A stretch of 40,765 nucleotides of DNA from Cellulomonas cellasea (GTDB taxonomy: Bacteria; Actinomycetota; Actinomycetes; Actinomycetales; Cellulomonadaceae): NCBI RefSeq assembly GCF_006538745.1, contig NZ_BJLR01000027.1:1-40765 (forward strand), in the 5' to 3' direction. The notes under the pieces are model-generated. The model was not told where the DNA came from, did not search any database, and was given only the letters and a program-made list of their open reading frames with translations. Numbering within the stretch: position 1 is the first letter of the stretch; each line of letters begins with the position of its first letter. Below, one piece after another: positions 1 to 40,765 of this stretch. Both the position numbers and the translations under genes were made by a program.

Positions 1-36
1 GGGTGCGCACGGCACCCGCCCCGTCGTGGACCGGAT

Positions 37-1698
37 CTACTCGGCGGGCTCCAGGTTCGTCAGGACCTGGACGATCCCCGGCTGCGTCGGGTCGGCGGAC
101 GCGTACGCGTCCTCCTCCGACGGCCACCCGACGTAGTTGCGGGTGTTGAACTCACCGAGCAGCGGGTGCGAGCCGAGCGGGATGGCCGGAACGTGCTCGA
201 CGAACGCCTTCTGCAGCACGGCGGAGGCGGCCGCCCGGTCCTCGTCGGAGGCCGCAGTGGCGTACGTGTTCAGCGCCTGCGTGACCGCGGGGTCCTCGAA
301 GCGGCCGAAGTTGAACTGCGCCTTGCCGTCGACGATCCACTTGGGGTCCATCGTCGAGGTGTAGAGGCCGTACGCGTTCCCCGTGTCCTCGAGCCAGTGG
401 ATGATCGCCTGGAAGGTGCCCTCCTGGCGGGCGGCGTCCCAGCCGCCCCAGTCGGGCTGGTCCACGACGACCTCGATGCCGAGCGCCTCGTTCAGCTCCT
501 CGGCGATCAGTGCCTGCTCCGTGTTCCAGTCGCTCCAGCCGGCGGGCACGGAGATCGAGAAGGACACCCGCTCGCCGTCGGGGTCGATCAGGGCCTCGTC
601 CTTCCAGGTGTAGCCGGCCTCGGTGAGGATCTGCCGGGCCTTGTCGACGTCGACCGAGTAGGACTCGTCCGCGAGCTCGGGGACGATCTCGTCCGCCAGC
701 ACGGAACCGAGCCCGGTGACGCTCCAGACGGGCTCGCTCGCGCCCTCACGGGCGACGTCGACGTAGTCCTGGCGGTCGATGGTCCACGCGAGCGCCTTGC
801 GCAGCGCGACGTTGTTGAACGGCTTCGTCTGCAGGTTCATGAACAGCGTGCCGGAGCCCGCGGTGGGCGAGGCCAGGAAGTGGTTGTCCTCGTCGGCGGA
901 CAGGTAGCTGTCCTCGATCTGCGGGATGAACGCCTGCGCCCAGTCGGCGTCGCCGGAGACGAGCGCGGTCGTGAGGGCGGCGTTGTCGCCGTAGGAGATG
1001 TAGTGCAGCTCGGGCACGGCGAGCTCGCCGCCCCAGTAGGTCGGGTTCGCGGTGAGCGTGACCGACTCGGTGGACCACGAGTCCAGCACGTACGGACCGG
1101 TGCCGACGGCCAGGCCGTCCTCCGTCAGCGGGTCCGTGTTGGGGTCCGCGATGTTCTCCCAGATGTGCTTGGGCACGATCGGGGTGTGCAGCGCGCGCGC
1201 CTGGGCGGTGTAGAGGGAGTTCGCGAACTTCAGGGTGATGGTGTCGCCGTCGACCGTCGCGCCCTCGTAGTTCAGCCCCGAGGTGTCGGTGAGCGTGCCG
1301 TTGAGGTACTGGTCGAAGGTGAAGACGATGTCCTCACCCGTGAACTCCGTGCCGTCGCTCCACGTCACGCCGCTGCGCGGGACGACCGTGAGCTCGGTGT
1401 AGTCGTCGTTCCACTCCACCGACTCCGCGAGCCACGGGGTGGTGCCGAGGTCGCCGGTGGGGTTCACGAGCGCCATCGGCTCGAAGATCACCTTGGCGTA
1501 GCCGTACTTCGAGGCCGACGAGTCGCCCAGGTACGGGTTGTGGGACTCGGTGGTGATCGCGCCGTCCGGCTTCGCGATCGTCAGGGCGGCGCCCTCTTGC
1601 GCAGGGTTGTCGGCGGCGCCGTCCTGTCCCGACGCGCAGGCGGTCAGCACGAGCGCCGTCGCGACGCTCAGGGTGACGAGGGAGGACCGTAGCTTCAT
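37..1698 (-). CDS. ABC transporter solute-binding lipoprotein, family 5
   Basis: Extracytoplasmic binding protein of the SBP_bac_5 (oligopeptide/oligosaccharide) family, 553 residues. It starts with a lipoprotein signal: Lys/Arg, a hydrophobic stretch, then the lipobox LTAC with Cys21. The ATG at 1698 is chosen because GAAGGAG lies just upstream; an ATG further upstream in the same frame would put extra sequence before the signal peptide. The body is typical of the family: a VTWSDGTEFTGEDIVFTF block, GTGPYVLDSW, and FNNVALRKALAWTIDR. Family members bind peptides, nickel or oligosaccharides, and some bind cellobiose or xylo-oligosaccharides. In a plant-polysaccharide degrader a sugar ligand is plausible but cannot be told from peptide by eye. 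Permease and ATPase genes would be expected below position 37, outside the window. Confidence 0.9.
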   Translation of the reverse strand: MKLRSSLVTLSVATALVLTACASGQDGAADNPAQEGAALTIAKPDGAITTESHNPYLGDSSASKYGYAKVIFEPMALVNPTGDLGTTPWLAESVEWNDDYTELTVVPRSGVTWSDGTEFTGEDIVFTFDQYLNGTLTDTSGLNYEGATVDGDTITLKFANSLYTAQARALHTPIVPKHIWENIADPNTDPLTEDGLAVGTGPYVLDSWSTESVTLTANPTYWGGELAVPELHYISYGDNAALTTALVSGDADWAQAFIPQIEDSYLSADEDNHFLASPTAGSGTLFMNLQTKPFNNVALRKALAWTIDRQDYVDVAREGASEPVWSVTGLGSVLADEIVPELADESYSVDVDKARQILTEAGYTWKDEALIDPDGERVSFSISVPAGWSDWNTEQALIAEELNEALGIEVVVDQPDWGGWDAARQEGTFQAIIHWLEDTGNAYGLYTSTMDPKWIVDGKAQFNFGRFEDPAVTQALNTYATAASDEDRAAASAVLQKAFVEHVPAIPLGSHPLLGEFNTRNYVGWPSEEDAYASADPTQPGIVQVLTNLEPAE

Positions 1699-1775
1699 TG
1701 CTTCTCCTTCGATGTGCGGGGTGCGGTGCGGCCGCGACCCCAGGGCGCTCTCCACGATGAGGGTGCGCGGCGTGA

Positions 1776-1797
1776 ACTTACCGAGGAGTCAGTAAGT
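1776..1797. promoter_or_regulatory. Inverted repeat in the binding-protein promoter
   Basis: ACTTAC, a 10-bp spacer, then GTAAGT: a perfect 6-bp inverted repeat 78 bp upstream of the binding-protein ATG. On the minus strand TTTACA (-35-like) lies at its upstream edge, with a poor -10-like TAAGTT about 17-18 bp further on. The local sequence is less GC-rich than its surroundings. It could be an operator for the transporter gene. The regulator is unknown and the site is an inference from symmetry and position. Confidence 0.4.
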
Positions 1798-1889
1798 ATG
1801 TAAACGCGTGGTGTCGACCCGAGACCATCTCGATGCACGATCGTGACCTGAACAAACGGACGCCCCTCGGGTGGGACGTGGCCCGCGGG

Positions 1890-1895
1890 TAGCGT
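1890..1895 (+). promoter_or_regulatory. -10 element of a leaderless promoter (TAGCGT)
   Basis: TAGCGT ends 7 bp before the ATG of the methyltransferase, so transcription should begin at or next to the start codon. No ribosome binding site precedes this ATG. The same arrangement recurs at several genes in the window. A GTG at 1894, in frame and upstream, overlaps this element and is therefore an unlikely start. Confidence 0.6.
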
Positions 1896-1902
1896 GCCCG
1901 GC

Positions 1903-2679
1903 ATGCGACTGCGACAGCTCGCCTGGCGGGCCTGCTACGAGCTGCTCGCGGCGCGCGTGCGGCGCCCCGAGTGGGCGTTCATGAACTACGGCTACGCCCC
2001 GCTCGAGGACGCGGCTCCACCGCTCGTGCTCGAGCCCGCGGACGAGGTCGACCGGCTGTGCGTCCAGCTCTACGCGCACACGCTCGAGGGCGTCGACGTC
2101 GCGGGCACCGACGTGCTCGAGGTCGGCTCGGGGCGCGGGGGCGGGGCGTCGTGGGTCGCGCGGTCGCTCGCCCCGCGGTCGACGACCGGGCTCGACTTCT
2201 CGGGCGCCGCGGTCGGGCTCGCCCGGCGCGACCGCCGCGGCCCGGGGCTGCGGTTCGTGCGCGGGGACGCCCAGGCGATGCCGTTCCCGGACGCCTCGTT
2301 CGACGTCGTGGTCAACGTCGAGTCGTCGCACTGCTACGGCTCGGTGGAGCAGTTCGTCGCCGAGGTGCACCGCGTGCTGCGCCCCGGCGGGACCTTCGTG
2401 TGGGCCGACCTGCGCAGCGCCGAGGACGTCGTCGCCACCCGGGCGCAGCTCGCGTCGAGCGGGCTCGTGCCGGTCCGCCAGCGCGACATCACCGCCGAGG
2501 TGCTGCACGCGCTCCGGCTCGACGACGCGCGCAAGGCCGAGCTCGTGCGCGCGTGGATCCCGCGGCCGTTCCAGCGCGTCTTCCGGCCGTTCGCCGGGCT
2601 CGAGGGCACGCGCAACCACGAGGGCTTCGCGGACGGCAGCCTGCGCTACCTGAGCGCCCGGCTCGTCCGCCCGGCCTGA
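1903..2679 (+). CDS. Class I SAM-dependent methyltransferase
   Basis: A 258-residue methyltransferase with a Rossmann-type SAM site. Motif I is VLEVGSGRG (residues 71-79), the acidic residue after strand 2 is in TTGLDFSG, followed by GDAQAMPFPDASFDVV and the post-motif HRVLRPGGTFVWAD. The N-terminal FMNYGYAP segment resembles the phthiotriol/fatty-acid methyltransferase branch, but the substrate cannot be assigned. The ATG at 1903 is preferred over the GTG at 1894 because a TAGCGT -10 element sits 7 bp upstream, which implies a leaderless mRNA. The gene stands alone, with strong hairpins between it and corA. Confidence 0.85.
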   Translation: MRLRQLAWRACYELLAARVRRPEWAFMNYGYAPLEDAAPPLVLEPADEVDRLCVQLYAHTLEGVDVAGTDVLEVGSGRGGGASWVARSLAPRSTTGLDFSGAAVGLARRDRRGPGLRFVRGDAQAMPFPDASFDVVVNVESSHCYGSVEQFVAEVHRVLRPGGTFVWADLRSAEDVVATRAQLASSGLVPVRQRDITAEVLHALRLDDARKAELVRAWIPRPFQRVFRPFAGLEGTRNHEGFADGSLRYLSARLVRPA

Positions 2680-2698
2680 CCTCGGCCGCGCCGCCGAC

Positions 2699-2741
2699 CC
2701 CCCGGGCGCGCGTCCGCGGCCCGGGAGCGCGTGCCCGGGGG
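2699..2741 (+). terminator. Hairpin after the methyltransferase gene
   Basis: CCCCCGGGC (2699-2707) pairs perfectly with GCCCGGGGG (2733-2741), and an inner GCGC/GCGC pairing extends the stem. It lies 19 bp after the stop codon. There is no U-run, as is common for actinobacterial terminators. Confidence 0.5.
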
Positions 2742-2761
2742 ATGATGGGGCGCCGGCGCCG

Positions 2762-2785
2762 GGCCGGCCGTCAGCACGGCCGGCC
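2762..2785 (+). other. Perfect 10-bp hairpin in front of corA
   Basis: GGCCGGCCGT, loop CAGC, ACGGCCGGCC. The stem is perfect and ends 29 bp upstream of the corA start, just before its ribosome binding site. It may be a second terminator for the upstream gene or a leader structure of the corA mRNA. No known Mg2+ riboswitch consensus was recognised. Confidence 0.5.
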
Positions 2786-2814
2786 GCGCCGCGCGCCGCG
2801 AGGGAGGCAGCACC

Positions 2815-3831
2815 ATGACCGTCGTCGACAACGCCGTCTACGTCACCGGGCGCCGGCACAGCGAGCCCCGCTCCCTGTCGCAGACCTTCGAGACGCTGCG
2901 CGAGGCGAAGGGCATGGCGTGGATCGGCCTGTACCGGCCCGACACGCTCGAGATCACCTCGGTCGCGCACGAGTTCGACATCCACCCGCTCGCGGTCGAG
3001 GACACCGTCAAGGCCCACCAGCGCCCCAAGCTCGAGCGCTACGGCGACGTGCTCTTCACGGTGCTGCGGCCTGCGCGGTACATCGACTCCGAGGAGCGCG
3101 TCGAGTTCGGCGAGCTGCACGTGTTCACCGGGCGCGACTTCGTGCTGACCGTCCGGCACGCCGAGTCGCCCGACCTCGCGCGCGTGCGCCGGCGCATGGA
3201 GGCGACGCCCGGGCTGCTCGCCCGCGGGTCCGAGGCGGTGCTCTACGCGATCCTCGACGAGGTCGTCGACGAGTACGCGCCCGTCGTGGCGGGGCTGCAG
3301 AACGACATCGACGAGATCGAGGACGAGCTGTTCGCGGGCGACCCGAACGTCTCGCGGCGCATCTACGAGCTGTTCCGCGAGGTCATGGCGTTCCAGCGCG
3401 CGACGCACCCGCTGCTCGACATGCTCGAGGGGCTCGCGGCCGGCGCCTCGAAGTACGACGTCGACGAGGAGCTGCGCCGCAGCCTGCGCGACGTCCAGGA
3501 CCACGTCGTACGGGTCGTGGAGCGCGTCGACGCGTTCCGGGCGCTGCTGCAGAACGCGCTCACCGTCAACGCGACCGTCGTCGCCGAGCGGCAGAACGAG
3601 GAGATGCGCGCGATGACGCAGGCGAGCCTCGACCAGAACGAGGAGGTCAAGAAGATCTCCTCCTGGGCGGCGATCCTGTTCGCGCCCGCGCTCGTGGGGA
3701 CCGTGTACGGGATGAACTTCGAGCACATGCCCGAGCTCGACTGGCGCTACGGGTACCCGCTCGCGCTCGCGCTCATGGTCGCCGGCTCGCTCGCGCTGTT
3801 CGCGGTCTTCCGGGCCCGCAAGTGGCTCTGA
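2815..3831 (+). CDS. corA: CorA-family magnesium/cobalt transporter
   Basis: A 338-residue CorA/2-TM-GxN family channel that carries Mg2+ (and Co2+/Ni2+) across the cytoplasmic membrane as a pentamer. The signature YGMN (GMN at residues 299-301) joins the two C-terminal membrane helices; the second ends in a short basic tail. The long N-terminal part is the cytoplasmic alpha/beta and stalk-helix domain, including NDIDEIEDELFAG. The ATG has a GAGGGAGG ribosome binding site. The gene ends 7 bp from the convergent phosphatase gene, with no room for a separate terminator. The variant glutamate loop after GMN reads FEHMPELDW, usual for actinobacterial CorA. Confidence 0.95.
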   Translation: MTVVDNAVYVTGRRHSEPRSLSQTFETLREAKGMAWIGLYRPDTLEITSVAHEFDIHPLAVEDTVKAHQRPKLERYGDVLFTVLRPARYIDSEERVEFGELHVFTGRDFVLTVRHAESPDLARVRRRMEATPGLLARGSEAVLYAILDEVVDEYAPVVAGLQNDIDEIEDELFAGDPNVSRRIYELFREVMAFQRATHPLLDMLEGLAAGASKYDVDEELRRSLRDVQDHVVRVVERVDAFRALLQNALTVNATVVAERQNEEMRAMTQASLDQNEEVKKISSWAAILFAPALVGTVYGMNFEHMPELDWRYGYPLALALMVAGSLALFAVFRARKWL

Positions 3832-3838
3832 GCGGGAC

Positions 3839-5332
3839 TCAGGCGCCCGGCGGGCCCCCGGAGCCCGGGCGCGGGTCCAGCCGGAGCTGACCCTCGGTGG
3901 TCCAGTGCACGAGCACGAGCGTCGCGTCGTCCTGCAGGACGCCCCGCTGCCGGGCGAGGATCTCGGTGCACAGCCGGCGCACGACCTCGGGCAGCGGCGT
4001 GCCGGTGCCCGACTGCCGCTCCAGGTAGCCGCGCAGCCCGTCGGCCCCGAACGGGACGCCGCGCGCGTCCCGGGCCTCGGTGATCCCGTCGCTGTACAGC
4101 ACCACGATGTCGCCGGGCTCGAGCTGCTCCTCCCCCACGGACACGTGCGTCGCCTCGAGCCCGAACAGCGTCCGGCGACCGTCCTGGAGCGTGCGCACGA
4201 CGCGCCCGTCGCGCAGCACGAGCGGGTACGGGTGGCCCGCGGCCACGTAGCGCAGCCGCCCGGTCGTGAGGTCGAGCCGCGCGACGACCCCGGTCGCGAA
4301 CGTCGCGCCCCCGAACTGGTCGACGAGCGCGGTGTGCACCGCCTGCGCCTGGTCGAACAGCGAGCGCCCCTCGCGCCGCGCGTTGCGGTACGCGGAGACC
4401 GCGGTCGCGGCGACCAGGCCAGAGCCGAGGTCGTGGCCCGTGGCGTCGAAGATCGCGACGTGCGCGTGCTCCTCGGACAGCGCGACGTCGAACACGTCCC
4501 CGCCGACGGACCCGGACGGCTCGAGCCGGCCGCTGACCAGCACGCGGTCCGTCCCCGACGTCAGCGGCGGGAGCAGCTGCCAGACGAGCTCGGCCGCGAC
4601 GGTGCGGTGCTCGCTGCGCCGCACGCCGTCGAGGCCGTCGCCGTAGCGGCTGACGCCGGTCAGCACGTGCCCGAGGTAGTGCGCGAACCACCAGCACTGC
4701 TCGTGCAGCGCCGGGTCCTCGAGCATGGCGGCGTCGGGCACCATGACGTCGAGGACGCCGAGCCGCTCGACGCCGTCGAGCACCGGGATCCACAGCCGCG
4801 CCCGGCCACCCGACGTCGAGGACTGCGCCTCGAGCATCCGGAACGCGCGGCCCGGGAGCGTCCCGTGCAGGCTCAGCGTGGTGCGCCCGCCCGCGTGGGC
4901 GCCGCCCGGGACCGGCGCGAGCCGCGTGCCCGCGTAGTCGACGAGGTACAGCACGGCGCGCACGCCGAGCGCCTGCGCGGCGCGGTCGACGACGGTCGCG
5001 AGCCGGTCCGGCGGCGCGAGGTGCGCCCCGCGCAGCAGCTCGACGAGCGCCGGGAGCGCGCCGGCGTCGCGAGCGGGCTCCCGGCCGCGGCGGACGTACG
5101 GCGCCCGGGCGGCCGGCGCGAGCTCGTCGAGGGCCTCGTTGACGACCGACGCGACGACGTCCCGCTCCAGGGCCGGGAGCGTGCCGAGGCCGTCGAGGAA
5201 CAGGTCGAGCTCGACGGGGTCGGCGTCGCCCCCGAGCGCGAAGCAGCGCACCCAGACGTCCTCGGTGGTGAGCCCCGCGCGCTGCATGACCGCCCGGATC
5301 GCGTGCCGCTGGCGGTTCTCCGAGACGGTCAC
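3839..5332 (-). CDS. GAF-like/SpoIIE-type PP2C serine phosphatase
   Basis: A 497-residue cytoplasmic protein with a C-terminal SpoIIE-family phosphatase domain (about residues 245-480). Metal-binding motifs are visible: GGDVFDV, FDATGHDLGSG, AGHPYP, and LYSDGITEARD. Residues about 100-230 look like a GAF-type sensor domain; the first 50 residues are helical and unassigned. In actinobacteria such enzymes usually dephosphorylate anti-anti-sigma factors in the general stress pathway, although no sigma-factor partner lies nearby. The GTG start is 7 bp after the stop of the GAF-ANTAR gene, so the two are almost certainly co-transcribed and translationally coupled; no independent ribosome binding site is visible. 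Confidence 0.85.
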   Translation of the reverse strand: MTVSENRQRHAIRAVMQRAGLTTEDVWVRCFALGGDADPVELDLFLDGLGTLPALERDVVASVVNEALDELAPAARAPYVRRGREPARDAGALPALVELLRGAHLAPPDRLATVVDRAAQALGVRAVLYLVDYAGTRLAPVPGGAHAGGRTTLSLHGTLPGRAFRMLEAQSSTSGGRARLWIPVLDGVERLGVLDVMVPDAAMLEDPALHEQCWWFAHYLGHVLTGVSRYGDGLDGVRRSEHRTVAAELVWQLLPPLTSGTDRVLVSGRLEPSGSVGGDVFDVALSEEHAHVAIFDATGHDLGSGLVAATAVSAYRNARREGRSLFDQAQAVHTALVDQFGGATFATGVVARLDLTTGRLRYVAAGHPYPLVLRDGRVVRTLQDGRRTLFGLEATHVSVGEEQLEPGDIVVLYSDGITEARDARGVPFGADGLRGYLERQSGTGTPLPEVVRRLCTEILARQRGVLQDDATLVLVHWTTEGQLRLDPRPGSGGPPGA

Positions 5333-5339
5333 GGCGGGC

Positions 5340-6062
5340 TCAGCGCGTCCGGCGGTGCGCGCCCGTGACGAGCCGGGTGGCCGCGTCGTGCACCGAGACG
5401 CCGTCGCGGTGCGCGAGCGCGAGCAGGTGCGCGAACGCGGCCTCCTCGGTCGTCCCGTCGCGGCCCATGATCACGCCCTTGGCCTGGTTGACGACGTCCC
5501 GCCTCCGCAGCGTCGCCCGCAGGTCCTCCCCCAGCCGGCCCGCGCGGCGGTAGCTCTGCACGTTCGTCACGAGCACCGCGGCCTGGGCGGCGAGCAGCGC
5601 CAGCACGTGCTCGTCGCCCGTGGTGAACGCCCCGGGCGACGCGCCGTAGACCTTGAGGGCACCGACCGCCGCGTCGCCGGCGACGAGGGGGGCGCTGACG
5701 ACGGCGTGCACGCCGGCCGCGCGCGCGGCGGGGGTCCACCGCGGCCAGCGGTCCTCGGCGCCCAGGTCGTCGGCCCGCACGACCGCGCGGTCCGCCCACG
5801 CCGCCAGGCACGGGCCCTCGTCGAGCTGGTACTGCAGCGCGTCGGCGGTCAGGACGAGCGGGCCGGAGGCGGCGACGCTCTGCGGTCCGCCGCCCGAGCC
5901 GGTGAGCGTCACCCCGGCGCCCGCCGCACGGGGCACGGCGTGCGTCGCGACGGACGTCAGGAGGGTCAGCGTCGAGCCGACGGTGTCCTCCGACAGCAGG
6001 AGCCCGCCCATGCGCGCGAACACCGTCATGAGCTGGTCACCAGCGGGGACCTCGGGTGCCAC
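5340..6062 (-). CDS. GAF and ANTAR domain regulator
   Basis: A 240-residue regulator. The N-terminal two thirds is a GAF sensor domain (DEGPCLAAW, VHAVVSAPLVAGDAAVGALKVY). The last 60 residues are an ANTAR RNA-binding domain with the typical LRRRDVVNQAKGVIMGRDG block. ANTAR proteins act as transcription antiterminators that bind two-hexaloop RNA hairpins. The frame stays open far upstream; the GTG at 6062 is chosen because AGGAGG lies 4 bp in front and the GAF homology begins shortly after. It is the first gene of a two-gene operon with the SpoIIE-type phosphatase, pointing to a signalling module. Confidence 0.85.
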   Translation of the reverse strand: MAPEVPAGDQLMTVFARMGGLLLSEDTVGSTLTLLTSVATHAVPRAAGAGVTLTGSGGGPQSVAASGPLVLTADALQYQLDEGPCLAAWADRAVVRADDLGAEDRWPRWTPAARAAGVHAVVSAPLVAGDAAVGALKVYGASPGAFTTGDEHVLALLAAQAAVLVTNVQSYRRAGRLGEDLRATLRRRDVVNQAKGVIMGRDGTTEEAAFAHLLALAHRDGVSVHDAATRLVTGAHRRTR

Positions 6063-6098
6063 GGTGCCTCCTGCCCCAGGAGCGGACCCCTCGACGGT

Positions 6099-6104
6099 AT
6101 ACCC
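6099..6104 (-). promoter_or_regulatory. GGGTAT, possible stress-sigma -10 element
   Basis: On the minus strand GGGTAT lies about 37 bp before the GAF-ANTAR start. GGGTAT is the typical -10 of actinobacterial SigB/SigF-type stress promoters, whose -35 is GTTT or GGTTT about 15-16 bp upstream. The -35 here is poor, so the call rests on the -10 and on the stress-type genes downstream. Confidence 0.3.
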
Positions 6105-6218
6105 AACGCCCGGCTTCTCCCGGATCCTCTCGGTTGCAGCCCCCGGAGCGCGGTGGCAGCGTGAGGAGTCCTTCCTGCAGCGCGGAGGCCCCGTCCGGCC
6201 CACGCTCGAAGGAGCTCC

Positions 6219-6662
6219 ATGACCCGCAGGACCACCCTGGGCGCCGTCGCCGGCGTCCTCGCGCTCGGCGCCCTCGCCGCCGCCCGGAGCCGCAGCGGCG
6301 CCGTCCCCGACCGCTGGCACGTCGTCACGATCCACCGCGACCCGGCGGACGTCGACGTCACCGCGGCGGGCCGCCCCCGGCCGCTCGCCGAGCTCGGCGA
6401 GGCGGTCGAGCTGCGCGTCTCCGTCGCCCCCGGGGACCGCGGCACCGAGCTCGCTGCCCGGGTGCGCCCCGACAGCGGGCTGTCCGGGTCCGACGCGCGC
6501 GACCTCGACGAGCACGTGCGGCGGGCGCTGCGCGACACGCGCTGCCTGCTCGAGACGGGCGAGGTCCTGCGGCCCGACGACCTCGGCACGTCCCGCGCGA
6601 CGCTCACGAACTTCCCCCTGCGGCTCGCGCTGCGCAAGGCCAAGACGGGAGGCCGGCTGTGA
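6219..6662 (+). CDS. Short SRPBCC-like protein of unknown function
   Basis: A 147-residue protein with a GAAGGAG ribosome binding site. An N-terminal hydrophobic stretch (residues 7-21) could be a membrane anchor or signal. The middle (VELRVSVAPGDRGTELAARV) and the end (RALRDTRCLLETGEVL) resemble the C-terminal half of SRPBCC/cyclase-dehydrase-like proteins, in which a strand rich in RGT is followed by a long helix ending in LLETGE. The N-terminal half of that fold seems to be missing. It overlaps the next gene by 4 bp (GTGA), so it is made together with the dehydrogenase. The function is not known; the fold assignment is an inference from sequence texture. Confidence 0.7.
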   Translation: MTRRTTLGAVAGVLALGALAAARSRSGAVPDRWHVVTIHRDPADVDVTAAGRPRPLAELGEAVELRVSVAPGDRGTELAARVRPDSGLSGSDARDLDEHVRRALRDTRCLLETGEVLRPDDLGTSRATLTNFPLRLALRKAKTGGRL

Positions 6663-7828
6663 AGGCGCTGATGTGGGAGGGCGTGAACAAGCTCGCCGTC
6701 GGGGAGGTCCCGGACCCGCGCATCCTCAACGACCAGGACGTGATCGTGCGCGTCCTGCGGACCGTCACGTGCGGCTCCGACCTGCACCTGCTGAGCGGCT
6801 ACATGCCGACGATGCAGGCGGGCGACGTCATCGGCCACGAGTTCCTGGGCGAGGTCGTCGAGGTCGGCCCGGGCGTCCGCACGCACCACGTGGGCGACCG
6901 CGTCGTGGTGTGCTCGTTCGTCTCGTGCGGGCGGTGCTGGTACTGCGCGCACGGCCTGTACGCCGCGTGCGACAACGGCAACACCAACCCGGTGATCGGC
7001 GAGACGCTGTGGGGCTTCGCGCCTGGCGGCTGCTTCGGGTACTCGCACGCGATGGGCGGCAACGCGGGCAGCCACGCCGAGTACGTGCGCGTCCCGTTCG
7101 CGGACGTCGGGGCGTTCCGGGTGCCGGACGGCGTGAGCGACGAGCGTGCGGTCTTCGCGTCCGACGCCGCGCCGACCGGGTGGATGGGCGCCGAGGACGG
7201 CGGGGTCTCCCCCGGCGACGTCGTCGCGGTCTGGGGCGCCGGCGGGGTCGGGCAGATGGCGGCGCGCGCCGCGATGCTGCTCGGCGCCGAGCGCGTGCTC
7301 GTGATCGACCGGCTGCCCGAGCGCCTCGAGCAGGTCACTCGGCACATCGGGGCGGACGTGCTCGACTACTCGCGCGTCGACGTGGGCGAGGCGCTGCTCG
7401 AGGCGACGGGCGGGCGCGGGCCGGACGTGTGCATCGAGGCGGTCGGCATGGAGGCCCACTCGACCGGGCCGGCCTACGCGTACGACAAGGCGAAGCAGTG
7501 GCTGCGCCTGCAGTCGGACCGCCCGACGGCCGTGCGCGAGGCGGTCTACCACGCGCGCAAGGGCGGCACGGTGTTCGTGCTCGGCGTCTTCGCGGGCGTC
7601 GTCGACACGTTCCCGCTCGGGGCCATCGTCAACAAGGGGCTGACCGTCAAGGGCTCGCAGATGCACGGGCAGCGCTTCATCCCGCGGCTCCTCGAGCTCA
7701 TGGAGCGCGGCGAGCTCGTCACCGAGCACCTCGCGACCCACGTCATGTCCCTCGACGACGGTCCGAAGGGCTACGAGCTGTTCAAGAAGAAGCAGGACGG
7801 CTGCGTGAGGTCGGTGTTCGTGCCATGA
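6659..7828 (+). CDS. Zinc-dependent alcohol/formaldehyde dehydrogenase-like enzyme
   Basis: A 389-residue medium-chain dehydrogenase in the formaldehyde-dehydrogenase-like branch. The catalytic-zinc residues are present (TCGSDLH and GHEFLG). The structural-zinc lobe has four cysteines (SCGRCWYC and AAC). The coenzyme site is WGAGGVGQMAARAA. The usual family insertion (YAYDKAKQWLRLQ) is present. It probably oxidises a small alcohol or aldehyde with NAD+; the exact substrate is not readable. The GTG start overlaps the previous stop (GTGA) and the stop overlaps the next start (ATGA), so all three genes form one tightly coupled operon. Confidence 0.9.
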   Translation: MKALMWEGVNKLAVGEVPDPRILNDQDVIVRVLRTVTCGSDLHLLSGYMPTMQAGDVIGHEFLGEVVEVGPGVRTHHVGDRVVVCSFVSCGRCWYCAHGLYAACDNGNTNPVIGETLWGFAPGGCFGYSHAMGGNAGSHAEYVRVPFADVGAFRVPDGVSDERAVFASDAAPTGWMGAEDGGVSPGDVVAVWGAGGVGQMAARAAMLLGAERVLVIDRLPERLEQVTRHIGADVLDYSRVDVGEALLEATGGRGPDVCIEAVGMEAHSTGPAYAYDKAKQWLRLQSDRPTAVREAVYHARKGGTVFVLGVFAGVVDTFPLGAIVNKGLTVKGSQMHGQRFIPRLLELMERGELVTEHLATHVMSLDDGPKGYELFKKKQDGCVRSVFVP

Positions 7829-8571
7829 GCTTCCACCGCGACGTCGCCGACGGCGTCCACCGCCTCGACGTCGGCCACGTCAGCTGCTACCTGCTCGAGG
7901 GCTCGGGCGGTGGGCTCACGCTCGTCGACGCCGGGCTGCCCGCCGTCTGGCCCGTGCTCGGCTCGGCACTGCGCGAGCTGCGGCGCCGGCCCGAGGACCT
8001 GCACGCCGTCGTGCTCACCCACGCGCACTTCGACCACCTCGGGATCGCCGAGCGCCTGCGCCGGCGCGGCGTCACCGTGTGGGGCCACCTGCACGAGCAC
8101 GAGCTCGCGCGCCACCCCTACCGCTACGACCACGAGCGGACCCGGGCGTCGTACCCGTTCCGCCACCCGAGGGCCGTGCCGATCCTCGGCGGCATGGTCC
8201 GCGCGGGGGCGCTCCAGGTCCGGGCCGTGCGCGAGGTCCGGCCGATGCCGACCGGCGTCCGGCTGCCGGTGCCCGGCGAGCCCGAGGTCGTGTTCAGCCC
8301 CGGGCACACGTGGGGGCACTGCGCGCTGCACGTGCGCGACCGCGACGTGCTGTTCTCCGGCGACGCGCTCGTGACGCTCGACCCCTACACCGCGCACACC
8401 GGCCCCCGGATCATCGCGGGCGCGGCGACCGCCGACAGCGGGCTCGCCCTGCGCTCGCTCGACGCGCTGGCCCGCACCCGCGCGGGACTCGTGCTGCCGG
8501 GGCACGGCGAGCCGTGGACCGGGGGCGTCCGGGCGGCCGCCGCGGAGGCGAGGTCCGTCGGGCCGTCGTGA
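7825..8571 (+). CDS. Metallo-beta-lactamase fold hydrolase
   Basis: A 248-residue MBL-fold enzyme of the glyoxalase II-like group. Metal ligands are visible in order: THAHFDHLG (HxHxDH), SPGHTWGH, SGDAL, and the C-terminal LPGHGEPW. It lacks a signal peptide and acts in the cytoplasm. Its ATG overlaps the dehydrogenase stop by 4 bp. In actinobacteria an MBL hydrolase is often paired with a mycothiol-dependent formaldehyde dehydrogenase, where it would hydrolyse the thioester product. That role is inferred from context only, because this dehydrogenase may not be the thiol-dependent type. Confidence 0.9.
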   Translation: MSFHRDVADGVHRLDVGHVSCYLLEGSGGGLTLVDAGLPAVWPVLGSALRELRRRPEDLHAVVLTHAHFDHLGIAERLRRRGVTVWGHLHEHELARHPYRYDHERTRASYPFRHPRAVPILGGMVRAGALQVRAVREVRPMPTGVRLPVPGEPEVVFSPGHTWGHCALHVRDRDVLFSGDALVTLDPYTAHTGPRIIAGAATADSGLALRSLDALARTRAGLVLPGHGEPWTGGVRAAAAEARSVGPS

Positions 8572-8602
8572 GGCGGTGGTGTCGTGGGTCCGGGCGGCCG
8601 CG

Positions 8603-9064
8603 TCAGTCCCCGAGGTGGGCCACGAGCCGGTCGAGGAACTCCTCGTGCGCGGCCACGACCCGCGGGCGCGCCTCGTCGAGCGGCCACCAGCGCACGACGT
8701 CGAGCTCCGGGAACGTCGCCTGCCGGCCCGAGCGCGGCGGCCACTCCATCGTGAACGTCCCGGGTGTGCCGGCGTCCGGGTCGAGGTCGCCCTCGCGCGC
8801 CCACACCGCGACGACCTTGCCGCCGCGCTGGCGCACCTCGCCGAGCGGGACGTCCGGGCCGGGCGGCGGCGGCTGACCGACCTCCTCGGTGAACTCCCGC
8901 ACGGCGGCGTCGAGCGGCGCCTCGGACGGGGCGTGCTCGCCCTTCGGGATGGTCCACGCGCGCGCGTCCTTGCGCGCCCAGAACGGCCCGCCCATGTGGC
9001 CGAGGAGCACCTCGACGCGCCCGTCGACGCGCCTGTGCAGCAGCAGCCCCGCACTCGTCGCCAC
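8603..9064 (-). CDS. NUDIX hydrolase
   Basis: A 153-residue NUDIX-fold protein. The NUDIX box runs from PKGEHAPSE to REFTEEVGQ and fits GX5EX7REUXEEXGU. The segments TSAGLLLHRR and ARAWTIPKGE are typical of the single-domain family that acts on nucleoside-diphosphate derivatives; the substrate is unknown. The GTG at 9064 is preceded by GGAGAGGGG. A TAGCGT -10-like element lies on the same strand at 9177-9172, which would give a leader of about 100 nt. The gene is convergent with the MBL gene and divergent from the DUF4142 gene. Confidence 0.88.
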   Translation of the reverse strand: MATSAGLLLHRRVDGRVEVLLGHMGGPFWARKDARAWTIPKGEHAPSEAPLDAAVREFTEEVGQPPPPGPDVPLGEVRQRGGKVVAVWAREGDLDPDAGTPGTFTMEWPPRSGRQATFPELDVVRWWPLDEARPRVVAAHEEFLDRLVAHLGD

Positions 9065-9302
9065 GTCCCGCCCCTCTCCGTCGTGCGTGCCGTGCCCCGC
9101 GAGCCGGGCCCGTCGCCGCACCGTGCGTGCCGCCGTGGGCGCCGTCCCGCGCCTGCCGTGCGGCGTCGCCCACGCTAGCCCGGACCCACCGGACCCACGG
9201 CACCCGCGGCGTACGGCGCGCGCTCGCGGCGGACGTGCTGCACAGTGGACGGGTCGCTCGGGCAGACGTGGCGTCGTCGATGAAGACACGCAAGGGGTCC
9301 CC

Positions 9303-9956
9303 ATGCACCTCCTCCGCCGTACCGCCGTCGTCCTGGTCGCCGCCGTGGGCAGCATCGCCCTCGCGGCCGGGCCCGCGGCCGCCGCACCCAACGCGCAGGA
9401 CCAGGAGTTCCTCGTCGGAGCCCACCAGGGCAACCTCGCCGAGATCGCCGCGGGGCAGGCCGCTCTCGCTCAGGCGACCACGCCGCAGGTCAAGGAGATG
9501 GGTCAGATGCTCATCACCGACCACCAGACGCTCGACGGGCAGCTCGTGCCGGTCGCCCAGCAGCTCGCGGTCACCCTGCCCGACGCCCCGAGCGCGAGCC
9601 AGGCCGCCGCGCTCGCGCGCGTGCAGTCGCTCAGCGGGGCCGAGTTCGACAAGGCGTGGGTCGCGCTGCAGATCGAGTCCCACCGGGCCACGCTCGCGCT
9701 GGGTCAGGAGGAGCTCGCCGAGGGCGCCGAGCCGTCGGTCCAGGCGCTCGCGACGGCGTCCGCACCGGTCGTGCAGCATCACCTCGACATGGCGCTCGCC
9801 GCGGCGGGTGCCCTCGGGGTGCCGACGTCGGTCCCGGCCGGGTCGGGCGGCGACGCGGCGACCTCGACGCAGGACCTCGGTCTCGCGGTCGCGGGCGCCG
9901 GTCTCCTCGTGCTCGCCCTGACCGCGCTCGTCGCGGTCCGTCGCCGGCACGCGTGA
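9303..9956 (+). CDS. DUF4142 protein with C-terminal membrane anchor
   Basis: A 217-residue exported protein. A signal peptide (residues 1-27, ending AAGPAAAA) is followed by a helical DUF4142 domain with EFLVGAHQGNLAEIAAGQ and VKEMGQMLITDHQTLDGQL, a ferritin-like bundle of unknown role. The C-terminus has a Gly/Ser/Thr-rich stretch, one hydrophobic helix (about 190-210) and the tail RRRHA. This is the shape of a sortase sorting signal, but there is no LPXTG. A sortase gene starts 16 bp downstream, so the pair may be enzyme and substrate with a divergent motif. Alternatively the helix is a plain membrane anchor. Confidence 0.88.
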   Translation: MHLLRRTAVVLVAAVGSIALAAGPAAAAPNAQDQEFLVGAHQGNLAEIAAGQAALAQATTPQVKEMGQMLITDHQTLDGQLVPVAQQLAVTLPDAPSASQAAALARVQSLSGAEFDKAWVALQIESHRATLALGQEELAEGAEPSVQALATASAPVVQHHLDMALAAAGALGVPTSVPAGSGGDAATSTQDLGLAVAGAGLLVLALTALVAVRRRHA

Positions 9957-9972
9957 GCGGGACGGCACGGGC

Positions 9973-10800
9973 ATGACCGGCACGCGGCCGACGGGTCCGC
10001 CCGCCGGCCGCGTGCCCCCGCCCGGTGCCCCGGACCGCGCACCGGGGCGCCTGGGCGTGCGGCTCGCCGCCGCCGCCGGTGTGACCGCCGTCGCGGTCGG
10101 GGGCTGGCTGGCGCTGCAGCCCGGCGAGTTCGCCGCCGCCGACGCGGGGGTCGTGCCCGACTCGGGCACGACGAGCGGTGGCCTCGACGACCGGGGTCCG
10201 GCCGGGGTGGCCGCCTCGCCACCGCTGCGGGGCGACGCGGACCCCCGCACCTCCGGGCCGTCGTGGGTCACGAGGCTGCCCGCCCCGCCCGCGCCCGCCG
10301 CGCCGGCCCCCGCGCCCGCCGCGGCGCAGCCTGTCGCGGTGCCCGCAGCGCAGCCCGCTGCGGTGCCCGTGCACCTCGAGGTGGCGGGGCGGGACCGCCC
10401 CGTCGAGGTCGTCCCGGTCGGGGTCGAGCCCACGGGCGCGATCGTCGTCCCGGACGACCCGGACGTGCTCGGCTGGTGGCAGTCGGGGCCCGGCGTGGGC
10501 GCCGCGGCGGGCAGCACCGTGCTCGTCGGGCACCTCGACGTCCCGGGCGACCTCGGCGTCATGCGCGCGCTCGCGGTGCTGCCGGTCGACGCGACGGTGA
10601 CGCTGACCGACGGCCAGGGCGGCTCGGCGACGTACCGGGTCGCGGCGCGCCGCACGTTCAGCAAGGACGACGGGCTGCCCACCGACCTCTTCCGCACCGA
10701 CGGCGCGCCGCAGCTCGTGCTCGTGACGTGCGGCGGCGCGTTCGACACCCGGACCGGGCACTACGCCGACAACGTCGTCGTCTACGCCGTCCCGGCGTGA
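9973..10800 (+). CDS. Class F-like sortase
   Basis: A 275-residue sortase. One N-terminal transmembrane helix (about 28-47) is followed by a long Pro/Ala linker and the catalytic domain (about 135-275). The catalytic His is in VLVGHLD (H187) and the catalytic Cys in LVTCGG (C253). The end, GHYADNVVVYA, matches the class F pattern, but many relatives read YRDN where this has YADN (A265); the nearest Arg is R260 in FDTRTG. Sortases cut a C-terminal motif of exported proteins and attach them to the cell surface. It follows the DUF4142 gene by 16 bp and is followed by a hairpin. Confidence 0.88.
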   Translation: MTGTRPTGPPAGRVPPPGAPDRAPGRLGVRLAAAAGVTAVAVGGWLALQPGEFAAADAGVVPDSGTTSGGLDDRGPAGVAASPPLRGDADPRTSGPSWVTRLPAPPAPAAPAPAPAAAQPVAVPAAQPAAVPVHLEVAGRDRPVEVVPVGVEPTGAIVVPDDPDVLGWWQSGPGVGAAAGSTVLVGHLDVPGDLGVMRALAVLPVDATVTLTDGQGGSATYRVAARRTFSKDDGLPTDLFRTDGAPQLVLVTCGGAFDTRTGHYADNVVVYAVPA

Positions 10801-10805
10801 GCGAG

Positions 10806-10824
10806 GCGGGCGTCCGGCGCCCGC
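10806..10824 (+). terminator. Hairpin after the sortase gene
   Basis: GCGGGCG, loop TCCGG, CGCCCGC, beginning 6 bp after the sortase stop. A second, bulged hairpin (GTGGG..GCCGC / GCGGC CCCAC) follows at 10868-10896. The rest of the 210-bp gap up to 11010 shows no convincing gene. Confidence 0.55.
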
Positions 10825-11010
10825 TGCACCGCCGCGTCCGCGCCGCTGCGCGTGCGGTGCGCTGTGCGTGGGGCGCCGCACCACCGGCGGCCCCACCCCG
10901 CGTGCGGCGCAGGCCCATGACCGAGGTCGTGGCGTCGTCCGGCGCACAGGCCCTCGGGCCGGGTCGCCCCTCGACACCCGCGCCGGGCACGGACGTGGCA
11001 CCGTGGGCCG

Positions 11011-11664
11011 GTGACCACCTCCCCCGCGCACGACGCGCTGCACGTCGTCGACTGGCGGCGCCGCGTCGCCCGCCTCTACGCCGAGGTGCGCCACGCCGCG
11101 GTCGACGACCCGGTCGTCGGGCACGCGCTGTGGGTCACCGGCCGTGACGAGCTGTTCGCGGAGCACCCGGCGTCGCCCCTCGACCCGGCCGCCAGGGCGG
11201 CGTTCGCAGGGCTCGACGTCGCGCCGTACGACCCGGCGTTCCGCTTCGAGGCGGAGGTGCTGACGGCACCGGGCCGCCGGCTCGAGGTCCCGACGGGGAC
11301 CGACGGCGTCGTGCCGTTCGAGGAGGTCGGCCGGGTCGCGCTCGGTGCGCTCGGGACGCTGTCGCTGTGGGCGCTGCGCAGCTACGGCGGCGGGCTGTTC
11401 GTGCCGTGCAAGGACGCCACGGCGGGTCGGCCCGGCGGCACCTACGGCGGCGGCCGGTACGTGCTGGACACGACCAAGGGCGCCGACCTCGGGAGCACCG
11501 GCGGCCCCGGCGCTCGCGTCGTCGTCGACCTGAACTTCGCCTACAACCCGTCGTGCGCCTACGACCCCGCGTGGGCGTGCCCGCTCGCGCCGCCCGAGAA
11601 CACCCTCGACGCCCCCGTGCCGGTCGGGGAGCTCGTCCCGCACGCCGCGCTCGTCGCGTCCTGA
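11011..11664 (+). CDS. DUF1684 domain protein
   Basis: A 217-residue cytoplasmic protein of the DUF1684 family. The conserved C-terminal signature is visible: DLNFAYNPSCAYDP, then ACPLAPPENTLDAPVPVGE. The middle has RLEVPTGTDG and the glycine-rich GGTYGGGRYVLDTTKGA. Family members are widespread in actinobacteria; I know of no established activity. The GTG start has no clear ribosome binding site. CACCGT ends 6 bp before it and could be a weak -10 of a leaderless transcript. The gene stands alone and is convergent with the antiporter gene, the 22-bp tandem repeat lying between them. Confidence 0.85.
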   Translation: MTTSPAHDALHVVDWRRRVARLYAEVRHAAVDDPVVGHALWVTGRDELFAEHPASPLDPAARAAFAGLDVAPYDPAFRFEAEVLTAPGRRLEVPTGTDGVVPFEEVGRVALGALGTLSLWALRSYGGGLFVPCKDATAGRPGGTYGGGRYVLDTTKGADLGSTGGPGARVVVDLNFAYNPSCAYDPAWACPLAPPENTLDAPVPVGELVPHAALVAS

Positions 11665-11735
11665 GCGCCGGCTCCACCGGGCGACAGCCGCGCGGGCGCG
11701 GCACCGGCCCGCCCGCACGCCCCCGCGCACGAGGC

Positions 11736-11845
11736 GCGACGCCGGACCCGCGTTCCGGCGACGCCGGACCCGCGTGCCCGCGACGTCGGACCCGCGTGCC
11801 CGCGAGGCCGGACCCGCGTGCCCGCGCTGTCAGACCGGCGTGCCC
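11736..11845. repeat. 22-bp tandem repeat, five units, entering the antiporter 3' end
   Basis: Five contiguous 22-bp units begin at 11736, 11758, 11780, 11802 and 11824. Each starts GCG, carries a GGACCCGCG core and ends GTGCCC or TTCCG. Units 1-4 differ from each other at one to four positions; unit 5 is more diverged and contains the last codons and stop of the minus-strand antiporter gene (stop at 11830). There are no spacers between units, so this is not a CRISPR array. Confidence 0.85.
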
Positions 11846-13134
11846 GCGATCGTGACCTCGTCCTTCTCGTCGGCGGCGCGCGCGCGGCGGCGGTCGAGCG
11901 CGGCCATCACGGGCGTCGCGCCGATGCCGTGCAGCACGATCGACCCGACGACGACGAGGCCCGCGATCCCCCACAGCTCGCCCTCGCCGGGGAACGTCGC
12001 GTGCTCGAGCGCGTACGCCACGTAGTAGAGCGTCCCGACGCCGCGCACCCCGAAGAACGCGATCACCGCGCGCTCGCCGGGCCCGGTCTTCCCCGGGGTC
12101 AGCGCGATCCACCCCGCGAGCGGCCGGATCACGAGCAGGAACGCCGCCGCGACCCCGACCTCCGCCCAGCCGAGCTCGTCGAGCAGCCCGCGCGCGACCG
12201 CCCCGCCCAGCAGCACCACGACGGCGACGGTCAGCAGCCGCTCGATCTGCTCGACGAACTTGTGCAGCACCGCGTGGTAGCCGTGCTGGCGCTCGGCCGT
12301 CCGCAGAGTGCACGCGCACACGAACACCGCGACGAACCCGTAGCCCTCCGCGAGCTCGGCGGCGCCGTACGCGAGGAACGTCGCGGCCAGCGCCACGAAC
12401 CCCTCGGCCTTCTCCGTCAGCCCGAGCTTGTCCGCGACGGTCGAGAAGAAGATGCGCCCCAGCGCCCAGCCGACCGCGACCCCGGCGAGGACCCCGAGGC
12501 CGATCCGCCAGGCGACGTCGACCAGCAGCCACTCCGGGACCCACTCACCGGGTCCCTCCTGTGCCGCGGCGGCCGCGCTGAGCGCGATGGCGAGGTACGT
12601 GAACGGGAACGCGAGGCCGTCGTTGAGGCCGGCCTCGGACGTGAGCGCGAAGCGTGCCTCGTCGTCCGCGGCCTCGCCGTCGGTGACCGGCTCGCTGACC
12701 TGGACCTCCGTCGCGAGCACCGGGTCGGTCGGGGCGAGCGCGGCGGCGATCAGCACGGCGCTCGCGGCGCCGAGCCCGAGGACCGCCCAGCCCAGCACGC
12801 CGACCGCGAGCATCGACAGCGGCATCGCGATCGCGAGCAGGCGCCACGTCGTCGACCACGTCCGCCACCCGAGCGGGCGGTTGAGCGCGAGCCCCGCGCC
12901 CATGAGCGAGACGATCACGCACACCTCGGTGAGGTGCTCGGTGATGCTGCCGTGCTCGAGCGGGTCGGGGTCGGGCAGCCCGGGCAGGACCGTGAAGCCG
13001 ACGAAGCCGGCGGCGAGGAACACCATCGGCATCGACACCGGCGCCCGGCCGAGGATGCGGGGCAGGAGGGCGGCCGCGAGGGTCGCGAGGCCGATGGCAG
13101 CGAAGAGGCCGCCCGGGCCCTCGAACTCGATCAC
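11830..13134 (-). CDS. Cation/proton antiporter, CPA1 (NhaP-like)
   Basis: A 434-residue polytopic membrane protein with about 12 hydrophobic helices. Typical CPA1 motifs are APTDPVLATEVQV and SEAGLNDGLAFPF (ion-binding ND), with GVRGVGTLYYVAYAL near the end. It would exchange Na+ or K+ for H+ across the cytoplasmic membrane. The C-terminal tail is short and charged (RRRARAADEKDEVT) and its last codons are encoded by a unit of the 22-bp tandem repeat. The GTG at 13134 is preceded by TACGCT at a 6-bp distance, so a leaderless mRNA is likely. It is the downstream neighbour of the pentapeptide-repeat gene, but has its own promoter. Confidence 0.92.
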   Translation of the reverse strand: MIEFEGPGGLFAAIGLATLAAALLPRILGRAPVSMPMVFLAAGFVGFTVLPGLPDPDPLEHGSITEHLTEVCVIVSLMGAGLALNRPLGWRTWSTTWRLLAIAMPLSMLAVGVLGWAVLGLGAASAVLIAAALAPTDPVLATEVQVSEPVTDGEAADDEARFALTSEAGLNDGLAFPFTYLAIALSAAAAAQEGPGEWVPEWLLVDVAWRIGLGVLAGVAVGWALGRIFFSTVADKLGLTEKAEGFVALAATFLAYGAAELAEGYGFVAVFVCACTLRTAERQHGYHAVLHKFVEQIERLLTVAVVVLLGGAVARGLLDELGWAEVGVAAAFLLVIRPLAGWIALTPGKTGPGERAVIAFFGVRGVGTLYYVAYALEHATFPGEGELWGIAGLVVVGSIVLHGIGATPVMAALDRRRARAADEKDEVTIAGTPV

Positions 13135-13140
13135 CGCGTG

Positions 13141-13146
13141 AGCGTA
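13141..13146 (-). promoter_or_regulatory. -10 element of a leaderless promoter (TACGCT)
   Basis: On the minus strand TACGCT is followed by exactly 6 bp and the GTG start of the antiporter. No Shine-Dalgarno sequence is present, which fits a leaderless transcript. Confidence 0.5.
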
Positions 13147-13155
13147 GGCGCGGGA

Positions 13156-14100
13156 TCAGCGCCGCGCGCGCCGGGACCTCGTGGCGCGCGAGCGCGGCGG
13201 GACCGGCAGACGCTCGGCCGACCAGTGCGAGGGCCGCTCGAGCCCGGTCGGCAGGCGCGTGGCGGCGTCCCCGCGCGCGGCGTTCACCTGCGACTGGGTG
13301 AGGAAGAGCGTGTCGGTGAGGTCGGCTCCCGCGAGGTCGGCACCGCGCAGGTCCGCACCGACGAGGTCGGCGAGCCGCAGGTCCGCGCCGCGCAGGTCCG
13401 CCCCGACGAGCAGCGCCCCGGCGAGGGCTGCACCGCGCAGGTCGACCCCGCGCAGGTCGGCGCCGAGCAGGTCCGCTCCGCGGTGGTCGGCGGTCCGCGG
13501 GCCCACGGCCGACCGCACGAGCGCGCTCGCCCGGCGCAGCGTCGCGGCGACGTCGTCGCGGTGCGGGCCGACGTCGAGGGCGCGCAGCACCGACGGGGCC
13601 GACCGCGCGAGCCGCTCGGTCTCGGCGAGGTGGCGGGCGAGCTCCGCGTGCACCGGGGCGGCGCCGGGGAGATCGAGGGCGGCCGTGAGGTAGAAGAGCA
13701 GCTCGTGGAGCTGGCGCGCGACCGGGAAGACCGCGAACATCTCCTCGGCGAGCGCGGGGTCGGACCGCCAGTCGCGGCCGCCGAAGGTGAGCTGCACGAC
13801 GTCCTGACCCGCGCCGAAGCAGTCGTACACGGTGCACCCCGGGAAGCCGCGCTCGCGCAGCCGGGCGTGGATGCCGCAGCGCGCGTCGGGCTGCAGGTGC
13901 AGGCACGGCGTCGCGGCCGGCTTGGTGAACGCGAAGTCCGACGACGCGACGAACGCCGGCACGACGCAGCACAGGCCCGCGCACCGCGCGCAGTCGGCCC
14001 GCAGCGCGAGCGGCTCGGCAGGTGCGGCTGGGTCGGCGTCCACCCGCACATCGTGCCGCACCGAGGGACCACCACCGGGCACGGCCGGGAGGCGCGGCAT
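13156..14100 (-). CDS. Pentapeptide-repeat protein with N-terminal cysteine cluster
   Basis: Up to 314 residues. The N-terminal part has a cysteine-rich module (CARCAGLCC, then [22 protein letters not shown]) like the metal-binding YkgJ-type cluster. A helical middle follows, then about fourteen pentapeptide repeats of the A(D)LXX type (residues about 215-285), which should form a right-handed beta-helix. The tail is basic ([12 protein letters not shown]). The family occurs widely in actinobacteria; its function is unknown. The start is uncertain: the ATG at 14100 overlaps the promoter of the divergent gene, and in-frame GTGs at 14049 and 14043 lie closer to the conserved region, the latter with CACGAT 6 bp upstream. 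Confidence 0.8.
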
Positions 14101-14105
14101 AGCGT
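14100..14105 (+). promoter_or_regulatory. -10 element of a leaderless promoter (TAGCGT)
   Basis: TAGCGT is followed by 6 bp and the ATG of the NAD(P)-binding protein gene. It is the same hexamer as in front of the methyltransferase at 1890 and there is no ribosome binding site. Confidence 0.55.
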
Positions 14106-14111
14106 GGCCGG

Positions 14112-14789
14112 ATGCGCATCGTCATCGCCGGTGGCCACGGCCAGATCGCCCGCCGCCTGTCCCGTCTCCTGTCCGCCCGCGGCGACGAGCCCGTCGCGCT
14201 CGTCCGCAACCCCGACCACACCGCGGACGTGACCGCCGACGGCGCCGTCCCCGTGGTGCTCGACCTCGAGCGTGCGAGCGCCGAGCAGCTCGCGGCGCAC
14301 CTCGTCGGCGCCGACGCCGTGGTCTTCGCGGCGGGCGCCGGCCCGGGCAGCGGCGCGGCCCGCAAGGACTCGATGGACCGCGGGGGCGCCGTGCTGCTCG
14401 CGGACGCCGCGCTGCTCGCCGGCGTGCGCCGGTACGTGCTCGTGTCCTCGATGGGCGTCGACGAGGTGGACGGGGTGCAGGACGAGGTGTTCGCCGCCTA
14501 CCTGCGCGCCAAGGCGGCGGCCGAGGACGAGGTGCGTCGCCGCCCGCTCGACTGGACGGTGCTGCGTCCCGGCGGGCTGACCGACGACCCCGGGACCGGG
14601 CGCGTCTCCCTCGAGCCGAAGGTCGGACGCGGGTCGGTCCCGCGGGACGACGTCGCGGCGGTCCTGCTGTCCCTGCTCGACGAGGCGTCGAGCATCGGGC
14701 TCGTCCTCGAGCTCGTGAGCGGGGACGACGTCGTGGACGCCGCGGTGCAGGCGGCCGGTCGCTCGGAGCCGGGCGACGGCTCCATCTGA
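14112..14789 (+). CDS. NAD(P)-binding protein, atypical short-chain dehydrogenase
   Basis: A 225-residue Rossmann-fold protein of the NAD(P)H-binding (NmrA/YwnB-like) group. The nucleotide site is [12 protein letters not shown] (a GGxGxI variant), followed by ALVRNPDH for the adenosine phosphate, [10 protein letters not shown], and VLVSSMGVD. The usual YxxxK is represented by YLRAKAAAE. Members are reductases or redox sensors; the substrate is unknown. It starts at ATG 14112 directly behind a TAGCGT element, so the mRNA is probably leaderless. It is divergent from the pentapeptide-repeat gene. Confidence 0.88.
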
Positions 14790-14877
14790 GGGTCCCGCCG
14801 CTGGTGAGGGGCTCGCGCGGCCTGGCTGGGGCACGCCCGCGGGCGTCCCGCGACGATCGAACCATGACCGACAGCGG

Positions 14878-14896
14878 CCGCCGATAGTTTCGGCGG
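14878..14896. other. Hairpin after the NAD(P)-binding gene
   Basis: CCGCCGA, loop TAGTT, TCGGCGG: a perfect 7-bp stem 89 bp after the stop at 14789. It may terminate the upstream transcript or act as an attenuator for the xylanase promoter region. The loop contains the TAG of the possible 7-codon ORF. Confidence 0.4.
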
Positions 14897-14934
14897 TCAG
14901 CAGTTGTGTGGAAAAATCGTTTAGGCACGTCTTT

Positions 14935-14961
14935 CCGCAGGTCAGGTAACACCGCAGGTCA
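14935..14961 (+). repeat. 10-bp direct repeat upstream of the CebR-like box
   Basis: CCGCAGGTCA occurs at 14935-14944 and again at 14952-14961, 17 bp from start to start. The pair lies just upstream of the TACCCT -10-like element (14964-14969), where an activator would bind. The protein that would bind is unknown. Confidence 0.5.
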
Positions 14962-14968
14962 CATACCC

Positions 14969-14982
14969 TGGGAGGGTTCCCA
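14969..14982. promoter_or_regulatory. CebR/CelR-like operator
   Basis: TGGGAGGGTTCCCA matches 12 of 14 positions of the established CebR/CelR box TGGGAGCGCTCCCA, through which LacI-family repressors control cellulase and cellobiose-uptake genes in Streptomyces and Thermobifida. The outer arms TGGGA/TCCCA are intact; only the centre deviates. A TACCCT -10-like hexamer overlaps its first base, so bound repressor would cover the transcription start. It lies 131 bp before the xylanase ATG. The regulator gene is not in the window. Confidence 0.65.
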
Positions 14983-15030
14983 CCGGCGACCTGCGCCGCC
15001 CTGACCTCGTTGTCGCAACTTTCGCCGCTA

Positions 15031-16528
<1,498 letters not shown>

Positions 16529-16599
16529 GGCAGGTCACCCCGAGCCTCACGGGCCCTCGTGACGGGACAGGTCCCGCGGGCTGACGTGAGCACCTGAAG

Positions 16600-16639
16600 G
16601 ACGGGCGGGCCGGCACCGAGAGGTGCCGACCCGCCCGTC
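16600..16639. terminator. Strong bidirectional terminator hairpin
   Basis: GACGGGCGGG, one mismatch, CGGCACC, loop GAGA, GGTGCCG, mismatch, CCCGCCCGTC: 17 paired bases with a GNRA tetraloop. It lies between the convergent xylanase and symporter genes and can serve both. Confidence 0.8.
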
Positions 16640-16723
16640 ATCGCGTCCGGACCCGCGCGCCGCACGTCCGCCGGCCTCGCGGACCCGGGCCGCGCCGGCA
16701 CCCGGCCGGCAGGACCTCCGCGC

Positions 16724-18265
16724 TCACGCGGTGACGGGGGCGGACGCCTCGCGGGCGGGCACCGGCTCCGTCTGTGCAGCGGCGTCCGCCGCGTCCGCCT
16801 CGACGGGCAGCCCGTCCGCGAGCGCCCAGGCCTCCTCCGTCACGGTCCGCGGCCAGACGAGCGCCGCGACGACGTACGCGAGCAGCGACGCGACGGCCCC
16901 GTAGAACGTGGGCCACCCGTCGAACGAGGCGTCGACCAGGGTGTTCGGCACGTGCAGCACGTCGTTCGGCACGCCGTACATGGTCGGCGTGAGCACGAAC
17001 AGGGTGATGCGCACCGTGAGGCCGACGACGAGCGCCGCGACCGCCGCCCGGGTGCCGCCCCGCTTCCAGAACATCCCGAGCAGGAACGGCACGACGAGCC
17101 CCGCGAGCATGAGGTCGAACGCGAGCGTGAGCAGGATCCCGGTCTGCGCGACCCGCAGCGCGACGAGCACGCCCGCGATCACGACCGGCACCATCGCGAC
17201 GCGCGTCCAGCGCAGCAGCGGGTCGGGGCCGGCGTCGACGACGCGGCGCACCCCGAGGATGTTGCGCACGGCGACGGCCGAGGTCGCGAGGATCGCGCCG
17301 GACGCGGTGGAGAACGACGCGGCGACGATGCCCGAGAGGACGAGGATCGTCAGTCCGGTCGGGGCGTGGTCGTCGAGCAGCTGGAACAGCACGGGCCCGT
17401 CGTCCATCGACAGCCCGAGCACGGACGCGGCGCTCAGGGCGACGAGCGCGTACGCGACACCGACGACGGCCGTCCCCGCGGCGCCGGTCAGGCACGCGCG
17501 GCGCGCGACCTCGGGGTTCTTCGCGGCGAAGATCCGCTGCATGAAGTCGATCGCGACGATGTCGCCGATGCCGAGCGAGACGAGCGTGGCCCAGTTGATC
17601 GGCGCGCCCTGGTCGGTCGAGGAGAGCTGCCCGAGGTCGAACGGGCCCATGCCCTCGGGGATCTCGAAGCCGATCGTCGCGCCGACCCACCACAGCAGCG
17701 CGACGGTCGCGACCACGGTGATCGCGATCTGGATCGCGGCGGTGTAGGCGTCGGAGAACATCCCGCCGCCGACCGTGTAGACGAGCACGAGGGCGACCGC
17801 GAGCAGCACGCCGAGCGTGTAGTCGAGCCCGAGGAAGCGCTCGAGCAGGTACCCGCAGGCCACGAGGTTGCCGGCCATGAGGATCGCGAAGGCGAAGATC
17901 ATGAGGACCGACGACGCGACCTCGACGCCGCGGCCGTAGCGCAGGCGGTAGAAGTCGGCGAGCGTGAACAGGCCCATGCGGTTCATGGGCCGGGCGAGGA
18001 AGAGCCCGGTCAGCAGCAGGCAGATCGCGAGGCCGAGGGCGAGCGAGGCACCCGACCAGAAGCCGAACGAGGCGGTGAGGTCGGTGTTGCCGACCGTCGC
18101 GTTGGAGTCGACGGCGGCCGCCATGAGCGACGCCGCGACGAGCGGGGTCCCGAGCCGGCGGCCCGCGACGAGGTAGTTGGCGCTGTCGCCGTCGACCTTG
18201 CGGGCGACGACGATCCCGACGAGGACGACTGCGAGGACGCTGAGCCCGACACCGGCGATGATCAT
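16724..18265 (-). CDS. Sodium:solute symporter (SSS family), possible urea/guanidine transporter
   Basis: A 513-residue polytopic membrane protein with about 13 helices, of the SSS family. Family features include YLVAGRRLGTPL, FTLADFYRLRYG, VYTVGGGMFSDAYTAAIQ and ASFSTASGAILATSA. The ATG at 18265 follows GGAGG; the frame stays open further upstream but without a start of similar quality. The SSS family includes the urea transporter DUR3. The gene shares an almost identical operator palindrome with the carboxylase operon and is divergent from the TetR gene, so urea or guanidine is the likely cargo. That is inferred from context; no substrate residues were identified. Confidence 0.88.
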   Translation of the reverse strand: MIIAGVGLSVLAVVLVGIVVARKVDGDSANYLVAGRRLGTPLVAASLMAAAVDSNATVGNTDLTASFGFWSGASLALGLAICLLLTGLFLARPMNRMGLFTLADFYRLRYGRGVEVASSVLMIFAFAILMAGNLVACGYLLERFLGLDYTLGVLLAVALVLVYTVGGGMFSDAYTAAIQIAITVVATVALLWWVGATIGFEIPEGMGPFDLGQLSSTDQGAPINWATLVSLGIGDIVAIDFMQRIFAAKNPEVARRACLTGAAGTAVVGVAYALVALSAASVLGLSMDDGPVLFQLLDDHAPTGLTILVLSGIVAASFSTASGAILATSAVAVRNILGVRRVVDAGPDPLLRWTRVAMVPVVIAGVLVALRVAQTGILLTLAFDLMLAGLVVPFLLGMFWKRGGTRAAVAALVVGLTVRITLFVLTPTMYGVPNDVLHVPNTLVDASFDGWPTFYGAVASLLAYVVAALVWPRTVTEEAWALADGLPVEADAADAAAQTEPVPAREASAPVTA

Positions 18266-18286
18266 GGGTCCTCCGAGGGACGTGTG

Positions 18287-18302
18287 CCTGTCAAGTGACA
18301 GG
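18287..18302. promoter_or_regulatory. Palindromic operator in front of the symporter gene
   Basis: CCTGTCA, 2 bp, TGACAGG: a perfect 7-bp inverted repeat 21 bp upstream of the symporter ATG. The right half continues GAAC, exactly as in the second copy at 19329-19350. It is the probable binding site of the TetR regulator encoded between the two copies. Confidence 0.75.
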
Positions 18303-18421
18303 AACATTGACCACCCGGGCCGTGTCGGCGGTGCTGCCGCCACGAAACAAGCGTGTTAACGCCGCTCCCCGCGCCTCGCCCACCCCCGCCGCCGGCGCAC
18401 GGGGCCCCCGACGGCGGCACC

Positions 18422-18427
18422 TAGCAT
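18422..18427 (+). promoter_or_regulatory. -10 element of a leaderless promoter (TAGCAT)
   Basis: TAGCAT is followed by 7 bp and GTG 18435. It contains the in-frame ATG 18426, which is therefore unlikely to be the TetR start codon. Confidence 0.55.
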
Positions 18428-18434
18428 GGCGACC

Positions 18435-19151
18435 GTGGCACCAGCACCGGCCAAGGGCCGTCCCCGCGTGGGCGTCTCGGCCCACCCCGACCTCCCGGCG
18501 CCCGAGCAGATCCTGCGCGCCGCCGCGCAGCTCTTCGTCGACTGCGGGTACGACGCGACGTCGACGCGCGCGATCGCGGCGGCGGTCGGGATCCGGCAGG
18601 CGTCGCTCTACTACCACTTCGCGAGCAAGGCCGACATCCTCGCGGAGCTGCTGAGCCGGACGGTCACGCCGTCGCTCGACGCGGCGGAGCGGCTGCTCGC
18701 CGACGGGGGCGACCCCGCGGTCCGGCTGCACGAGCTCGTCACCGTCGACTGCCGCCTGCTGCTCGACGCCCCCGCGAACGTCGGCGCGCTGTACCTGCTG
18801 CCCGAGGTGCGGGCCGAGCGCTTCGCCGACTTCCGCGCCCAGCGCGCCCGGCTGCGCGACGCGTACGGCACGCTCGTCGAGCAGGCGGCGGCACCGGGGG
18901 CGATGCTCGGGCCGCTCGACGTGCTGACGGACGTCGTGTTCGGGCTCGTCGAGAGCGTGATCGGCGTGCGGGGGCGCGAGGCGGGCGGCACGGAGGGGGA
19001 TGGCGGCGGCGCGGACGGCGGGGCGCGACCGGTCCTCGACAGCGGCGTCCTGGTCACGACGGTGGCGCGCTCGGCGCTGCGGGTGCTCGGCTGGGACGAG
19101 GCCGGGCTGGTGCGCATCGAGCGCGCGTCGGACGCCCGCCGCACGGCCTGA
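18435..19151 (+). CDS. TetR-family transcriptional regulator of the urea/guanidine locus
   Basis: About 238 residues. The N-terminal helix-turn-helix is typical: AAAQLFVDCGYDATSTRAIAAAVGIRQASLYYHFASKADIL, here with recognition-helix core RQASLYYHF. The C-terminal ligand domain is less conserved and has a Gly/Asp-rich loop near residue 195. The GTG at 18435 is preferred to the ATG at 18426, because TAGCAT overlaps that ATG and gives a leaderless start at the GTG. The gene lies between the symporter and the carboxylase operon, both of which carry a CCTGTCA palindrome at their promoters, so it is most likely their repressor, released by urea, guanidine or an intermediate. Confidence 0.9.
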   Translation: MAPAPAKGRPRVGVSAHPDLPAPEQILRAAAQLFVDCGYDATSTRAIAAAVGIRQASLYYHFASKADILAELLSRTVTPSLDAAERLLADGGDPAVRLHELVTVDCRLLLDAPANVGALYLLPEVRAERFADFRAQRARLRDAYGTLVEQAAAPGAMLGPLDVLTDVVFGLVESVIGVRGREAGGTEGDGGGADGGARPVLDSGVLVTTVARSALRVLGWDEAGLVRIERASDARRTA

Positions 19152-19201
19152 CGGTCGCGGGCAGCGGCCGCCGCTGGGGCGCCCCCGGAGGCGAACGGGC
19201 A

Positions 19202-19228
19202 CGGCAGCGCCGTCGGCGCGCGGTGCCG
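19202..19228 (+). terminator. Possible hairpin after the TetR gene
   Basis: CGGCA-GCGCC, loop GTC, GGCGC, a 4-nt bulge, TGCCG, about 50 bp after the TetR stop. The stem is interrupted by the bulge, so the call is weak. Confidence 0.3.
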
Positions 19229-19274
19229 GCGTCGGGCGACCTGCGGCGGGCGCCGTCACCGGCCCCGCGAGGGT

Positions 19275-19312
19275 TTAACGCACCGGACACACGGCGGTGA
19301 CCCCGCGGGAAC
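19275..19312 (+). promoter_or_regulatory. GlnR box (four half-sites)
   Basis: TTAAC-N6-GACAC-N6-GTGAC-N6-GGAAC, at 19275, 19286, 19297 and 19308. The actinobacterial GlnR consensus is gTnAC-N6-GaAAC-N6-gTnAC-N6-GaAAC. GTGAC fits fully, TTAAC fits the TnAC core, and GACAC and GGAAC each miss one base. All three spacers are exactly 6 bp. The box ends 55 bp before the first gene of the carboxylase operon, in an activator position. It implies control by nitrogen status. Confidence 0.7.
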
Positions 19313-19328
19313 GCGCGCCTCGCACTGT

Positions 19329-19350
19329 GTTCCTGTCAGCCGACAGGAAC
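19329..19350. promoter_or_regulatory. Palindromic operator in front of the carboxylase operon
   Basis: GTTCCTGTC, AGCC, GACAGGAAC: a perfect 9-bp inverted repeat 16 bp upstream of the ATG at 19367. It shares CCTGTCA-NN-YGACAGGAAC with the site before the symporter. It lies between the GlnR box and the ribosome binding site, a position where repressor would block transcription. Confidence 0.78.
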
Positions 19351-19366
19351 CACGGGGAGGGCCGCC

Positions 19367-20236
19367 ATGACGGCATCCAGCACGTCCACGACCGCGGGAG
19401 CGCGTGAGCACGCCCGCGCCCAGGAGGGCGCCGCCGCCGGGACGGTGCGCACCCGGCCGGTCGTGCCCGCGAGCGCATGGCCGACCCCGCCGGACGGCGT
19501 GTCCCCCGAGGACCTGGTGCACGCCGAGACGGTCGCGGGCGGTGGGTACACGCACCTGGCGGTCGCCCGGGGCACGCACGTGCGGCTCACCGACCTCGAC
19601 GGGGACGCGTGCGCGCACGTGCTCGCGTTCCACGCCGAGCAGCCGTGGGAGCGCCTCAACGTCGCCGACACGGTCAAGGTGCAGTGGCAGGTGTACCTGA
19701 CCACCGGGCACCTGCTGCTCTCGGACCAGGGGCGCGCGCTCGCGAGCGTCGTCGCGGACACCTCCGGGCACCACGACACCCTGTTCGGCACCACGACGCG
19801 GGCCCGCAACGAGGCCCGGTACGGCGACGGCGCGGCGCACGGCCCCTCCCCCGCCGGGCGCGAGCTGTTCGCGCTCGCCGGCGCGAAGCACGACCTCACG
19901 CGGCGCGACCTGCCGCCGAGCATCTCGTTCTTCCAGGGCGTGCGGGTCGACGACGACGGCGCCCCGCAGCACCGCGGCTCGGCCGGCGCCGGGGCCGCCG
20001 TCACGCTGGTCGCGGAGCTGCCGCTGATCCTCCTGGTCGCCAACACCGCGCACCCGCTCGACCCGCGCGAGCGCTTCACGTGCACGCCGCTCGAGGTGCT
20101 CGCGTGGCGCGGGGACCCGACCGCGCCGTCCGACCCGCGCTGGGACGCGACCCCCGAGGGCCGGCGCGCGCTCGACAGGACCGCGGCCCACGTCGCCGCC
20201 CGCACCGCTCGCCCGACGGCAGGAGCCACCCGATGA
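19367..20236 (+). CDS. Urea carboxylase-associated protein 1 (DUF1989), carboxyguanidine deiminase subunit
   Basis: A 289-residue DUF1989 protein, the first gene of the operon, with a GGGGAGG ribosome binding site. The family core is visible: HVRLTDLDGDACAHVLAF, NVADTVKVQWQVYLTTGHLLLSD, and GHHDTLFG. The N-terminal 35 residues and the C-terminal tail are low-complexity. Proteins of this family beside a urea/guanidine carboxylase have been shown in other bacteria to form a two-subunit carboxyguanidine deiminase that yields allophanate. The stop overlaps the next start by 4 bp (ATGA), which fits subunits made in equal amounts. Whether this operon handles guanidine, urea or both is not settled by the sequence. 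Confidence 0.88.
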   Translation: MTASSTSTTAGAREHARAQEGAAAGTVRTRPVVPASAWPTPPDGVSPEDLVHAETVAGGGYTHLAVARGTHVRLTDLDGDACAHVLAFHAEQPWERLNVADTVKVQWQVYLTTGHLLLSDQGRALASVVADTSGHHDTLFGTTTRARNEARYGDGAAHGPSPAGRELFALAGAKHDLTRRDLPPSISFFQGVRVDDDGAPQHRGSAGAGAAVTLVAELPLILLVANTAHPLDPRERFTCTPLEVLAWRGDPTAPSDPRWDATPEGRRALDRTAAHVAARTARPTAGATR

Positions 20237-20982
20237 CCACCACCGACACCCCCGCCCTGCCGCCCGCCGCACGGGGGGCCGCCGCACCGACGGGCACCGC
20301 ACCGGCAGGTACCGCCCCCGAAGGCACCGGACCGAGCGCTCCCGCGGCGCTGCCGGCGGCAGCGACCGGCGCCGTCGTGCTCGACGCCGTCGTCCCCGCA
20401 CGCGCGCCGTGGTCTGCGGTCGTACGGCGCGGGCAGCTCCTGACGATCATCGACCTCGGCGGTAACCAGGCCGTCGACTTCCTCGCCTTCGACGCGCACG
20501 ACACGTCGCTGCGGTACTCGGCGCCCGACACGATCCAGGCGCAGGGTTCGGTGTTCCTCACGACGGGCAGCGTGCTCCGGGACTGCGAGCACGCGCCGAT
20601 GATGACGCTCGTCGCCGACGACTGCGGGCGCCACGACACGCTCGGGGGTGCGTGCTCGAAGGAGTCGAACACGCTGCGCTACGGCCACCACACCGCAGGC
20701 CAGCACGCGTGCGTCGAGAACTTCCTCGCCGAGGGCGGCCGGCACGGGCTCGGCAAGCGGGACCTCGTCTCGAACATCAACTGGTACATGAACGTGCCGG
20801 TCGACCCGGACGGCGCGCTCGGCATCGTCGACGGCATCTCGGCGCCGGGCCTGAGCCTCACGCTCCGCGCGGAGAAGGACGTGCTCGTCGTCGTCTCCAA
20901 CTGCCCGCAGGTCAACAACCCGTGCAACGGCTTCGACCCGACGCCGGTCCGCATGGTCGTGACCGACCCGAGCGAGGGCTGA
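20233..20982 (+). CDS. Urea carboxylase-associated protein 2 (DUF1989), carboxyguanidine deiminase subunit
   Basis: A 249-residue DUF1989 protein. The first 45 residues are a Pro/Ala/Gly/Thr-rich extension. The core has IIDLGGNQAVDFLAFDA, TIQAQGSVFLTTGSVL, CGRHDTLGGACSKES, GQHACVENF, and NWYMNVPVDPDG; the His and Cys residues could bind a metal. It is more conserved than its partner and overlaps it by 4 bp. The carboxylase start follows 3 bp after its stop. Role as for the partner: the second subunit of the deiminase acting on carboxyguanidine. Confidence 0.9.
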   Translation: MTTTDTPALPPAARGAAAPTGTAPAGTAPEGTGPSAPAALPAAATGAVVLDAVVPARAPWSAVVRRGQLLTIIDLGGNQAVDFLAFDAHDTSLRYSAPDTIQAQGSVFLTTGSVLRDCEHAPMMTLVADDCGRHDTLGGACSKESNTLRYGHHTAGQHACVENFLAEGGRHGLGKRDLVSNINWYMNVPVDPDGALGIVDGISAPGLSLTLRAEKDVLVVVSNCPQVNNPCNGFDPTPVRMVVTDPSEG

Positions 20983-20985
20983 CCC

Positions 20986-23900
20986 ATGACGTTCGACACG
21001 CTGCTCGTCGCGAACCGCGGCGAGATCGCCGTCCGCATCCTGCGCACCGCACGCGAGCTCGGGCTGCGCACGGTCGCGGTGTACTCCGAGGCCGACGCGG
21101 GCGCGGCGCACACGCACCTGGCCGACGAGGCCGTGCTGCTGGGCCCCGCCCCCGCCGCGCAGAGCTACCTGCGCGCGGACCGGATCGTCGAAGCGGCGCT
21201 CGCGACGGGCGCCGGCGCGATCCACCCCGGCTACGGCTTCCTCTCGGAGAACGCGGGCTTCGCGCGCGCGGCGGAGGCCGCCGGGATCGCGTTCGTCGGC
21301 CCGCGCCCCGAGCACCTCGAGCTGTTCGGGTCCAAGCACACCGCGCGCGACGCGGCCCGCGCCGTCGGCGTCCCGATGCTCGCGGGGACGGGTCTGCTCG
21401 GGACGCTCGACGAGGCGCTCGCCGCGGCCGAGACCATCGGCTGGCCGGTCATGCTCAAGGCGACGGCGGGCGGCGGCGGGATCGGCATGCGCGCGTGCCA
21501 CGGGCCGGACGAGCTGACGGACGCCTGGGAGGCCGTGCGCCGCGTCGCGGGCGCGAGCTTCGGAACCGCCGGGGTCTTCCTCGAGCGGCTCATCACCGCG
21601 GCTCGGCACGTCGAGGTGCAGGCGTTCGGGGACGGGCTCGGCACGGTCGTGACGCTCGGGGACCGCGACTGCTCGCTCCAGCGCCGCAACCAGAAGGTGT
21701 GCGAGGAGGCGCCGGCGCCGGCGCTCCCGGACCACGTCCGCAGCACGATCGCGACGGCGGCGCACGACCTGTGCGCCTCGGTCGCGTACCGCTCGGCGGG
21801 CACGGTCGAGTACGTCTACGACGCCGAGCGCGAGGAGGTCGCGTTCCTCGAGGTCAACACCCGCCTGCAGGTCGAGCACCCGGTGACCGAGGCGGTGTAC
21901 GGGGTCGACCTCGTCGCGTGGATGCTGCGGCTCGCGCAGGGCGACACGTCGGTGGTCGGGACCCCGCTCGTCGCGCGCGGCCACGCGGTCGAGGCGCGCG
22001 TCTACGCCGAGAACCCCGACCACGACCACGTGCCGAGCGCCGGGACGGTCACCTCCGTGCGGACGCCGGCGGGCGTGCGGGTCGACACCTGGGTCGAGGC
22101 CGGCAGCGAGGTCAGCACGCACTACGACCCCCTGCTCGCCAAGGTCGTCGTCGCGGGCGACGACCGTGCGGCGGCCTGGGCGGCGCTCGGCGAGGCCCTG
22201 GCCGGGACCCGGGTCGACGGCGTCGCGACCAACGTCGGCCTGCTGCGCTCGATCGCCCGCGACGGCGACGTGCTCGCCGCGACGCACACGACCGCGACGC
22301 TCGCGCACGTGCGCGACGCCTCGCCGCGCGTCCAGGTCCTGCGCGCCGGGATGCTCACGACCGTGCAGGACTGGCCCGGGCGCACCGGGTACTGGCACGT
22401 CGGCATCCCGCCGTCGGGCCCGATGGACGACCTGTCGTTCCGGCTCGGCAACCGCGCGCTCGGCAACGCGGAGGGCGCGCCGGGGCTCGAGTGCACGATG
22501 ACGGGACCGTCGCTGCGCTTCGCGACCCCGGCGACCGTGCTGGTCGCGGGCGCGCCGACGCCCGTGACGCTCGACGGCGAGCCCGTCGCACAGTGGGAAC
22601 CCGTGGAGGTGCCCGCGGGCGGCGTGCTCGACGTCGGCACGGCGACCGCGGGGATGCGCGCGTACGTGCTGGTCCGCGGCGGGCTCGACGTCCCCGAGGT
22701 GCTCGGTTCCGCGGCGACGTTCGACCTCGGGGAGATCGGCGGCGCGACCGGCCGGCCGCTGCGGCCCGGGGACCTGCTGGCCCTCGGGACCCCCGACGCC
22801 GCGGCGCCCGCACCCGCCGGCGTTCCGGCGGACGGTCGCCCGGCGGTCACCGACGCGTGGCAGATCGGCGCGCTCGAGGGCCCTCACGCGGCCCCGGAGT
22901 TCTTCACGCCCGACGACGTGACCGCGTTCTACGCCGCGCGCTGGTCCGTGCACTTCAACTCGGCGCGCACCGGCGTCCGGCTCGTCGGGCCCAAGCCGGT
23001 GTGGGCACGGCCCGACGGCGGCGAGGCCGGCCTGCACCCGTCGAACATCCACGACACCCCGTACGCGGTCGGCGCGGTCGACTACACCGGCGACGTCCCG
23101 ATCCTGCTGGGCCCCGACGGACCGAGCCTCGGCGGCTTCACGTGCCCCGCGACGGTCGCCGTGGGCCAGCTGTGGAAGCTCGGGCAGCTCCGTCCGGGCG
23201 ACACCGTGCAGTTCGTGCCGGTCGACGAGCCGGGGGCCGAGGTCCTGCGGCAGGCGCCGCTGACCGTCCCGGTGTCCTCCCGCGCGGCGCACCACGACGG
23301 CGGCGTGCTCGGGCGGCTCGACGCCTCGACGGACCGCCCGGCGGTGACCTACCGACGCTCGGGCGACGACAACCTCCTGATCGAGTACGGGCCGATGCAG
23401 CTCGACCTCGCGACCCGCCTGCGGGTGCACGCGCTCGCCGAGCGCATCGCCGCCGACGGGCGGGCGGGCATCGTCGACCTGACGCCCGGGATCCGCTCGC
23501 TCCAGGTGCACCTCGACCCCGACGTCCTCCCGCTGCGCACCATGCTCGACCTCGTCCAGGAGGCCGAGGACGAGCTGCCGCCGACGAGCGACCTCGTCGT
23601 GCCGTCGCGCACCGTGCACCTCCCGCTCAGCTGGGACGACCCCGCGACGCGCGAGGCGACCGAGCGGTACATGGCGGGCGTGCGCGACGACGCCCCGTGG
23701 TGCCCGTGGAACATCGAGTTCATCCGCCGCATCAACGGCCTGGGCTCGGTCGACGACGTGCACCGCACCGTCTTCGACGCGGAGTACCTCGTGCTCGGGC
23801 TCGGCGACGTGTACCTCGGCGCGCCCGTCGCGACGCCGCTCGACCCGCGGCACCGGCTCGTCACCACGAAGTACAACCCGGCGCGGACCTGGACCCCGCA

Positions 23901-24564
23901 GAACGCCGTGGGGATCGGCGGGGCCTACCTGTGCATCTACGGCATGGAGGGCCCGGGCGGCTACCAGTTCGTCGGGCGCACCGTGCAGGTCTGGGACACG
24001 CACCGCCAGCGCGGGCCGTTCGAGCCGGGCACGCCGTGGCTGCTGCGGTTCTTCGACCGGATCCGGTGGTTCCCCGTCGAGGCTGACGAGCTGCTCGACA
24101 TGCGCGCCGACATGGCCGCCGGGCGGCTCGACGTGCGGATCGACGAGGGCGAGTTCGTGCTCGCGGACCACGAGCGCTTCCTGCGCGACGAGGCCGGCTC
24201 GATCGCGGAGTTCCAGGCGCGGCAGTCGGCGGCGTTCGCGGACGAGCGGGCCGCGTGGGAGGCCGCCGGGGAGTTCGACCCGCGGCCCGAGCCGGCGCTC
24301 GCGGTGGCTCCCCAGGCGGCGGCCCTGCCCCCGGGCTGCGCGAGCGTCGACGCGCCGTTCGTGGGCACGGTGTTCCGCGTCGACGTCGCGCCGGGCGACC
24401 GGGTCGAGGCCGGCCAGGTCCTGCTCGCGCTCGAGGCGATGAAGATGGAGGCACCCGTGACGGCGCGCGCCGCCGGGGTCGTCGTCGACGTCGCCGTGGC
24501 CCCCGGCGACCAGGTCGGTCCGGGCCAGGCGCTCGTGGTCGTCCGCGAGGAGGTGGCCGCCTGA
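20986..24564 (+). CDS. Urea/guanidine carboxylase, biotin-dependent
   Basis: A 1192-residue multidomain enzyme that uses ATP, bicarbonate and biotin to carboxylate urea or guanidine. Residues 1-445 are a biotin carboxylase (LLVANRGEIAVRI, KATAGGGGIGMR, FLEVNTRLQVEHPVTE). About 450-770 is the AHS2/KipA part of the carboxyltransferase (TTVQDWPGRTGYWHVGIP). About 785-1075 is the AHS1/KipI part (GDDNLLIEYG). The C-terminus is a biotinyl domain with EAMKME, the biotinylated Lys being K1153. There is no fused allophanate hydrolase, unlike yeast urea amidolyase, and no separate one follows. The two DUF1989 genes upstream suggest guanidine as substrate, but urea cannot be excluded. Confidence 0.93.
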   Translation: MTFDTLLVANRGEIAVRILRTARELGLRTVAVYSEADAGAAHTHLADEAVLLGPAPAAQSYLRADRIVEAALATGAGAIHPGYGFLSENAGFARAAEAAGIAFVGPRPEHLELFGSKHTARDAARAVGVPMLAGTGLLGTLDEALAAAETIGWPVMLKATAGGGGIGMRACHGPDELTDAWEAVRRVAGASFGTAGVFLERLITAARHVEVQAFGDGLGTVVTLGDRDCSLQRRNQKVCEEAPAPALPDHVRSTIATAAHDLCASVAYRSAGTVEYVYDAEREEVAFLEVNTRLQVEHPVTEAVYGVDLVAWMLRLAQGDTSVVGTPLVARGHAVEARVYAENPDHDHVPSAGTVTSVRTPAGVRVDTWVEAGSEVSTHYDPLLAKVVVAGDDRAAAWAALGEALAGTRVDGVATNVGLLRSIARDGDVLAATHTTATLAHVRDASPRVQVLRAGMLTTVQDWPGRTGYWHVGIPPSGPMDDLSFRLGNRALGNAEGAPGLECTMTGPSLRFATPATVLVAGAPTPVTLDGEPVAQWEPVEVPAGGVLDVGTATAGMRAYVLVRGGLDVPEVLGSAATFDLGEIGGATGRPLRPGDLLALGTPDAAAPAPAGVPADGRPAVTDAWQIGALEGPHAAPEFFTPDDVTAFYAARWSVHFNSARTGVRLVGPKPVWARPDGGEAGLHPSNIHDTPYAVGAVDYTGDVPILLGPDGPSLGGFTCPATVAVGQLWKLGQLRPGDTVQFVPVDEPGAEVLRQAPLTVPVSSRAAHHDGGVLGRLDASTDRPAVTYRRSGDDNLLIEYGPMQLDLATRLRVHALAERIAADGRAGIVDLTPGIRSLQVHLDPDVLPLRTMLDLVQEAEDELPPTSDLVVPSRTVHLPLSWDDPATREATERYMAGVRDDAPWCPWNIEFIRRINGLGSVDDVHRTVFDAEYLVLGLGDVYLGAPVATPLDPRHRLVTTKYNPARTWTPQNAVGIGGAYLCIYGMEGPGGYQFVGRTVQVWDTHRQRGPFEPGTPWLLRFFDRIRWFPVEADELLDMRADMAAGRLDVRIDEGEFVLADHERFLRDEAGSIAEFQARQSAAFADERAAWEAAGEFDPRPEPALAVAPQAAALPPGCASVDAPFVGTVFRVDVAPGDRVEAGQVLLALEAMKMEAPVTARAAGVVVDVAVAPGDQVGPGQALVVVREEVAA

Positions 24565-24650
24565 CACCCGCGGATATTCCCCGGCGGCGACGTGAGGATC
24601 CGCACGCGACCGCCAGCCGATCATCCCCGGCGCCTCCCGCGCGCGTGTGG

Positions 24651-24656
24651 TCGAAT
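24651..24656 (+). promoter_or_regulatory. -10-like TCGAAT before the amino-acid ABC operon
   Basis: TCGAAT is followed by exactly 6 bp and ATG 24663. It matches TATAAT at four of six positions. No ribosome binding site precedes this ATG, so a leaderless start is likely. The 98-bp gap after the carboxylase gene shows only a weak GCGGAT/ATCCGC symmetry. Confidence 0.4.
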
Positions 24657-24662
24657 CGGACC

Positions 24663-25493
24663 ATGCCCACGAACGCCCTGATCCGGACCGCCGTTGTCGC
24701 CACCGCCGTCGCCCTGTCCCTCGCCGCGTGCTCGTCCGGCGAGCCCGAGGCCGGCTCCGGGACGAGCCCCGCGACCGGTGGCGGGGACGACTCGCTGCAG
24801 CAGGTCCTCGACTCGGGGACCCTGACGGTCGGCACCGAGGGCACGTACCGCCCGTTCTCGTTCCACGAGGGAGGGTCGGGCGACCTCACCGGGTTCGACG
24901 TCGAGGTCGCGCGCGCCGTCGGCGAGGAGATGGGCGTCGAGGTCGAGTTCGAGGAGACGCAGTGGGACGCGATCTTCGCGGGCCTCGAGGCCGGGCGGTT
25001 CGACGTCATCGCGAATCAGGTCTCGATCACCCCGGAGCGCGAGGAGTCCTACACCTTCTCGACGCCGTACACGGTGTCGACCGGGGTGATCGTCGTGCCG
25101 GAGGGCGAGACCGGCATCACGTCGTTCGAGGATCTCGCGGGCAAGCGCACCGCGCAGTCGCTCACGAGCAACTGGCACACGCTCGCGGAGGAGTCCGGCG
25201 CCACGATCGAGGCCGTCGAGGGCTGGGCGCAGGCCGCTGCGCTCGTCCAGCAGGGCCGGGTCGACGCCACGATCAACGACAAGCTCACGTTCCTCGACGC
25301 GCAGCAGGAGGGCGGGGCCGAGGGCCTCGCGATCGCGGTCGAGACCGAGGAGTCCTCGCAAAGCGCGTTCGCACTGCCGAAGGGGGCCGACGCGCTCAAG
25401 GAGCGGATCGACGAGGCGCTCGCGACGCTCACGGAGGACGGCACGCTCGCCGAGATCTCCGAGAAGTACTTCGGCGAGGACGTGACGCGCTGA
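24663..25493 (+). CDS. Amino-acid ABC transporter binding lipoprotein (cystine-like)
   Basis: A 276-residue family-3 solute-binding lipoprotein. The lipobox is LAAC with Cys23. Family motifs are GTEGTYRPFSFHEG, LTGFDVEVARAVGEEMG, WDAIFAGLEAGRFDVIANQVSITPER and YTFSTPY. The segment SLTSNWHTLAEESGA with GRVDATINDKLTFLD is most like cystine-binding proteins, although other polar amino acids are possible. It is the first gene of an SBP-permease-ATPase operon. It follows the carboxylase operon by 98 bp, but nothing shows that it transports urea or guanidine. Confidence 0.92.
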   Translation: MPTNALIRTAVVATAVALSLAACSSGEPEAGSGTSPATGGGDDSLQQVLDSGTLTVGTEGTYRPFSFHEGGSGDLTGFDVEVARAVGEEMGVEVEFEETQWDAIFAGLEAGRFDVIANQVSITPEREESYTFSTPYTVSTGVIVVPEGETGITSFEDLAGKRTAQSLTSNWHTLAEESGATIEAVEGWAQAAALVQQGRVDATINDKLTFLDAQQEGGAEGLAIAVETEESSQSAFALPKGADALKERIDEALATLTEDGTLAEISEKYFGEDVTR

Positions 25494-25527
25494 CGGCGCG
25501 GCCCGGACCCGCCGCGGGGCGCGCGCC

Positions 25528-26193
25528 GTGAACGAGACGTGGGAGCTGTTCGCGTCGTCGTTCTGGCCGATCGCCTCGGGCGCGATCACGGGCACGATCC
25601 CGCTCGCGATCGTGTCGTTCGTGATCGGGCTCGTGCTCGCGCTGGTCCTGGCCCTCATGCGGCTGTCCCGGCACGCCTGGGCCGCCGGGACCGCCCGGGC
25701 GTACATCTCGCTCGTGCGCGGGACGCCGCTGCTCGTCCAGCTCTTCCTTGTGTTCTTCGGGCTGCCGTCGGTCGGCGTCGTGATCGACCCCTGGCCCAGC
25801 GCGATCGCCGCGTTCTCGATCAACGTGGGCGGCTACGCGGCAGAGGTCATCCGCGCCGCGATCCTCTCGGTGCCCAAGGGCCAGTGGGAGGCGGCGTACA
25901 TGATCGGGATGTCCCGGCGGCTCGCGCTGCGCCGGATCATCCTGCCGCAGGCGGCGCGCGTGTCCGTGCCGCCGCTCTCCAACACGTTCATCAGCCTCGT
26001 CAAGGACACGTCGCTCGCCTCGGTCGTCCTCGTCACCGAGCTGTTCCGCAACGCGCAGGAGATCGCGGCGTTCAGCGGGGAGTTCATGCTCGTGTACCTC
26101 GAGGCGGCCCTCGTCTACTGGGTCGTCTGCCTCGTGCTGTCCGCCGGGCAGACGCGGATCGAGACGCGATTGGACCGCTATGTCGCCCACTGA
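25528..26193 (+). CDS. Amino-acid ABC transporter permease
   Basis: A 221-residue HisMQ-type permease with about five membrane helices. The sequence AYISLVRGTPLLVQLFLVFFGLP and the EAA loop (GMSRRLALRRIILPQAAR) are typical, followed by SLVKDTSLASVV. It would form a homodimeric channel and couple with the ATPase. The GTG start at 25528 lies 34 bp after the binding-protein stop. The last 14 bp overlap the ATPase gene. Confidence 0.92.
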   Translation: MNETWELFASSFWPIASGAITGTIPLAIVSFVIGLVLALVLALMRLSRHAWAAGTARAYISLVRGTPLLVQLFLVFFGLPSVGVVIDPWPSAIAAFSINVGGYAAEVIRAAILSVPKGQWEAAYMIGMSRRLALRRIILPQAARVSVPPLSNTFISLVKDTSLASVVLVTELFRNAQEIAAFSGEFMLVYLEAALVYWVVCLVLSAGQTRIETRLDRYVAH

Positions 26194-26971
26194 CGGCGCC
26201 ACCTCGTCCGGGGTCGGCGAGCCGCTGCTGACCGTGCGCGGCCTGCGCAAGAGCTTCGGGGACAACACGGTGCTCCGGTCCGTCGACCTCACGGTCGAGC
26301 GCGGGCGCGTGCTCGCGCTCATCGGCCCGTCCGGGTCGGGCAAGACGACCGCGCTGCGCTGCCTCAACGGCCTCGAGACCGCCGACGGCGGCACCATCAC
26401 CGTCGGCGACGACGTCCGCCTCGACTTCGCCAGCGCTCCCTCGCCGCGTGCGCTCGCGACGCTGCGCGACTGCTCGGCGATGGTCTTCCAGCACTACAAC
26501 CTCTTCCCGCACAAGACGGTCCTCGAGAACGTGCTCGAGGGCCCTGTTGTCGTACAGCGGCGCCCGGTCGCCGACGTGACGCGCGAGGCGCTCGGGCTGC
26601 TCGAGCGTGTCGGGCTCTCCGAGAAGCGCGACGCCTACCCGTTCGAGCTGTCCGGCGGGCAGCAGCAGCGCGTCGGCATCGTCCGCGCGCTGGCCCTGCG
26701 TCCACGCCTCCTGCTGTTCGACGAGCCGACGTCCGCGCTCGACCCCGAGCTCGTCGGCGACGTGCTCGGACTCATCAAGGAGCTCGCGCTCGAGGGCTGG
26801 ACCATGGTCATCGTCACGCACGAGCTCCAGTTCGCCCGGGAGGTCGCCCACGAGGTCGCGTTCGTCGACGGCGGCACCATCGTCGAGCACGGCGACCCGG
26901 CGCAGGTGCTGCGGGCCCCGCAGCACGAGCGCACGCAGCAGTTCCTGCGCCGGCTGTTGCACCCCTTCTGA
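26180..26971 (+). CDS. Amino-acid ABC transporter ATP-binding protein
   Basis: A 263-residue ABC ATPase of the polar amino-acid family. The Walker A motif is GPSGSGKTT (49-57), the Q-loop is in VFQHYNLFPHKTVLENV, the signature is LSGGQQQR (157-164), Walker B is LLLFDEPTSALDP (177-189), and the switch His is in THELQF. The residues around 80-95 form a short insertion (DFASAPSPR) seen in several relatives. It powers uptake through the permease encoded just upstream, which it overlaps by 14 bp. Confidence 0.94.
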   Translation: MSPTDGATSSGVGEPLLTVRGLRKSFGDNTVLRSVDLTVERGRVLALIGPSGSGKTTALRCLNGLETADGGTITVGDDVRLDFASAPSPRALATLRDCSAMVFQHYNLFPHKTVLENVLEGPVVVQRRPVADVTREALGLLERVGLSEKRDAYPFELSGGQQQRVGIVRALALRPRLLLFDEPTSALDPELVGDVLGLIKELALEGWTMVIVTHELQFAREVAHEVAFVDGGTIVEHGDPAQVLRAPQHERTQQFLRRLLHPF

Positions 26972-26981
26972 GGCGGCGCGC

Positions 26982-28166
26982 GTGGAGCTCCGGGACGTCG
27001 CGCACGAGCTGTACGGGCTCGCCCCCGCCGACTTCACGGCGGCCCGCAACGCGCGCGCCAAGGAGGCCCGCGCCGCGATGGACCGGGCACTCGCGACCCG
27101 GCTGGCTGCGCTCCCCCGCCCCAGCGCCGCCGCCTGGGCGGTCAACCTGCTCGTCCGCCGCGAACCGGACCTGGTTGACCAGCTGCTCGCGATGGGCGCC
27201 GCGCTGCGGGAGGCCCAGGCGTCGCTGTCCGGGGCCGACCTGCGCGACCTGAACCGCCAGCAGCACCAGCTCCTCGTCGAGGTCCGCCGCCGCGCCGAGG
27301 CCGCGGCGCGCGACGCCGGCCACCCGGTGAGCCCGACGATCGCGCAGAACGTGCATGCGACCCTGCACGCGGCGATGGCCGACCCCGACGCGGCCGACGC
27401 CGTGCGCTCCGGGCTGCTCGTCGCGGACCTGCAGAGCACGGGCTTCGGCCCGGTGGACGTCGACGGGGCGGTGGCGCCGGTCGACGCGCCGGCGGACGGG
27501 GAGGACTCAGAGCCGGCCCCGCGGACCCGCCGCCGGGCCGACGCCGACGTCGACGAGCTCGAGGCCGCGCGGCAGCGGCGTGCGGCGGCCGGACGGGCGC
27601 CCGGGCGGTCGGGCGCGCGTACGCCTGCGGTGTCGACCGACCGGGGTCGGCGCCGTAGAGCGGAGGCCGACGGCGACGACACGCGGGCAGAAGCCGAGGC
27701 GTCAGACCCGAAGGAACGCGAACGGGCGGAGCGCGAACGGGCCGAGCAGGAGCGGGCCGAGCAGGAGCGGGCCGCCGCCGAGCAGGCGGAGCGGGAACGG
27801 GCGGAACGCGAGAGGGCCGCCGCCGAGCGGGCCGCGGAGCGCGAGCGTGCGGCGGCCGAGCGGCGCCGTCGCGCGGAGGTCGGTCGACGCCTCGCGCGTG
27901 CGGAGAAGCAGCTCGCCTCGGCCGAGCGTGCCCTCGCCGCCGCCGACAGCACCGTCGAGGACGCCGAGGGACGGCACGAGGCGACGGTCCGCGAGATCGC
28001 CGAGGCGGAGCAGCGGCTCGCCCGCCTGCGCGCGCGGCGCGCCGAGCTCGATGCGGAGGTAGGGACCGCGCGCGAGGCCGCGGACGACGCCGCCGCGGCG
28101 CGGGACGACGCGCAGGGTGAGGTCGACCGGCTCCGCGAGGAGCTCGACGACGGGTCCACGCCCTGA
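26982..28166 (+). CDS. Actinobacterial helical/coiled-coil protein of unknown function
   Basis: A 394-residue cytoplasmic protein. The N-terminal 150 residues match a common actinobacterial family with conserved features ELYGLAPADFTAARNARAKEAR and RPSAAAWAVNLLVRREP, no known function. A variable, Arg/Asp-rich linker (about 160-235) leads to a long charged coiled coil (about 240-390) built from ERERAEQERAE-type heptads, ending in DRLREELDD. The GTG at 26982 is only 11 bp after the ATPase stop, so the gene is probably in the same transcript. There is no clear ribosome binding site. A link with transport is not supported by the sequence. Confidence 0.85.
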   Translation: MELRDVAHELYGLAPADFTAARNARAKEARAAMDRALATRLAALPRPSAAAWAVNLLVRREPDLVDQLLAMGAALREAQASLSGADLRDLNRQQHQLLVEVRRRAEAAARDAGHPVSPTIAQNVHATLHAAMADPDAADAVRSGLLVADLQSTGFGPVDVDGAVAPVDAPADGEDSEPAPRTRRRADADVDELEAARQRRAAAGRAPGRSGARTPAVSTDRGRRRRAEADGDDTRAEAEASDPKERERAERERAEQERAEQERAAAEQAERERAERERAAAERAAERERAAAERRRRAEVGRRLARAEKQLASAERALAAADSTVEDAEGRHEATVREIAEAEQRLARLRARRAELDAEVGTAREAADDAAAARDDAQGEVDRLREELDDGSTP

Positions 28167-28170
28167 CGCG

Positions 28171-28188
28171 CCGAGCCCGTCAGCTCGG
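28171..28188. terminator. Short hairpin between convergent genes
   Basis: CCGAGC, loop CCGTCA, GCTCGG, located in the 37-bp gap between the coiled-coil gene and the phosphatase gene on the other strand. The stem is only 6 bp. Confidence 0.4.
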
Positions 28189-28203
28189 GGACGGCGCGAG
28201 CCG

Positions 28204-30348
28204 TCAGCCCGGCTGCGGCGTGATCTCGGGGGTGTCGGGCACGTCGGGCGGCACGACGTTCGGTCCGGCCTCCGCCGGGCGCGGCCGGTCCTGGCGGTGC
28301 AGCCGGACCGCGACGAGCGCGACGTCGTCGCCGGGACGCGACGGCAGCATGCGGCGCATGAGCTCGTCGCACAGCTCGTCGAGCCCGAGGCCCAGCGCGG
28401 CCACCTCCTCGAGCGTGTCGCGCAGCAGCGCCATGCCCTCCTTGAGCCCGCGGTCGCGCCGCTCGACGAGGCCGTCGGTGTAGAGCAGGACGGTCGCGCC
28501 GCGGTCGAGCGTGACCTCGGACTCGGTGCGCCGGGAGTCCGGGAGCACGCCGAGCAGCGGGTCGGGCCCGAGCCCGGAGAGCACGAGGACCGTGCCGTCC
28601 GGGTTGACGACCATGGGCGGCGGGTGCCCGGCGTTGGACCAGCGCACGTGCGTGACGCCCCGGGCGCGCTCGTCGTCGGTCTGCTCGATGCGCGCGACCA
28701 CGGCGGTCGCGAGCGTCCCGACCTGGAGCGTGCGCAGCGCCCGGTCGACCGTCGCCACGAGCTCGCCCGGCGCGGCGCCGGTCGCGACGGCGATCCCGCG
28801 CAGGATCGAGCGCACCTGGCCCATCGCTGCAGCGGCGGTGATGTCGTGCCCGACGATGTCGCCGATCACGAGCACCGTCGCGCCGTCCGGCTGCAGGAAC
28901 GCGTCGTACCAGTCGCCGCCGACCTTCGCGGCCTCGGCGGCCGGCTCGTAGCGCACGACGATCTGCACGTGGTCCGGCTCGGGCGGGGCCGTGAGCAGTG
29001 AGCGCTGGAGCTCCTCGGCGACCTGGCGCTGACGGCGGTAGAGGCGCGCGTTGTCGAGCGCGAGCCCGGCCCGGCCCGCGACCTCGACCGCGGTCGCGCG
29101 GTCCTCGTCGCCGATCGGACCGCGCTCCGCGCCGTTGAACAGGCTCATCGCCCCGACGGTCCGACCGCGCCCGCGCAGCGGGAGCATCGTCGCGCTCTCG
29201 GGCGCGAGGCGCGCGACGAGGTCCGCGGCCTCGCCCGGCGCGAGCACCCCGCGGATGGCCTCCGTCGCACCGTGCGGGACGTCGACGACCTCGCCGGTGC
29301 CCAGCGCCCGCAGGAGGAACGCGGAGTCCGCGAGCGCCGCGAGCCGCACCTCGGAGTACCGGGCGGCGAGCGCCCGGGTCGCCGGGTCGGCGTGCCAGGA
29401 GCCCACGTCGCGGATCCGGCGGCGCGGACCGCGGGATTCGTCGTCGTCGACGAGGGTCACCACGCACCAGTCAGCGAGCGCGGGCACGACGAGCTGCGCG
29501 AGCCGCGCCACGGCCTCCTCCGCGTCGAGGGTCTCGGCGAGGCTCGACGTGACGGCCGCGGTGAGCGCCGCCCGGGCGACCGCGGTCTCGGCGGTCGCCT
29601 GCGCGCGCCGGCGCGCGGTGATGTCGAGGAAGTAGACGGCCAGCCCGTCCGGCCCGGGCCAGGCCCGCACCTCGTACCAGGCGTCGAGCGGCGCGGGGTA
29701 GTACGCGTCGAACACCACGGCCTCGCCGGTCGCGACGGCCCCGCGGTAGCTCCGCTCGAACTCAGACCCGACGGCCGCGGGGAACAGCTCCCACAGGTCG
29801 CCGCCGAGCATCTCGTCACGCGTGCGCCCGAGCAGGCGCTCGGCCTCCGCGTTGACGTACGTGAACCGCCAGTCGAGCCCGACCGAGAAGAACGCTGTGG
29901 GGATGGCCTCGAGGATCCGCGCGACGCGCGCCTCGCCGTCGTGGCGCTCGGTCGCGTCGTAGCCCGCCCCGAGGACGCGGGCGGCGGTGCCGTCCGGGCC
30001 CGCGAGGACCCGCCCGCGCGCGACGACCCAACGCGTCGCACCGTCGTCGAGCACGACCCGGTACTGCATCTCGAAGTCGCTGCACGCGGTGATCGCCTCG
30101 GCCAGGAGGGTCTCGACCGTGGCCAGGTCGTGCGGGTGCACGCGAGCCTGGAAGCTCTGGAACGTGTGGTCGAACGTCGTCTCGTCGTGACCGAACAGCT
30201 CGAGCATCCGGGCGTCCCACCGGATCCGGCCCGTGCGCAGGTCCCAGTCGTAGGTGCCGATGCCGGCCGCCTCGATCGCGAGCTCACCGAGCAGCAGTGC
30301 CGGGTCGGGCCCCGCCTCGTCGTCCGCGCGCGCACCCTGGCTGACCAT
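28204..30348 (-). CDS. PAS-PAS-GAF-SpoIIE phosphatase
   Basis: A 714-residue sensor phosphatase without membrane segments. Domain order: PAS about 20-130 (GIGTYDWDLRTGRIRWD and MLELFGHDE), PAS about 140-250 (FSVGLDWRFTYVNAEAERLLGRTRDEMLG), GAF about 270-440, and a SpoIIE PP2C domain about 460-680 (GGDWYDAF, IGDIVGHDITAAAAMGQVRS, NAGHPPP, LYTDGLVERRD, GDDVALVAVRL). The Pro-rich tail is variable. The ATG at 30348 has GGAGG at good spacing, unlike upstream starts. It would sense redox, light or small ligands and dephosphorylate an anti-anti-sigma type target; no partner is encoded nearby. Confidence 0.9.
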   Translation of the reverse strand: MVSQGARADDEAGPDPALLLGELAIEAAGIGTYDWDLRTGRIRWDARMLELFGHDETTFDHTFQSFQARVHPHDLATVETLLAEAITACSDFEMQYRVVLDDGATRWVVARGRVLAGPDGTAARVLGAGYDATERHDGEARVARILEAIPTAFFSVGLDWRFTYVNAEAERLLGRTRDEMLGGDLWELFPAAVGSEFERSYRGAVATGEAVVFDAYYPAPLDAWYEVRAWPGPDGLAVYFLDITARRRAQATAETAVARAALTAAVTSSLAETLDAEEAVARLAQLVVPALADWCVVTLVDDDESRGPRRRIRDVGSWHADPATRALAARYSEVRLAALADSAFLLRALGTGEVVDVPHGATEAIRGVLAPGEAADLVARLAPESATMLPLRGRGRTVGAMSLFNGAERGPIGDEDRATAVEVAGRAGLALDNARLYRRQRQVAEELQRSLLTAPPEPDHVQIVVRYEPAAEAAKVGGDWYDAFLQPDGATVLVIGDIVGHDITAAAAMGQVRSILRGIAVATGAAPGELVATVDRALRTLQVGTLATAVVARIEQTDDERARGVTHVRWSNAGHPPPMVVNPDGTVLVLSGLGPDPLLGVLPDSRRTESEVTLDRGATVLLYTDGLVERRDRGLKEGMALLRDTLEEVAALGLGLDELCDELMRRMLPSRPGDDVALVAVRLHRQDRPRPAEAGPNVVPPDVPDTPEITPQPG

Positions 30349-30442
30349 CCGACCTCCTGCATGTGCGCCGGACGGTGGACCCGCAGCGTGAGCGTCCATC
30401 ATCCCCGACGATCACGCGTGCACCCGCGCACTGCGACGGACG

Positions 30443-30931
30443 TCACCCGGACGGAACGTCGGCCCCGGTGCCGGGCGACGGCTGCTGCCGGCCCGTGTCT
30501 GCCACGAGCTGGTCGAACGCCTCCCCCGCGAGCGCGTCCGTGCGCTCGACGACGCGCGCGAGCATCCGCCGTCGGGCCAGGCCGCGCCGGGCCGCGACGA
30601 GCGTGAGCGCCTGGTCGATGCGGTCGGCTCCCCGGCGCCACGCCGCGACCTGCTCGGCGAGCGCGGCGTCGTCCGGCGCGTGCGCCACGCACTCGTCCGC
30701 GAGCCTGCGGACCGTCGCGAGCGTCGCCCGCACGCGCGCCTCGGGCGAGCGCTGCTGCTGGGCGGCGGCCAGGCGTGCACGGCCCGCCTCGAGCGTGCGT
30801 TGCGCGGCTGCGGGCAGCTCGGGGTGCTGGCGGAGGAAGTCGTCGACGAGGCGCCACGTCTGCACGACGCGCGGCCACTGCTCCGTGACCGTGCGCCACG
30901 CCGAGCCCGCGAGCTCCGTCCGTCCTGCCAT
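30443..30931 (-). CDS. Helical protein of unknown function
   Basis: A 162-residue protein predicted to be almost wholly alpha-helical, Arg/Ala/Gln-rich, without signal peptide, membrane helix or known motif. There are regularly spaced Trp residues in the first 30 positions (SAWRTVTEQWPRVVQTWRLVDDF) and a later basic helix (AARRGLARRRMLARVV). The start is ATG 30931 or the adjacent GTG 30934, with GGAGAGG upstream. It precedes the PAS-GAF phosphatase gene by 95 bp on the same strand and may be co-transcribed. I do not recognise the family. Confidence 0.65.
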   Translation of the reverse strand: MAGRTELAGSAWRTVTEQWPRVVQTWRLVDDFLRQHPELPAAAQRTLEAGRARLAAAQQQRSPEARVRATLATVRRLADECVAHAPDDAALAEQVAAWRRGADRIDQALTLVAARRGLARRRMLARVVERTDALAGEAFDQLVADTGRQQPSPGTGADVPSG

Positions 30932-31091
30932 CACGCCTCTCCGTCCCTGGTCCGAGACCCGGGGCGGCCGGGGGCCGACCGGGTCGGTCCCAGAGTGCGC
31001 GAATCGGGCGCCGCGTGCACGCGCAGGCGCCGCGGGACCGCGCGCGCGACGCGCCGACGGTCGGTGTGCACGGGTCGGGCCGCGGTGGCCG

Positions 31092-31097
31092 TACGCT
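31092..31097 (+). promoter_or_regulatory. -10-like TACGCT for the small membrane protein
   Basis: TACGCT lies about 52 bp before ATG 31150, giving a leader of about 45 nt with a proper ribosome binding site. No clear -35 is seen. The remaining divergent region (30932-31149) shows no gene. Confidence 0.3.
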
Positions 31098-31149
31098 TTG
31101 TCGCAAGTGCCCGGTCGACGAGGACGGGGCCGCTCGGAGGGGGACCCTC

Positions 31150-31305
31150 ATGCACGACACGCATCCCTACACGATGTTCTCCGGCGCCGGCGAGGACCCG
31201 GCCGCGGGTGGTCGCCGGCTCGTCGTCTCCGTCGTGCTCGTGGCGGCCGTGTTCGTGGCCGGTCCCGCCGCGGTCGACGTCGTCACGGGCCTCGCCGGCC
31301 TGTAG
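31150..31305 (+). CDS. Small single-span membrane protein
   Basis: A 51-residue protein: a polar N-terminus (MHDTHPYTMFSGAGED), a basic spot (GRR) and one hydrophobic helix (about 24-46) running nearly to the C-terminus. The ATG has a GGAGGGGG ribosome binding site and the gene is followed 12 bp later by a hairpin, which supports that it is real. No homologous family is recognised. Confidence 0.6.
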   Translation: MHDTHPYTMFSGAGEDPAAGGRRLVVSVVLVAAVFVAGPAAVDVVTGLAGL

Positions 31306-31316
31306 CCGGTCGGCCC

Positions 31317-31348
31317 GGGTCCGAGCGCCGTCCGAGGCGCCGGGACCC
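31317..31348. terminator. Hairpin between the small membrane protein and LuxR genes
   Basis: GGGTCC pairs with GGACCC, and an inner GCGCC with GGCGC, separated by a 2x2 internal loop; the loop is GTCCGA. It can serve both convergent genes. Confidence 0.5.
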
Positions 31349-31404
31349 TCGCCCCTCCGGTGCGGCGCACGTCGTCGAGGACGCGCGCCACCCGGTCCTG
31401 CCGG

Positions 31405-31641
31405 TCAGCTGAGGCCGGCCGCCCGCGCCCACGCGACGGCCTCGGCCCGCGTCGAGACGCCGATCTTGCGGTAGGCGCTGCGCACCTGGGACTTCACGGT
31501 GTTGCGCGAGACCCACAGGCGCGCCGCGATCTCCTCGAGCGTGACGTCCTCCGAGAGCTCGGCCAGGACGACGCGCTCGCGCCGGGTCAGCGGCTCGGCG
31601 AGGGGGGTGATCAGGGTGCGCGTGGCCTCGATCGTGCTCAT
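31405..31641 (-). CDS. Stand-alone LuxR-type helix-turn-helix protein
   Basis: A 78-residue protein that is nothing but a GerE/LuxR DNA-binding domain: LTRRERVVLAELSEDVTLEEIAARLWVSRNTVKSQV followed by RSAYRKIGVSTRAEAVAWARAAG. There is no receiver or ligand domain, so it is probably regulated through its own synthesis or by a partner. The ATG has GGAGG at good spacing. A perfect 10-bp inverted repeat lies directly upstream and may be its own operator. Confidence 0.88.
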   Translation of the reverse strand: MSTIEATRTLITPLAEPLTRRERVVLAELSEDVTLEEIAARLWVSRNTVKSQVRSAYRKIGVSTRAEAVAWARAAGLS

Positions 31642-31659
31642 GGTGTTCCTCCGGGGGCG

Positions 31660-31685
31660 GCACGACCCGGTCCGTCGGGTCGTGC
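31660..31685. promoter_or_regulatory. 10-bp inverted repeat upstream of the LuxR-type gene
   Basis: GCACGACCCG, 6 bp, CGGGTCGTGC, perfect, beginning about 8 bp upstream of the ribosome binding site. It can be an operator (autoregulation by the LuxR-type protein) or an mRNA hairpin; it is also positioned upstream of the nearby terminator of the opposite unit and unlikely to belong to it. Confidence 0.55.
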
Positions 31686-31789
31686 TCGAGCGTCTGTCAC
31701 CCGTTGAGAGGCACCACCGCCACCGCTATGACGCGGTTTCGTGAACTTCTTCTCACCTGTTCGTGGGCGAGTCGCCCCACCCACCCTGA

Positions 31790-31819
31790 GGCGGCCGGCG
31801 GCGTGAGCCGCCGGCCGCC
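31790..31819 (-). terminator. Strong terminator of the phytase-like/GDPD gene
   Basis: GGCGGCCGGCGGC, loop GTGA, GCCGCCGGCCGCC: a perfect 13-bp stem with a tetraloop, 19 bp after the stop codon on the minus strand. Confidence 0.8.
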
Positions 31820-31838
31820 CCTGGCCGTGCCCGTGCGG

Positions 31839-34106
31839 TCAGCCGACCGCCGCGACCGCGAGGTCCGGGTGGTCGCTGAACAGCCCGTCCATGCCCGCGT
31901 CGACGAACGCCCGGATCTCGCTCGCGAGGTCGCCGTAGGCGGCGGGGTCGGCGCTGCTGCGCAGGTCGGCCGGCAGGAACTGGTTCTCCGCCCGGAACGT
32001 CCAGCCGTGCACGACGAGGCCCGCACGGTGCGCGTCGTCGATCACCCGTGTCGGCTGTCCCAGGGTGCCGTCCGTGTCGCGGGGGATCATCACGTCCTTG
32101 CACAGGCCGACGCCGTCGGCGTACCGCGCGATCTCACGCAGCCCCGTGCGGGTCACCAGGTCGGCGTACGTGCGCGGGTCGCCCGCCGCCACGAGGTCGT
32201 ACGGCGCGCCCGAGCAGTTGACGAGCTGCGCGAGGCGCACGCCGGTCATGCGGTCGAGCTCGCGCAGGTTGCCCGTCTCGAAGCTCTGCACGATGACCGG
32301 GGCGCGGCGCCCGTCGAGGCGGGCCGCCTTCAGCTCCGCGACGAGCGGCTCCTCGAGCGACAGCCCGATCGAGTCGAAGTACGTCGGGTGCTTGGTCTCC
32401 GGGTACACGCCGACCGGCTGCCCGTCGCACGTCGTGGACCGGCGGGCGAGGTCGAGGACCTCGTCGAGCGTCGGGATCTCGTAGAGGCCGTCGAACGCCG
32501 TGTTGGCCGGGCGCGTCGCCGGGATGCGCTCCTTGGCGCGCAGCGTCCGCAGCTCGGCGAGCGTGAAGTCCTCGGTGAACCACCCGGTGATCGCCGCGCC
32601 GTCGATGGTCTTGGTGACGCGGCGGTCCGCGAACTCCGGGCGGGTCGCGACGTCCGTCGTCCCGCCGATCTCGTTCTCGTGCCGGGCGACGAGCACGCCG
32701 TCCTTCGTCGAGACCAGGTCGGGCTCGATGTAGTCCGCGCACTGCAGGATCGCGGTCTCGTAGGCGGCGAGCGTGTGCTCGGGCCGGTAGCCCGACGCGC
32801 CGCGGTGCCCGACGACGGTGATCTCACCGGGCTGCTCGGGGCGGGCTCGGCGCAGCTCGACGAGCGCGACCTCGGTGTCGTCGGGCGTCCCCGGCACGCG
32901 CGCGGCGTTGCCCGGGTAGTTGTTGTCGTTGGCGATCAGGAGCCGCCCGTCCGCGAGGCGCACGACCGTCTCGAACGACTGCACCGGGAACGCGAACGGG
33001 TCGCCCGTGCCGTAGCCGTCGCCGGCGCCGATGCCGTCGGGGTTGGCGATCTTCAGCGCGTCGAGCACGAGGGTCTTCTCGAGGTAGCCGTCGCGCTCGC
33101 GGTGCCGCAGGTCGATGCCGTACACGCGCTTGGTGACCGACGCCGGGCCGTCGAAGTTGTCCCGCTCGACGACGAGCAGCTCGTGGCGGCTCGTCATGAA
33201 CGCGTCGCCCACGACGTTCGCGGCGCGGTCGGTCTGGTACGCCCACGTGCGGCCGGTGTACTCCCCCGTCCGGGTGTCGAGCTGGTAGACCGTGCGGCGG
33301 CGCTGGTCGGGGTCGTCGACGAACGCGCCCTCGGTGATCGGGTAGAGGTACTTGCCGTCCGGGGAGCCCGCGAGCGCCTCGAAGCCGTTGCTGGCCCGCA
33401 GCCGCGCGGTCTCGCCGGGCGCGAGGTAGGGGTTCTGCGGCGACTTCGCGTCCGGGAGCGGGACGGGCGGCGCGAGCAGGGCGCCGCCCGAGTCCACGTG
33501 CAGGACGAACGGGCCGAACTCCTCGCCGATCCAGAACGTCCCGTCGGGCGCGCGCACGATCGACTCGACGTCGAAGTCGGCGCCCGTGAGCAGCCGGTCC
33601 GGCGTCGCGTCGTTGACGATCGGGAAGTCGACGTGGCGGTGCGGGTCGCTCAGCGACAGGTGCTCGCCGAGCTCGAGGGCGCCGGGGCCGCCGTCCGCGG
33701 TCTGCCACTGCGGGGTGACCCGGTACACGCGCAGGAGGAAGTCCGCGGAGTTCGCCTTGGTGCCGAAGCCGTTGTCGGGCAGCGCCCAGAAGGTGCCGTC
33801 GCCCGCGTCGACCATGCCGGAGAAGCCGGGCACGACCTGCCCGGGGAACGGGCCCTGCCGGCCGTTGGCGGGCGTCGCGAGCGCACCCGAGGGCGGGCCG
33901 TCCGCGAGGACGTCGGCCGAGAGGGTCGCGCGCGCGACGAGCGTGGGCGTCGTGGTCGACCGGCGGTCACCGCGCTCGGTGCTCGCCGCTGCCGACCGCT
34001 CGTCGAACGTCTCGGGCGTGGCTGCCGCCGTGGGGGCGAGCAGGGTCGCCGCCAGGGTGAGGGTCAGGGGCACCGCGAGGAGAGGGAGGGCTGCTCTGCG
34101 TCTCAT
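31839..34106 (-). CDS. Secreted phytase-like esterase/glycerophosphodiester phosphodiesterase fusion
   Basis: A 755-residue exported protein. The signal peptide is MRRRAALPLLAVPLTLTLAA and following, ending near PTAAA. Residues about 45-420 are a phytase-like esterase domain (FSGMVDAGDGTFWALPDNGFG, GADFDVESIVRAPDGTFWIGEEFGPF). About 430-755 is a GDPD barrel with catalytic residues in VGHRGASGYRPEHT, IEPDLVSTKDG and ARHE. It would release glycerol-3-phosphate or phosphate from phosphodiesters outside the cell. ATG 34106 is chosen because the signal peptide begins there; the frame is open further upstream. A PHO-like box lies 52-73 bp upstream, suggesting phosphate-starvation control. Confidence 0.92.
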   Translation of the reverse strand: MRRRAALPLLAVPLTLTLAATLLAPTAAATPETFDERSAAASTERGDRRSTTTPTLVARATLSADVLADGPPSGALATPANGRQGPFPGQVVPGFSGMVDAGDGTFWALPDNGFGTKANSADFLLRVYRVTPQWQTADGGPGALELGEHLSLSDPHRHVDFPIVNDATPDRLLTGADFDVESIVRAPDGTFWIGEEFGPFVLHVDSGGALLAPPVPLPDAKSPQNPYLAPGETARLRASNGFEALAGSPDGKYLYPITEGAFVDDPDQRRRTVYQLDTRTGEYTGRTWAYQTDRAANVVGDAFMTSRHELLVVERDNFDGPASVTKRVYGIDLRHRERDGYLEKTLVLDALKIANPDGIGAGDGYGTGDPFAFPVQSFETVVRLADGRLLIANDNNYPGNAARVPGTPDDTEVALVELRRARPEQPGEITVVGHRGASGYRPEHTLAAYETAILQCADYIEPDLVSTKDGVLVARHENEIGGTTDVATRPEFADRRVTKTIDGAAITGWFTEDFTLAELRTLRAKERIPATRPANTAFDGLYEIPTLDEVLDLARRSTTCDGQPVGVYPETKHPTYFDSIGLSLEEPLVAELKAARLDGRRAPVIVQSFETGNLRELDRMTGVRLAQLVNCSGAPYDLVAAGDPRTYADLVTRTGLREIARYADGVGLCKDVMIPRDTDGTLGQPTRVIDDAHRAGLVVHGWTFRAENQFLPADLRSSADPAAYGDLASEIRAFVDAGMDGLFSDHPDLAVAAVG

Positions 34107-34157
34107 GCTCCCGATGGAACTGCCGATCGCCGACGCGTGCCACAACGCACGGCATGG

Positions 34158-34179
34158 TCGCGGTGACGATCGGGTGAAC
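34158..34179 (-). promoter_or_regulatory. PHO-like box (two 11-bp direct repeat units)
   Basis: On the minus strand GTTCACCCGAT is directly followed by CGTCACCGCGA. The PhoP box of actinobacteria consists of 11-bp repeat units with GTTCACC at their start; the first unit is perfect and the second keeps TCACC. No third unit follows. The position, 52 bp before the start, and the phosphodiesterase product both fit. Confidence 0.55.
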
Positions 34180-34229
34180 CGGCACCTTCGGGCAGCCTCG
34201 ACCCCGGGTCCGGGCCGCCCCCGGGGCCT

Positions 34230-34249
34230 CCGGGACGCGCGCGTCCCGG
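34230..34249. promoter_or_regulatory. 20-bp perfect palindrome before the CYTH-CHAD gene
   Basis: CCGGGACGCG followed by its exact reverse complement, no spacer. It ends 8 bp before the TAGAAC -10-like element, so it overlaps the -35 region and may be an operator. As it is GC-rich it could also be part of a hairpin. Confidence 0.45.
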
Positions 34250-34257
34250 GACGGGGG

Positions 34258-34263
34258 TAGAAC
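34258..34263 (+). promoter_or_regulatory. -10-like TAGAAC, leaderless arrangement
   Basis: TAGAAC is followed by exactly 6 bp and ATG 34270, with no ribosome binding site; the same geometry is seen at 1890, 13141, 14100 and 18422. Confidence 0.45.
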
Positions 34264-34269
34264 GGGCTG

Positions 34270-36069
34270 ATGGCCGAGGTGCACCGCGAGCTCGAGACCA
34301 CCTACGCCGTGGACGGCGACGCGGTGCTCCCGGACCTCGTGGGGGCGCTGCCGCGCGGGCACACGGTCACCGTCGCGACGCACCGCCTGCGCGCGACCTA
34401 CGTGGACACGGCGGACCTGCGGCTCGCGCGCGCGGGGCTCACCCTGCGCCGCCGGACCGGGGGCACGGACGCCGGGTGGCACCTCAAGGTCCCCGAGGCG
34501 CCGAACACCCGCTCCGAGCTGCGCCTGCCGCTCGGGCGCGCGGCGGACCGGGTCCCCCGCGAGCTCGAGCGGCTCGTGCGCGGGCGGACCCGCGGCGTGC
34601 CGCTCGTCCCGGTCGCGCGCATCACGACCCGGCGCACGGTGCACCGGGTCGCGGACGCGGACGGCACGGTGCTCGTCGAGGTCGCCGACGACCGCGTCGA
34701 GGGCGCACGCCTCGCGGGCGACGCGAGCGACGCCGGGGTCCGGCCCGACGCGACGACGCAGTGGCGCGAGGTCGAGGTCGAGGTCGTGGACGGCGGTCCG
34801 GCGGACCTCGCCGCGGTCGACACGCTGCTCACCGCAGCTGGGCTCCGCGCCGTCCCGGACGCCTCGAAGCTCCGGCGCGTCCTCGACGTCGCGGTCGACG
34901 ACGCCGGGCCGACGCCGCCGCGCACGTTCCGCCGCTCGGCCACGAGCGGCGAGGTCGTGCTCGCCCACGTCCGCGCGCAGGTCGAGACGATGGCGGCGCA
35001 GGACCTCCCGGTGCGCCTCGGGTCGCCGGGCAGCGTCCACGCGATGCGGGTCGCCACGCGCCGCCTGCGCAGCGCGCTCACGAGCTTCGGGCCGCTCTTC
35101 CTCGACGACGCCGTGGCACCGCTGCGGGCGGACCTGCGCGAGCTCGCCCGCGCGCTGGGGGCGGCGCGCGACGCGGAGGTGCTGGCCGAGCGGATCACGG
35201 CCGATCTCGCCGACGACCGTCGCGGGTGGGCGGCGGGGGCACCGACGGCCACGGACAGCGGCGACGCCGGCGCCGACGGGGGCACCGGAGCCGGCGCGGC
35301 CGCGGACCGCGGCTCCAGCACCGGCGTGGAGCCGCTCGGCGACGCCCCCGGGGACGGTGCGCGTGGTCCCGACGCCGGCCCCGTGGAGGCGCAGCGCTGG
35401 GTGACCGCCGCGCTCGACGCGGAATGGCGCGACGCGCGTGCCCGTGCGCTCGCCGAGCTCGACGGCGACCGGTACGCCGCCCTGCTCGTCGCCCTCGACG
35501 CGTTCCTCGCGGCGCCGCCGCTGCGCCACCGTGGGTCGCGGCGCGCCCGGACGGTGCTCCCCCGGCTCGTGGAGCGCACGTGGCAGAAGGCCGAGGCCGC
35601 CGTCCGGCGCGCCGAGGCGGTCGGCGCCCGGGACGCCGCCGGGACCGGGGACGCAGGCAGGCCCGCGGACGCAGCCGGGCGCGCGGACGCAGCCGGGCGC
35701 GGGGAGGCGGCCGGGCGCGAGGCGGCCGCATCCGGGGACGCGCGCGACGTGCTGCTGCACGAGGCGCGCAAGGCGGCCAAGCGCTCGCGCTACGCCGCCG
35801 AGGCGGTCGACGGCGCGCTCGGCGGCGGCGCGCACGCGTACGCCGCGGCGATGGAGGCGCTCCAGGAGAGCCTCGGGGCGCACCACGACACGGTCGAGTC
35901 CCGTCGCCGCCTGCACGAGCTCGCCGCCCTCGCCCCCAGCACCGGCACCGCCTTCGCGCTCGGGCGCCTGCACGCGCACGAGGAGGTGCGCGCGGCCGAG
36001 GCCCTGAGCGCGTTCCGGTCCGCGTGGCAGCGGGCCCGCAAGCCGGCGCTGCGCCGCTGGCTGCGCTGA
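34270..36069 (+). CDS. CYTH and CHAD domain protein
   Basis: A 599-residue cytoplasmic protein. The N-terminal CYTH domain (1-215) belongs to the triphosphate tunnel metalloenzymes, with RLRATYVDTADLRLARAGLTLRRR and GWHLKVP. Its EXEXK motif reads ELETT (E7 to T11), so the Lys is lost. The C-terminal CHAD domain (about 225-595) has HAMRVATRRLRSALTSFGPLF and HEARKAAKRSRYAAEAV, a histidine-rich helical fold that binds polyphosphate in studied members. Two low-complexity insertions interrupt CHAD (about 320-365 and 455-490); the second has 6-residue repeats. Likely role: polyphosphate binding or triphosphate hydrolysis. It is divergent from the PHO-like-box gene. Confidence 0.9.
   Translation: MAEVHRELETTYAVDGDAVLPDLVGALPRGHTVTVATHRLRATYVDTADLRLARAGLTLRRRTGGTDAGWHLKVPEAPNTRSELRLPLGRAADRVPRELERLVRGRTRGVPLVPVARITTRRTVHRVADADGTVLVEVADDRVEGARLAGDASDAGVRPDATTQWREVEVEVVDGGPADLAAVDTLLTAAGLRAVPDASKLRRVLDVAVDDAGPTPPRTFRRSATSGEVVLAHVRAQVETMAAQDLPVRLGSPGSVHAMRVATRRLRSALTSFGPLFLDDAVAPLRADLRELARALGAARDAEVLAERITADLADDRRGWAAGAPTATDSGDAGADGGTGAGAAADRGSSTGVEPLGDAPGDGARGPDAGPVEAQRWVTAALDAEWRDARARALAELDGDRYAALLVALDAFLAAPPLRHRGSRRARTVLPRLVERTWQKAEAAVRRAEAVGARDAAGTGDAGRPADAAGRADAAGRGEAAGREAAASGDARDVLLHEARKAAKRSRYAAEAVDGALGGGAHAYAAAMEALQESLGAHHDTVESRRRLHELAALAPSTGTAFALGRLHAHEEVRAAEALSAFRSAWQRARKPALRRWLR
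35665..35718 (+). repeat. 18-bp in-frame tandem repeat within the CHAD region
   Basis: Two identical copies of an 18-bp unit (35665-35682 and 35683-35700) and a diverged third (35701-35718). They encode ADAAGR-like hexapeptides inside the second low-complexity insertion of the CHAD domain. Confidence 0.75.
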
Positions 36070-36087
36070 GCCCGCGCCGCGCCGCGG

Positions 36088-36462
36088 TCAGTCGAGCCCT
36101 GCGCCGTCCTCGCCCGCCGCCGCGCCCTCGTCCGCCGCCGCGAGCTGCGCGTCGAGGTCGAACACGCACTCGAGCACGACGAAGCCCTCGTCGGGCGGCC
36201 CGTCCGACCCGAACAGCTCCGCCATCTGCGCCTGCCAGCGCGCGTTGACCTCGCGCGCCGCCATCGCCTCCCGGGCGGCGTCGAAGTCGTCCACGTCGAC
36301 GACCCCGACGAGCAGCCCGTCCGGGGCGAGGTGCAGCGTGTAGTCGCGCCACCCGGTCTCGCGCAGCGCCGCCAGCATCTCCGGCCACACCGCGGCGTGC
36401 CGCTCGCGGTAGGCGTCGACCCGGTCGGGGCGGATCCGGGACAGGAAGCAGACGCGGGCCAT
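36088..36462 (-). CDS. L-rhamnose mutarotase
   Basis: A 124-residue protein of the RhaM family, which interconverts the anomers of L-rhamnose. Typical features are RIRPDRVDAYRERHAAVWPEMLAALRETGWRDYTLHL with conserved His and Tyr, DFDAAREAM, and RWQAQMAELF. The tail is acidic. The ATG at 36462 has CGGAGG 4 bp upstream, a good independent translation start. Remarkably, the frame is continuous with the GH3 gene upstream, so it could also be the C-terminal domain of a fusion. It is convergent with the CYTH-CHAD gene, which ends 18 bp away. Confidence 0.85.
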   Translation of the reverse strand: MARVCFLSRIRPDRVDAYRERHAAVWPEMLAALRETGWRDYTLHLAPDGLLVGVVDVDDFDAAREAMAAREVNARWQAQMAELFGSDGPPDEGFVVLECVFDLDAQLAAADEGAAAGEDGAGLD

Positions 36463-38784
36463 GGGACCTCCGGGGCGACGGGTGGGCGGGGCGCGTGGGC
36501 GTGCGGGTGCGGGGCGACCCGCACGCCGAGGATGCCTCCCCCGGCACCGTGCCGTCACGCACGAGCGGCCCACCCACACGTCCACGGCCCCGGGCTCGAC
36601 GACGCGGCGCAGGCTGCGGTCGCTGAACGCGAGCCGGGTCGCCGGCACGGCCAGGTGCACCGTGGCCTGCTCGCCCGGCGCGAGCTCGACACGCGCGTAC
36701 GCGAGGAGCTGGGCGACGGGCCGCGTGACCGAGCCGACGACGTCATGCCCGTACAGCTGGACGACCTCGGCGCCCGCGCGGTCGCCGTCGTTGCGCACGT
36801 CGACCGCGACGTGGATCGTGCCGTCCGTGGGGACCTCGGACTCGCGCAGCACGAGACCCGGGTAGGAGAACGTCGTGTAGCCGAGCCCGTGGCCGAACGG
36901 CAGCACCGGCGCCGTCGCGACGCTGCTGACCGACGACGCACCCCCGAGCGGCGGGTGCAGGTAAGAGTACGGCTGCGTGCCCGCGGAGTTCGGCAGGCTC
37001 ACGGGCAGCCGGCCCGAGGGGTTGACCCGCCCCGAGAGCACCCCCGCGATCGCGGACGCGCCCTCCTCGCCCGGGAAGAACGCCTGCACGACGGCGGCGC
37101 AGCCCTCGACGGCCCACCCGATCGCGTACGGGCGCCCGGTGAGCAGCACGAGCACGACCGGCGTCCCCGTCGCGACGACGGCCTCGACGAGCTCGCGCTG
37201 GACGCCGGGCAGCTCGAGGCTGTCGCGGTCGCAGCCCTCGCCGACCGTCCCCCGTCCGAACAGGCCCGCCTGGTCACCGACGACCACGACCGCGACGTCG
37301 GCCCCACGGGCGGCGTCGACCGCGGCCGCGATGCCGTCGCGCACGTCGTCGTCGACCTCGCAGCCGCGCGCGTACGTGACCTCGGCGCCGGCCAGCTCGC
37401 CGCGCAGCGCGCCGAGCACCGTCGCGACGTCGATGCCGAGCTCGGTCCCCGGGTGCTGCGGCAGCACGTGGTTGACGAACGAGTAGCACCCGAACAGCGC
37501 CTCCGGGCGGTCCGCGTTGGGCCCGACGACCGCCACGCGGGCCGGCTCGCGCAGCGGCAGGACGCCGTCGTTGGTGAGCAGCACGACCGACTCCTCGGCG
37601 AGCCGCGCGGCGAGCGCCCGGTGCTCGGCCGGGTCGAGGTCGATCCGGGTCCGCGGGGGCTCCGCGCCGAAGTCGGCGTCGAGCAGCCCTAGGTCCTCCT
37701 TCTGCGTGAGCACCCGCAGCACCGCGAGGTCCACGAGGCCCGACGACACCTCGCCGCACTCGACCGCCGCGGCGAGGGGCTCGAGGAACGCGTTGCCCGT
37801 CGGGAGCTCGATGTCGACGCCGGCCTCGAGCGCCTGGCGCGCGGCGTCGGCGAGGTCGGACGCGACGGCGTGCAGGGTGTGCAGGAACGCGACCCCGAAG
37901 TAGTCGGCGACGACCGTGCCGTCGAAGCCCCACTGCTCGCGCAGCAGCGCCGTCAGCAGCGTGCGGTCGGCCGCCGCGGGCACGCCGTCGACCTCCGCGT
38001 ACGAGTGCATGACCGAGCGGGCGCCGCCGTCGAGCACGGCCATCTCGAACGGCGGGAGCAGCAGGTCCGCGAGCTCGCGCGGCCCGGCGTGGACCGGCGC
38101 GAGGTTGCGCCCGGCGCGCGAGGACGAGTACCCGACGAAGTGCTTGAGCGTCGCGATGATGCCGGCGCTCTGCAGCCCGCGCACGTACGCCGTGCCGATC
38201 GTGCCGACGACGTACGGGTCCTCGCTGATGCACTCGTCGACCCGGCCCCAGCGCGGGTCCTGGATGACGTCGAGCACCGGCGCGAGCCCCTGGTGCACCC
38301 CGAGGTCCGCCATGCTCGTGCCGATCGCGGCGCCCATGCGCTCGACGAGCTCGGCGTCGAAGCTGGCGCCCCATGCGAGCGGCGTCGGGAAGGTCGTGGC
38401 GCGCCACGCAGCGAGCCCCGTGAGGCACTCCTCGTGCGCGATCGCCGGGATGCCGAGACGGGTGTTCGCGACGAGCCAGCGCTGGGCGTCGCGCAGCGCG
38501 CGCCTGCCGGCCTCCGGCTCGACCGGACGGGTGCCGAACATCCGGGTCAGGTGGCCGAGCCCCTCGCCGGCGAACTCCTCGAACGGCGGCGCCTGCTCCC
38601 CGATCATCGCGTCCTGGAGCGGAGCGACGACCTCGCCGTCCGCGCCGGCGCCGACCCACAGCCCGACGAGCTGGGCGAGCTTCTCGCGCAGCGTCATCTG
38701 CTGCAGGAGGGCGACGACCCGGTCGCTCCAGGGGCCGTCGGTGGTGCGGTCCGGGCGCACGACGCCCAGGTCGGTGTCTGTCAC
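36088..38784 (-). CDS. GH3 glycosidase, frame continuing into L-rhamnose mutarotase
   Basis: The GH3 part covers about residues 1-770. The (beta/alpha)8 domain has HEECLTGL, DPRWGRVDE, ATLKHFVGYSSSRAGRN and the nucleophile in VVADYFGV (D294). The second domain and the Fn3-like end (VRNDGDRAGAEVVQLYGHD) follow. No signal peptide, so it acts on imported oligosaccharides, such as beta-glucosides or beta-xylosides. After VDVWVGRS the usual Fn3-like strand is replaced by an Arg/Pro-rich stretch, and no stop codon occurs before the mutarotase, so the frame totals 898 residues. A genuine fusion, or loss of the GH3 end by a small deletion or frameshift, are both possible. The GTG at 38784 has GAGG upstream. 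Confidence 0.8.
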   Translation of the reverse strand: MTDTDLGVVRPDRTTDGPWSDRVVALLQQMTLREKLAQLVGLWVGAGADGEVVAPLQDAMIGEQAPPFEEFAGEGLGHLTRMFGTRPVEPEAGRRALRDAQRWLVANTRLGIPAIAHEECLTGLAAWRATTFPTPLAWGASFDAELVERMGAAIGTSMADLGVHQGLAPVLDVIQDPRWGRVDECISEDPYVVGTIGTAYVRGLQSAGIIATLKHFVGYSSSRAGRNLAPVHAGPRELADLLLPPFEMAVLDGGARSVMHSYAEVDGVPAAADRTLLTALLREQWGFDGTVVADYFGVAFLHTLHAVASDLADAARQALEAGVDIELPTGNAFLEPLAAAVECGEVSSGLVDLAVLRVLTQKEDLGLLDADFGAEPPRTRIDLDPAEHRALAARLAEESVVLLTNDGVLPLREPARVAVVGPNADRPEALFGCYSFVNHVLPQHPGTELGIDVATVLGALRGELAGAEVTYARGCEVDDDVRDGIAAAVDAARGADVAVVVVGDQAGLFGRGTVGEGCDRDSLELPGVQRELVEAVVATGTPVVLVLLTGRPYAIGWAVEGCAAVVQAFFPGEEGASAIAGVLSGRVNPSGRLPVSLPNSAGTQPYSYLHPPLGGASSVSSVATAPVLPFGHGLGYTTFSYPGLVLRESEVPTDGTIHVAVDVRNDGDRAGAEVVQLYGHDVVGSVTRPVAQLLAYARVELAPGEQATVHLAVPATRLAFSDRSLRRVVEPGAVDVWVGRSCVTARCRGRHPRRAGRPAPARPRAPPTRRPGGPMARVCFLSRIRPDRVDAYRERHAAVWPEMLAALRETGWRDYTLHLAPDGLLVGVVDVDDFDAAREAMAAREVNARWQAQMAELFGSDGPPDEGFVVLECVFDLDAQLAAADEGAAAGEDGAGLD

Positions 38785-38840
38785 GGTTCGTGTCCTCACT
38801 GGAGGAGCGCCCGGCGGCGGACGCACGCCGGGCGGCGGTC

Positions 38841-38881
38841 CCCCGGCCGGGCGCCCGTCCGTGACGGGCGCGCGGCCGGGG
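38841..38881. terminator. Strong hairpin between the permease and GH3 genes
   Basis: CCCCGGCCG, mismatch, GCGCCCGTC, loop CGT, GACGGGCGC, mismatch, CGGCCGGGG: 18 paired bases with a single G-G mismatch. It lies 32 bp after the permease stop and before the GH3 start, so it may terminate the transporter transcript or make GH3 expression lower than that of the transporter. Confidence 0.75.
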
Positions 38882-38912
38882 TCCGTGGTGGTCCGGTCCG
38901 GGCGGGCGGGCG

Positions 38913-39806
38913 TCAGCCCTTGACCGCGCCCTGCAGGCCGTTGACGATGCGCTTCTCCATCGCGAGGAAGAACACCAGCGCGGGGATCATCGCGAGCGAC
39001 GTGAACGCCAGCACGCCCGCGGTGTCCTGCGCGTGCTCGCTCGAGAAGCTCGCGACCCCGAGCGGCAGCGTCTGCGTCGTCGGGTCGCTCAGGATGAGCA
39101 GCGGAAGCAGGTACGCGTTCCAGGACGCGACGAACGCGAGCACCCCGACGGTCACGAGCCCGGGGCCCGAGAGCGGCAGGAGGATCCGCCAGAAGAACCC
39201 GACGCGCGACGTGCCGTCGATCATGGCCGCCTCCTCGAGCTCCTTGGGCAGCGCCATGAGGAACGGGCGCAGGATCACGATCGTCATCGGCAGCGCGAAG
39301 GCCGCCTGCGGGAGCGCGACGCCCCAGAACGTGTTGTTCAGGTTGAGGTCACGGATCATCAGGAACAGCGGGATGATCGCGACCGTCAGCGGGAACAGCA
39401 GGCCCATCGTGAAGACGGTCGTGAGCATCGCCCGGCCCCGGAACTGGTACCGCGCGAGCGGGTACGCCGCCATGACGCCGAACACCGCGACGATCACGGT
39501 CGTGATGAGCGAGATCACCGTCGAGTTGAACGCGTACCGCCAGAAGCTCGCGGACGTCAGCACGTTGACGTAGTTGCTGACGACCCACGGGTCCGGCAGG
39601 CCGACGGGCTCGGCGGCGAGCTGCGCGTTCGAGCGGAAGCCGCCGAGGATCGCGTACAGCACCGGTCCGAGCGTCGCCGCGACGACGACGAGCGCCGCCG
39701 CGTAGACGAGCGGGTTGCCGCCGGTGGCGGACGAGCCGCGCCGGCGACGCGGGGTCTCCAGCACAGCCGGCCGGCCCGGGGCGGGGGTCACGGCAGGGGC
39801 GCTCAT
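38913..39806 (-). CDS. Carbohydrate ABC transporter permease, CUT1 (MalG type)
   Basis: A 297-residue membrane protein with six predicted helices. The EAA loop that docks on the ATPase is visible (EEAAMIDGTSRVGFFWRILLP). The C-terminus has AMIPALVFFLAMEKRIVNGLQGAVKG, a typical end of MalG-type CUT1 permeases. The N-terminus is Pro/Ala/Arg-rich and cytoplasmic. Its ATG overlaps the upstream permease stop by 4 bp. It works with the MalF-type partner and a separate binding protein, probably encoded upstream of the window, to import an oligosaccharide whose hydrolysis the GH3 enzyme would complete. Confidence 0.93.
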   Translation of the reverse strand: MSAPAVTPAPGRPAVLETPRRRRGSSATGGNPLVYAAALVVVAATLGPVLYAILGGFRSNAQLAAEPVGLPDPWVVSNYVNVLTSASFWRYAFNSTVISLITTVIVAVFGVMAAYPLARYQFRGRAMLTTVFTMGLLFPLTVAIIPLFLMIRDLNLNNTFWGVALPQAAFALPMTIVILRPFLMALPKELEEAAMIDGTSRVGFFWRILLPLSGPGLVTVGVLAFVASWNAYLLPLLILSDPTTQTLPLGVASFSSEHAQDTAGVLAFTSLAMIPALVFFLAMEKRIVNGLQGAVKG

Positions 39807-40765
39807 CGCTGGACCTTCCTCGGCTTGGGGGCGTCCTGGTTGTCACGGCGCAGGACGAAGTACTGGTACAGGGCCGCGAGCACGAGCGAGATGCCGAACA
39901 GCAGCACCGCGACGGCCGACGCGTAGCCGTAGAGGCTCCGGTTGGTGCCCTGGTTGATCAGGTACGTCGCCATGGTCATGGTCGAGTTCGCCGGGCCGCC
40001 CTTGGTGAGGATCCACACCATGTCGAAGAGCTGCAGCGAGCCGATCATCGACAGGAAGCCCCACGTCCGGATCGTCGGGCCGAGCAGCGGGATCGTGATC
40101 CGGCGCTGCACCTGCCACCACGACGCCCCGTCGAGCTGCGCGGCCTCGTAGAGGTCCGTCGGCACGCCCTGGAGCCCGGCCAGGAACAGGATGATCGCGA
40201 GGCCCAGGTACTTCCAGGTCAGCACGACCATCACGGTGTAGAGCGCGATCTTCGGGTCGCCGAGCCACAGCTCCTTGGCACCGGAGAGCCCGAGCCCGTC
40301 GAACACGGCGTCCACGAGCCCGCCGGGCTGCAGCAGCATGAGCCACACGACACCGGCGACGACCTCGGCGAGGACGTACGGGACGAAGATGATGACGCGC
40401 ATCGCCGCGCGGCCCCGGATCTCCCGGTTGAGCAGCAGCGCGATCGCGAGGCCCAGGGGCAGCTGGATCACGATCGACAGCACGATGATGATCAGGTTGT
40501 GCGTGACCGCGTCGGTGAAGACCTGGTCGCGCAGCGCGTTCGCGTAGTTCTGGAGCCCGACGAAGTCGTCCATCGGCCCGAGGCCGTTCCACTTGTACGT
40601 CGAGTAGCGGACGGCCTGGAGGACCGGCGTCACGACGAACAGGGCGAACAGCGCGAGAGCCGGGGTGACGAAGAAGAGGATCTCCAGGCGCTTGCGCCAC
40701 TCCACGGAGACCGAGGCACGCGGCCGCCCGCCCGCGGCGCGTGCCGCCGACCGGGGAGCCCGGTC
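39803..40765 (-). CDS. Carbohydrate ABC transporter permease, CUT1 (MalF type), 5' end beyond the window
   Basis: A MalF-type membrane protein with six predicted helices and the EAA motif in LYEAAQLDGASWWQVQRRITIPLL. The first helix is EILFFVTPALALFALFVV. The frame is open to the last base of the window; the only start inside is GTG 40705, which has no ribosome binding site and directly precedes the first helix, so the true start probably lies outside. The stop overlaps the next ATG by 4 bp. The substrate is not readable; GH3 and rhamnose mutarotase in the same unit point to a plant oligosaccharide. Confidence 0.9.
   Translation of the reverse strand, partial: DRAPRSAARAAGGRPRASVSVEWRKRLEILFFVTPALALFALFVVTPVLQAVRYSTYKWNGLGPMDDFVGLQNYANALRDQVFTDAVTHNLIIIVLSIVIQLPLGLAIALLLNREIRGRAAMRVIIFVPYVLAEVVAGVVWLMLLQPGGLVDAVFDGLGLSGAKELWLGDPKIALYTVMVVLTWKYLGLAIILFLAGLQGVPTDLYEAAQLDGASWWQVQRRITIPLLGPTIRTWGFLSMIGSLQLFDMVWILTKGGPANSTMTMATYLINQGTNRSLYGYASAVAVLLFGISLVLAALYQYFVLRRDNQDAPKPRKVQR

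Follow-up and report, generated by a model that had tools for sequence, protein, structure and literature searches.

A predicted GlnR box paired with an AmtR-type operator ahead of a putative guanidine carboxylase operon in Cellulomonas cellasea

Introduction

The closest described counterpart of the locus reported here is the msmeg_2184-2189 operon of Mycobacterium smegmatis, on which GlnR and the repressor AmtR act together. According to the accessible part of PMC4222082, nitrogen control of msmeg_2184 is lost without glnR (for the other genes, the data are given as not shown), signals are stronger without amtR, and nitrogen control is intact without AmtR. The same text describes gel shifts in which AmtR binds the msmeg_2184 promoter. 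It adds that urea and amino acids, tested at 0.5-5 mM, leave AmtR binding unaffected, and its authors liken AmtR to LacI acting beside a global regulator. A GlnR ChIP-seq peak (peak 17) and EMSA at the msmeg_2184 promoter are described in the available portion of PMC3662644. A preliminary description of the Cellulomonas locus, made from the sequence alone, had presented such dual control as novel; because GlnR activation and AmtR repression of an operon of this kind were shown in M. smegmatis in 2013 (PMC4222082 and PMC3662644, in the parts available), this claim has to be given up. The combination of box and operator is itself already known, having been described for urea genes in related bacteria.

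The sites recognized by both regulators have been defined in Streptomyces. The GlnR consensus of S. coelicolor (Tiffert 2008) is quoted in the accessible text of PMC10704036 as gTnAc-n6-GaAAc-n6-GtnAC-n6-GAAAc, and four GlnR molecules bind head to tail in the transcription complex. For AmtRsav of S. avermitilis (Chen 2013), the available part of PMC8864220 gives the consensus TAtCTGTCa-n2-cGACAGATAT; this text states that a small effector of AmtR has yet to be identified, and mentions the proposal that AmtR of C. glutamicum is released by adenylylated GlnK. On the enzyme side, an Asp at the position of K. lactis residue 1330 marks guanidine carboxylase, as opposed to Asn in urea carboxylase, and Asp 1584 is required (PMC11410670, accessible part). 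Our literature search found no paper joining "guanidine carboxylase" with "GlnR" and none joining "AmtR" with "guanidine".

Results and discussion

The window, that is, the whole stretch of 40,765 nucleotides of Cellulomonas cellasea DNA that was analysed (contig NZ_BJLR01000027.1), contains on the forward strand, at 19275-19312, the four half-sites TTAAC (19275-19279), GACAC (19286-19290), GTGAC (19297-19301) and GGAAC (19308-19312), with spacers of 6 bp each and thus in 11-bp steps. The preliminary description had read them as the a1-b1-a2-b2 architecture of a GlnR box, located ahead of a carboxylase operon and beside the operator of a TetR-family regulator; its letters and coordinates are exact, and profile matches place UAAP1, UAAP2 and the carboxylase downstream. 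Compared with GTNAC-n6-GAAAC-n6-GTNAC-n6-GAAAC, the site has 3 mismatches among 18 defined letters, one each in half-sites 1, 2 and 4, and the third half-site, GTGAC, has none. The a-b-a-b order and the 11-bp phase are those of the S. coelicolor box, from which the window site differs by three single mismatches (PMC10704036, accessible part). Judged from the consensus scan, a weight matrix and the position kept in relatives, 19275-19312 is very probably a GlnR binding site.

Three of the four half-sites being one base off the consensus is what might be expected of a chance match in a GC-rich promoter, and several lines of evidence speak against this explanation. At up to 3 mismatches, the strict GlnR consensus has two matches in the 4,734,929-base genome, namely, 19275-19312 and a site at C30:58922-58959 that ends 61 bp before the ORF of a type I glutamine synthetase (glnA; TIGR00653, 673.5 bits, over the cut-off). 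The glnA gene is a classic GlnR target. A reversed-pattern control gave 0 matches in the same genome at up to 3 mismatches. At up to 2 mismatches, the consensus has no match in the own genome, so that 19275-19312 is a good rather than a perfect or strictest-class site; at this stringency, at least one match was present in 147 of 220 family genomes, and the control pattern matched in one genome among those listed (G074). For a weight matrix, we took 29 family loci from outside the genus and excised the site of each at a constant 17 bp from the AmtR operator, deliberately omitting the two own-genus loci as well as the 16 loci that have no operator. This matrix retains some dependence on the motif, because the 17-bp distance was first found with a GlnR score. 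With it, 19275-19312 scored 25.1 and ranked first on both strands of the window, followed by 15.96 (at the symporter promoter discussed below) and 13.05. Among 60 dinucleotide-shuffled versions of the window, the highest value was 13.90 and none reached 25.1. A matrix scan against shuffled sequence was the check named beforehand in the preliminary description, and the box came through it. Together with the conserved position in relatives, the genome-wide scan, the matrix and the shuffles leave a chance origin with a negligible probability, and we reject it.

The genome also appears to supply the cognate regulators. Structure searches with a GlnR-like ORF on contig C7 matched PDB entries 8hih (2.6e-86), 8hig (5.8e-84) and 4o1h, "Transcription regulator GlnR" (7e-27). 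The first two are labelled only as response regulators in the search output; we take them to be GlnR structures. By these matches, a GlnR-like protein is encoded in the genome. Just upstream of the operon, a gene at 18426-19151 (forward strand) encodes a TetR-family protein of 241 aa (PF00440), for which the closest solved structures are 5e57, "Transcription regulator AmtR" (3.3e-38), 5dxz (5.8e-29) and 5mqq, "AmtR protein" (2.1e-27); the first structure outside the AmtR group, 2iai, follows at 7.6e-15. With solved AmtR proteins as its closest kin, this TetR_N protein is AmtR-like by sequence comparison.

A palindrome that fits the AmtR consensus, TTCCTGTC-AGCC-GACAGGAA, lies at 19330-19349, separated by 17 bp from the GlnR box upstream and likewise by 17 bp from the ATG of UAAP1 downstream. 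It is the sole place in the genome that matches TTYCTGTCNNNNGACAGRAA with 0 mismatches, and a second AmtR-type operator at 18285-18304, TTCCTGTC-ACTT-GACAGGCA when read on the reverse strand, is the sole place with 1 mismatch, so that both own-genome matches at this level are within the window. Both carry a palindrome of the CTGTC-n4-GACAG type and match the quoted AmtR consensus in the core; in 19330-19349, the 12 core consensus letters (CTGTCA and CGACAG) agree with those of AmtRsav (PMC8864220, accessible part). Three further places in the genome match TTYCTGTCNNNNGACAGRAA with two mismatches and may be chance occurrences, given that the control pattern gives one such place. Among AmtR-like sites elsewhere in the genome, a third AmtR-like operator, at G000:C17:129558-129577, departs from the pattern by 2 mismatches and keeps its inner palindrome intact.

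The second operator belongs to a promoter that would serve a divergent gene on the reverse strand (16724-18265), which encodes a sodium symporter of the SSF family (PF00474); its likely true start is the ATG at 18265, with GGAGG ahead of it, and its closest relatives of solved structure, choline and glucose symporters, are distant. A weaker GlnR-like box, TTAAC/GTTTC/GGCAG/GACAC, is located on the reverse strand at 18322-18359. Its middle half-sites, GTTTC and GGCAG, are poor, and its matrix score of 15.96, the second highest in the window, compares with a maximum of 13.90 among the 60 shuffles. In the leftward direction, the operator (18304-18285) comes 17 bp after the box (18359-18322), a spacing identical to that of the operon promoter. 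This arrangement is kept in relatives: a second operator, at a distance of 792-1161 bp, is present in 21 of the 31 AmtR-type family loci; 15 of the 21 have a TTAAC box 17 bp from that operator, and in four loci (L029-L031 and L033) a TTAAC box flanks the operator at its opposite side. The box and operator at 18285-18359 are absent from the preliminary description.

We then surveyed the box-operator pair upstream of UAAP1 in related genomes. The family search yielded a UAAP1 match in 51 of 221 genomes; four weak or partial matches (G031, G060, G084 and G092) were left out, and the count covers the remaining 47 loci. An operator matching at least 12 of 16 letters is present in 31 of the 47, and the best box precedes it by 17 bp in 19 loci and by 18 bp in 8, lying elsewhere in 4. 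In the other 16 family loci (L034-L049), no site near UAAP1 scores up to the operator threshold, and a GlnR-like box without an operator is present in L046 (41.5/44) and L049 (36/44). The box of L046 is strong and reads GTAACACCGTCGTCACACGACGGTGACCGGGGCGGAAC, so that control by GlnR only may exist in some relatives. Upstream of UAAP1 in L034 and L048, we noticed by eye another palindrome, approximately ACCTATC-n4-GAAAGGT, which may be a variant AmtR-like operator.

The same pair was found in a scan of named relatives, namely, the best 80 of 578, which include Cellulomonas, Microbispora, Nocardioides, Kineosporia, Streptomyces, Amycolatopsis, Rhodococcus, Kocuria and other genera. Three loci with less than 200 bp upstream (L081, L127 and L140) were left out, and among the remaining 77 of these best 80, an operator is present in 69 and lacking in 8. 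A GlnR-like box of at least 33/44, a threshold set after sight of the scores, ends 10-30 bp before the operator in 61 of these 69 loci and is not reached in 8, a count to be read with the caveat that many of the 80 loci are from Streptomyces and hence not independent. Dinucleotide shuffles, 200 for each operator-bearing locus, reached the box threshold in 0.19% of cases. Outside Cellulomonas, the box is present in 53 of 61 operator-bearing loci of the best 80. The gap between box and operator differs between groups: among the 61 loci of the best 80, it is 24 bp in 32, 15 in 10, 13 in 8 and 17 in 7, with the rarer values of 18 bp in 2 and 26 and 27 bp in 1 each. In the Streptomyces loci, this distance is mostly 24 or 13 bp, compared with 17 bp in the window. 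A homolog of the window AmtR is encoded in 72 of the best 80 loci.

The genes behind the operon promoter are all on the forward strand. UAAP1 (DUF1989; 19367-20236; TIGR03425, 7.1e-87; PF09347) would by family be one subunit of a carboxyguanidine deiminase, and UAAP2 (DUF1989; 20233-20982; TIGR03424, 4e-98, over the cut-off) the other. They are followed by a biotin-dependent guanidine/urea carboxylase of 1192 aa (20986-24564; TIGR02712, 1744.6 bits) and by an ABC transporter (24255-26971) consisting of a family-3 binding protein (PF00497; ORF 24255-25493, with the true start further in), a permease (PF00528; 25528-26193) and an ATPase (PF00005; 26180-26971). The predicted deiminase pair is thus within the operon, and allophanate hydrolase is encoded elsewhere in the genome, outside the window and on a contig other than that of the operon (G000:C18:106278-107966; TIGR02713, over the cut-off). 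Control of this hydrolase gene by GlnR or AmtR was considered and rejected, the best GlnR and operator scores within 1.5 kb on each side being 28/44 and 10/16, respectively (locus L184).

As to the substrate, Asp699 of the window carboxylase aligns opposite N1330 of 5i8i and is therefore of the guanidine type, and Asp941, in the motif GDVYLG opposite GDVFLG of 5i8i, corresponds to K. lactis D1584, a position that was counted by hand. Among the best 80 of 578 relatives, the residue could be aligned in 78 enzymes (the exceptions being L091 and L153), and each of the 78 has Asp at the 1330 equivalent, as would be expected if UAAP1 marks the pathway, given that these loci were picked by UAAP1. A contrast is provided by the family of Rhodococcus rhodnii, in which 88 of 121 genomes matched and the residue was read in 50 loci (L190-L219 and L220-L239). 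Asp occupies position 1330 in 31 of 31 loci in which the carboxylase has UAAP1 and UAAP2 as neighbours (11 full-length and 20 short enzymes) versus Asn in 19 of 19 without UAAP within 1.5 kb on either side; these counts are not a census, as 30 of the loci came from searches and 20 were short-type loci selected from a list. The signature residues thus tilt the guanidine/urea ambiguity of the window carboxylase toward guanidine and disfavour urea as the substrate, and we infer that guanidine is used by the enzymes of the operon.

Guanidine carboxylase operons controlled by riboswitches likewise combine the deiminase pair and ABC genes with a carboxylase that has Asp at both 1330 and 1584 (PMC12186494 and PMC11410670, in the parts available). 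Unlike these operons, the window contains no gathering-level Rfam match and thus no guanidine riboswitch by this measure. In 20 tested loci from the best 80 of 578 relatives, the only matches were SRP RNA and tRNA, and the 16 family loci L034-L049 have no Rfam riboswitch either. We therefore reject riboswitch control for the window and for these 20 and 16 loci; protein regulators seem to take the place of the riboswitch here.

We consider it highly probable that the motif is a GlnR box through which GlnR activates the operon under nitrogen limitation, that an AmtR-like repressor blocks the operon from the palindrome, that the same pair acts at the symporter, and that the genes serve guanidine assimilation. 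Under nitrogen limitation, GlnR would occupy the four half-sites head to tail and activate the UAAP1-UAAP2-carboxylase promoter. The AmtR-like repressor encoded just upstream would bind the palindrome 17 bp downstream of the box, at or near the core promoter, and keep transcription off until it is released by a second signal; the divergent symporter would be governed by the same two proteins. Guanidine would then be carboxylated, deiminated and, by the enzyme encoded elsewhere, processed through allophanate hydrolysis. Binding at the window sites, relief of AmtR and the AND logic are inferred here. Assuming that the last half-site of the box overlaps the -35 region, the operator would overlap the core promoter, the -10 element of which could not be placed from the alignment.

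The 11-bp repeats in the window are of a kind that is also read by other OmpR-type regulators, and the genome has 18 PF00486 matches, so that PhoP, MtrA or AfsQ1 rather than GlnR could be their main reader. The GTTTACC/GTTCACC units seen in some relatives resemble PhoP repeats. PhoP does compete with GlnR at overlapping sites and AfsQ1 binds the same nitrogen promoters (PMC10704036, accessible part); however, the sole other strict match in the genome precedes glnA, although PhoP sites overlap there too, GlnR binding has been shown at the M. smegmatis operon (PMC3662644, accessible part), and nitrogen scavenging is the likely role of the window operon, all of which makes a main reader other than GlnR improbable. 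A more serious contender is that GlnR and AmtR compete and both report nitrogen status, with no gate for the substrate. AmtR is said to compete with GlnR in the available text of PMC10704036, the reference list of PMC5137332 includes a title with "AmtR/GlnR competitive binding mechanism" (Petridis 2016), and the proposed release by GlnK in C. glutamicum (PMC8864220) and the indifference of M. smegmatis AmtR to urea and amino acids (PMC4222082), both from partial texts, point the same way. In the window, however, the box and the operator do not overlap, with 17 bp between them, which makes two separate inputs possible, and the retention of nitrogen control in M. smegmatis without AmtR (PMC4222082, accessible part) fits a separate second input. 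We therefore regard pure competition as rather unlikely and favour activation by GlnR with a separate, AmtR-like input. A pathway compound, for example, guanidine, that lifts AmtR would make this arrangement the AND gate put forward in the preliminary description, in which substrate is present and nitrogen scarce; GlnK or nitrogen status would not.

The layout of the locus differs from those in the described systems. In M. smegmatis, the operon shares GlnR-dependent nitrogen control, repression by a TetR-type AmtR, and two reading frames of unknown function with a "urea carboxylase" (PMC4222082 and PMC3662644, in part), but amtR is located away from the operon and a permease comes first (PMC4222082, in part). 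In the window, by contrast, amtR stands between two target promoters, each with a GlnR-like box and an AmtR operator. In S. avermitilis, amtR is co-localised with the carboxylase (PMC4222082, in part), although, unlike in the window, it is transcribed in the opposite direction. What is new here is that, in Cellulomonas-type bacteria, the pair precedes the enzymes as well as a transporter at a near-constant spacing, and that the UAAP-linked enzymes have the guanidine signature in every locus where the residue was readable (for the named relatives, among the best 80 of 578). These two features offer a concrete candidate for the missing ligand of AmtR, which may be guanidine, and the "urea" regulon of the literature may need a new name. 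More tentatively, as a reading that falls somewhat short of probable, actinobacterial AmtR at large could be a sensor of the guanidine pathway, with the small "urea" regulon devoted to guanidine assimilation and the box and operator doing the work of riboswitches; the ligand search would then have failed because urea and amino acids were tried, and not guanidine, carboxyguanidine or allophanate.

The short-type carboxylases of the R. rhodnii family (L220-L239) lack the biotin carboxylase part, their match to the window enzyme covering only approximately residues 417-1124, and have Asp at the 1330 equivalent in 20 of 20 cases. An AmtR-like operator (at least 12/16) is present in 13 of the 20 short-type loci (8 kb each) versus 1 of the 30 full-type loci (approximately 6.6 kb each), and 12 of the 13 have it 1.58-1.77 kb upstream of UAAP1. 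Five such loci were checked, and in each the ORF of 505-515 aa between the operator and UAAP1 encodes an amino acid permease (PF13520). A divergent amtR homolog is present in 15 of the 20 short-type loci. The GlnR-like boxes beside the short-type operators are mixed, with best scores within 75 bp upstream ranging from 17 to 38.5 of 44. The resulting order, permease-UAAP1-UAAP2-carboxylase, is that of permease-urf1-urf2-carboxylase in M. smegmatis (PMC4222082, accessible part). In the R. rhodnii family, the carboxylase of loci with this order is short and has no biotin carboxylase domain.
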